Source: Vulcanimicrobiota bacterium (GTDB lineage: Bacteria; Vulcanimicrobiota; Vulcanimicrobiia; Vulcanimicrobiales; Vulcanimicrobiaceae). From it: a stretch of 39,325 nucleotides of DNA. Of the stretch, positions 1-39,325 are shown in pieces; positions within the stretch are counted from its first letter, which is position 1, and the number at the start of each line of letters is the position of its first letter. The stretch spans positions 1 through 39,325 of the forward strand of contig JAFAHZ010000021.1 in the NCBI GenBank assembly GCA_019236975.1, written 5' to 3'. A program made the translations under genes and the position numbers. The notes below the pieces were generated by a model. The model did no database searches. It saw nothing but the letters and a program-made list of their open reading frames with translations, and was not told where the DNA came from.

Positions 1-119
1 GCCCTTCCATAATCAAGCTGCGCGCCTGCGAGCGCGTGATGCCCTCGCGTTCGGAGACGGCCGTATCCAGCCGGAGCGAGCTTTTACTCGCGAAGCGGTC
101 GGAAGTCGGGCCGCTCATG
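1..119 (-). CDS. tlyA: TlyA-like S4-domain rRNA methyltransferase, N-terminal fragment
   Basis: Translating the minus strand from an ATG at 119 gives 39 codons with no stop before the window edge, so only the 5' part is present. The residues RLDTAV and ITRSQARSLIMEG form the beginning of an S4 RNA-binding domain as found in TlyA/hemolysin-A rRNA 2'-O-methyltransferases (family pattern RLDxxLVExG...SRxxAxxLIMxG). tlyA commonly lies close to xseA/xseB in bacterial genomes, which supports the call; here an acyl-CoA synthetase gene intervenes. It is divergent from that gene, with only 16 bases between the two start codons. The methyltransferase domain lies outside the window, so another S4 protein cannot be excluded. 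Confidence 0.7.
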
Positions 120-135
120 TCGAATTTGCAATTCG

Positions 136-1710
136 ATGCCGGTGCACCTCAAACCGCTCCATCCGATCGATTTTCTCGTCCGCAGCGCGCACGTCTATCG
201 CGAGAAAACGGGGGTCGTCGACGGCGACGTCCGGCGGACGTATCCCGAGACGCTCGATCGCGTCTACCGCTTCGCGCGGCTCCTGCGTCAGATGGGATTG
301 AAACCGGGCGATCGCGTCGCGGTGATTGCTCCCAACGCCGCTCAGATGCTGGAGGCGCACTTCGCGGTTCCCTTAGCCGGCGGGATCCTCTGCACGCTGA
401 ACATCCGTCTAATGTCCGACGAAATCGCATACATCCTCGCACACTGCGGCGCTTCGTTCGTCCTGTACGACGGCGAGTTCGAGGCCTTGCTCTTGGACCG
501 GACGCGCCATCCGCGACTGCTGCGCATGGGGGAAGGCTCGCTCGACGCACTCGACTTCGAGACCGAGCTCGCGGCCACGTCCGGCGATCCGTTCGCGCCG
601 GAATTGCGCGACGAAGACGAAACGATCGCGATCAACTACACGAGCGGGACGACGGGCCGGCCGAAAGGCGTGATGTTCAGCTATCGCGGCGCATACCTCA
701 ACGCGCTTGCGGAGGTTTTCCACGCCGGCTTGCGTCCGGAAAGCGTCTATCTCTGGACGGTGCCGATGTTCCACTGCAACGGGTGGTGCTTCACGTGGGG
801 AGTGACCGCTGCCGGCGCGACGCACGTCTGCCTCCGCAAAATCGAGTACGGGCGAATCCTCGAACTGATCGAGACGGAAGGAGTGACGCATCTGTGCGCG
901 GCGCCCACCGTTCTGGTCGGCATCGCGAACCATCCTGAAGCCAAGCCGTTCGCACGCCCGCTGCACGTGACCACGGCCGGAGCACCGCCGTCCCCCCATA
1001 CGATTTTGCAAATGGAGCAGCTCGGGGCGACCGTCACGCACGTCTACGGCCTGACGGAAACGTACGGACCTTTTACGGTTTGCGCCTGGAAAAACGATTG
1101 GGACGTGCGCGAGCCGCAGATACGCGCCAAACTGAAGTCGCGCCAGGGCGTGCCGTTCCTCACGGCCGGCATCGACGACTTACGCGTCGTCGACGAAGCG
1201 ATGAACGACGTCCCCGCCGATGGAGAGACGCAAGGCGAAGTCGTGATGCGCGGCAACAACGTGATGAAGGGCTACTTCGACGATCCCGGGGCGACGGCGA
1301 AGGCGTTTCGCGGCGGTTACTTTCACTCGGGCGACGTTGCGGTCATGCATCCCGACGGCTTTATCGAGATATGCGACCGCGCAAAAGACATCATCATCAG
1401 CGGGGGCGAGAACGTCTCGACGATCCAAGTCGAGAAGATCGTCATGGAGCATCCGGCCGTGCTGGAATGCGCCGTCGTCGCCATACCCGACGACAAATGG
1501 GGCGAGGTGCCCAAGGCGTTCGTGACGCTCAAGCCGGGCGCGACCGCGACCGAGGACGACGTCATCGCCTTCTGCCGCAAGCATTTGCCCGGATTCAAAA
1601 CGCCGAAAGCCGTCGAGTTCTGCGATCTCCCAAAAACGTCGACGGGGAAGATTCAAAAGTTCGTTCTGCGCGAACGCGAATGGGCCGGCCGCGACAAACG
1701 CGTGAACTAA
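136..1710 (+). CDS. acyl-CoA synthetase (AMP-binding, AAE/medium-chain type)
   Basis: A 524-aa member of the acyl-adenylate-forming family that would activate a fatty or short-chain carboxylic acid with ATP and join it to CoA in the cytoplasm. Visible motifs in order are the P-loop-like YTSGTTGRPKGVM (about residues 168-180), PMFHCNGWCFTWG, the A5 motif YGLTETYG (about 304-311), the A7 motif YFHSGDVAVMHPDGF, the hinge DRAKDIIISGGENV, and the A10 lysine in KTSTGKIQKF near the C-terminus. The MFHCNGWCFTWG stretch is typical of the acyl-activating-enzyme/butyryl-CoA ligase-like branch rather than of acetyl-CoA synthetase; the substrate cannot be read from sequence. ATG 136 is the first start in frame; no strong ribosome-binding site is seen. 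It ends 13 bases from the convergent xseB. Confidence 0.9.
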   Translation: MPVHLKPLHPIDFLVRSAHVYREKTGVVDGDVRRTYPETLDRVYRFARLLRQMGLKPGDRVAVIAPNAAQMLEAHFAVPLAGGILCTLNIRLMSDEIAYILAHCGASFVLYDGEFEALLLDRTRHPRLLRMGEGSLDALDFETELAATSGDPFAPELRDEDETIAINYTSGTTGRPKGVMFSYRGAYLNALAEVFHAGLRPESVYLWTVPMFHCNGWCFTWGVTAAGATHVCLRKIEYGRILELIETEGVTHLCAAPTVLVGIANHPEAKPFARPLHVTTAGAPPSPHTILQMEQLGATVTHVYGLTETYGPFTVCAWKNDWDVREPQIRAKLKSRQGVPFLTAGIDDLRVVDEAMNDVPADGETQGEVVMRGNNVMKGYFDDPGATAKAFRGGYFHSGDVAVMHPDGFIEICDRAKDIIISGGENVSTIQVEKIVMEHPAVLECAVVAIPDDKWGEVPKAFVTLKPGATATEDDVIAFCRKHLPGFKTPKAVEFCDLPKTSTGKIQKFVLREREWAGRDKRVN

Positions 1711-1723
1711 ATTTATGGACGCC

Positions 1724-1963
1724 TTAAAACGGGATCTGGTTGTCGAGGTCGCCGTTGGATTGCGCCGGCGACGGTTCCGCCATTGCCTGATCGACTTGTT
1801 CTTGCGCGTTCTTGAGCAGCACTTCGCATTCGCGCGCCAGCACGCGCCCTTCTTTGAAAAGGGCGATGGCGCGGTCGAGTTCCGCTCCGGCCTCGAGCTC
1901 TTTGACGATCGCGTCGATGCGATCCAGTTTTTCTTCGAACGTTTTCGGTACGCGTTCAGCCAT
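1724..1963 (-). CDS. xseB: exodeoxyribonuclease VII small subunit
   Basis: A 79-aa small subunit of exonuclease VII, which with XseA degrades single-stranded DNA into oligonucleotides in repair. It has the family signature FEEKLDRIDAIVKELEAG followed by ALFKEGRVLARECEVLL, two helices forming the XseA-binding unit; length is normal for the family (70-90 aa). An in-frame start further upstream would add 29 unrelated residues inside xseA, so the ATG at 1963 is chosen; it overlaps the xseA stop by 8 bases, consistent with translational coupling. Last gene of the accB-to-xseB operon. The C-terminal tail (about 20 residues, PSPAQSNGDLDNQIPF) is low-complexity. Confidence 0.92.
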   Translation of the reverse strand: MAERVPKTFEEKLDRIDAIVKELEAGAELDRAIALFKEGRVLARECEVLLKNAQEQVDQAMAEPSPAQSNGDLDNQIPF

Positions 1964-3239
1964 CGTCGTTGACCCGTTCGACGCGCGCCGTGAGGCTCCC
2001 CACGAACAGCCGCGCTTCGATTTCGTCGCCCGGTGCACTATCGCGCGCATCGCGCAGCGCGCGTCCGTCGCGCAACACGATCGCGTAACCGCGTTCGAGC
2101 GGTTTGAGTGGATCCGACGAGGTCAGCCGGCTCGACGCCAACTCCAACGCGCCGGTCCGCTGCGCGAAGTAGCGTTCTGCGGCTTGCACCAAGCGTTCTT
2201 TGCGTACCGCCAGCGGTGCGACCCGCTGAGCGATACGATGCGACGGATTGTGCGCGAGCAGCCGCCGTTCGAGCACCGCCAAACGATCGCGGCGTTTGGT
2301 GCACGTGCGCTCCCACGTGCGCGTCAGCGCCTCCGACGCAACGTCGGCCCGCTGCAGCGCGCGTGCGAGCTGATCGCGCATTTCGCGATCGAGCTGCGCG
2401 CTCAAACGTGACAGGCGTTCCCCGCCGCGCTGCCACTGTTGCGCGAGATACTGCGCGGCGTTCGACGGCGTTTCGCAGGCGAGATCGGCGACGTCGTCGG
2501 CGAGATGATGGTCGCCCGTGTGGCCGATTCCCGTGATCACGGGCTGCTTCGACCGCACGATCGCGCGCACGACCGGTTCTAAGTTGAACGCGAAGAGGTC
2601 CTCATACGATCCGCCGCCGCGCGCCAACACGATGACGTCTGCGCCGCTGCGTCCGGCACGATCGATCGCATCGGCGATCTCCACGTCGGCCCCGATGCCC
2701 TGGACGCGCGTCTCGACGAACTCGATGCGCACTTGCGGCGCTCGCGCGCTCAGCGTCGTCTGAAAATCCTCGGCACCTTTTCCACGCGCGGACACGAGGG
2801 CGACGACGCGCGGGAAAGCCGGTACCGGTTTCTTGCGCGCCCGCTCGAAGAAACCCAGGGCGCGAAAGCGCTCTTTCAACGCCTCGTACTGCGCGAAGAG
2901 CTCGCCGATTCCGGTGAGACGAACGTCGTTCACGAGCAACTCGTAGCGGCTGCGCCAATCGGCCACGCGAACCGTCCCGTAGGCGATCACCGCCGTGCCG
3001 AGCGCAATTTTTGGAAACGTGCGCGCGCGATTCGGATGCGCGAAGCATTGCAGCACGACGTTGGCGTCCTTGAGCGTAAAGTACACTCCGTTCGACCGCT
3101 CCGTGAACTCCGACACCTCGCCGCTGACCCCGATGAGTTCGAAAGCCCGCACGCGCCTGAAAACGCCGCGCAAACGTGCGGAGAATTCGCCGACCGACAC
3201 GACGGTGACGCCTTCGATCCCGGTGAGGGGCACGTTCAT
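1956..3239 (-). CDS. xseA: exodeoxyribonuclease VII large subunit
   Basis: A 427-aa catalytic subunit of exonuclease VII. An N-terminal OB-fold (about residues 10-110, GVSGEVSEFTERSNGVYFTLKD) binds ssDNA, followed by the catalytic core with RGGGSYEDLFAFN (about 204) and the signature GIGHTGDHHLADDVAD (about 234) and ACETPSNAAQ; the long arginine-rich helical segment after it forms the coiled-coil arm that recruits XseB. ATG 3239 gives a 4-base ATGA overlap with the end of the PBP1A gene; a longer frame continues upstream inside that gene but has no homology. Order pbp1A-xseA-xseB indicates one transcript. Confidence 0.94.
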   Translation of the reverse strand: MNVPLTGIEGVTVVSVGEFSARLRGVFRRVRAFELIGVSGEVSEFTERSNGVYFTLKDANVVLQCFAHPNRARTFPKIALGTAVIAYGTVRVADWRSRYELLVNDVRLTGIGELFAQYEALKERFRALGFFERARKKPVPAFPRVVALVSARGKGAEDFQTTLSARAPQVRIEFVETRVQGIGADVEIADAIDRAGRSGADVIVLARGGGSYEDLFAFNLEPVVRAIVRSKQPVITGIGHTGDHHLADDVADLACETPSNAAQYLAQQWQRGGERLSRLSAQLDREMRDQLARALQRADVASEALTRTWERTCTKRRDRLAVLERRLLAHNPSHRIAQRVAPLAVRKERLVQAAERYFAQRTGALELASSRLTSSDPLKPLERGYAIVLRDGRALRDARDSAPGDEIEARLFVGSLTARVERVNDDG

Positions 3240-5419
3240 CGCGGCGGATTCGCCGGCGACGTCGGCGCAGCGGTCGCTACGGGCGGCACGGGCTCGGCGC
3301 CCGCCGCACTCGGCAGCGTGCTCGGCGCTCCGGACGGCTCGGGTGAATCGAGGGACGGCGTCGTCGGTTCGGCGCTGGGCAGCGCGGAATCCGACGGCAG
3401 CGGCGAGACTTCCGGGGATAGGGCCGGTAGCGGCGCGAGATCCGCGGGCGCCGCGCCGGCGGCGGCGTAGTTGCCGTACACGGTGCCGCATCCGGCCTGC
3501 GGTTCCGTTCCCTTGACGTAATATTCCGGGCCTTTGCCGCAGCCGGCCATGCGTACGACGTCGTCGGGCATCGTGAAGTCGCGCGGTTTGGTTCCGTCGA
3601 GCGCCGCTTTCATGAAACGCGCCCAAATGCGGGCCGGAATATTGCCGCCGTACGATTCGCTCATGCGCGAATAGTCGTCGTTGCCGAGCCAAACCGCCGC
3701 GACCAGGTCGGGCGTAAATCCGACGAACCACGCATCCCGGAACGACGACGTCGTTCCCGTCTTACCGGCCGCAGGCCGCCCGATGACGGCGTTGGGATAG
3801 CCGGTACCGTGATTGATGACGTCTTCCAGCATCGTCGTGACCACGTAAGCCGTGCCCGAGCTGACGACGTCGATCGCTTGCGGATACTCGTCGTCGAGCA
3901 CGAGGCTGCCGAACGAATCCTTCACGACGCGAAACGGCGTCGGATCGATATGCAACCCTTGATCGGCGATCGTCGCGTACCCGCTCGCGTGTTCCAGCGG
4001 CGTCACGACGCCCGAGCCGAGCGCGAGCGAGAGATTGGCTTCGAGCGGTGACTCGATGCCCATGCGGTGAGCGTAGTCGATGACCTTATCGAGACCGATG
4101 CGATCGGCTAGCTTTACCGCCACCACGTTGCGGGACTGCGCCAGCGCCACGCGCAGCGGAATGTCGCCCATATAGCGGAAGTCGTCGTTATTGGGCGACC
4201 AGCTCGTCCCGTCGCCCATCGGATACGATACCGGCGTGTCGGCAACGATCGTATTGGCCGGCATCCCGGAGTCGATCGCAGCCGTATACACGTAGAGCTT
4301 GAACGACGAACCGGGCTGGCGATGCGCTTGCCACGCGCGATTGAACTGATTGCTGAGCGAAAAGCCGGTGCCGCCGACCATCGCGAGAATTTCGCCGGTG
4401 GAGGGCCGCAGTGCGACCAGCGCGGCTTGATGACCGTCGATGCCCTCGGCCAGAGAACGCTCGACCCCCCAGTCGACCGCGTCTTGCGCGGCCTGCTGCA
4501 AGCGCGGATCGACGGTGGTGTACACTTGCAGTCCGCCCTCTTGTACGGCGTCGTCGCCGAAGAGATGCTGCAGCTGCGCGATGGCGTACGTCGTGAAATA
4601 CGGATAGCGATAGCCTTGCAATCCCGGCGGCCGCTGCGCGATGAGTCCGAGCGGACCGTCGTAAGCCGCATCGGCCTCCTCGGACGAGATGTAACCGCTT
4701 TCGACCATGCGGTCGAGGACGTGCCGCTGACGGTCGCGCGCTAAATCGAAGTTTGCAAACGGCGAATAGTCCGAGGGTGCCGCTACCACGCCGGCCAGCA
4801 TTGCCGCTTGTGCCAGCGTCAGCTTGTCGACGCTGCGCCCGAAGTACGTATGCGCCGCGGCGTCGACTCCGTAGGCGCCGGCGCCCAAGTAGATAATGTT
4901 CAGGTAGCGCTCGAGAATTTCGTCTTTGGTGTAAAAACGCTCGATCTCGATCGCCAGCAGCGCTTCTTGGATTTTTCGGGACACCGACACTTCGTCGGTC
5001 AGGAACAGGCGTCGCGCGAGCTGCTGCGTGATCGTGGACGCGCCTTGAAACTCCTGATGCGTAAAATCGGCGAACGCCGCGCGGACGATACCGCCGAAGT
5101 CGACGCCGTGATGGTAGTAGAAGTTGTGATCCTCGTTGGCGATAAACGCTTCGCGAACCAGCGGCGGGATGTGCGAAACCGGCACCCAGACCCGGTTTTC
5201 CTTATAGACCGATGCCAGCAGCGATCCGTCGCGCGCGAAGATCCGCGTCGAGCTCGCCGGCTGGTAATCGGCCATGCGGCTGATATCCGGAAGGTTGCGG
5301 GCATACGCGGCGACGATACCGGCAATCGTTCCCGCTACGAAGAGCACGATCATGAGCGCGGCGACGCCGATACCGCGCCAAATCTTCGCGTTCTTGTTCG
5401 GTTTCTTACGCTTTCGCAT
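3236..5419 (-). CDS. penicillin-binding protein 1A, bifunctional transglycosylase/transpeptidase
   Basis: A 727-aa class A PBP that polymerises lipid II and cross-links peptidoglycan at the outer face of the cytoplasmic membrane. A short basic N-terminus (RKRKKPNKNAK) precedes one membrane anchor (about residues 12-36). The GT51 domain has the catalytic EDHNFYYHHGVD (Glu96) and GASTITQQLARRLFL; the transpeptidase domain has the active-site SSFK (Ser371 and Lys374), SRN in AQSRNVVAVK, and KTGT (Lys553). The last about 75 residues are a Pro/Ser/Ala-rich tail without a fold. Start ATG 5419 lies 14 bases inside the nusB 3' end; the longer upstream frame has no PBP homology. The position inside an acc-nusB-xse operon suggests coordination with growth. 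Confidence 0.95.
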   Translation of the reverse strand: MRKRKKPNKNAKIWRGIGVAALMIVLFVAGTIAGIVAAYARNLPDISRMADYQPASSTRIFARDGSLLASVYKENRVWVPVSHIPPLVREAFIANEDHNFYYHHGVDFGGIVRAAFADFTHQEFQGASTITQQLARRLFLTDEVSVSRKIQEALLAIEIERFYTKDEILERYLNIIYLGAGAYGVDAAAHTYFGRSVDKLTLAQAAMLAGVVAAPSDYSPFANFDLARDRQRHVLDRMVESGYISSEEADAAYDGPLGLIAQRPPGLQGYRYPYFTTYAIAQLQHLFGDDAVQEGGLQVYTTVDPRLQQAAQDAVDWGVERSLAEGIDGHQAALVALRPSTGEILAMVGGTGFSLSNQFNRAWQAHRQPGSSFKLYVYTAAIDSGMPANTIVADTPVSYPMGDGTSWSPNNDDFRYMGDIPLRVALAQSRNVVAVKLADRIGLDKVIDYAHRMGIESPLEANLSLALGSGVVTPLEHASGYATIADQGLHIDPTPFRVVKDSFGSLVLDDEYPQAIDVVSSGTAYVVTTMLEDVINHGTGYPNAVIGRPAAGKTGTTSSFRDAWFVGFTPDLVAAVWLGNDDYSRMSESYGGNIPARIWARFMKAALDGTKPRDFTMPDDVVRMAGCGKGPEYYVKGTEPQAGCGTVYGNYAAAGAAPADLAPLPALSPEVSPLPSDSALPSAEPTTPSLDSPEPSGAPSTLPSAAGAEPVPPVATAAPTSPANPPR

Positions 5420-5810
5420 GCGAAGCCACCGCGTTGAGCACGCCGTTGACGAATCGTCCCGAATCCTCGGTAGAAAATCGTTTAGCGAGTTCCACCGCTT
5501 CGTTGATGGCAACCGGCGCGGGCGTTTCGGGCCGGCAACGCAACTCGTAGGTGCCCATCTCCAACAGTAAACGGTCGATCGTGGGCAGCCGTTCGAGCGC
5601 CCAACCCTCGAGCAGCGGGCCGACGACGCGGTCGGCGTCGCCGGCAAACTCGAGCGTCCCCAAAACGAGGTCGCGGACGAACGCGCGGTGATCGGCGTCG
5701 GCCCCTTCGCCGACGACCTCGCTCAGCGCCTCGCCGGGTTCGCGTCCGCCCACCGCAATCGAATACAGCGTCTGCAGCGCTTGCTCGCGGCCCAACCTTC
5801 TCGACGGCAC
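5406..5810 (-). CDS. nusB: transcription antitermination protein NusB
   Basis: A 134-aa NusB, an RNA-binding component of the antitermination complex acting on rRNA operons through boxA together with NusE/S10. All-helical protein with the family motifs RRLGREQALQTLYS at the N-terminus, LLLEMGTYELR in the middle, and PVAINEAVELAKRFSTEDSG then FVNGVLNAV at the C-terminus. GTG 5810 is preferred because it places the conserved REQALQ helix at the N-terminus as in other NusB proteins and leaves just one base after the accC stop; an earlier in-frame start would lie inside accC. Accurate NusB neighbours (accBC, xseAB) match the order known from Bacillus. Confidence 0.9.
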   Translation of the reverse strand: MPSRRLGREQALQTLYSIAVGGREPGEALSEVVGEGADADHRAFVRDLVLGTLEFAGDADRVVGPLLEGWALERLPTIDRLLLEMGTYELRCRPETPAPVAINEAVELAKRFSTEDSGRFVNGVLNAVASHAKA

Positions 5811-5811
5811 G

Positions 5812-7158
5812 CTATACCGCCGATCCCAGCATCGCCGGGAGCGATCCAACGTTGTAGCGTCCCGAACGAAACTCCGGCGTTCCGAGCACTTCGGCACAAA
5901 ATTCGACGGTCGTGTGAACCCCTTCGATGAGCGTTTCGCGTAAGGCGCGTTCCATCCGCGCGATCGCGGCGTCGCGGCTCTCCCCGTACGCGACGATCTT
6001 GGCGATCATGGAATCGTAATACGGCGGAATCGACGATCCCGCGTGCACGTGCGTGTCGACGCGAATGCCCGGGCCGCCGGGAAAGACGACCTTGGCGACC
6101 GTTCCCGCCTGCGGCGCGAAGTGATTGCGCGGGTCTTCGGCGTTAATGCGGCATTCTATGGCGTGTCCGCGGGCCACCAAATCGTCCTGTGAGTAGCCGA
6201 GCCGCTCGCCGGCGGCGATGCGAATCTGCTCCTTGACGAGATCGATGCCGTAGACCATTTCGGTGACCGGGTGCTCCACTTGAATTCGCGTGTTCATCTC
6301 CATGAAGTAGACCGCGCCGTCGGACACCAGAAACTCGAGCGTCCCGGCGTTGCTGTAGCCGGTATGCACGCACGCGCGCACCGCCATATCGTGCAGCATG
6401 TCGCGCACGTCTTGGTGAAGGTTCGGCGCCGGCGCCTCCTCAACGAGCTTTTGATGGGACGGCTTTTGCATCGAGCAATCGCGCTCGCCGAGATGAACGA
6501 CGTTTCCGGCTTCGTCGGCGAGCACTTGCACTTCGACGTGGCGCGGGTTGAGAATGAGCTTCTCCATGTACACGCGCCCGTCTTTGAAACTCGCTTCCGC
6601 TTCGGCCGTCGCTCCCGCAAACGCACGCTCGAGCTCTTGCTCGCGCTCGACGACGCGCATGCCTTTGCCGCCGCCGCCCGCAGTGGCCTTGAGCAGCACC
6701 GGGTACCCGAATTCGCTCGCGCGGCTTCGCGCTTCCGCGACGCCGCTGAGAATGCCCGTTCCCGGCGTCGTCGACACCCCGGCTTCGTGCATCATCCGCT
6801 TCGCCGTCGCTTTGTCGCCCATGGCGGCAATCACCGATGGTTTCGGACCGATGAAGGTCAGCCCGTGATCCGCACAAATCTCGGCGAAGCGCGCGTTCTC
6901 GGCGAGAAAACCGTATCCGGGGTGAACCGCATCGCAGCCGGTAATGAGCGCCGTCGAGATAATGTTGGGGATGTTGAGATAGGAACGCGGTACCGGCCCG
7001 GGACCGACGCAAAACGCCTCGTCGGCTTGACGCACGTGGAGCGACTCGCGATCGGGCTCGGAGAATACGGCGACCGTCTGGACGCCGAGCTCCTGACAGG
7101 CGCGATTGATGCGAAGCGCGATCTCACCCCGATTGGCGATGAGGACTTTGCGGAACAT
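5812..7158 (-). CDS. accC: acetyl-CoA carboxylase, biotin carboxylase subunit
   Basis: A 448-aa biotin carboxylase, which carboxylates the biotin carried on AccB using ATP and bicarbonate, the first half-reaction of fatty-acid synthesis. It shows the N-terminal [16 protein letters not shown], the ATP-grasp glycine loop [10 protein letters not shown], the [20 protein letters not shown] strand, the catalytic [14 protein letters not shown], and the C-terminal domain with RINAEDP. All active-site motifs are intact and the length is standard. Start ATG 7158 matches the family N-terminus exactly. It begins 4 bases after the accB stop. The intact AccC contrasts with its partner AccB, which has no biotinylatable lysine. 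Confidence 0.96.
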
Positions 7159-7162
7159 CGCG

Positions 7163-7585
7163 TCAGCCGCGATCCATGAGGAAGAGCGGCTGGCCGTACT
7201 CCACCGCCGCCCCGTCTTCGGCCGCAATGGTAACGATTCGGCCGCTCCCCAAGCTGCGCACGGGATTGCGCATTCCAAGCGCTTCGACGAACGCGAGCTC
7301 GCGGTCGTCCTCCAGCAGCTCGCCTTCGAACGGCAACGGGCGGCTCAGGCGAAAGATGCCCACCAAGTCCGCCTTGATCGCGTCCACCCGGAGCGGCGGC
7401 GGCTCTGCCACGGCTGCGCCGTCAGATCGAGCCGGCGTTGCGGACGTCGCGGTGCTTCGTACGTAACGTGCGACCTCGATCTCTTCGTCGTCGCGTTCCA
7501 CGCGAACGCGCACGGCGTCGCTGGAGGCGAGGAACGCAGCCAGGATCGCTACACGCTCGCCAATCGAACGGGAATCGTGGGGCAT
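7163..7585 (-). CDS. accB: AccB-like biotinyl-domain protein lacking the biotin lysine
   Basis: A 140-aa protein in the standard accB position ahead of accC. The N-terminal helix (residues 7-43) and the Pro/Ala linker (44-65) resemble biotin carboxyl carrier protein, and residues 68-138 align without gaps to the C-terminal biotinyl domain (VGIFRLS, then [21 protein letters not shown]). At the place of the canonical EAMK(M/L)M biotinylation motif it reads EALGMRNP: Gly104 replaces the lysine that receives biotin. The DNA codon there is GGA, so this is not a one-base error from AAG/AAA. The only lysine in the protein is Lys71, outside the hairpin. Start ATG 7585 has GGGGA nine bases upstream. 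Either a scaffold-like paralogue or a protein with another role; a second, true carrier should exist elsewhere. Confidence 0.82.
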
Positions 7586-7675
7586 AGAGCTTCCCCGGTT
7601 CGCGGCGGGCGGCGCCGGCCCCCTGGGACACGCATCGGGGGCGACCGGACGGCTTCCGGCGAAATCCGCATTCTT

Positions 7676-9436
7676 GTGGCGACTTTGGTCCTTTATTCCA
7701 AAGAGACCGACCTAGGCGACTTCGAACCTTTGCTTTCAAAGGCGGGGGTCAATCTCGTCCCCGTGGATTTCGGGCGGCTGCACGCACGCGGCGGACTCCA
7801 AGCCATCGGCGCACCGCCGGCAACCGCCGTGGTCATCGCCGTCGAAACGGAGCCCGCGCTCGAATGGCTGCAGACGGATCCCGAAACTGCCGCCGTCTTA
7901 CACCCCCCGGTTTCGCGCGCGTCGCTCGTCGCCGCACTTCGCACGGCAGGGCGCGTCGAGACGATGCGCGCCTATCAACGCATGGCGTACGAAAGCGACG
8001 AGCTGCTTGCCATCGCGCGCGCGCTCTCGTCCGAACGCGACATTCCCGCGTTGCAGCGCTTGATCGTGCATAAGGCCCGCGAGTTGACCAACGCCGATGC
8101 CGGCAGCTTGTACGTCGTCGAAGAACGCGACGGCGAACGGCAGCTGCGCTTCGCGGTGGCCCAAACCGGACCCAAAGACGAAGGCGTGCTGATCAACGCC
8201 TTGATGCCGCTGTCGACGACCTCGATCGCCGGCTACGTCGTCGTCAAAGGGGAAGCGGCGCGAATTGCCGACGTGTACGCGCTGCCCGAAGAAGCCCCGT
8301 ACCGGTTCAATCGGGCCTTCGACGACTCGCACGACTACCGGACGAAGTCGATGCTCTGCGTGCCGATGCGCAACATGAGCGGCGAAACCATCGGCGCGAT
8401 TCAGCTGATCAATCACAAGCCGTTTTTCGGAATGGTGCTGGAGTCACCCCAGCATACCGAAGACGTCGTCACGCCCTTCGACGATCACGAAGAAAACGTC
8501 CTGAGCGCGTTAGCGTCGCAAGCGGCGGTGGCGATGGAGAACGCGCGCCTGGTCGAAGCGATTCAGCACCTCTTCGAGAAGTTCGTACACGCCTCGGTAA
8601 AAGCAATCGAAGTACGCGACAAGTCGACGCAGGGACACTCCGAGCGCGTCGCATCGCTGACCGTCGCTCAAGCCGAAACGATCAACCGTATCGATGCCGG
8701 GCCTCTGCGAGAGCTCCGGTTTACGCCCGACCAGATCCGCGAGATCCGCTACGCGTCGCTGCTGCACGACTTCGGTAAGGTCGCCGTGCCCGAGTATATT
8801 TTCGGTAAAGCGAAAAAGCTGCCGGACGGACGCCTCGATACGATACGGCTTCGGTTCTTGTTGGCCATCGAGCAAGCCGCCGGCGACGAGGATCGCGAAG
8901 CGCTTCGCGCGCTCTTGGCCAAACTGGAAGCCGCCAACGAGCCCAACGTCGTCGGCAATCGTGGCGACGAGGCGCTGCTCGACGCGCTCGCCCGGCGGTA
9001 TCGCGACGCGGACGAACCGCGGCCGCTACTCGACCCGGGCGAGTACGAATACCTGACAATTCCGCGCGGGTCGCTCTCGGACGAAGAGCGCGACCGCATG
9101 CAGGAGCACGTGACGCAGTCGTTTCTTTTCTTGCGGGAAATTCCGTGGCAAGAGACGCCCTGGAAAAGCGTGGCCGAGCTGGCGTACGGACACCACGAGC
9201 ATCTCGACGGCACCGGTTATCCGCGCAAACTCGCGGGCGAGCAAATCGTTCCGCAAGTGCGCATGATGACCATAAGCGACGTCTACGACGCCCTGACCGC
9301 ATCGGATCGTCCGTATAAGAAAGGCATGCCGCCGGATCGGGCGCTCGATATCCTGCAAAAGGAGTTCGTCGACCGCGGTAAGATCGATCGTCTCCTGCTC
9401 GACGTTTTCATCCAGGAGCGCCTTTACGCGTCGTGA
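7676..9436 (+). CDS. GAF domain-HD-GYP phosphodiesterase
   Basis: A predicted cytoplasmic cyclic-dinucleotide phosphodiesterase of about 586 aa. An N-terminal segment of about 100 residues (alpha/beta, possibly a degenerate receiver) precedes a GAF sensor domain (about 125-295, ADAGSLYVV ... MLCVPMRN ... GAIQLINHK). The C-terminal HD-GYP domain has GHSERV, the metal-binding LLHDFGKVAVPE, GHHEHLDGTGYP, and SDVYDALTASDRPYK, so all key residues are present. Between HDFGK and the SLSDEERDRMQEHV helix there is an insertion of about 75 residues compared with typical HD-GYP domains. GTG 7676 is chosen because homology begins nearby and the upstream frame runs antisense through accB; the exact start is uncertain. 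Divergent from accB; overlaps the next gene by 4 bases. Confidence 0.85.
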   Translation: MATLVLYSKETDLGDFEPLLSKAGVNLVPVDFGRLHARGGLQAIGAPPATAVVIAVETEPALEWLQTDPETAAVLHPPVSRASLVAALRTAGRVETMRAYQRMAYESDELLAIARALSSERDIPALQRLIVHKARELTNADAGSLYVVEERDGERQLRFAVAQTGPKDEGVLINALMPLSTTSIAGYVVVKGEAARIADVYALPEEAPYRFNRAFDDSHDYRTKSMLCVPMRNMSGETIGAIQLINHKPFFGMVLESPQHTEDVVTPFDDHEENVLSALASQAAVAMENARLVEAIQHLFEKFVHASVKAIEVRDKSTQGHSERVASLTVAQAETINRIDAGPLRELRFTPDQIREIRYASLLHDFGKVAVPEYIFGKAKKLPDGRLDTIRLRFLLAIEQAAGDEDREALRALLAKLEAANEPNVVGNRGDEALLDALARRYRDADEPRPLLDPGEYEYLTIPRGSLSDEERDRMQEHVTQSFLFLREIPWQETPWKSVAELAYGHHEHLDGTGYPRKLAGEQIVPQVRMMTISDVYDALTASDRPYKKGMPPDRALDILQKEFVDRGKIDRLLLDVFIQERLYAS

Positions 9437-9744
9437 GCGCCGTCGACGCCTCGCAAGCCGTCCGCGCCGCCGTCATTTCGTACGCCGAAACGCAGGCGCA
9501 TTTCGATATCGCACCGTTGGTCGAGCCGATCGAAATTCGCGGACCGTACGCGCTCGCCGATTGGACCGCGGGGCACAAATCGGGAGAGGTGCTGCTCGTG
9601 CGCGCGAACGGCACCTGGACGGTGATCGTGCTGCAGAACAGCTCGCTGCTCGACGCGAACTACTTACATCTGCGCTACCACGTGCCGCGCGACGACGCGG
9701 CCGCACTCGTTAAAGCGTTGTCGGCGGCCGAGAAAGCGTACTGA
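9433..9744 (+). CDS. small conserved-looking protein, unknown function
   Basis: A 103-aa protein whose GTG start overlaps the stop of the GAF/HD-GYP gene (GTGA), so the two are probably co-translated. No signal peptide or membrane segment is visible. The central part (YALADWTAGHKSGEVLLVR, then NGTWTVIVLQN) looks like a beta-sheet with repeated small and aromatic residues; similar W-x(3)-G...LL-x-R-x(2)-G-x-W patterns occur in small uncharacterised proteins, but no family is recognised. The last 35 bases overlap the 3' end of folK on the other strand. Function could be linked to the HD-GYP partner by context only. Confidence 0.6.
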   Translation: MSAVDASQAVRAAVISYAETQAHFDIAPLVEPIEIRGPYALADWTAGHKSGEVLLVRANGTWTVIVLQNSSLLDANYLHLRYHVPRDDAAALVKALSAAEKAY

Positions 9745-10186
9745 CGCCGGCGCGCTCTTCGGCCGCGAGCGCGTCCCGTGCGGGTGCGTACGCCGAGTCG
9801 ATTTCGGCCAGGGGAACGAGCACGAACGCGCGCGCAGCGAGATACGGATGCGGAACGCGCAACCCCGGCTCGTCGATGACGGAATCTCCGAAGGTCAGCA
9901 GATCGAGATCGATCGTTCGCGGTCCCCATCGCTCGCCGTTCTCGCGTCCCAAACGCTGCTCGGCATCCTTTAAGGCTTTCAACAGCGCGCGCGGCGTGAG
10001 ATCCGTCTCCAACAGCGCGACCGCGTTGACGAATTCGGGCTGATCGGTTTTTCCCCATGGCGCCGTGCGGTACAGCGAGGAACGCCGTACGATCGTGGCG
10101 AGCCTGGCGAGTTCGGTAAAACCCCGCTCGACGTTACCCGCCGGGTCGCCGAGATTCGATCCCAATCCGACGTAAGCGCGGCTCAC
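9710..10186 (-). CDS. folK: 2-amino-4-hydroxy-6-hydroxymethyldihydropteridine pyrophosphokinase
   Basis: A 158-aa HPPK that transfers pyrophosphate from ATP to 6-hydroxymethyl-dihydropterin, feeding dihydropteroate synthase. Motifs seen are AYVGLGSNLGDP at the N-terminus, SSLYRTAPWG, QPEFVNAV and RWGPRTIDLDLLTFG, with Asp93/Asp95 binding magnesium, then VPHPYLAARAFVLVPLAEI. GTG 10186 forms a GTGA overlap with the folB stop and places the family N-terminus correctly; a longer frame upstream is antisense-like sequence within folB. Last gene of the moaC-to-folK operon; its 3' end overlaps the convergent gene at 9433-9744 by 35 bases. Confidence 0.93.
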   Translation of the reverse strand: MSRAYVGLGSNLGDPAGNVERGFTELARLATIVRRSSLYRTAPWGKTDQPEFVNAVALLETDLTPRALLKALKDAEQRLGRENGERWGPRTIDLDLLTFGDSVIDEPGLRVPHPYLAARAFVLVPLAEIDSAYAPARDALAAEERAGVSTLSRPPTTL

Positions 10187-10551
10187 GGCTCGCGCCTGCG
10201 CGAGAACGTGACCGACGGCGTCGCACCGCCGAGAATACCGGGCTTGGCGATCGTGATCTCGCCCGCGCGCACGCGCGAGTCTTCGAAGAGGGCATCCAAT
10301 AGCGCCGATGCAAGCCGCTCGAGCAGCGAGAACGACGTGGTAGCGACGACGAGCAGTAAGCGGCGGTGTAAGGCGGCGTAATCGAGCGTATCGCCAAGCA
10401 CGTCGCTGCGCGCGCCGGCGTTGCCGTCGAAATCGACGACGGCATCGAGTTCGAACCACTGCGAACGTCCGCGTTCCGGCGCATCGGCGCCGTGGCGTCC
10501 CATCGCGCGCACTCCGCGCAGCGTTATCCGGGCCACTCCAGCGGCCTCCAT
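10183..10551 (-). CDS. folB: dihydroneopterin aldolase
   Basis: A 122-aa DHNA aldolase, converting dihydroneopterin to 6-hydroxymethyl-dihydropterin and glycolaldehyde. The sequence follows the family pattern: LRGVRAMGRHGADAPERGR (active-site loop), QWFELDAVVDFD, DTLDYAALHRRL, FSLLERLASALLDALF with the conserved Glu, and the catalytic lysine in ITIAKPG. The ATG at 10551 gives a 28-base overlap with folP; a GTG at 10536 (13-base overlap) is an alternative that would also fit the family. Lies between folP and folK, an arrangement common for folate operons. Confidence 0.88.
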   Translation of the reverse strand: MEAAGVARITLRGVRAMGRHGADAPERGRSQWFELDAVVDFDGNAGARSDVLGDTLDYAALHRRLLLVVATTSFSLLERLASALLDALFEDSRVRAGEITIAKPGILGGATPSVTFSRRREP

Positions 10552-11378
10552 CCGCGTACGATCGCGTCGGAGACGGCGACGGCATCTTTCGCGGCGCCCA
10601 CGTCGTGCACGCGCACGACGTCGATTCCCGCCGCAATCGCCAGTGCCGTCACGGCAACGCTGCCGAAGACGCGGTCGCGCGGCTCGCGGCCGGTCAGCTT
10701 TCCGATCGTCGATTTTCGCGACGCGCCGAGCAGCGTCGGGAAACCCAGTCCGCACAGCCGCTCGAGCGCACCCAATACGGCGATGTTGTGATCGCCGGTT
10801 TTTCCAAAACCGATTCCCGGATCGAGCAAGATGCGGTCCGGCGGCAACCCGCGCAGCACCGCGCGCGTCGCCGCATCGTCCAAGTACGCCAGGACCGCAT
10901 CGACGACGTCGCCTGCGTAGTGCGTATCGTGCTGGTTATGCATGATGACCAACGGCATGCCGAGTTCCGCTACTGCATCGAGCAGAGGGTCGGAGGCACC
11001 CCAGACGGAGTTGACGATGTCGGCACCCGCACCGTGCGCCGCGCGCGCCACCGCCGGTTTGTACGTATCCACCGAGATGGGGGCGTGCGGTAAATGCGCG
11101 CGCACTTCTTCGATGACTGGAACCACGCGCGCGATCTCGGTCGCAGCGTCGACTGGGACGTGACCGGGACGCGTCGATTCGCCGCCCAAGTCGAGGAGGT
11201 CGGCTCCCGCGCCCCACTGGACGAAGGCGTGGGCAGCGGCGGCGCGCGTTTCGTCGAGGCCGTCTCCCGAAAACGAATCCGGCGTGACGTTGACGATGCC
11301 CATGACGTACGTCCGCGCGCCCCAGACGAGTTCCGCACCGCGCGCCGCAAGCGCGCCGCGCTCAGGAGACGCTTGCAA
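10524..11378 (-). CDS. folP: dihydropteroate synthase
   Basis: A 284-aa DHPS condensing hydroxymethyl-dihydropterin pyrophosphate with p-aminobenzoate; the target of sulfonamides. TIM-barrel motifs are MGIVNVTPDSFSGDG (26-40), LLDLGGESTRPG (61-72), ISVDTYKP (101-108), LLDPGIGFGKTGDHN, LLGASRKSTIG and VRVHDV. Start is the TTG at 11378, the only initiation codon before the conserved VMGIVNVTPDSF strand that leaves a normal N-terminus; it overlaps folC by 17 bases. Nothing unusual in the sulfonamide-binding loops. Confidence 0.94.
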   Translation of the reverse strand: MQASPERGALAARGAELVWGARTYVMGIVNVTPDSFSGDGLDETRAAAAHAFVQWGAGADLLDLGGESTRPGHVPVDAATEIARVVPVIEEVRAHLPHAPISVDTYKPAVARAAHGAGADIVNSVWGASDPLLDAVAELGMPLVIMHNQHDTHYAGDVVDAVLAYLDDAATRAVLRGLPPDRILLDPGIGFGKTGDHNIAVLGALERLCGLGFPTLLGASRKSTIGKLTGREPRDRVFGSVAVTALAIAAGIDVVRVHDVGAAKDAVAVSDAIVRGWRPLEWPG

Positions 11379-12675
11379 GCTGCTCCGTGTGCCAGCGGCG
11401 CAGCGTTGCGACGACGAACGTGGAACCCGTAACGATCACGGCGTCGCCGGCCGCGGCGTTGCGTTTGGCGACTGCGAATGCATCGACGGGATCGTCGACG
11501 GCCCGTGCCGTCACGCCGATTTCGCGCGCGATCGCGAGGAGCGTCTGCGGGGGCGTTGCGGATCGGCCGGCGGCCGCGAAGGCGGTCAACGTAAACGTCC
11601 CGGGCAGCGACGCCAGCGTCGCGAGAATCTGCCGCGCGTCCTTGCTTTCCCCGATCGCGATGACGAAATGCGCGCGGCCGTCGAACGTTTCGCGCAACGA
11701 CGCGACCAACTGCTCGGCTTTCTCTGCATTGTGCGCGATATCGAACACGACCGAGGGCGCTCCACGATGGATCTCCATGCGGCCGGCCACGGTCAGCTCG
11801 TCAAAGGCAGTTTCCACTGCGGCGCGTGGGATCGTGAAACGGCGCAGTTGCTCCAATGCGACGATGGCCGTCGCAGCGTTGGCGCGCTGAAAGACGCCCA
11901 GCGCGCGTGTCTGCAGCCGGTAGCGCTCGCGCGCGGTCACGACGTCGAAAGCTTGGCGCGATTCCCACACGCGAACCGATTCTACGCGCGCGTGGTCGCT
12001 TACGCACACCATTCGCGCGCCCGCTGCAGCCGCGCACGTTTCGATCTCTCGCAGCGCGCCGGCCGGAACGCGGGCGACGACCAACGGCACGCCGCACTTG
12101 GCGATCCCGGCCTTTTCGCGCGCGATTGCCTCGATGGAATCGCCCAGCACGTCGGTATGGTCGAGCCCGACCGACGTGATTGCGGCGACGTCCGGCTTCA
12201 CGACGTTCGTCCCGTCTAGACGTCCGCCGAGACCCACTTCGATGACGGCCGCGTCGACGCGCTCGTCCGCAAAGTACGTGAATGCGAGTGCCAGCACCGT
12301 TTCGTAGTAGGTCGGCCGCCCGAAGCCGGCCGCAACGATCCGCTCGATTGCCGGCATCATCGTCTCGAGCTGCGCTGCAAAGCGTTCGCGTTCGATCGCC
12401 GTACCGTCGATACGGGCTCGTTCGGTCGCGTCGTGCAGATGTGGCTTGGTATGCAGGGCGGTTCGGTACCCCGAAGCGGTGAGCGCCGCGGCGATCATCG
12501 TGCTCGTCGAACCCTTACCGCTGGTACCGCCGACGTGGACCACGGGATACGCCAAATGCGGATCGCCCAGCTCGCGCAAGAACGCGACCATGCGGTCGAG
12601 TTTGTACGACGTGCGCGGCGAGATCGTTTCGCCGATCGTTTCGAGCAGATAGGCCGCAGCGTCGTCGAACGTCAT
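11362..12675 (-). CDS. folC: bifunctional folylpolyglutamate/dihydrofolate synthase
   Basis: A 437-aa Mur-ligase-like ATP-dependent enzyme adding glutamate to dihydropteroate or folates. P-loop HVGGTSGKGST (47-57), the TKPHLHDATERARIDG folate-binding segment, AAVIEVGLGGRLDGTNVV, TSVGLDHTDVLG, KAGIAKCGVPLV and DIAHN are all present. The C-terminal domain ends in VIVTGSTFVVATLRRW. ATG 12675 forms a 4-base ATGA overlap with the mog stop. Together with folP, folB and folK it gives most of the folate pathway; folE is not in the window. Confidence 0.94.
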   Translation of the reverse strand: MTFDDAAAYLLETIGETISPRTSYKLDRMVAFLRELGDPHLAYPVVHVGGTSGKGSTSTMIAAALTASGYRTALHTKPHLHDATERARIDGTAIERERFAAQLETMMPAIERIVAAGFGRPTYYETVLALAFTYFADERVDAAVIEVGLGGRLDGTNVVKPDVAAITSVGLDHTDVLGDSIEAIAREKAGIAKCGVPLVVARVPAGALREIETCAAAAGARMVCVSDHARVESVRVWESRQAFDVVTARERYRLQTRALGVFQRANAATAIVALEQLRRFTIPRAAVETAFDELTVAGRMEIHRGAPSVVFDIAHNAEKAEQLVASLRETFDGRAHFVIAIGESKDARQILATLASLPGTFTLTAFAAAGRSATPPQTLLAIAREIGVTARAVDDPVDAFAVAKRNAAAGDAVIVTGSTFVVATLRRWHTEQLASVS

Positions 12676-13169
12676 CCGTCCGTCACGGTGTCGGCGAGAA
12701 GCGCAAGCGCGTGCGGCAGCACCGGCAGGATCGCGTCCAGCGACTCGGCCACGGCTTTCGGGCTTCCCGGAAGATTCACGATCAAGGTGCGGTTACGCAC
12801 GCCGGCAAGCGCCCGCGAAAGCATGGCGGTCGGCGTGTGACGCAGCGATGCGGCGCGAATGGCTTCGGCGATTCCGGGCACGTCGTAGTCGAGAACGGCC
12901 GCAGTCGCCTGTGGCGTCAGGTCGCGCGGCGCTAAACCCGTTCCCCCGCTCGTCAGCACGAGCTGCGCCGCATCGGAGTCGGCAATCTCGACGAGCGCGG
13001 CCTGCAACGCCGCCGCGTCGTCGGCGATGACGAGTTCGCGCCGGACCGCGTAGGCGGGACCGAGCTTTTCCTTCATAATAGGGATGCACGCGTCGGCGCG
13101 AACGCCGCTCGCGGCGCGGTCGGAGAGGACGATCAACGCAACCGCGGGTTTGCTATCGGTCTCTGTCAT
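12672..13169 (-). CDS. molybdopterin adenylyltransferase-like MogA/MoaB
   Basis: A 165-aa molybdopterin-binding domain protein that would adenylate molybdopterin before molybdenum insertion. It carries ALIVLSDRAASGVRAD near the N-terminus, the MPT-binding loop VLTSGGTGLAPRDLTPQAT (71-89) and VNLPGSPKAVAESL (131-144), as in MogA/MoaB. Start ATG 13169 makes a 4-base ATGA overlap with moaC; the longer upstream frame is not homologous. MogA and MoaB cannot be separated by sequence alone. Linkage to moaC supports molybdenum cofactor synthesis. Confidence 0.88.
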   Translation of the reverse strand: MTETDSKPAVALIVLSDRAASGVRADACIPIMKEKLGPAYAVRRELVIADDAAALQAALVEIADSDAAQLVLTSGGTGLAPRDLTPQATAAVLDYDVPGIAEAIRAASLRHTPTAMLSRALAGVRNRTLIVNLPGSPKAVAESLDAILPVLPHALALLADTVTDG

Positions 13170-13645
13170 TTGCGCGTCCAGCGACCCGATTTTCCGCCGG
13201 TCTTTTCGAGCAAAGCGATCGACTCGATCGTGATGCCTTTGTCGACGGCTTTGGCCATGTCGTAGACGGTCAGTGCGGCAATCGATGCCGCCACCAACGC
13301 TTCGAGCTCGACGCCGGTGCGTCCGACGGTTCGCGCCTCGGTGCGGATGCGCAGCGCCCCGTCGGCCATCCAATCGAAGCGCACGTCGACGCTTGCCAAA
13401 GGCAACGTGTGAGCGAGCGGGATCAACATTCCGGTCTGCTTGGCCGCAACGATCCCCGCCAACTGCGCGGCGACCAGTGCGTCGCCCTTGGGAAGCGTCG
13501 CTTCGCGCAGCGCGCGCTGCGCCTCGGCGTTCATGCGAACCAAAGCTTGCGCCCGAGCGGTTCGCGCGCTATCGCCCTTGCGGGAGACGTCGACCATCGA
13601 AATGCTGCCGTCGGCGGCGATATGTGAGGGTTTCGGCACGGTCAT
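13166..13645 (-). CDS. moaC: cyclic pyranopterin monophosphate synthase
   Basis: A 159-aa MoaC that, with MoaA, turns GTP into cyclic pyranopterin monophosphate. Family motifs are SMVDVSRKGDSARTARA, LPKGDALVAAQLAGIVAAKQT, LIPLAHTLPLASVDV (catalytic His region), VGRTGVELEALVAAS, ALTVYDMAKAVDKGITI and LLEKTGGKSG at the C-terminus. ATG 13645 (or GTG 13639) gives the expected N-terminus SHIAADGSISMVDVS. It is divergent from the HD-GYP-like gene and the two start codons overlap in a shared CATG, so each promoter must lie within the other coding region. First gene of the moaC-mog-folCPBK operon. Confidence 0.93.
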   Translation of the reverse strand: MTVPKPSHIAADGSISMVDVSRKGDSARTARAQALVRMNAEAQRALREATLPKGDALVAAQLAGIVAAKQTGMLIPLAHTLPLASVDVRFDWMADGALRIRTEARTVGRTGVELEALVAASIAALTVYDMAKAVDKGITIESIALLEKTGGKSGRWTRK

Positions 13646-14813
13646 GAATAATCGGCTTGGACAGATGACGCTCTTCCAGGACACCGGCGGCGATCCTCGG
13701 GGCGCTGCGTCGCAGTTCGCCGACGTGCTGACGGTGTACGGCGCGATCGGCGACGCCGCGTGCGGGAATCCTCCTGGATTGGCTCTACGAAAGGCGTCTA
13801 CGGCGGTCTCCCTCGCGCGCGTCGCCGAGTGCGAACCGCACGAGTGCGACGCAATGTATTTTGCCGGTTTGCTTCACGCCGTCGGCGCCGTCGGCAACCC
13901 CGCGTATCGCAAAGACGAGCGTCTCTCCGAACGCCTGGCTCGGATGGAGAGCTGGGACACGCCGTCGATGGGGGCTCAAATCTGCGAGCACATTCCGGCG
14001 CTCCCCGCGCAAACCGCGGACATCGTTCGCTGGCAGGCGGAATGCTGGGACGGTACCGGCTATCCGGATCAGCTGCGGTGGCACGGGATCCCGAGACCGG
14101 CGATGCTGCTGGCCCTGGCCGACACCGTGGTGCGCGCCGCAGATCCCGAAGAGGCCCTCACGGCCGTTGCGATGCAGAGCGGACGCGCGTTCAGCCCCGA
14201 CATGACGCGGACGTTTACGATGTGGTTTCACGTGTCGGGCGGAGAGGCCGAAACGGCCGAACCTCCCCTGGAAGCGCTGCGCGACGTCTCTGCAGCGAGC
14301 ACGCTTGCGCTGATGGATGCCATCGCGGATCGCATCGACAAGCATAATGGGGACGAGGGCCGGTGGCGCCGCGTCGAGCGGCTGGCGACGGCTTCCGCCG
14401 CGCTGTTGAACGTCGACGCGACGGAAAACGAGCGGCTCGCCCTCGCCGTGCGTCTTTACGGTGCGGGAGAAATCGCGAAGTCGCAACAATCCGAGGCGTC
14501 CTTCGATCCGCTGGCGCGGCTCGGCATCGACGATCGTGCGGCACACGCGGTTCTCGCCGCCAAACTCGTCGAGGAGAATCCGACGCTAGGGCGGGCCGCT
14601 GCCGTCTTGCGCGCCCGCAGTGAGTGGTACGACGGAACCGGCAAACCCGACGGACTCTTTCACCGGGCGATTCCCGCCGCCGCCGGTCTGTTGGCGGCGG
14701 CGATCGCGTACGACGCGCTCGGTCACAAAGATCGCATCGATACGGCCGCCGGCACGCAGTTCGACCCGCAGACGGTCAGAGCGGTGCTCGAAGCCGCAAG
14801 GACCCGCGCGTAG
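13644..14813 (+). CDS. degenerate tandem HD-GYP-domain protein
   Basis: A 389-aa protein made of two HD-GYP-like halves. The first half keeps the frame AGLLHAVGAVGNP (about residue 73-85), where the metal-binding HD pair reads His-Ala, and later AECWDGTGYPDQL (about 129-141), where the HHE motif is replaced. The second half has VRLYGAGEIAKS in place of the HD helix (about 268) and SEWYDGTGKPDGL (about 325-337). The DGTG turn survives in both halves, yet neither half has a full metal site, so hydrolysis of cyclic dinucleotides is unlikely. ATG 13644 is the first start; ATG 13665 (MTLFQDTG) is an alternative. Directly coupled to the next gene (TAG/GTG share one base). Confidence 0.72.
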   Translation: MNNRLGQMTLFQDTGGDPRGAASQFADVLTVYGAIGDAACGNPPGLALRKASTAVSLARVAECEPHECDAMYFAGLLHAVGAVGNPAYRKDERLSERLARMESWDTPSMGAQICEHIPALPAQTADIVRWQAECWDGTGYPDQLRWHGIPRPAMLLALADTVVRAADPEEALTAVAMQSGRAFSPDMTRTFTMWFHVSGGEAETAEPPLEALRDVSAASTLALMDAIADRIDKHNGDEGRWRRVERLATASAALLNVDATENERLALAVRLYGAGEIAKSQQSEASFDPLARLGIDDRAAHAVLAAKLVEENPTLGRAAAVLRARSEWYDGTGKPDGLFHRAIPAAAGLLAAAIAYDALGHKDRIDTAAGTQFDPQTVRAVLEAARTRA

Positions 14814-15727
14814 TGATCGAGCTTCAAGAGCGGACGCGCCGCATCTCGCCGTCACGGCTGCACGAGATTCTGCTTCGGCATAATTGCGCGAGCCTCGTCG
14901 ATCCGTTCATGGGACTGCCGACGCATCTCAACTACCTCAAGCGCCACGGCATCGCTTGTCACGGCGGCGATCTTCTGGAGTGGTTCGTCCGCGTCGGTGA
15001 AGGCATCGTCGTGAACGACCTGACGATTCTGCGCGACAGCGAAGTCGCCGAGATCGTCGAGATGCTGCCGGGCCGTATCTATTCGCTCGACATGTTCAAG
15101 GCGTGGGAAGGCGTGTTTTTCAGCGAGGAGCAGTGCGTCTACTTAGGGGTGTGGCACGACAACGTCCGCAACCTTCGCAGCGACGGACAAACCGGGTTGG
15201 CGATCCTCGGCTTGTGGCGAGCGTTTTGTTACTGGCTGCAAAAGACCCAGAATGCCGACGATATGCAGGACGTTCCGCCATCGGAGCTCGCGTGGTCCTA
15301 CATTCGACAGACCGAACAGTGGGTGATTGCCAATATGCGCCGCAATACGGTGCGCCAGACCGACGTGCTGACGACCGTTGCGGCCCAGAAGGCCGACGCA
15401 CTGTTTTTGTGCCCGCCGGCGCGCAACTCGTTTCGCAGTGCCGACGCCCGCATTTGGATGTGGGAAGCGTGGTGGCAAGGCAACCCGTACTTTACGATCG
15501 AGCACGCCTATCGCGATTCGCTCTTCGGCGCTCGAGCGGCCGATCCGCCGTCGTACGCACGCGCGTTCGCGAGCGTACTCGAGCACGCGGAAGCCTATCC
15601 CGTTCTCGTGGTCCAAACGACCGAGCAGCGTTTGGGCGACGTCGAGAGTCTCGTTCGCAACGCGCGGCGCAAGGTCGAGATCCTCGCCCCGCACTCCTAC
15701 GAAATGTACCTCGTCGCTACGAATTAG
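14813..15727 (+). CDS. D12-class DNA methyltransferase-like protein with altered motif IV
   Basis: A 304-aa soluble protein. The N-terminal part (NCASLVDPFMGLPTHL, about 24-39, then LKRHGIACHGGDLLEWF) resembles the AdoMet-binding motif I and following acidic position of D12-class adenine methyltransferases (pattern LxxPFxGxGS...). Where such enzymes carry DPPY it has ADALFLCPPARNSF (about 193-206), so the Asp and Tyr of the catalytic motif are not conserved. The end (VEILAPHSYEMYLVATN) matches the E-x-L-I-x-N strand. An N-terminal region of about 50 residues is rich in Trp/Phe. GTG 14813 overlaps the previous stop by one base. Other Rossmann-fold methyltransferases are possible; assignment is tentative. 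Confidence 0.5.
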   Translation: MIELQERTRRISPSRLHEILLRHNCASLVDPFMGLPTHLNYLKRHGIACHGGDLLEWFVRVGEGIVVNDLTILRDSEVAEIVEMLPGRIYSLDMFKAWEGVFFSEEQCVYLGVWHDNVRNLRSDGQTGLAILGLWRAFCYWLQKTQNADDMQDVPPSELAWSYIRQTEQWVIANMRRNTVRQTDVLTTVAAQKADALFLCPPARNSFRSADARIWMWEAWWQGNPYFTIEHAYRDSLFGARAADPPSYARAFASVLEHAEAYPVLVVQTTEQRLGDVESLVRNARRKVEILAPHSYEMYLVATN

Positions 15728-15921
15728 TGGCGGGCAGGCGTTCCGCTTTGGAACCGCGCCCAAATCAAACACAACAGAGCGAGGCCCCAGCAGACGATCA
15801 AATGAGTCGTGTGATGCGCGTGGCCGGTCCCCGACTGGGTGAACCAATTAACGATGCCCAGCCAATAGAGAACGCCGAGCACGACGAAGACGACTGCAAG
15901 AAGGATGGCGATCGATTTCAC
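15724..15921 (-). CDS. small membrane protein, unknown function
   Basis: A 65-aa protein with two predicted membrane helices (KSIAILLAVVFVVLGVLYWL and LIVCWGLALLCLIWARF) joined by a short polar, histidine-rich loop (SGTGHAHHTTH). GTG 15921 overlaps the uppP stop in a GTGA junction, so it is most likely translated with uppP. The histidine cluster in the loop could bind a metal, but this is only a suggestion. The stop overlaps the convergent D12-like gene by 4 bases. No family recognised with confidence. Confidence 0.65.
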   Translation of the reverse strand: MKSIAILLAVVFVVLGVLYWLGIVNWFTQSGTGHAHHTTHLIVCWGLALLCLIWARFQSGTPARH

Positions 15922-16775
15922 GTGATGACTCCCATGCGTGCGAGAACGAAACAGACGATACCCGCAATCAGGCAATACCACCCGAACGGGCGAAGGTCGT
16001 TGGAACGAAAGTAGCGCGTCAGGAATGCCACCGAGAGATAGGCGGCGACGCCGGCCGCGATGCCCCCGGCAATCGCTTGAACCAGCACGACGTGCGCGCC
16101 GGGCACGAACAGCTTCGGCATCTCCAGCAGCGCGGCGGCTAAAATGACGGGGGTCGCGAGCAGAAACGAAAAGCGGGCCGCGTTAGGGTGGTCGAGCCCG
16201 CACAGCAAACCCGCGACGATGGATGCGCCCGAACGCGAAATGCCCGGCAGCAGCGCGAACGACTGAGCCAATCCCACCAGCAAACTTTGGAAGTAACTCA
16301 TCGCTTCGATCGGACGTCCGTTCGTTTCGGACGCTTCGTCGCGACGGCGAAGATATTCGCCCAGAAACATCACGCCGCCGTTGACGGCGAGGAACGCGGC
16401 GGCCGGCGCGGGGCTTCCAAAGAGCTCGCGCACTGGATGCTCGAGTACGACGCCGAGGATGCCGACGGGGATCGTACCGACGACCAGCCTCCAGCCAACC
16501 CGTTCCTCCGCGTCGTCGCTGAGGCGCCCGCGAACGACGCTTGCAACGAGCGCACGCACGATTGCGTACCACTCGACGCGGTAGAACGCGACGAGTGCGA
16601 GCGCGGTTCCTAAATGCAGGACGACGACGAAGGCGAGAAACGAGGGGGCCGACCGGTCGATGTTGTTCCAATGCAGGACTGCCGGCAGAAGGATCGTGTG
16701 ACCGAGGCTCGATACCGGGAACAGCTCCGAAACGCCCTGTAAGAGCGCCAGCACGAGCGCCTGTATGAAGGTCAC
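15918..16775 (-). CDS. uppP: undecaprenyl-diphosphatase (UppP/BacA)
   Basis: A 285-aa multi-pass membrane phosphatase that dephosphorylates undecaprenyl diphosphate to recycle the lipid carrier of peptidoglycan synthesis. The (E/Q)xxxE signature appears as QGVSELFPVSSLGHT and the second conserved motif as LPGISRSGASIVAG; several hydrophobic helices follow. GTG 16775 gives the N-terminus VTFIQALVLALLQG; an upstream TTG adds seven residues without homology. Only 87 bases separate it from the divergent PilZ gene. A small 65-aa membrane protein is coupled downstream. Confidence 0.94.
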   Translation of the reverse strand: MTFIQALVLALLQGVSELFPVSSLGHTILLPAVLHWNNIDRSAPSFLAFVVVLHLGTALALVAFYRVEWYAIVRALVASVVRGRLSDDAEERVGWRLVVGTIPVGILGVVLEHPVRELFGSPAPAAAFLAVNGGVMFLGEYLRRRDEASETNGRPIEAMSYFQSLLVGLAQSFALLPGISRSGASIVAGLLCGLDHPNAARFSFLLATPVILAAALLEMPKLFVPGAHVVLVQAIAGGIAAGVAAYLSVAFLTRYFRSNDLRPFGWYCLIAGIVCFVLARMGVIT

Positions 16776-16862
16776 GGCGCACCGGTTACGCGGCAACGCG
16801 CGGTGCCGCCTCCTCGGCGCTCGTGGGGGAGGATTGCCCCCGCGTGGCTAAGGCCGACCGCT

Positions 16863-17252
16863 GTGGAGCAAGTCCATCGGGCCAGGGACGCGACCACTCA
16901 CGAAGACCGCCGCTTTCAGCGAGTCGACGATACGCTGTTGGTCTCGTACAGCATCAGCGACGACTTCGCTCCGGAGTTCACCGAAACGTACGATATCGCG
17001 CTCGGCGGCATGGCGATGCTGACCAATGCCGAGTTGGCGCGCGACGCGCCGATTGCCGTGCAGCTCGAACTCCGCGGCGATTCGCAACCCATCCTGCGCC
17101 TGTCCGGCGTTATCCGGTGGTCGCGTTACGATCCGCTGCTTCAACGCCACCGCACCGGCGTCGCGTTCCTCGATGTCAACGATGAGATGCGCGCTCATCT
17201 GCAGCGCTACATCGATACGCTGCATCTGCTCCGCGACATGGGGATGCTGTAA
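16863..17252 (+). CDS. PilZ-domain protein, probable c-di-GMP receptor
   Basis: A 129-aa protein consisting largely of one PilZ domain. The arginine motif is EDRRFQR (Arg-x-x-x-Arg), and the second motif DIALGG has Ala where DxSxxG has Ser. A beta-barrel follows (LRLSGVIRWSRYD ... TGVAFLDV), then a C-terminal helix. GTG 16863 is taken as start because a TAAGG lies about 10 bases upstream; a longer frame from 16803 starts with Pro/Arg-rich residues. The two HD-GYP-type genes upstream make c-di-GMP signalling a plausible theme. No effector domain is attached. Confidence 0.7.
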   Translation: MEQVHRARDATTHEDRRFQRVDDTLLVSYSISDDFAPEFTETYDIALGGMAMLTNAELARDAPIAVQLELRGDSQPILRLSGVIRWSRYDPLLQRHRTGVAFLDVNDEMRAHLQRYIDTLHLLRDMGML

Positions 17253-17255
17253 CCC

Positions 17256-17879
17256 CTACCAGGCCACGAATTTCACGCTGAACGCGTAGGTCGACGCTAC
17301 CGCTTTGCAGTCGTGCGTCGCGGGCGCATAGCGCGCGTCACGGGCCATGCCGAGCGCGACGACGTCGAGCGCTGTGTTGCCGCTGCTTTGCGCGATCGTG
17401 GCGCCCGTCACGGTGCCCTGCGCGTCGAGCTTCACGTCGACGGTCGTCGTTCCGTTCGTGCCTTCAGCCCGCGCCGCGCCCGGAATCTCGGGCGGCTGCG
17501 GCGTCGCAAGCACGGCGGCTTCGACGTCGTTCTTGGCGCATGCGTTGGCCGCAACCGTCGCCGCCGCGGTTGGGGCCGGCGTCGGAGGCGCGGGCGTGAT
17601 CCGCGCGTTGCCGCCGCTCGATCCGACGGTTTGCGTCGCGTGCGTCGCGCGCGGCAGCGGCCGGGTCGATTCGATCGGATGGGGCACCGGGGTGCGCTTC
17701 GGCTGGGGCGGCGGCGTCTGCATCTTCGTCATCATGAGGCGGTGCGAAATCGTCACCGTCTCGACTTGCGCTTCGATCGGCTCTTGCGTCCGGCGCACCA
17801 AGAACGCCCATAAGAGATGCACGAGCAGCGAAACCGCAAACGCCGCTATAAGTAAGCGGCGCGCTTGTCGTTGACTCAC
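17256..17879 (-). CDS. TonB-family energy transducer, second copy
   Basis: A 207-aa membrane-anchored protein: cytoplasmic N-terminus, one transmembrane helix (about 9-29), a Pro/Thr/Ala-rich periplasmic spacer and a C-terminal TonB domain (about 125-207, GTTTVDVKLDAQGTVTGATI ... YAPATHDCKAVASTYAFSVKF). A cysteine before the domain (NACAK) and one in the NGxPV-like turn (HDCKA) could form a disulfide, a pattern shared with the other TonB at 18001-18723. GTG 17879 is the first start. Last gene of the ExbBD operon, separated from the other TonB gene by an intergenic hairpin. Confidence 0.85.
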   Translation of the reverse strand: MSQRQARRLLIAAFAVSLLVHLLWAFLVRRTQEPIEAQVETVTISHRLMMTKMQTPPPQPKRTPVPHPIESTRPLPRATHATQTVGSSGGNARITPAPPTPAPTAAATVAANACAKNDVEAAVLATPQPPEIPGAARAEGTNGTTTVDVKLDAQGTVTGATIAQSSGNTALDVVALGMARDARYAPATHDCKAVASTYAFSVKFVAW

Positions 17880-17899
17880 AGCGAAACCTTCGCTGCGAT

Positions 17900-18005
17900 A
17901 TTAAGGTGCGAGATTCACGCCAGGCCGAGGCACCGAAGGGCGACGTGTGCTATGGCACACGAGCCCTTTGGCAACGACGGCATGGCGTGAAGATCGTACC
18001 TTAAT
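17900..18005. repeat. 106-base near-perfect inverted repeat/long hairpin
   Basis: The arms 17900-17922 and 17983-18005 are complementary at 20 of 23 positions, plus a G-U pair and two facing G/A positions. Nested inside are GCCG/CGGC, AAGGGC (17936-17941) with GCCCTT (17963-17968), and CGTGTGC (17944-17950) with GCACACG (17955-17961) closing a TATG loop. The whole intergenic region between two tonB-like genes is thus one long imperfect stem. The right arm contains the stop codon of the upstream tonB gene. No poly-T tract follows, so it is not a simple intrinsic terminator; a REP/MITE-like element or an RNA stability/attenuation element are possible. Confidence 0.85.
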
Positions 18006-18723
18006 CGGGATTGAAGTCGACGCGGAAGAGATAGTCGCCCTGCACGGGCTGACAGTTGACGAGCTTCGGCGAGTAGGACGATTGCCGGGCCGCGCGCAGC
18101 GCCGCTTGATCCATGGCCATGTTATTGGTGCTTTTGAAGATCGTCGCGTTAATGAGATTACCCGACGGGCCCACCGTCACTTCCACTTGCGCGGTGACTT
18201 CACCGAGACCGAGGTCCTTGGCGGATTCGGGATACTCGGCGGGGACCGCGTTGGTCGTCGTGGCTTCGACGTTCGGATTCGCGCACGCGGGTTTCGGCGT
18301 TCCCGGAGCCGTCGTCGGAGCGGCCGTGCCCTGACCTTGCGGAACGCCGTTCTCCGAGCCGGTCTTCGGCTGAGCGACCGTGTTTTCGGTCGACGTCGTC
18401 GAGGAACTGTTGCTCGTCGTCTTGACGAGGTTGACCTTGAGCGGCTTCGGCTGCACGACTTGCGGCTTGGGCGGCGGCGTCGATTGCGGCGGCGGGGTCG
18501 GTGTCGGCGGCGGCGTCGGCGTGGGCGGGGGCGGGGTCGGCACCTTCACGATGACGCGCTTGCTCATCGTCACTTTTTCGACTTCTTGTTCCTGGCTGTG
18601 CTGGTTGATGTTCGGCATGACGGACAGCGCCACGACGTGGATCAGCAGCGAAATGAGGAACGCTATGCCGATGAAGTTTCGGACGCGCTCGCCGGTAGTG
18701 ATGAATCCGTCGTTCTTAGCCAT
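18001..18723 (-). CDS. TonB-family energy transducer
   Basis: A 240-aa TonB that would couple the ExbBD proton channel to outer-membrane receptors. One N-terminal membrane helix (IGIAFLISLLIHVVALSV), a TPPP/PTPTPPP proline-rich spacer of the kind spanning the periplasm, a Ser/Thr linker, and the C-terminal domain (PAEYPESAKDLGLGEVTAQ, then YSPKLVNCQPVQGDYLFRV). The NGxPV turn has Cys instead of Gly, paired with a second Cys in PACANPN. ATG 18723; the preceding exbD stop is six bases upstream. Its stop codon lies within the right arm of the 17900-18005 hairpin. Confidence 0.93.
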   Translation of the reverse strand: MAKNDGFITTGERVRNFIGIAFLISLLIHVVALSVMPNINQHSQEQEVEKVTMSKRVIVKVPTPPPPTPTPPPTPTPPPQSTPPPKPQVVQPKPLKVNLVKTTSNSSSTTSTENTVAQPKTGSENGVPQGQGTAAPTTAPGTPKPACANPNVEATTTNAVPAEYPESAKDLGLGEVTAQVEVTVGPSGNLINATIFKSTNNMAMDQAALRAARQSSYSPKLVNCQPVQGDYLFRVDFNPD

Positions 18724-18729
18724 AAGCGG

Positions 18730-19158
18730 TTATTGGGACACCGCGCCTTCGGGCGTTCCCTGAACGTGATTCGCGAGACCGAAGTTCGTGAGGTCGACCG
18801 ATTTCGCCGCGTCCATCACCTGCAGAATCGTGCCGTAGGTGGCGTGCGGATCGGCCTTGACGATAACGCTCGTGAATTTGTGACCCGTTTGATCTTGCAG
18901 CAGCGCGAAGGCTGCCTTCGCGTCTGCGATCGTCACGGTGTTCGAACCGATTTGAATGTTGTCTTTATCGTCGATGATCACGACGATCTGGGACGGCTGC
19001 ACCTTGTCCTTGTTATAGGCGTCGGGCAGCTTCGGCTCTTTGGTAACGGATGCGAGGATGATGAAGATAATGAGGAGGACCAGCAGCACGTCCGTAAACG
19101 GCGTGATGTTGATCGTCGACATCACCTCATCTTCGCCTCCACCTGTCGAAACGGCCAA
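18730..19158 (-). CDS. exbD: ExbD/TolR biopolymer transport protein
   Basis: A 142-aa ExbD with the signature INITPFTDVLLVLLIIFIIL (N-terminal membrane helix containing the conserved Asp used in proton transfer) and a periplasmic domain ending in TYGTILQVMDAAKSVDLTNFGL. Start at TTG 19158 is adopted because the other ExbD has a similar 12-residue extension before its helix; ATG 19122 (MSTINITPF) is an alternative. Together with ExbB and TonB it forms the energy-transducing complex of the inner membrane. Second of two ExbD genes in tandem. Confidence 0.92.
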   Translation of the reverse strand: MAVSTGGGEDEVMSTINITPFTDVLLVLLIIFIILASVTKEPKLPDAYNKDKVQPSQIVVIIDDKDNIQIGSNTVTIADAKAAFALLQDQTGHKFTSVIVKADPHATYGTILQVMDAAKSVDLTNFGLANHVQGTPEGAVSQ

Positions 19159-19176
19159 GTTGCTGTACTCCTCTAC

Positions 19177-19590
19177 CTATGAAGTCACGAAGCCGACGTC
19201 TTCGAGGCCGGCCAGCTTTGCAGCGTCGAGGATGCGAATGATGATACCGTACGGCGCTTTGGCATCGGCCACGATTGCGACGTGATGGCGCGGCTTCTTC
19301 TTGGAGGCGTCGTACATCACGCGGTAGATCCCGGTATCGTCCGTCTTCACGCCGTCGACGTAAATGTTGCCCTTGTTGTTGACGTCGACCTCGATGTCGT
19401 TCTTGTTCTTCTGGTTTTGATTCGCCGAATTCGGGTTCTTGTTGGGCAGCTCTTTTTCAAACCCGGGCGGCGCGACCAGCGCGGCCAGAATCATGAAGAT
19501 AATGAGCAACACCAGCAAAACGTCGGTGAACGGCGTGATGTTGATCTCCGCCATCACCTCTTCGTCTTGCTTTGCCGATAGCAGACTCAC
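19177..19590 (-). CDS. exbD: ExbD/TolR biopolymer transport protein, second copy
   Basis: A 137-aa ExbD paralogue. It has INITPFTDVLLVLLIIFMIL with the catalytic Asp, an Asn/Lys-rich segment (PNKNPNSANQNQKNKND) that is unusual beside its neighbours, and the periplasmic part ending APYGIIIRILDAAKLAGLEDV. GTG 19590 is the start. Two ExbD genes downstream of one ExbB is a recurrent layout when the complex contains heterodimeric ExbD subunits or serves two transducers. The two ExbD proteins share the same N-terminal extension ending in DEEVM/EDEVM. Confidence 0.92.
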   Translation of the reverse strand: MSLLSAKQDEEVMAEINITPFTDVLLVLLIIFMILAALVAPPGFEKELPNKNPNSANQNQKNKNDIEVDVNNKGNIYVDGVKTDDTGIYRVMYDASKKKPRHHVAIVADAKAPYGIIIRILDAAKLAGLEDVGFVTS

Positions 19591-19619
19591 GGTATTCTCG
19601 TGTCCCCGTCGTTAGCGAG

Positions 19620-20291
19620 TTACTTGGCGCCGGTCTGCGACGGCTGATAGAGCTCCGTGGGAATCGGCGCGCCGGTGTTGTGGAAGTGCAGCATTTCGGC
19701 GAGCTGGTTGGCCGCGACGATCATTTCCTGGTTGTAGTTCTTGATGCGCGACTTGAAGTAGTTGAAGAACACCACCGCGATAACGGCGATGATCAGACCG
19801 GTCGCGGTCGTAATGAGCGCTTCCGAAACACCCGCCGCGACGACTGCCGGCGTCGAGTTGCCCTTGAGAGCGATGTCTTGGAAGGCCTTGATGATACCGA
19901 GAACGGTACCGAACAGACCGACGAACGGCGCGATAACGGCGATGGTACCGATAATCGCGAGATTCCGCTCGAGCGCGTTGAGGTGCTCCATGAGCGCAAT
20001 CGATAGTGCGTCGGTGATATCGGCGCGGTTCTTCTCGCCGCGGCGAAGACCGAACTCGAGAATGCGCGGCAGCATGCCCTTCTGCTTTTGGCAGATGACG
20101 ACCGCGCCGTTAAGATCGTCGGCGGCGATTTTCTGGCCGATCTGACGCAACAGCCCCTTCGTGTCGCCGTGCTGCGACGCGAAGAAAACCAGTCGCTCGA
20201 TGGCCACCGCAAGGCCGACGACGGAGATCAGCAGTAGCAGCCACATATCCCAGCCGCCCTGCCTCATGAGATCCATAAATCCGGAAAACAC
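19620..20291 (-). CDS. exbB: ExbB/TolQ/MotA-type proton channel protein
   Basis: A 223-aa integral membrane protein with the ExbB/TolQ layout: helix 1 (MWLLLLISVVGLAVAIERLV), a cytoplasmic helical region (ALMEHLNALERNLAIIGTIA), helix 2 with PFVGLFGTVLGIIKAFQDI, and helix 3 with ALITTATGLIIAVIAVVFF. These correspond to the pore-lining Thr and Glu-contact region of ExbB. GTG 20291 is preferred since GGAGGGG lies 11 bases upstream; TTG 20312 and ATG 20276 are alternatives. Precedes the two ExbD and two TonB genes on the same strand. Confidence 0.92.
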   Translation of the reverse strand: MFSGFMDLMRQGGWDMWLLLLISVVGLAVAIERLVFFASQHGDTKGLLRQIGQKIAADDLNGAVVICQKQKGMLPRILEFGLRRGEKNRADITDALSIALMEHLNALERNLAIIGTIAVIAPFVGLFGTVLGIIKAFQDIALKGNSTPAVVAAGVSEALITTATGLIIAVIAVVFFNYFKSRIKNYNQEMIVAANQLAEMLHFHNTGAPIPTELYQPSQTGAK

Positions 20292-20375
20292 GGTGTTCTC
20301 GACCCCTCCCAATCCCGGTTATTTAAGTGGTGAGGGCGCCCATTGGCCTACCCTCGCGGAAAGTCCTGTAGCGTC

Positions 20376-21740
20376 TTACTCGCCGCCGCCGCCTCCGGCC
20401 GCGGGCGTATTAAGGCTCTTTATGGTCGATTCAATCTGCAGCGATAGCGATGTCATGCCGGCCTGCTTTGCGAGCGTATCGGCCTTATTGAGCGTATCGA
20501 CGGCCTTCTTTTTCAAGCTGTCGTCGCGGCTTTGCACGGCGAGATTCGCCTGCGCTACGCCGTCGGCGAAGTTGGCGAGCGGATCGTCGGGCTTGAGCGC
20601 GACGGCCTTATCCGCGTAGGACTGCATCTGTTTCCAGTCCGGCTTGTCCATCTTCGCAATGACAAACGCAGCCTGCACGTTCGCTGTGACCTGTACGTCG
20701 GGGTCGCCGACGGCAACCGCCTGGTCGAAGTATTTGAGCGCGTCGGGATAGCTCTTGGCGGTGGCCGCGTCGACGCCCATCTTGAGGTAGGTGTTGCCCA
20801 GTACCCGGCCGGGTAGGGTGCTGGTCGGGTCGAGCTGTTTGATCTGCTGCGCGACGGCCTGAGCGTCTTGCGTATCGTTATTGGCGAGGTACGCGCTCAT
20901 CAAGCGGGCGTCGATGTTCACTTTGGCGTTCTTGGCGAACTTCGGGTCGTTCATAGCCGCTTGCTGAACCCCCTTGAGGGTCGTCAAGGCCTCGGCGTTC
21001 TGTTTGTTCGCCAGCTGCGCGACGCCTAACGCGAACTTCGAGTTCGTCCCCGGATCGAGCGCGACGGCTTTCTGCGCGTAGGTCATGGCCTGCGAGGGGT
21101 TGCTGTCCGCAACCGACACCGCCGCCGCGGCGAACGCGGCGGCCGCGACCGGCCGGAACTGCTTGCCGATCGTGCCGACACGATCGAACGCGGCGGCCGC
21201 GCCCGTAACGTCGCCGGCGTCGAACGACGCGATGCCCAGCATCTGCCGCAGCGTGTCGTCGCCCGGGGACGACAGCAGCGCGACCTGTGCCTTCGATTTC
21301 GCTTGGGCGTATTGGCCTTGCCGAATAAGCGTCGCCACTTGCTGCGCCGCCGGACTTACGGCGCCCGTCTCGCCGCCCTCGCTCTGGCTGCTCGCCACCG
21401 ATTTGCCGTTGAATTTCAGCGTGAAATCGTAAAACGCGGGGACCGGCGTCGATCCACGATGCGCCGGACGGTACGTCGAGCTTTGCGCGATTTCCATCGC
21501 GGCGTCGTTGTCGCCCGCGTTCGTCGTCTTGATGACTTTGATGGCCTTGTGCGTTCCGTCGGCATTGACTTGCACTTGTACGACGACGGTGCCGCTGCCG
21601 GCGATCGACGCGCTGGTCGTTCCCTGCTTGAGCAGTTTGGCGGGCGTGAATTCGTTCGAATATTGCGCAAGCGCGGACAACGGCGTCGCAAGGATAACGC
21701 CGGCGAGCGCGACGGCGACGATTCCGGTGTTGCGTTTCAT
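20376..21740 (-). CDS. periplasmic protein: TonB-type C-terminal domain followed by TPR repeats
   Basis: A 454-aa exported protein. An N-terminal signal peptide (KRNTGIVAVALAGVILATPL, cleaved after LSALA) leads into a TonB C-terminal-like domain (about 44-113, TVVVQVQVNADGTHKAIKVI ... TYRPAHRGSTPV), then helical repeats that look like TPRs (about 130-440: QGQYAQAKSKAQVALLSSPG, NPSQAMTYAQKAVALDPG, SYPDALKYFDQAVAVGDP). It ends with a Gly-rich tail. The TonB-like domain here lacks any membrane anchor or proline spacer, so it would be free in the periplasm. First gene of the operon; an SD GAGG lies seven bases before ATG 21740. Might regulate or link the ExbBD-TonB complex to periplasmic partners. 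Confidence 0.82.
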   Translation of the reverse strand: MKRNTGIVAVALAGVILATPLSALAQYSNEFTPAKLLKQGTTSASIAGSGTVVVQVQVNADGTHKAIKVIKTTNAGDNDAAMEIAQSSTYRPAHRGSTPVPAFYDFTLKFNGKSVASSQSEGGETGAVSPAAQQVATLIRQGQYAQAKSKAQVALLSSPGDDTLRQMLGIASFDAGDVTGAAAAFDRVGTIGKQFRPVAAAAFAAAAVSVADSNPSQAMTYAQKAVALDPGTNSKFALGVAQLANKQNAEALTTLKGVQQAAMNDPKFAKNAKVNIDARLMSAYLANNDTQDAQAVAQQIKQLDPTSTLPGRVLGNTYLKMGVDAATAKSYPDALKYFDQAVAVGDPDVQVTANVQAAFVIAKMDKPDWKQMQSYADKAVALKPDDPLANFADGVAQANLAVQSRDDSLKKKAVDTLNKADTLAKQAGMTSLSLQIESTIKSLNTPAAGGGGGE

Positions 21741-21901
21741 CGGTTACCTCAGTCTCTACATTCGCGAAGAAAGTTCTTTGACGAAATAAACGTACGAGCG
21801 CCTCAGAGTGTTAGTACGGGAGCGAGCGCCCTTTTATACCCAGAAGCAGCCCGGTTCCACCCCCGTCGCGCGCACGCCCGCCGCCCCAGCGGTCAAGCGA
21901 C

Positions 21902-22633
21902 CTATTTGGAACTCTGCCCGATGCGCCGCAGCGCCGCTCGTTCCTTGTCGCCCAGCGGCCGAACGCGCCCGGCCGGCAGATCCCCGAGCGCAATAGGCCC
22001 GAACCGGAGCCGGACCAATGCCGAAACCCGGTGGTCGAGCGCCTCGAACATCCGCCGGACTTGCCGGTTGCGGCCTTCGTGCAGCGTGACGTCGACGACG
22101 CTGTAGTCTCGCCGGACCGCTACGACGCGCACGGGAACGCCCGCCGCGCGCTCGCCCCGATCCAGCAGCACCCCCTCGCGGAGACGGCGGACGTCGTCGT
22201 CGTCGAGGCGGCCGGCGATGGTGGCGCGATAGACTTTCTCCACGCCGAAACGCGGATGGAGCAGCCGGTTGGCCAGCTCCCCGTCGTTGGTCAGCAGCAG
22301 CACGCCCGCCGTATCGTAGTCGAGCCGGCCGACCGGCACGACCCGCGGGCCTTTCGGCAGCAGATCGGCAACGGTGCGCCGGCGTTGCGGATCGCGCAGG
22401 GTCGTAACGACGCCGACCGGCTTATGCAGCACGAGATAGACGTATTCCGCAGCGGGTTCTACGGCCGTGCCGCTGACGTCGACGCGATCGCCTGGCGCGA
22501 CGATCGTTCCGAGTTCGCGCGTCACGCGCCCGTTGACGCGCACTCTGCCCTGGGCGATCAGCTCGTCGGCGCGGCGGCGCGACGCGACCCCGGCCTGCGC
22601 GAGATACTTATTGAGCCGCGTTCCGTCAGTCAC
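21902..22633 (-). CDS. 23S rRNA pseudouridine synthase, RluB/RsuA family
   Basis: A 243-aa pseudouridine synthase acting on rRNA. N-terminal S4 domain (about 5-52, TRLNKYLAQAGVASRR, ELIAQGRVRVNG), then the catalytic domain with GRLDYDTAGVLLLTNDG (Asp105 is the nucleophile) and the end RNRQVRRMFEALDHRVSALVRLRFGPI as in RluB/RluE/RsuA. GTG 22633 gives a normal N-terminus VTDGTRLNKYL and overlaps the upstream GNAT stop by 8 bases. RluB versus RsuA or RluF cannot be settled from sequence. Confidence 0.92.
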   Translation of the reverse strand: MTDGTRLNKYLAQAGVASRRRADELIAQGRVRVNGRVTRELGTIVAPGDRVDVSGTAVEPAAEYVYLVLHKPVGVVTTLRDPQRRRTVADLLPKGPRVVPVGRLDYDTAGVLLLTNDGELANRLLHPRFGVEKVYRATIAGRLDDDDVRRLREGVLLDRGERAAGVPVRVVAVRRDYSVVDVTLHEGRNRQVRRMFEALDHRVSALVRLRFGPIALGDLPAGRVRPLGDKERAALRRIGQSSK

Positions 22634-23201
22634 GCAGCTTCGCGTACATGACGACGTCGAGAATCTCGTCACCCTTGATGACCGCTCGGCGATGAACGCC
22701 TTCGCGCTGGAAGCCGCACTTTTCGAGCACCCGCTGCGAACGCGGGTTGTTGGAATAGGCACCCGCCTCCAGACGCACGACGTCCTCGCGCTCGAACGCT
22801 AGCTGCACCAGGCACCCGAACGCGGCCGTCGCGATGCCGCGGCCCCAGAACTTGCGGCCGAGCCAGTAGCCTGCCTCGGCGGTTAGGCGCGCCTCGTTCT
22901 CAAACCGCATGTAGCCGACGCCGCCGGCGTACTCGCCGTCGGCTTCAATCGCAAAGTTGGTCGACAGCGGGTGTGCGTTTTTGGCGATCCACTCGCGCGC
23001 GTCGGCGATGCCGTAAGGATGCGGAAAACGATCGCGCATGTAGCGTGCGACTTCCCAATCATCCGCGAGCGCCTGCAACGCTTCCGCATCGTCTTCACGA
23101 TACGTCCGCACGACGCATAAACCGCAGTCGAGTCGAGTTGGCCTGTTGCGCTCGCTCCGGCGCTTTAGGGAGGCCAAGGCCTCTTCCGGCTCTCTCCACA
23201 T
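22626..23201 (-). CDS. GNAT family N-acetyltransferase, RimJ/RimL type
   Basis: A 191-aa acetyltransferase of the RimJ/RimL branch: LCVVRTYREDDAEAL near the N-terminus, GYWLGRKFWGRGIATAAFGC with the acetyl-CoA pyrophosphate-binding loop (Arg/Gln-x-x-Gly-x-Gly/Ala pattern), and the end RSQRVLEKCGFQREGVHRRAV. It would acetylate a protein N-terminus or small amine; the substrate is unknown. A 30-residue basic N-terminal extension precedes the domain, so a later start is possible. Overlaps rluB by 8 bases; probably transcribed with it. Confidence 0.85.
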   Translation of the reverse strand: MWREPEEALASLKRRSERNRPTRLDCGLCVVRTYREDDAEALQALADDWEVARYMRDRFPHPYGIADAREWIAKNAHPLSTNFAIEADGEYAGGVGYMRFENEARLTAEAGYWLGRKFWGRGIATAAFGCLVQLAFEREDVVRLEAGAYSNNPRSQRVLEKCGFQREGVHRRAVIKGDEILDVVMYAKLRD

Positions 23202-23284
23202 GTGATTGCTCAGTTTCGACGAGCACCTGAGGGGTGCCCCGAAGAAAGTGTCGGAGTTTTTCTGCCGAAAAACCCGTCAAGCAG

Positions 23285-23307
23285 AACGGCCGCACGAGGC
23301 GGCCGTT
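23285..23307 (-). terminator. candidate terminator after rho
   Basis: A stem of AACGGCCGC and GCGGCCGTT (9 pairs, no mismatch) with a 5-base loop lies 55 bases downstream of the rho stop on the minus strand. The T tract GGGTTTTT follows about 10 bases after the stem rather than at once, so efficiency is doubtful. A second small hairpin with GTTTTT/AAAAAC arms and a third with GGGCACC/GGTGCTC arms lie further downstream. Confidence 0.5.
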
Positions 23308-23324
23308 TGCAGGGGTTGGAGTGG

Positions 23325-23360
23325 TCCTTCGACTGCGGCGCTACGCGCCTGCGCTCAGGA
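23325..23360. repeat. copy 1 of a dispersed intergenic repeat (CCTGAGC...GTCGAAGGA)
   Basis: On the minus strand the 36 bases read TCCTGAGCGCAGGCGCGT... ending GCAGTCGAAGGA. The outer ends match a second copy at 32348-32387, and the motif CCTGAGCGAAG...TCGAAGGA is a familiar dispersed intergenic repeat in several high-GC genomes. It starts directly after the rho stop codon. A small GGCGC/GCGCC hairpin sits in the middle. Confidence 0.7.
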
Positions 23361-23361
23361 G

Positions 23362-24777
23362 TTAGTACTTCCCGTTGCCGCCTTCTTCGTAGCCGCGCGA
23401 CATCGAGAGCGCCTCTTTGGTGACGGACTGCAAGAACTCGTCGTTCGTGCGCGTCTGCGCCATCTTGTCGAGGATGATCTCGGTGATGTCGCCGGTATTG
23501 AGCACGGCGGTCGCGCGCCGCAGCATCCACAGCTTGCGCATTTCTTCGGGCGCGAGCAGCAGCTCTTCATGGCGCGTTCCCGAACGCTTGATGTCGATCG
23601 CCGGGAAGACGCGCGACTCGGCGAGTTTGCGCGTGAGGTTGAGCTCCATGTTGCCGGTGCCTTTGAACTCTTCGAAGATCACGTCGTCCATCTTCGAACC
23701 GGTCTCGATGAGCGCCGTTGCGACGATGGTGAGCGAACCGCCTTCTTCGATCTTACGGGCCGCGCCGAAGAAGCGCTTCGGCTTATGCAGCGAGGCGGTA
23801 CCCAGACCGCCCGACAGCGTGCGCCCCGACGTGGGGACGACTTGGTTGTACGCACGCGCGAGACGCGTAATCGAGTCGAGCAGAATCACGACGTCTTTGC
23901 CGAGCTCGACGAGACGCTTCGCGCGTTCCATCGTCAGCTCTGCGACGGCAGTGTGGTTCTCCGGATGCTCGTCGAACGTCGAGGCGACGACTTCGCCGTC
24001 GATCGTGCGCTGCATGTCGGTCACTTCTTCGGGCCGCTCGTCGACGAGCAGCGCGATGATGTGAGCTTCGGGGTGGTTGATGGAAATCGAGTTCGCGATG
24101 TTTTTCAGCAGCGTCGTCTTACCGGCTTTCGGCGGCGAAACGATCAGTGCGCGCTGTCCTTTGCCGATCGGGCAGAACAGATCGATGACGCGCGTCGAGA
24201 GCTGCGTCGAGCGCACTTCGAGCTTGAAGCGCTCCTGCGGGTAGATCGGCGTCCCTTTTTCAAAGACGCGACGCCCCTTGATCGCCTCGGGATCGAATCC
24301 GTTGACCTTATCGACGCGAATGAGACCGTAGTATTTTTCGCTCTCTTTCGGGCGGCGCACTTGGCCTTCGACCATATCGCCGCGGCGCAACTCGAAGCGC
24401 CGAATCTGCGACTGGCTGACGTAAATGTCGTCGTTGCCGATGACGTACCCGCCGCGGCGCAAGAAGCCGTAGCCTTCCGGCAAGATGTCGAGGATGCCGT
24501 TAGCCATCTCGAGGCCGGAGCGAGCGGTCTGCGCCGTAACGATCAGCGCGACGATGTCGTCCTTCTTGAGCTTGGCAGGGCTGGGAATCTCGACTTCGAG
24601 CTCGCGAGCCAACTCGACGAGGTCGGTCTTGGTCTTCTCCGCCAGTTGCGCTTGCGTCAGCATCGGCGGAACGTTTTCGGCTTGTGGAAATTCGTGGTAG
24701 GCAGCGGGGTGCTGGCCGAAGTGGTGCCGGCGGCGCGAACGGCGTCGGCGTCCACCGCCCCCTTGTTGAGGACGCAT
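23362..24777 (-). CDS. rho: transcription termination factor Rho
   Basis: A 471-aa hexameric RNA helicase that ends transcription of untranslated RNA. N-terminal Rho_N helix-turn (TDLVELARELEVEIPSPAKL), CSD-like RNA-binding domain (ANGILDILPEGYGFLR, then NDDIYVSQSQIRRFELRRGD), and the ATPase core with Walker A SPPKAGKTTLLKN (about 213-225), DERPEEVTDM, VILLDSITRLARAYN, and the Q/R-loop PSGR-like SGRTLSGGL. A Gly/Arg-rich stretch (GGGGRRRRSRRRHHFG) precedes the N-domain. ATG 24777 is chosen because the sequence upstream to the next start (GTG 24834) is AT-richer leader; either is possible. A promoter 170 bases upstream suggests a long leader. Confidence 0.95.
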   Translation of the reverse strand: MRPQQGGGGRRRRSRRRHHFGQHPAAYHEFPQAENVPPMLTQAQLAEKTKTDLVELARELEVEIPSPAKLKKDDIVALIVTAQTARSGLEMANGILDILPEGYGFLRRGGYVIGNDDIYVSQSQIRRFELRRGDMVEGQVRRPKESEKYYGLIRVDKVNGFDPEAIKGRRVFEKGTPIYPQERFKLEVRSTQLSTRVIDLFCPIGKGQRALIVSPPKAGKTTLLKNIANSISINHPEAHIIALLVDERPEEVTDMQRTIDGEVVASTFDEHPENHTAVAELTMERAKRLVELGKDVVILLDSITRLARAYNQVVPTSGRTLSGGLGTASLHKPKRFFGAARKIEEGGSLTIVATALIETGSKMDDVIFEEFKGTGNMELNLTRKLAESRVFPAIDIKRSGTRHEELLLAPEEMRKLWMLRRATAVLNTGDITEIILDKMAQTRTNDEFLQSVTKEALSMSRGYEEGGNGKY

Positions 24778-24953
24778 GTCGTTATTTGGACGATGTTCCG
24801 TTTGCAGAGGATTTTCTCTCTTGTAGAGTCGCACGCGTCTAACAGCGAGTTCGCCCGGCGAGGCTGCCTTGCGATCCGATCGGCGACGTGTACGTGGGGA
24901 ATGTCAAGGTGCCGCGGCTGTCAGCAAGCGCCAACTACATCGCGACGAGTCAC

Positions 24954-24982
24954 ACTATACCATACGACTAAGGTGGGTTCAA
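24954..24982 (-). promoter_or_regulatory. sigma-70-type promoter for rho
   Basis: On the minus strand TTGAAC (24982-24977), a 17-base spacer, and TATAGT (24959-24954) fit a housekeeping promoter. It begins just after the mpg stop (24989). Transcription from about 24946 gives a leader of roughly 170 bases before rho, long enough for the autogenous Rho attenuation known in other bacteria. Confidence 0.65.
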
Positions 24983-24988
24983 GTTCGG

Positions 24989-25567
24989 TCACGGCGGGCT
25001 CAAGCGCGCCGGCCCGCTCACGAACCGGTTGCCCGCCTCGTAGAAGCGCAACAGGCGGGTGGCCGCGCGCGTGAGACCGATCCTCCGGCTGCGGCGTACG
25101 GGGCCGCGAGGCGTACCGGCCGCCTCCAGGCGCAGTCCGTCACCCGCAAAAACGTCGGCCCCGTCGAAAGAACGATCGATCTTCAGCGCGGCGCACAGGC
25201 GCCCCGGGCCGCGGCAGAGATCGCGTGCGTCTTGCACGCCGCGCCGCTGACGCATTAAATGAAGGCCTTCGAGGGGTTCGAGCGCGCGGACGAGCACGCC
25301 CGCGCCTTCGCCGTCGGGCTCGCTTGAAAGGTTGAAACAGAACGACGTTCCGTAGATGAGATAAACGTAGGCTCGGTGCGGCGGTCCGAAGAGCGTCGCG
25401 TTTCTCGCCGTTTTTCCGCCGTAGGCGTGGCAGGCCGGATCGTTCGGAAGATACGCTTCGGTTTCGACGATGCGCCCGGACGCGATACCTTCGGCGGATT
25501 CGCGCACCAACACGCAGCCGATTAAAGATTCGGCGAGCGCCGTCGTTTCGACTGGGAGCGAAAACAC
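24989..25567 (-). CDS. mpg: DNA-3-methyladenine glycosylase (AAG/Mpg family)
   Basis: A 192-aa AAG-type glycosylase that removes alkylated purines such as 3-methyladenine from DNA. GRIVETEAYLPNDPACHAYG (31-50) includes the general-base Glu, followed by TARNATLFGPPHRAYVYLIYG, and further down DLCRGPGRLCAALKID. GTG 25567 gives the family N-terminus VFSLPVETTALAESLIGCVLV. Ten bases after the RNase H-like gene; both should be transcribed from the LexA-like promoter at 26014-26041, making this a DNA-damage candidate. Full length and no missing motif. Confidence 0.93.
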   Translation of the reverse strand: MFSLPVETTALAESLIGCVLVRESAEGIASGRIVETEAYLPNDPACHAYGGKTARNATLFGPPHRAYVYLIYGTSFCFNLSSEPDGEGAGVLVRALEPLEGLHLMRQRRGVQDARDLCRGPGRLCAALKIDRSFDGADVFAGDGLRLEAAGTPRGPVRRSRRIGLTRAATRLLRFYEAGNRFVSGPARLSPP

Positions 25568-25577
25568 GCGGGCTCTG

Positions 25578-25994
25578 TTATGCCGCGGTGTCGAGTGCGA
25601 CCTCCGCGCGAGCGCGCTGCGTGAGCTCCGGCGAAAGGTTCGGCAACAGTTCGACGCGCTCGAAACCGTTCAGCGCGCATTTAAGGCGCACGTACGGAAG
25701 CACGATCGTGTCGGGAACGTCGCTGGTGCACGCTAACTCGGAGAGCAGCGCGGCATCGCCGACTGCCAGGGCCGCGTGGCGCACGCCGCGGCGCTGCAAA
25801 GCCCTGGCAATCTCCGTCACCGCCGCGTAGCCGACTTCGCGATCGGAAAACCCCGCGTTCAGTCGAAAGCCTACGCGCAAGAGATGTTCGCCCGCGGCCC
25901 GCCGCAGCCGAGCGTAGGCGACGCCGCGACCGCCCGGCCCAGCGGCAAAGCCGACTTCGGCGTGGACGGACGGAGCTGGATCTCTGCGCTTCAC
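25578..25994 (-). CDS. RNase H-like domain protein (variant active site)
   Basis: A 138-aa protein resembling the RNase HI/RVT_3 fold. HAEVGFAAGPGGRGVAYARL fits the first strand-turn (D-G-A-x-G-N-P-G-x-x-G), with Glu where the first Asp normally is; DREVGYAAVTEIARALQ has the second acidic residue (Glu), AVGDAALLSEL the third Asp, and NLSPELTQRARAEV the C-terminal N-x-x-A-D-x-L-A motif. The match is by motif spacing only. GTG 25994 follows GAGGG by 6-7 bases, a good ribosome-binding site. Directly downstream of a consensus promoter and cotranscribed with mpg. Activity on RNA-DNA hybrids is a guess. Confidence 0.55.
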   Translation of the reverse strand: MKRRDPAPSVHAEVGFAAGPGGRGVAYARLRRAAGEHLLRVGFRLNAGFSDREVGYAAVTEIARALQRRGVRHAALAVGDAALLSELACTSDVPDTIVLPYVRLKCALNGFERVELLPNLSPELTQRARAEVALDTAA

Positions 25995-26013
25995 TCAATG
26001 CCCTCTTGGGCAA

Positions 26014-26041
26014 ATTATACCGAACGTACGTTCGGTGTCAA
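26014..26041 (-). promoter_or_regulatory. consensus promoter with LexA-type palindrome in the spacer
   Basis: On the minus strand TTGACA (26041-26036), a 16-base spacer, then TATAAT (26019-26014): both hexamers are perfect. The 18-base perfect palindrome ACCGAACGTACGTTCGGT (26019-26036) fills the spacer and includes one base of each hexamer. Its core CGAACGTACGTTCG matches the Bacillus/Actinobacteria LexA box GAAC-N4-GTTC. A repressor bound there would block polymerase at the RNase H-like/mpg operon. The element is written in the last codons of the upstream glycosyltransferase, whose TAA stop lies inside TATAAT. Confidence 0.85.
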
Positions 26042-27211
26042 CTCCCGATCGGCGAACGGCCCATCGCCGGGCGCCAAACTTGCGTACAGACCCAGCATGC
26101 GATCGACCTGCGCGCCGATCGAGAAGCGCGATGCCCGGCGGCGGGCAAGCATGGCAATCTCGGCCGAAGGCGTCGCCGGTATTGCCGAAAAGGCCGCGGC
26201 AAAGGCCTGCGGAGCGGCGGTCGCAATCGCCCCCGCCTGTCCCAAGACGTCGCGATTGGGCGGTGCGTCGGCGGCGATCACGAACGCGCCGGCCGCCAGT
26301 GCCTCCGCCTGAACCAGCCCCTGAGTTTCGGTGGTGCTCGGCATGACGAAAGCGTCGGCGCTGGCGTACAAATCGGGCAGACCTTCCCGGTCGACGACGC
26401 CGAGGAAGCGGGTTCGATCGGCCACTCCCCGGCTGCGAGCGTACTCCACCAGCTCGTCGCGCGCCGGACCGTCGCCGGCTATGGCCAGCTTCAGGCGCGA
26501 ATCGCCGGCTAGGGCGAGGGCATCGAGCAGCAGCTCGAGGTTCTTCTCTTTTGCAAGACGCGAAACGCACAGCAGCAGCCGGTCCGCTGCGCCGGCTCCC
26601 AGCGACGCGCGCAGCCGCTCGTCGCGCCGGCCTTCCCCAAAACGATCGACGTCGATTCCGCTGGGCACCACCTCGATGCGCACGACGACGCCGAGGTCCC
26701 GCAGGTGCGTCGCCATTGCAGGCGTCGGGACGACGACGGCGTCGGCGAGGTTCGCGAAGCGCCGGGTGAGCTGCGAAGCCGCATAGCGCGTGGCGTTCGG
26801 TTCGAAGGGGACGTAGTGCGCGTACGCCTCGAGCTGCGTGTGATACGTGTAGACCAGCGGCATGCCGTACCGCCGCGCGTAGCGCAGTCCCATCCAGCCC
26901 GTCACGAACGGCGAGTGCACGTGCACCAGCGACAGACGTTTGACGATGTTGTTGACGTTTCGGCGGCTGACCAGCGGCAGCGTCAGACGATACGGCGTGC
27001 GCGTCGGCAACGGAAGGGACGGCATGCGCAGGATGCTTTCGCGCGCCGGCGCTCGGCCGGGATCCTCGTAACCCGGCATCCGCGGGGTGAAGCAGTACAC
27101 CTCGTGTCCGCGGGTGCGCAGTCCCTGGGCCAGCGCCTCGACGGAAGCCACCACACCGTTGACCACCGGCCGGTAGACTTCGGTAAAAAACCCGATGCGC
27201 AGAGTCGGCAT
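26015..27211 (-). CDS. glycosyltransferase family 4 protein
   Basis: A 398-aa GT-B glycosyltransferase (family 4, PimB/MshA-like or diacylglycerol glycosyltransferase-like). N-terminal RIGFFTEVYRPVVNGVVASVE is typical of lipid glycosyltransferases of this branch; VVPSGIDVDRF opens the donor domain; VSRLAKEKNLELLLDAL and STTETQGLVQAEALAAG (E-x7-E pattern) bind the nucleotide-sugar. It probably glycosylates a membrane lipid or cell-wall precursor, but acceptor and donor cannot be read. ATG 27211 is taken because homology starts right after it. The 3' end encodes the promoter of the downstream operon. Confidence 0.88.
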   Translation of the reverse strand: MPTLRIGFFTEVYRPVVNGVVASVEALAQGLRTRGHEVYCFTPRMPGYEDPGRAPARESILRMPSLPLPTRTPYRLTLPLVSRRNVNNIVKRLSLVHVHSPFVTGWMGLRYARRYGMPLVYTYHTQLEAYAHYVPFEPNATRYAASQLTRRFANLADAVVVPTPAMATHLRDLGVVVRIEVVPSGIDVDRFGEGRRDERLRASLGAGAADRLLLCVSRLAKEKNLELLLDALALAGDSRLKLAIAGDGPARDELVEYARSRGVADRTRFLGVVDREGLPDLYASADAFVMPSTTETQGLVQAEALAAGAFVIAADAPPNRDVLGQAGAIATAAPQAFAAAFSAIPATPSAEIAMLARRRASRFSIGAQVDRMLGLYASLAPGDGPFADRELTPNVRSV

Positions 27212-27299
27212 ACCCGCACTAGTGTACCGCACTGTCGATAGAAGGGACCTCCTGCACGATTGCGACTTTCGGCATATTCCTCTTTCGCGGCGGCCGTGC

Positions 27300-27305
27300 T
27301 ATAGT
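27300..27305 (+). promoter_or_regulatory. candidate -10 element (TATAGT) for the 3D-domain gene
   Basis: TATAGT at 27300-27305 is a good -10 in an otherwise AT-poor stretch of the 367-base gap 27212-27578. No convincing -35 at 16-18 bases upstream was seen (TTGCGA at 27260 is too far). Transcription would start about 27312 and give a leader of about 267 nt. The left part of the gap, 27212-27299, holds nothing else I recognise beyond room for the divergent glycosyltransferase promoter. Confidence 0.4.
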
Positions 27306-27311
27306 GCCCGG

Positions 27312-27578
27312 GTCAAGCCTAGGTGCCCATCGGGCAACCTCTGCGAAGCGCCGTGTCACCCCATTGTGCGGGGGCGGTTCGCATAACCACCGACGTGCCT
27401 GGTGCTCTCCGGAGCGCCGACAGTCCTCAAAAACACGACAGTTGCAGCGCTCTTTAGCGCTTTCGATTCCGCAAGAAGCACGGTAACGTGCTGCGTGGCT
27501 CGGGGTTTATCGTTTGCTTGCTTGTAAGGTGTGCGGCAAACCATTCGACCGGGCCGGGAAGGAAAGGAACTCCTCGTT
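27312..27578 (+). promoter_or_regulatory. structured leader RNA, multiple hairpins, unknown class
   Basis: Five consecutive hairpins were found by eye: TGCCC/GGGCA (27324-27336); TGCGAA/TTCGCA (27342-27347 and 27378-27383) enclosing CGCC/GGCG and CCCC/GGG; GGTGCTC/GAGCGCC (27401-27418) closed by a UCCG loop; AGCGCT/AGCGCT (27446-27461); AGCACG/CGTGCT (27477-27492) closed by a GUAA loop. UNCG and GNRA loops are typical of real structured RNAs. No match to a riboswitch motif known to me (including the c-di-AMP ydaO class often found before wall hydrolases) was evident. An SD, AAGGAAAGGA, follows at 27559-27568. Confidence 0.6.
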
Positions 27579-28634
27579 TTGATCGGCCGCGGACCACTCC
27601 GGCTGAGCCACGTTCTGGTCGTTGCGCTCCTGACCGCCGTTTTCGTGTGGGCGGGATTCGTAACGCACCCGTCTGCCGCATTCGCCTCCGCCGGTGACGG
27701 CGCGACGGCGGCGCCTCTCGCGCCGCACTCCGTCACGCTCGAAGCTAACGGTGCGACGGTGCAGACGACCAGCGACGCGGCGACGGTCGGCGATTTCCTG
27801 CGCGAGCGCAATCTCAGCGTCGGACCGCACGATTACGTGTATCCCGATCAGGACGTTCCGCTTTCCGACGGTTTGGCCGTAACCTACCGCGCGGCCGTAA
27901 GCGTAACCATTGAAACGGCGCGCGATCGCGTCGCCGTCACGTCGTCGGCCGACGACGTCGGCTCGCTGCTCGAAGAAGAAAACATTCGTCTCGATGCGGG
28001 CGACCGCGTGCAGCCGCCGCTCGATGCGGCGCTGCCGGCAAACGGCGTCGTCCGGATCGTGCACGTCGTCGCTTGGCAGCGAACCGAGCGCAGCGCGATC
28101 GAACCGCAAACGATTCACCGGCTCGATTTTTCGATAACGCCCGGAAGCTCGCGCGTCCTCGCTCGCGGCTCGCGCGGCGAGCGCGAAGACGTCGTTCGTT
28201 TCGAGCGGCTGGACGGCGCACCGGTAACGCGCACCGTCGTCTCTTCGCACGTTCTGCGCAAAGCTCGTCCGCAAATCGTTGCCGACGGCATCGACGAATA
28301 CGAAGCGTTCGCGCGCATGGAACAACGCGGGGTCGAGCGCACGGCATATCTCGCTGAGAGCGCGCTGCAAATGGTCGCGACGGCGTACACCGCCGGCTGT
28401 TACGGCTGCAGCGGCATCACCGCAATCGGTAGACCCGCGGGCCACGGAATCGTCGCCGTCGATCCCAGCGTTATCCCGCTCGGCACGCGCCTCTTCATTC
28501 CGGGATACGGCTTGGCCATTGCCGGCGACACGGGCGGTGCGATTCGCGGCTTTCGGATCGATCTCGGTTTCAACTCCGAGCGCGACGCACTTCTGTTCGG
28601 ACGACGCGAAGTCACCGTATACAGGTTGAAGTAG
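27579..28634 (+). CDS. DUF348-G5-3D domain cell-wall protein (YabE/Rpf-like)
   Basis: A 351-aa exported protein. N-terminal hydrophobic signal (LRLSHVLVVALLTAVFVWAG), two DUF348 repeats (about 49-160: SVTLEANGATVQTTSDAATV, SVTIETARDRVAVTSSADDV), a G5 domain (about 165-250) and a C-terminal 3D domain (about 264-345: MVATAYTAGCYGCSG, GIVAVDPSVIPLGTRLFIPG, AGDTGGAIRGFRIDLG) with the three conserved aspartates of lytic/DPBB enzymes. It would bind or cleave peptidoglycan, like B. subtilis YabE. TTG 27579 is the start, 10 bases after AAGGAAAGGA; GTG 27531 would leave a longer Arg-rich N-terminus. The gene directly before rsmA matches the yabE-ksgA and rpfB-ksgA neighbourhoods. Confidence 0.87.
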   Translation: MIGRGPLRLSHVLVVALLTAVFVWAGFVTHPSAAFASAGDGATAAPLAPHSVTLEANGATVQTTSDAATVGDFLRERNLSVGPHDYVYPDQDVPLSDGLAVTYRAAVSVTIETARDRVAVTSSADDVGSLLEEENIRLDAGDRVQPPLDAALPANGVVRIVHVVAWQRTERSAIEPQTIHRLDFSITPGSSRVLARGSRGEREDVVRFERLDGAPVTRTVVSSHVLRKARPQIVADGIDEYEAFARMEQRGVERTAYLAESALQMVATAYTAGCYGCSGITAIGRPAGHGIVAVDPSVIPLGTRLFIPGYGLAIAGDTGGAIRGFRIDLGFNSERDALLFGRREVTVYRLK

Positions 28635-28638
28635 CGCG

Positions 28639-29469
28639 GTGAGCGCCGAGCACCCGCGCGCGCTGCTCGCACGCTGGGGCTTACGTCCAAAAAAGCGTTA
28701 CGGTCAAAACTTTCTCATGGACTCGGCAGCCGCGCGGCGAATCGCGCGGCTGTCCGTTCGTTCGGCCGGCGATCGCGTGGTCGAAATCGGTGCGGGAACG
28801 GGAGCGCTGACGTACGCGCTCTTGGCTGAAGGCGCTGCCGTCACCGCGATTGAGATCGATCCCCAGCTCGCCGCACTGCTGCGTTCGCGCGAAGATCTCC
28901 GCGGCGCCGAAGTCGTGGAAGCCGACGCGCTCGGGTTCGATTTCGCAGCGTGGGCGCGCGGAGCGCCCTGGCAAGCCGCGGGCAACCTGCCGTACAACGT
29001 CGCGACGCCGCTCGTTCTCCGCTTTTGCGAAATGCGCGACGGTCCGCAAACGGTCACCGCAATGGTGCAAAAGGACGTCGCCGATCGGCTAGCGGCGCGT
29101 CCGGGTACCGCCGCATATGGCAGCCTTTCGGTTGCGGTCGCGTACGCGATGGAGGTGCACCGGGAGTTCACGCTCGGGCCGCAATCGTTTTATCCGCAAC
29201 CCAAAGTACGCTCGACGGTCGTTCGCATGGTGCGGCACGATCGTCCTCCGGTGCGTCCGCACGATCTCGAGCTGTTTTGGAAGGTCGTGCGCGGCGCCTT
29301 CGCGTACCGCCGCAAAACGCTTGCAAACAGCCTGGTCTTGGCGCTCGGTTTGAACCGGGCCGGCATCGAGCGAGCGTTGGCAGATTGCAAACTCTCTCCG
29401 GAGATCCGCGGTGAACGACTCGACCTCGACGATTTCGCCCGCCTGGCCGACGCGCTGGCCGAAGGATAG
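28639..29469 (+). CDS. rsmA: 16S rRNA dimethyladenosine transferase RsmA/KsgA
   Basis: A 276-aa enzyme dimethylating the two adenosines in helix 45 of 16S rRNA; a checkpoint in small-subunit assembly. YGQNFLMD (21-28), VVEIGAGTGALTYALL (motif I, AdoMet binding), AIEIDPQLAALL, and AGNLPYNVATPLV (motif IV N-L-P-Y) are all present, with the C-terminal domain AFAYRRKTLANSL. GTG 28639 starts four bases after the 3D gene stop. The proximity suggests coregulation of wall and ribosome genes as seen in Firmicutes. Overlaps the next gene by 59 bases. Confidence 0.95.
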   Translation: MSAEHPRALLARWGLRPKKRYGQNFLMDSAAARRIARLSVRSAGDRVVEIGAGTGALTYALLAEGAAVTAIEIDPQLAALLRSREDLRGAEVVEADALGFDFAAWARGAPWQAAGNLPYNVATPLVLRFCEMRDGPQTVTAMVQKDVADRLAARPGTAAYGSLSVAVAYAMEVHREFTLGPQSFYPQPKVRSTVVRMVRHDRPPVRPHDLELFWKVVRGAFAYRRKTLANSLVLALGLNRAGIERALADCKLSPEIRGERLDLDDFARLADALAEG

Positions 29470-30166
29470 CTTTCGCAGCATCTGGACGTGGGTTCTTGCG
29501 ATCCTCGTCGCCCTCGCTTTCGTCGGGACGTTTCTGCTGGGAATCAAACAGAGCAGCAGCGGGACGACGCTCAAGAACGTTCCCGTCGTCGTCGTGTACA
29601 TTTCTCTGCTGCTCACGTTTGCATTCGAAGGCGTCGTCTTGCTCGCCGTACTGCTGTCGCTGCCGGCGATTTCGAAGTTCAGCCTAGCCGAGTTGGGGTT
29701 TCGGAAACCGACGAGGTCCGCCGTGATCGGCGGCATCGGAGGGGCGATTGCCATGATCGTGGTTGCCAACGGCGGCGCGTCGCTCATCGACTATCTCGCG
29801 CACAGCAAGCACGAACAAGACGTCATCGAGCTCTTTCGCGGTATCCACGACCCGGTGACGATCGTCGTTTTCGTGCTTTTTGCCTGCGTCTTCGCGCCGT
29901 TCGCCGAAGAATCGATTTTTCGCGTATTCTTCTTCAACCTCGGTCTGAGGTACGGCGGGTTTTGGGCCGGGGCAATCGTCAGCGGCGTGCTTTTCGGGTT
30001 GGCGCACGGCGACGCATTCGCCGCGCTGCCGCTGGCGGCCGGCGGCATGATTCTGTGCTACGTCTACTATCGCACGCGGAACGCTTTTGCATCGATGATT
30101 TCGCACTCGCTGTTCAACACGTTTTCGATCGTCGCGCTGCTACTGACGTCCGGGGTCACCCAGTAA
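29411..30166 (+). CDS. CPBP family intramembrane metalloprotease (Abi-like)
   Basis: A 251-aa membrane protein with about seven hydrophobic helices. The CPBP/Abi motifs are APFAEESIFRVFFFNLG (EExxxR), SGVLFGLAHGDAF (FxxxH) and SMISHSLFNT (HxxxN), so the metal-binding Glu, Arg and His residues are intact. GTG 29411 is the only start codon ahead of the first helix; it lies 7 bases after a GGAG and overlaps rsmA by 59 bases in another frame. Substrates of such proteases are mostly unknown in this context. Converges on the glycosyltransferase with an 11-base overlap. Confidence 0.88.
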   Translation: MNDSTSTISPAWPTRWPKDSFRSIWTWVLAILVALAFVGTFLLGIKQSSSGTTLKNVPVVVVYISLLLTFAFEGVVLLAVLLSLPAISKFSLAELGFRKPTRSAVIGGIGGAIAMIVVANGGASLIDYLAHSKHEQDVIELFRGIHDPVTIVVFVLFACVFAPFAEESIFRVFFFNLGLRYGGFWAGAIVSGVLFGLAHGDAFAALPLAAGGMILCYVYYRTRNAFASMISHSLFNTFSIVALLLTSGVTQ

Positions 30167-31292
30167 CCGCGGCGGTCGCGTCGAGTACGGCGGCCACCGG
30201 AATATCGGGCGTATCGAAGGACGCAATGCGGTGCCGGAGCGAGGGCGGCTTCGTCGCCGTCGCCGGGCGCCGATCGAATCCCCGATCGCGCACGTAACGT
30301 CCCACGAGGTGGATTGCAAGCGGATTCGGTTCGTCGTACCAATCCGGGTGATGCGCGAGCCACAAGCCAACTGCGGGAATGCAGCCGCGCGCCAACGCCA
30401 AGTGCAGCGGGCCGGCGGGAACCCCAACCACCAATGCCGCGCGCGCCAACAGCGCTTTCATCGTTCGCGCGAACGGTTGGTCGACGTCGCCGAAGAGTTC
30501 TCGATAGGGCACGACTCCGTCGCACGCGTCGCCGTCCATCGACACGAATCGCCAGCGCGAATCGCGTCCACGCATCGCACTCGCCAACGCTCGAACGTCG
30601 CCGGCGTTGCCCCAGTTCTTTCGCGCGGCGGTAACGCCGGCGCGCGACAGCACGCACACGCGCGAATCGGGGGGTCCTAATCGCAACAGGCGTTCGTCGA
30701 CCGCGTGCTGCACGCTCGCCGGCACCGAGAAATCGATCGTGCTCGGCAACGGCTGCGAAAGATCGAGCGCGTTCAATCGCTCGGCGGAGACGAGCAGCCG
30801 CGCCAGATTGCGCGCTTTGGTGTGGAACGGATACGCCGTACGTCCCTCGGTTTCGGGATAGTCCGTCCAAAGCAGCGCCTCGGGTGCGAATTGAAGCACG
30901 TCCTCATCCAGCGGCGGCGGAAGCGCCGGTTTGACCCGCCCTCCGTTGCACGCGCGCAGCTCCAGCCCCAGATGCCGCGCTCCGCGATCGCTTCCGTCAC
31001 CGGGCGCGCGCACGCCGCTGAACAGCGGCGTGAAGTACCGGCTGTTCTCCATGAGGCTAACGTAGTCGTCGCCGAAGCGCGTTATCGCGTAAACGTTGCT
31101 CGGTTCCAATAATGGCGCGATGGCCGATAGCTGTACCCAGTCGCCGAATCCGTGCGGCCAGTACCACAACACGCGTGCGTCGCGCAAGCCGGCAAAGCGT
31201 CCGCGGTCTTCCCGCATCGCGCCGAGCACCGTGCGCGGCAACGAAGGGTCCGCGTCCGGTGCGCGACGCTTAAACAGCCGCGAAAGATGCAT
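30156..31292 (-). CDS. GT9-like (heptosyltransferase-like) protein
   Basis: A 378-aa protein whose N-terminus (VLWYWPHGFGDWVQLSAIAPLL) and C-terminal half (SRVCVLSRAGVTAARKNW, then ALLARAALVVGVPAGPLHLALARG) follow the GT-B pattern of family 9 ADP-heptose transferases (G-x-G-D near the N-terminus, D-x-x-G-P-x-H-x-A near the C-terminus). Here the C-terminal motif reads VGVPAGPLHLA, with Pro-Ala instead of the Asp/Asn usually before G-P. Possibly a lipopolysaccharide or surface polysaccharide enzyme. ATG 31292 overlaps the preceding glycosyltransferase by 23 bases. The last gene of the large operon. Confidence 0.65.
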   Translation of the reverse strand: MHLSRLFKRRAPDADPSLPRTVLGAMREDRGRFAGLRDARVLWYWPHGFGDWVQLSAIAPLLEPSNVYAITRFGDDYVSLMENSRYFTPLFSGVRAPGDGSDRGARHLGLELRACNGGRVKPALPPPLDEDVLQFAPEALLWTDYPETEGRTAYPFHTKARNLARLLVSAERLNALDLSQPLPSTIDFSVPASVQHAVDERLLRLGPPDSRVCVLSRAGVTAARKNWGNAGDVRALASAMRGRDSRWRFVSMDGDACDGVVPYRELFGDVDQPFARTMKALLARAALVVGVPAGPLHLALARGCIPAVGLWLAHHPDWYDEPNPLAIHLVGRYVRDRGFDRRPATATKPPSLRHRIASFDTPDIPVAAVLDATAAVTG

Positions 31293-32349
31293 CGCGCACG
31301 CGCGCCACGATCGCGCGCAGCCGCTCGACGAAACGCGCCGGGGCAAACTTCTCGGCATGCGCGCGCAGCCGTGCGGCTTCGAACCGGGCTGGGTCGAATG
31401 CGGCGAGCGCCGCCGCCAGCGACTGCGGCGTCGGTTCGTCGAAAAACGTTCCGGTCGTACCCTCGACGATCGTTTCCAGCGCGCCGCCGCCGCGAAACGC
31501 GATGGTGGGGCGTCCAGCGGCCGCCGCCTCGAGCGGAACGAGCCCGAAATCTTCTTCTCCCGGCAGAATCGCCGCACGCGCGTCACCGACGAGCTCGTCG
31601 ATTCGTGCGTCGTCGACGTAACCCAGCAGCGTGGACGTCGTTCCGTGTGCCGCTTGGCGCAGCGAGGCTTGCGCCGGTCCGGTTCCCGCAATCAACAATC
31701 GTACGCCGGCGATTGCAGCGGCGCGAATCGCCAGGTCGATCCGCTTGTACGGCAGCAGCCGCGATGCGATGAAAAAATAATCGCCGCGACCGCTTCCCAC
31801 GTGAAAGCGGTCGACGTCGACCGGGCAATGCAGCACTTCCGATTCGCGTCCGTAGTATTTCGCAATACGCGCCGCGACGTTCTGCGAATTGGCCACGAAC
31901 AGGGTCGGACGCCGTGCGGCGCGCCGGTCCCAAGCGATCAAACGATCGATAACCGGACGCGCGAGTTTCGTGCCGACGTACTCGTCGTAGGCAAAGTTGA
32001 AGCGGCTAACCGTATTGATGTAGCAGACGTGTACGGCCCCGGGGGGAACGATGACGCCTTTTGCCCACGCCGTCGTGGAGCTGACGATGGTATCGTATCC
32101 GGAAAGATCGAACGCCTCGAACGCGCGTGGATAGAGCGGTGCCAGCGCGCGAAAAAAACGGCGTGCGAACGGAATGCGCGATAAATACGACACTCGGACG
32201 CGTTCGGGAGGAATGAGATCTCCGGTGACGGCCGGATCGTAGAGCGCGGTGTACACTGGAGCCTCGGGATATGCCTGCGCGATACGAGCGAAGACGCGTT
32301 CCGCGCCGCCGCGCTGGTTCAGGTAGTCGTGTACTAGCGCGACGTTCAT
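31270..32349 (-). CDS. glycosyltransferase family 4 protein (WbaZ-like)
   Basis: A 359-aa GT4 enzyme. MNVALVHDYLNQRGGAERV at the N-terminus is characteristic of WbaZ/mannosyltransferase-like proteins, LHCPVDVDRF opens the donor domain, IASRLLPYKRIDLAIRAA binds the nucleotide-sugar, and PGEEDFGLVPLEAAAAGRP gives the E-x7-E motif. It would add a sugar to a surface polysaccharide or lipid-linked oligosaccharide. The ATG at 32349 overlaps the end of repeat copy 2 (32348-32387), whose sequence TCGAAGGATG supplies the start codon. Followed by the GT9-like gene. Confidence 0.88.
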   Translation of the reverse strand: MNVALVHDYLNQRGGAERVFARIAQAYPEAPVYTALYDPAVTGDLIPPERVRVSYLSRIPFARRFFRALAPLYPRAFEAFDLSGYDTIVSSTTAWAKGVIVPPGAVHVCYINTVSRFNFAYDEYVGTKLARPVIDRLIAWDRRAARRPTLFVANSQNVAARIAKYYGRESEVLHCPVDVDRFHVGSGRGDYFFIASRLLPYKRIDLAIRAAAIAGVRLLIAGTGPAQASLRQAAHGTTSTLLGYVDDARIDELVGDARAAILPGEEDFGLVPLEAAAAGRPTIAFRGGGALETIVEGTTGTFFDEPTPQSLAAALAAFDPARFEAARLRAHAEKFAPARFVERLRAIVARVRDASFAAV

Positions 32350-32387
32350 CCTTCGACTACGCTCGCTACGCTCGCTTCGCTCAGGAT
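32348..32387. repeat. copy 2 of the dispersed intergenic repeat
   Basis: On the plus strand ATCCTTCGACTAC, then the 9-base unit CTACGCTCG twice and CTTCGCTCA, then GGAT; the ends ATCCT/AGGAT are an inverted repeat. Same outer sequence as copy 1 at 23325-23360, with a different middle. It lies in the 51-base gap between the M16-fold gene and the glycosyltransferase and overlaps the glycosyltransferase start codon. Confidence 0.75.
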
Positions 32388-32400
32388 GACAGCAGACTAT

Positions 32401-33738
32401 CTAGTTCTGCAGTGAACCCGAGCGCGGCAAAATGAGTGCGATGGTAGGATTGCCCATGTAGTTGCGCGCGACCCGCTGTACGTCTTCGGCCGTCGTCGCC
32501 GAAATAGCCCGCAGGACGCGATCGAAATAATCCGGCGTGGTACCGCTTTGTGCGAACACCGCGGCCAGCCACGCTCGCGTCTCGAGCGTCGTTGCCGACG
32601 TTGCAAAATCGCCGGCGGCCTGTGCCTTGAACTGATCGATGGACCCCTCGAGGCGCGTCGCCGCCAGCACATTGACTACCGAAAGCGCCGTTGCGAACGC
32701 CCGGCTCGGGTTGCCGATCCCGCCGTTGACGTAGAGCACCAGCCGCGCCGGCGAGCGATCGTACGAATAGACCGCACCGACGGCGCGCGAAGCGAACGTT
32801 TCGGACACGACGCCGGGAACTTGCGCGATATCGGATAGCGTGCGCTTGACGAAGGCCGCCAGCACCAGCATCGGCCCGAAATCCCGGCTGTCGACGCCGG
32901 GTGCACCGTACTGCGCGATGAGCCACGGTGAGGCGATATCGCGATGCGTAACGATTTCGTGCGACGTGCCGCGCAGCGGCGTCACGTGCTCGATTACCGG
33001 CGCCGTCGTGCCCGCCGGCAGAGCGCTCGCCAGCGCGCCGAGCGCGCTCGTGTCGATGGCGTCGAGACGGCCGGCTGCACTGACGTACGTGCCGCCGCGG
33101 CGATAGTAGGTCCGGTAAAACGACGCTGCGTCGCCGGAAACCAGTTGCGCGAGCGACGCCGGTGTGCCCATCGGCGGCATTCCCGCATTCGCTTGAGCCG
33201 ACGATGCGGCGTCGAGCATTTCGATGCCGACTTGCAGCGCGTACTGTTGCGACGCCGCAATCTGCTGCGTCAGCGACGCACGCGCGTCGCGTAAGGATCC
33301 AGGCGAGAAGTCGGGAGCGGCCAGCGCGCGCGCGAACAGGTCGAGGACGGCAGGTGCGTCGACGGCCAACGACTCGATATAGAAGCGCACGTCGTCCGGA
33401 TCGACCGTGACGCGGATGGAACCGCCGTTGGCCGTAACGGCCTCTTCGAGCGGCACCGGCGTCCCCTGGCCGTGCGGTGCGACGGGCGTCCGCAGGATCG
33501 CCTCGGCGACGAGCGCCGCCAATCCGTTCTGCTTCATCGTTTGACGGTCGAGCCCGGCACGCACCACGAGCTCGACGCCGACGAGCGGTATGCGTTCGTC
33601 GCTTTGCCGGACGATCGTCGTTCCGTTCACGTTCTCTACCGCCGGAGCGGCGATAGCGTCCGACGATGCGCGCGCTGCCGGCGGCAAAGCGCACAGAAGG
33701 GCGGCGGCGACGGCCGCGACGTACTGACGGTTCGTCAC
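32401..33738 (-). CDS. M16 peptidase-fold protein without zinc motif (first of pair)
   Basis: A 445-aa exported M16-family protein (signal peptide VTNRQYVAAVAAALLCALPP then AARASS). The domain begins with VELVVRAGLDRQTMKQNG, and the place of HxxEH reads NGLAALVAEAILRTP, i.e. Ala-x-x-Ala-Glu, so the zinc ligands are absent. The later M16 part (GTYVSAAGRLDAIDTSAL, then PWLIAQYGAPGVDSRDFGPM) is well preserved. GTG 33738 makes a GTGA overlap with the other M16 gene; a longer upstream frame has no homology. Probably pairs with the second M16 protein. Confidence 0.85.
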   Translation of the reverse strand: MTNRQYVAAVAAALLCALPPAARASSDAIAAPAVENVNGTTIVRQSDERIPLVGVELVVRAGLDRQTMKQNGLAALVAEAILRTPVAPHGQGTPVPLEEAVTANGGSIRVTVDPDDVRFYIESLAVDAPAVLDLFARALAAPDFSPGSLRDARASLTQQIAASQQYALQVGIEMLDAASSAQANAGMPPMGTPASLAQLVSGDAASFYRTYYRRGGTYVSAAGRLDAIDTSALGALASALPAGTTAPVIEHVTPLRGTSHEIVTHRDIASPWLIAQYGAPGVDSRDFGPMLVLAAFVKRTLSDIAQVPGVVSETFASRAVGAVYSYDRSPARLVLYVNGGIGNPSRAFATALSVVNVLAATRLEGSIDQFKAQAAGDFATSATTLETRAWLAAVFAQSGTTPDYFDRVLRAISATTAEDVQRVARNYMGNPTIALILPRSGSLQN

Positions 33739-35021
33739 GAAGCCGACTCCTTTGACGTAACGAGGTTGACGACGGCGGGTTGCTTGAGGTACCGGCGAAC
33801 GATTTCGGCGACGTACGCCGGATCGAGCGCGCGCGCCGCACTTTCGTACTGATTGCTCGCGTCGCCCGGCGCGTAAGACGCATTCCCCTCGGCTGCGTAC
33901 CACCCTAGGTTGTCGGCTTGGCCCTGCGGCGTTTGCGTGTCGGAAACGATGTGATACAGAAACGCTTCGCGTGCCGCGCCAAAAGCGGCAGCGCCGAGCG
34001 GCTGCTCGAGTTTTTGCAGTTCGTCGAGCACGCGCTGCTTTGCGATCTTGGGATCGTCTCCGCTGATCGTGACCAGCATGACGCCCGGGTCGTGCAGCGT
34101 CACGAACTGTCCGTTGACGTACGTCGACGACTTCAACGCGTCCATTGCTTTGGAAACGACGCCGGTCTCTTCGCGGAACAGGTAGTCGGCGACGAAATCG
34201 AGCGCCGTCGCGGCCTTCGTATCGGCAATCGGAGGACCGACCCATGCGAGACCGACGCCGTCGACGGCGCCCGGCGCGGTCGTATCGCCGCCGGCACCGG
34301 CCAGCGGCGAGCCAAACGGCTGATCCATCGAGCCGTTTCCTTGACCGTCGGTAATGGCATCGAGACTGCTCGCGTCGACGTTGCCCGCGACGGTGAGCGT
34401 CGCATTATCGGAGCGGAACGCGCGCTTGGCAAACGTGCCGACGTCGGACACGGGTATCCGCGTAAGCTGCGTTACGGAATCCGGCAGCGGCGGAAAGTGC
34501 GCCGGGCCCGACGCGAAGATCTGCGCGAAAAGCAGATCGTGCAGCGTTTGGTCGGCCGAATACCGCTGCTGCACGGCCAGTACGGCCGCATCGCGCTGCG
34601 CGGTCTTAACGGCACCGTCGTCGATCGCCGGCGAAAAATACGCCGCGGTCATTGCGGCAAGAATGCGCCGAACCGACGGCGCCGGCACGACTGCGCCGAT
34701 GCCGACCATGTCGGGATAGACGTCGATCGTGAGAATCCCGCCAACGCTGTGCACCATTTCGACGAGCGATTTTCCGCTTGCCAAGCGTGCCGCAGCGGCG
34801 GCGGTGGCGGCCAAACGCGCAATTCCCGGTGAGGTGTTGTCGTATCCGGCACCGGGCGCGCGAAACCATAAATCGATCGCCGTTGCGGCGACCGTCGGGT
34901 CGGGATCGAGAACGTAAGCCCCGCCGCGCGGCAGCGTACCGCGCTGCTGCATGGACTGCATCGCCGCAGCCGGCGCGACCGACAGCAGCAGCGCCATGAG
35001 GACGAGCGCGAACGCTCTCAT
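33735..35021 (-). CDS. M16 peptidase-fold protein without zinc motif (second of pair)
   Basis: A 428-aa exported M16-fold protein (signal [19 protein letters not shown]). The fold is recognisable from TAIDLWFRAPGAGYDNTSPG, GILTIDVYPDMVGIGAVVP and TLTVAGNVDASSLDAI, yet the zinc motif region is GIARLAATAAAAARL, lacking all of HxxEH. In most bacterial M16 pairs one member is active and one is not; here both are changed. ATG 35021 overlaps the ftsH stop (ATGA). Likely periplasmic, together with its partner, perhaps a chaperone or a binding protein. Confidence 0.82.
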   Translation of the reverse strand: MRAFALVLMALLLSVAPAAAMQSMQQRGTLPRGGAYVLDPDPTVAATAIDLWFRAPGAGYDNTSPGIARLAATAAAAARLASGKSLVEMVHSVGGILTIDVYPDMVGIGAVVPAPSVRRILAAMTAAYFSPAIDDGAVKTAQRDAAVLAVQQRYSADQTLHDLLFAQIFASGPAHFPPLPDSVTQLTRIPVSDVGTFAKRAFRSDNATLTVAGNVDASSLDAITDGQGNGSMDQPFGSPLAGAGGDTTAPGAVDGVGLAWVGPPIADTKAATALDFVADYLFREETGVVSKAMDALKSSTYVNGQFVTLHDPGVMLVTISGDDPKIAKQRVLDELQKLEQPLGAAAFGAAREAFLYHIVSDTQTPQGQADNLGWYAAEGNASYAPGDASNQYESAARALDPAYVAEIVRRYLKQPAVVNLVTSKESAS

Positions 35022-36937
35022 GCGGGTTCCGGCGAAATCTTCGGTGGCAAGCGCGACGGTTTCTCGGTGCGCTTGGACTCTCCGCTTGCAGGGCGCTCGG
35101 TTTCCGGCTCCGAGTCAACCACCTCGGTCGAGCTTTCGCGATCGAACGGCCTTCCGTCGAGAATGGCTTTCACTTCTTCGGCCTCAACGGTTTCGTACTC
35201 TAAGAGCGAGCCGACCATGCGCTCGACTTTGTCCCAGTTATCGTTGAGAATCTTCTTGCCGTTGTCGTAGCAGCCTTCGATGATCTGCCGGACTTGCGAA
35301 TCGATTTTGCTCGCGACTTCTTCGGAGTAGTTGCGCTCCTCGCCGATGTCGCGTCCCAAGAACACCTGGTGTTGACCGCGGCCGAATTGAATCGGCCCGA
35401 GGTCGCTCATTCCGTATTGCGTGACCATCCGGCGCGCGAGTTCCGTCGCCTTCTCGAAGTCGTTGCTGGCACCCGTGGTAACGTCGCCGAATTCGATCTC
35501 TTCCGCGAGACGGCCGCCTAGAGCCATCGTGATCTGCGCGATCAGCTCCTCTCGCGTGACCTGATAGCGATCGTCTTCGGGCAGCGACCACGTCAATCCG
35601 AGCGCCATGCCGCGCGGAATGATGGTGACCTTGTGAATCGGATCGGACTTGTCGAGCATGCCGCCCAGCACCGCGTGTCCCGATTCGTGATATGCCGCGA
35701 TATTTTTCGATTTCTGCGACATGACGACCGACTTGCGCTCGGGACCGACCATCACGCGATCGATCGCCTCGTCGCAATCGATCATCTCGATGACGTTCTT
35801 GTTGCGTCGCGCGGCCAGCAATGCGGCTTCGTTCAGGAGATTCTCCAAGTCGGCGCCGGAGAATCCGGGCGTGCGCTTGGCGAGCGTCTCGAGCGAGACT
35901 TCGCGCCCGAGGGGCTTGTTGCGGGCGTGCACTTCCAGGATCTTCTGACGGCCTTTGAAATCGGCTCGCCCCACGACGATCTGACGGTCGAACCGTCCGG
36001 GGCGCAGCAGCGCGGGGTCGAGGACGTCGGCCCGGTTCGTCGCAGCGATCAGAATGACGCCGGTGTTTTGATCGAACCCGTCCATCTCGACGAGCAGTTG
36101 ATTGAGGGTTTGCTCGCGCTCGTCGTGTCCGCCGCCCAAGCCCGCACCGCGTTGGCGTCCGACCGCGTCGATTTCGTCGATGAAGACGATACAGGGCGCC
36201 GACTTCTTCGCTTGATCGAAGAGGTCGCGCACGCGGGAGGCACCGACGCCGACGAACATCTCGACGAAGTCGGAGCCCGAAATTGAAAGGAACGGAACGC
36301 CGGCCTCGCCCGCGATCGCACGCGCCAGCAGCGTCTTACCGGTTCCCGGCGGCCCGAGCAGCAGCACGCCCTTCGGAATGCGCGCGCCCAGCGACTGGTA
36401 CTTCTTGGGATATTTAAGGAAGTCGACGATTTCCGCCAGCTCTTCTTTCGCTTCGTCGACGCCCGCAACGTCGGCGAAGGTCACCTTCGGACGATTCTCC
36501 GACAGCATCTTTGCGCGCGAACGGCCGAACGATAACGCCTGACTGCCGCCGCTCTGTGCTTGCCGCAGAATGAAAAACAGCAGCAAGACCGTGATCGCCA
36601 GCGGCGCGAGGCCGATGAGACTCGCAAAGAGACCGGTGTTCGATTGCTGGTCGAAGCTGATAGCGCCGCTTTTGACGCGCTTGTAGACTTCGTTGACGAA
36701 CTCCTGATCGACGTTGGGCACCGCCACGGTGTATTTCGAACCGCTGGTAAGGTCGCCGGTAGCGGCCAGGCCGACGGCGTGGAACGACTGGACCTGTCCC
36801 GCCTCGAGCTTCTGATAGAAGGCGCCGTAGTCGAGTCGCGTTGCTCCCTCGCTGGGCTGCACGAAGCGCTCGACGATAACGAAGACCGCGACTGCAGCCA
36901 AGATGATGAGGAAGATCGAGCGGAGATGTTTGCTCAC
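35018..36937 (-). CDS. ftsH: ATP-dependent zinc metalloprotease FtsH
   Basis: A 639-aa membrane-bound AAA protease degrading misfolded membrane proteins and regulators. Two N-terminal helices ([20 protein letters not shown] and [20 protein letters not shown]) flank a periplasmic domain; the AAA module shows Walker A GPPGTGKT (about 194-201), Walker [30 protein letters not shown]; the protease has HESGH (417-421) and the distal Asp in [12 protein letters not shown] charged C-terminal tail ends [12 protein letters not shown] 36937 overlaps hpt by a GTGA; upstream frame is unrelated. The order tilS-hpt-ftsH is well known from Bacillus and others. Confidence 0.97.
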
Positions 36938-37479
36938 GTTAATTCGGATTGACTTTCTTGAAATTTCAATTCGGCCACGTAGGGCAGGTTCCGATACCTT
37001 TCCTGGTGGTCCAAACCGTAACCTACGACGAAGGTATTCGGCACGGTAAGGCCTGCGTAATCGAGCGGTACCCGGACGTGGCGGCGCGACGGTTTGTCGA
37101 AGAGCGCGCACGTCCGCACGCTTGCCGGCCCACGCCCCAAAAGTAACGTTCGGACGAACTCCAGCGTGAGACCGTTATCGGCAATGTCCTCCGCAATCAG
37201 CACGTGCCGTCCTTCCAGGTACGTCGCCTCATCGAGCAGCAGACGAACCGGACGCTTGGATTCGGTCGCGTTCCCATACCGTTCAACGCACAGGTAGTCC
37301 ACTTCGATCTCGCTCGGGCCGTCGGCCACGCCGGCCAGCGCCCGCGCTAAATCGACGGTGAAGTACAGCGCTCCTTTCAACACGCCGAGCAGAACCAGCG
37401 GTTTCCCCCGGTAGTCCGCGCCGATCTGCCGGGCGAGGCTCCCGACCGCCTCGTCGATCTGCTGCGGGGAGTAGATCAC
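36934..37479 (-). CDS. hpt: hypoxanthine-guanine phosphoribosyltransferase
   Basis: A 181-aa purine salvage enzyme transferring ribose-5-phosphate from PRPP to hypoxanthine or guanine. It has LLGVLKGALYFTVDLARAL, the PRPP-binding loop HVLIAEDIADNGLTLEFV (usual form VLIVEDIIDTG-T), and VVGYGLDHQERYRNLPYV at the C-terminus. The Thr of DTG is replaced by Asn here, a minor change. GTG 37479 overlaps tilS by four bases and the 3' end overlaps ftsH by four. The tilS-hpt-ftsH order is canonical. Confidence 0.93.
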   Translation of the reverse strand: MIYSPQQIDEAVGSLARQIGADYRGKPLVLLGVLKGALYFTVDLARALAGVADGPSEIEVDYLCVERYGNATESKRPVRLLLDEATYLEGRHVLIAEDIADNGLTLEFVRTLLLGRGPASVRTCALFDKPSRRHVRVPLDYAGLTVPNTFVVGYGLDHQERYRNLPYVAELKFQESQSELT

Positions 37480-38360
37480 TGCCTCGTGATACCCGCAATG
37501 GCTCCGCGATGGATCTCCATGCGGACGCCTGCCTTCATCAGAAAGGTGCCGCTCCGCCCGGTCTCGATGGCCCGAACGGCCGCTTCCACGTGTGCGAAGT
37601 CCACGTCGCGCAGGGCCCCCTCGGCCGCCAGATGCTCGCGCACCCGGCGTCGCAGGCCGGCGCGCTCGGAGGCCCGGTCCTCATCGCCGACCAGCTCGGC
37701 GGCTCGGGCCACCGCTTCGTCGAGGCCCGGGAAGGAAGGCCGCAACGCCTCGAGCGCATGCCGGAGCGCGTTGCGCCGATAGTCCGCGTCCGCATTGCTG
37801 GGGTCCACGGCATACGGCAGCCCGTGAAGGTGGCAATACGCGCGGAGCACCGCCGCCGGGAAGCGCAGCAGGGGGCGGGCCAGTTCGATGCCCGGCGCGA
37901 CGGTGCGCCTGGGGCGCATCCCGGTCAAACCGTCGGGCCCCGCCCCCCGGAAAAGGGCCAGCAACACCGTCTCGCTCTGGTCCTCGGCGTGGTGCGCCGT
38001 CGCAATGACGCCGGCGCCGAATCGAGCCGCCGCCGCCTGCAGCGCCGCATAGCGGCCGTCGCGCAGCGCCGCCTCATCGCCGCCGCTCTCGAGCGCCGCA
38101 ACGTCGATGGGCAGCTCGAACGTCGCCGCCAGCCGCAGCGCTACGCACTCGTCCTGCCAGGCCGACGGGCGCAATCCGTGATTCACGTGCGCGACGGAGA
38201 GCTCGAGGTTCATCGGCTTCGCTACCGCCGACAAGAGGGCAACCAGTGCGGCCGAATCGGCCCCGCCGCTGCACGCGATGACGACTCGTTCGCCGCGACG
38301 AACGATGCGGTCGCGTTCGATCGCCTGTTCGATGGTTGCGTGCGGTCGCGAGCCTCTCAC
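37476..38360 (-). CDS. tilS: tRNA(Ile)-lysidine synthase
   Basis: A 294-aa enzyme that attaches lysine to C34 of tRNA-Ile(CAU), changing its identity from Met to Ile. The PP-loop SGGADS (31-36), VAHVNHGLRPSAWQDE and TAHHAEDQSETVLLALFRG are present, as is YAVDPSNADADYRRNALR. It is shorter than E. coli TilS (432 aa), lacking the C-terminal domains, similar in size to the Aquifex enzyme. GTG 38360, nine bases after the smpB stop. An arginine-rich helical segment replaces the missing domain. Confidence 0.92.
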   Translation of the reverse strand: MRGSRPHATIEQAIERDRIVRRGERVVIACSGGADSAALVALLSAVAKPMNLELSVAHVNHGLRPSAWQDECVALRLAATFELPIDVAALESGGDEAALRDGRYAALQAAAARFGAGVIATAHHAEDQSETVLLALFRGAGPDGLTGMRPRRTVAPGIELARPLLRFPAAVLRAYCHLHGLPYAVDPSNADADYRRNALRHALEALRPSFPGLDEAVARAAELVGDEDRASERAGLRRRVREHLAAEGALRDVDFAHVEAAVRAIETGRSGTFLMKAGVRMEIHRGAIAGITRQ

Positions 38361-38369
38361 GAGCGTTCC

Positions 38370-38861
38370 CTACCGGCGTACGTGACGGGCAATCTCGCGC
38401 TCGACGTCCCGCTTAGCGGTGTCGGCTCGTTTGTCCCAAAACTTCTTGCCGCGAGCGAGGCCGAGCTGCACTTTGGCCATGCCGCGCGTGAAGTAGAGCC
38501 GCAGCGGTACGATCGTCAGTCCCTTTTCCGAAACGCGCCCTTGCAGTTCGGCGATTTGTTCTTTGTGCAGTAAGAGTTTGCGCGGACGGTTAGGATCGGC
38601 GTTGGAAAAACTTCCTTGCTTGTAAGGCGGTACGTGCATGCCCAATAGCCACGCTTCTCCGTCGCGAAATCGCGCGTACGCCTCGTTTAGGCTCGCGCCT
38701 CCCGCGCGAATCGATTTCACTTCGGTCCCCGTCAGCACCAAGCCGGCTTCGAGCGAATCGAGAATGTGATACTCGTGACGCGCGCGCCGGTTGTCGATCG
38801 TCGGCGCGTTGTGCTTCCTGGCTTCTTCCGATGCTGTGACGCGCTGCTGCTTGGATTTCAT
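38370..38861 (-). CDS. smpB: SsrA-binding protein
   Basis: A 163-aa tmRNA-binding protein of trans-translation. It has APTIDNRRARHEYHILDSLE, AGLVLTGTEVKSIRAG, SLNEAYARFRDGEAWLLGMH and the basic C-terminal helix (KKFWDKRADTAKRDVEREI) that enters the ribosome. ATG 38861 fits the family; the longer frame upstream is antisense to the thioesterase gene. One base follows the thioesterase stop. The tmRNA gene itself is not in this window. Confidence 0.95.
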   Translation of the reverse strand: MKSKQQRVTASEEARKHNAPTIDNRRARHEYHILDSLEAGLVLTGTEVKSIRAGGASLNEAYARFRDGEAWLLGMHVPPYKQGSFSNADPNRPRKLLLHKEQIAELQGRVSEKGLTIVPLRLYFTRGMAKVQLGLARGKKFWDKRADTAKRDVEREIARHVRR

Positions 38862-38862
38862 T

Positions 38863-39324
38863 TTAAAGGCGCTCCGGCCCAGCCTCCGCGCCCCCCACGT
38901 TGCGGCGATCGGCGACGGCGTCGAGCGGGCCACGCGAAACGAACATTCCCTCCGCTTCGGCGAGAATCGTACCCGCTTCGTCTTCGACGCGCGCCTGCAC
39001 CCCGAGCACGTTGCGGCGATGCCACGTTACGCTGCCGCGCATGACGATCGGCCGCTCTAGCGGAACCGGCTTGCGAAACCGTACGTTGACGCTTGCCGTC
39101 ACGCCGCGATGGCCGGCAAAACCGGCGGCGTGCGCCATCGCTTCGTCGAGCAGCGCCATGACGATGCCGCCGTGTGCGATGCCGCGCCAGCCTTGAAACT
39201 GCGAAGCCAGCATCGCACGCGCGCGCACGCCTTCGTTCTCGTCGCGATCGAAGTGGAGGTGTAAGCCGATGGGATTCTCCGGTCCGCACGCGAAGCAGTT
39301 GCCGTCGTCGAACGGTACGTCGCC
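38863..39324 (-). CDS. PaaI-like hotdog thioesterase, 5'-truncated by window edge
   Basis: The frame runs 154 codons from the right edge (starting with DDGNCFACGPENPIGL) to the TAA at 38863, with no start codon required inside the window. CFACGPENPIGLHLHF and GIAHGGIVMALLDEAMAHAA are the signature of the PaaI/YdiI-type hotdog fold (HGG... with the catalytic Asp/Glu in DEAM). A thioesterase of small acyl-CoA substrates is expected. The C-terminal about 20 residues (AVADRRNVGGAEAGPERL) are low-complexity. smpB starts one base after the stop. Confidence 0.85.
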   Translation of the reverse strand, partial: GDVPFDDGNCFACGPENPIGLHLHFDRDENEGVRARAMLASQFQGWRGIAHGGIVMALLDEAMAHAAGFAGHRGVTASVNVRFRKPVPLERPIVMRGSVTWHRRNVLGVQARVEDEAGTILAEAEGMFVSRGPLDAVADRRNVGGAEAGPERL

Positions 39325-39325
39325 C

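Follow-up and report, generated by a model that had tools for sequence, protein, structure and literature searches.

A consensus promoter whose spacer is occupied by a palindrome raises two questions, namely, what kind of protein would bind the palindrome and which gene would thereby be controlled. Such a site is located on the minus strand of the window (the whole 39,325-nucleotide stretch of DNA analyzed here), which comes from an uncultured soil bacterium of Candidatus Eremiobacterota (a 3.19 Mb genome in 336 contigs, with a completeness of approximately 90%). Comparison with related genomes indicates that LexA very probably binds this site, which would be the operator within the core promoter of an SOS operon. 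The features of the locus are the following:

26014..26041, minus strand: sigma-70-type promoter TTGACA-N16-TATAAT, with 12 of 12 consensus bases
26021..26034, minus strand: predicted LexA operator (SOS box) CGAACGTACGTTCG, matching CGAACN4GTTCG, inside the promoter spacer
26015..27232, minus strand: upstream gene for a family-4 glycosyltransferase (PF13439/PF00534), with its last codons and TAA stop inside the promoter
25578..25994, minus strand: gene for an uncharacterized 138-residue RNase H-fold protein, first in the putative operon, with a GTG start 26 nt after the box
24989..25567, minus strand: mpg, methylpurine-DNA glycosylase (PF02245, E 5e-61), after a 10-nt gap behind the RNase H-fold gene
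23362..24834, minus strand: rho (Rho_RNA_bind and ATP-synt_ab domains), the next gene downstream of mpg

The promoter and its overlapping signals

On the minus strand, the region reads GGGAG-TTGACA-CCGAACGTACGTTCGG-TATAAT-TTGCCCAAGAGGGCATTGA-GTG, with the -35 hexamer TTGACA at 26041-26036 and the -10 hexamer TATAAT at 26019-26014. The 16-base spacer (26035-26020) is itself palindromic and contains an exact CGAAC-N4-GTTCG motif (SOS box), and the 18-bp palindrome ACCGAACGTACGTTCGGT (26019-26036) takes in one base of each hexamer. These observations confirm the preliminary description, which had reported two consensus hexamers, a 16-base spacer and an 18-base perfect palindrome with a core matching the Gram-positive SOS box. 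A TTGACA-16-TATAAT site with all 12 consensus bases is the only one of its kind in the window. As a model of chance occurrence, we used 200 first-order Markov copies of the window (GC content of 64%), none of which contained a consensus promoter with 15-18 spacing; an 18-bp palindrome was present somewhere in 60% of the copies and hence is not rare, and 0.2 bare CGAAC-N4-GTTCG boxes are expected per window, so that neither the palindrome nor the bare box was accepted as significant by itself. Long palindromes are not rare at such a GC content; a perfect one of 20 bp, ACGTCGTCGGCCGACGACGT, lies at 27939-27958, within a gene encoding G5/3D domains.

The promoter overlaps the end of the glycosyltransferase gene: as noticed in the preliminary description and confirmed by the end of the open reading frame at 26015, the TAA stop codon of this gene (26017-26015) is part of TATAAT. 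The glycosyltransferase gene ends in 20 of 30 loci with the TGA contained in the -35 hexamer (TTGAC); in the window and in the sister genome, the stop has shifted to the -10 hexamer (TAA or TAG). Thus, the shared stop is one form of an overlap that recurs among the loci. This compact layout, in which a stop codon doubles as part of a promoter hexamer and the spacer holds an operator, presents a clean case of overlapping signals.

Conservation of the box and the gene it probably controls

The decisive evidence, judging from genome comparison, is conservation: all relatives examined have the box in the same promoter. The box is present in the target-gene promoter in all 48 genomes examined, which represent three families within one class of Ca. 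Eremiobacterota and contribute 30 loci of a first set and 18 more distant loci drawn from the same family, a second family of the order and a third family of the class. Each locus of the first set (approximately 3.4 kb) contains exactly one box, located just upstream of the gene for the 138-residue protein (30 of 30), and the box is found in all 18 distant loci, with a single mismatch in one of them (L197). The same holds for 30 of 30 named Eremiobacterota-type contigs, nearly all titled Candidatus Eremiobacterota, which partly overlap with the genomes of the first set. Two contigs titled Rhodospirillales (L161 and L162) carry an Eremiobacterota locus and probably are mislabelled MAGs. In nearly all relatives, the core of the box is exactly CGAAC-N4-GTTCG, and the box lies between a good -35 element, matching in 5 or 6 of 6 positions in 28 of 30 relatives, and a -10 element, with a spacer of 17-18 in 25 of the 30. 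The target-gene sites score 16-31 bits, compared to at most 10.0 bits for the best box in 20 control loci of canonical RNase HI (approximately 3.3 kb each) from the same genomes. The proteins encoded downstream of the box are often less than 50% identical between genomes that keep it.

The second gene of the putative operon, mpg, follows after a gap of only 10 nt, is the sole gene with a known repair function here and is located downstream in 28 of the 30 loci of the first set. It could accordingly be suggested that the operator serves mpg and that the RNase H-fold open reading frame is incidental. However, in most genomes of family f3 and a few of family f1, mpg is not downstream, and the box and the RNase H-fold gene are still paired; in most of f3, the latter gene stands alone, mostly adjoining a convergent permease-like gene. 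Therefore, the box belongs to the RNase H-fold gene, the protein family of which is represented in 88 of the 96 genomes and 42 of the 43 genera of the class; we consider control of mpg as the purpose of the operator improbable and rejected mpg as the conserved target. The initial expectation that the box would be conserved ahead of mpg thus has to be modified: the box precedes the RNase H-like gene in 48 of 48 genomes, but mpg is not downstream in most of f3. By this comparison, mpg is a later passenger of the box-controlled gene, with which it is probably co-transcribed in the window. In the 154-nt gap between mpg and rho, no terminator-like site was found.

LexA and the extent of the predicted regulon

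The genome encodes one complete LexA (PF01726, E 2.3e-25; TIGR00498, E 1.4e-69, 233.8 bits with a cut-off of 110.95), which can be aligned along its length with LexA chains of solved structure and contains the Ala-Gly cleavage site, the GDSM serine and the VKRF lysine. In this genome, the box CGAACGTATGTTTG is located approximately 100 nt upstream of lexA, and a CGAAC-N4-GTTTG-type box precedes lexA in all 30 genomes compared, this one included, at 53-212 nt upstream of the lexA match (here and for recA, 30 strand-oriented loci were analyzed). The lexA promoters usually contain a second, weaker box as well, which mostly precedes the main box by approximately 60 or 100 nt and often reads CCAAACGCCTGTTCGT (L075-L104).

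The exact motif CGAACRTAYGTTYG is found at only five sites in the 3.19 Mb genome, namely, at lexA, at imuA-imuB, at an Rv2578c-type radical-SAM gene, in contig C238 and in the window. The C238 box (CGAACGTATGTTCG; L063:1163-1176) has no clear target, and the exact sites in the sister genome, G001, do not include it. The start of the radical-SAM (Rv2578c-type) gene carries the SOS box in both the window genome (L065:4192-4205) and the sister genome (L165:1501-1514), which points to a possible repair function for that protein family. In four relatives, there are 4-7 exact sites each versus 0-1 for the reversed pattern. Apart from some unassigned ones, these sites are located ahead of lexA, imuA, a PHP-domain (DnaE2-like) gene, the radical-SAM gene and the window gene, as well as of the genes for an AlkB-type 2OG-Fe(II) oxygenase and a class II ribonucleotide reductase (G009; L177:1501-1514, L173:1501-1514). 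The one-mismatch sites in contigs C105, C190, C254, C282 and C290 of the source genome lie inside long open reading frames, look like chance occurrences and were discarded. A one-mismatch box, CGAACGTTTGTTCG (L067:4164-4177, contig C289), is located just before a large ATPase-regulator-like open reading frame, which is a candidate target.

The recA gene is a usual, albeit not universal, member of the SOS response. In the box scan (sites above 16 bits), no box was detected in 29 of the 30 recA loci, the lone exception being an 18-bit site in locus L118, so that recA was rejected as a regulon member; we suspected that the L118 site was the T-arm of a tRNA, and ARAGORN finds no tRNA. In this lineage, LexA control seems to leave recA out.

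These findings bear on the LexA-type reading given in the preliminary description, which called for lexA in the genome and for boxes near recA, lexA and other repair genes. The reading is supported by the presence of lexA and by the box at lexA (30 of 30), at the target (48 of 48) and at imuA-imuB; boxes were also found at other repair genes, and only the expectation for recA failed. Operators of TetR-family repressors are often palindromes of comparable length, and the palindrome might, in principle, belong to such a dimeric repressor and resemble an SOS box only by its form. The occurrence of the same motif before lexA and imuA-imuB, which are standard LexA targets, and the nearly invariant CGAAC-N4-GTTCG core in the relatives make this possibility very unlikely. 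That a GC-rich genome merely produced one of its many palindromes (cf. the Markov copies) inside a consensus promoter is ruled out by the retention of the same promoter with the same box in 48 of 48 genomes in spite of the divergence of the proteins encoded downstream.

Under the LexA reading, and by analogy with established SOS biology, a LexA dimer bound to CGAACGTACGTTCG between the -35 and -10 elements would keep RNA polymerase off an otherwise strong promoter in undamaged cells. Upon DNA damage, RecA filaments would stimulate self-cleavage of LexA at the Ala-Gly site, for which the Ser and Lys residues are present; the release of LexA would allow expression of the RNase H-fold gene and mpg, and MPG would then remove alkylated purines. 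What the analysis shows is the sequence and the conservation of the site, a complete LexA whose own promoter bears the same box, and other repair genes preceded by it; LexA binding, induction, transcription as an operon and the role of the RNase H-fold protein are inferred.

The predicted RNase H-fold protein and the probable SOS response of Eremiobacterota

The 138-residue protein has no sequence match in Pfam, NCBIfam or PDB; none of 30 family members matches an RNase H family in Pfam at E 1, and the window protein has no NCBIfam match and lacks the PF00075 signature. The AlphaFold2 model built on 29 sequences (pLDDT 92.2, pTM 0.86) has the order beta-beta-beta-alpha-beta-alpha-alpha-beta-alpha, and the top Foldseek matches in PDB are RNase HI structures (4e19 from Halobacterium and 3hst, the M. 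tuberculosis Rv2228c domain; E 1.2e-7, TM 0.71). Because hhalign yields only a weak, partial match to RNase HI, the assignment of the RNase H fold rests on the predicted model; with the Foldseek matches, this model bears out the RNase H-like label, which had been a guess by eye. Unlike the predicted fold, the catalytic residues of ribonuclease HI are mostly not conserved. With the caveat that the weakness of the alignment renders residue equivalences uncertain, the conserved D-E-D-D active site of RNase HI is mostly not kept in the family: there is no invariant Asp at positions 16-19 (Phe-Ala-Ala-Gly in the window protein) and the beta-1 Asp is not conserved, Glu53 varies (E/D/A/V), the last helix has no conserved Asp, and the invariant Asp80 is the sole such residue near a catalytic position. 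Because the active site is mostly not kept and the genome has a canonical RNase HI at a separate place, ordinary RNase H activity is unlikely. The protein probably is an accessory factor in damage tolerance that binds nucleic acids but does not perform normal RNase H catalysis, the accessory role being a guess.

A parallel is offered by the imuA-imuB-dnaE2 SOS mutagenesis cassette, of which imuA-imuB also lie behind an SOS box in the source genome: ImuB has been described as a catalytically dead protein with an enzyme fold (PMC9578287) and in this respect resembles the 138-residue protein, whereas the folds are unrelated and the loci are separate.

No member of the protein family was found in five genomes that represent other families within the phylum. 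In family f1, 45 of 46 distinct proteins end in Ala-Ala, mostly Val-Ala-Ala (25578-25586 in the window), and in families f2 and f3, the C-termini end otherwise. Similar Ala-Ala ends are present in the ssrA tag and in the N-terminal fragment of LexA and are like ClpXP degrons; a literature search for a LexA VAA degron found no paper. Tentatively, and with somewhat less than even confidence, we propose that these proteins comprise a new family of SOS effectors with an RNase H fold that is probably non-catalytic, nearly class-wide, always under LexA where examined and maybe a ClpXP substrate. If degraded by ClpXP, the protein may appear in a short post-damage burst and act on DNA-RNA hybrids, stalled forks or cell division.

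The operator type CGAACN4GTTCG is textbook knowledge (PMC9578287, PMC2248561), being the LexA operator (SOS box) of B. subtilis and S. aureus (PMC9578287). The site analyzed here shares with the Gram-positive LexA operators (SOS/Cheo box) the palindrome, the core-promoter placement and the same box at lexA, and differs in the host, Ca. Eremiobacterota, and in that recA is outside the regulon by the box scan. No paper joining LexA with Eremiobacterota was found in the collection of papers searched. The novelty lies in the lineage of the host and in a target family that has no name, and the sequence comparisons strongly support an ordinary LexA operator that controls an undescribed, lineage-wide SOS gene. 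Because the RNase H-fold gene is kept under LexA in three families, it very likely matters in DNA damage, and what it does is thus a well-posed question. From sequence, the analysis draws a first outline of the SOS regulon for an uncultured phylum, in which an unnamed protein family is among the most faithful members.
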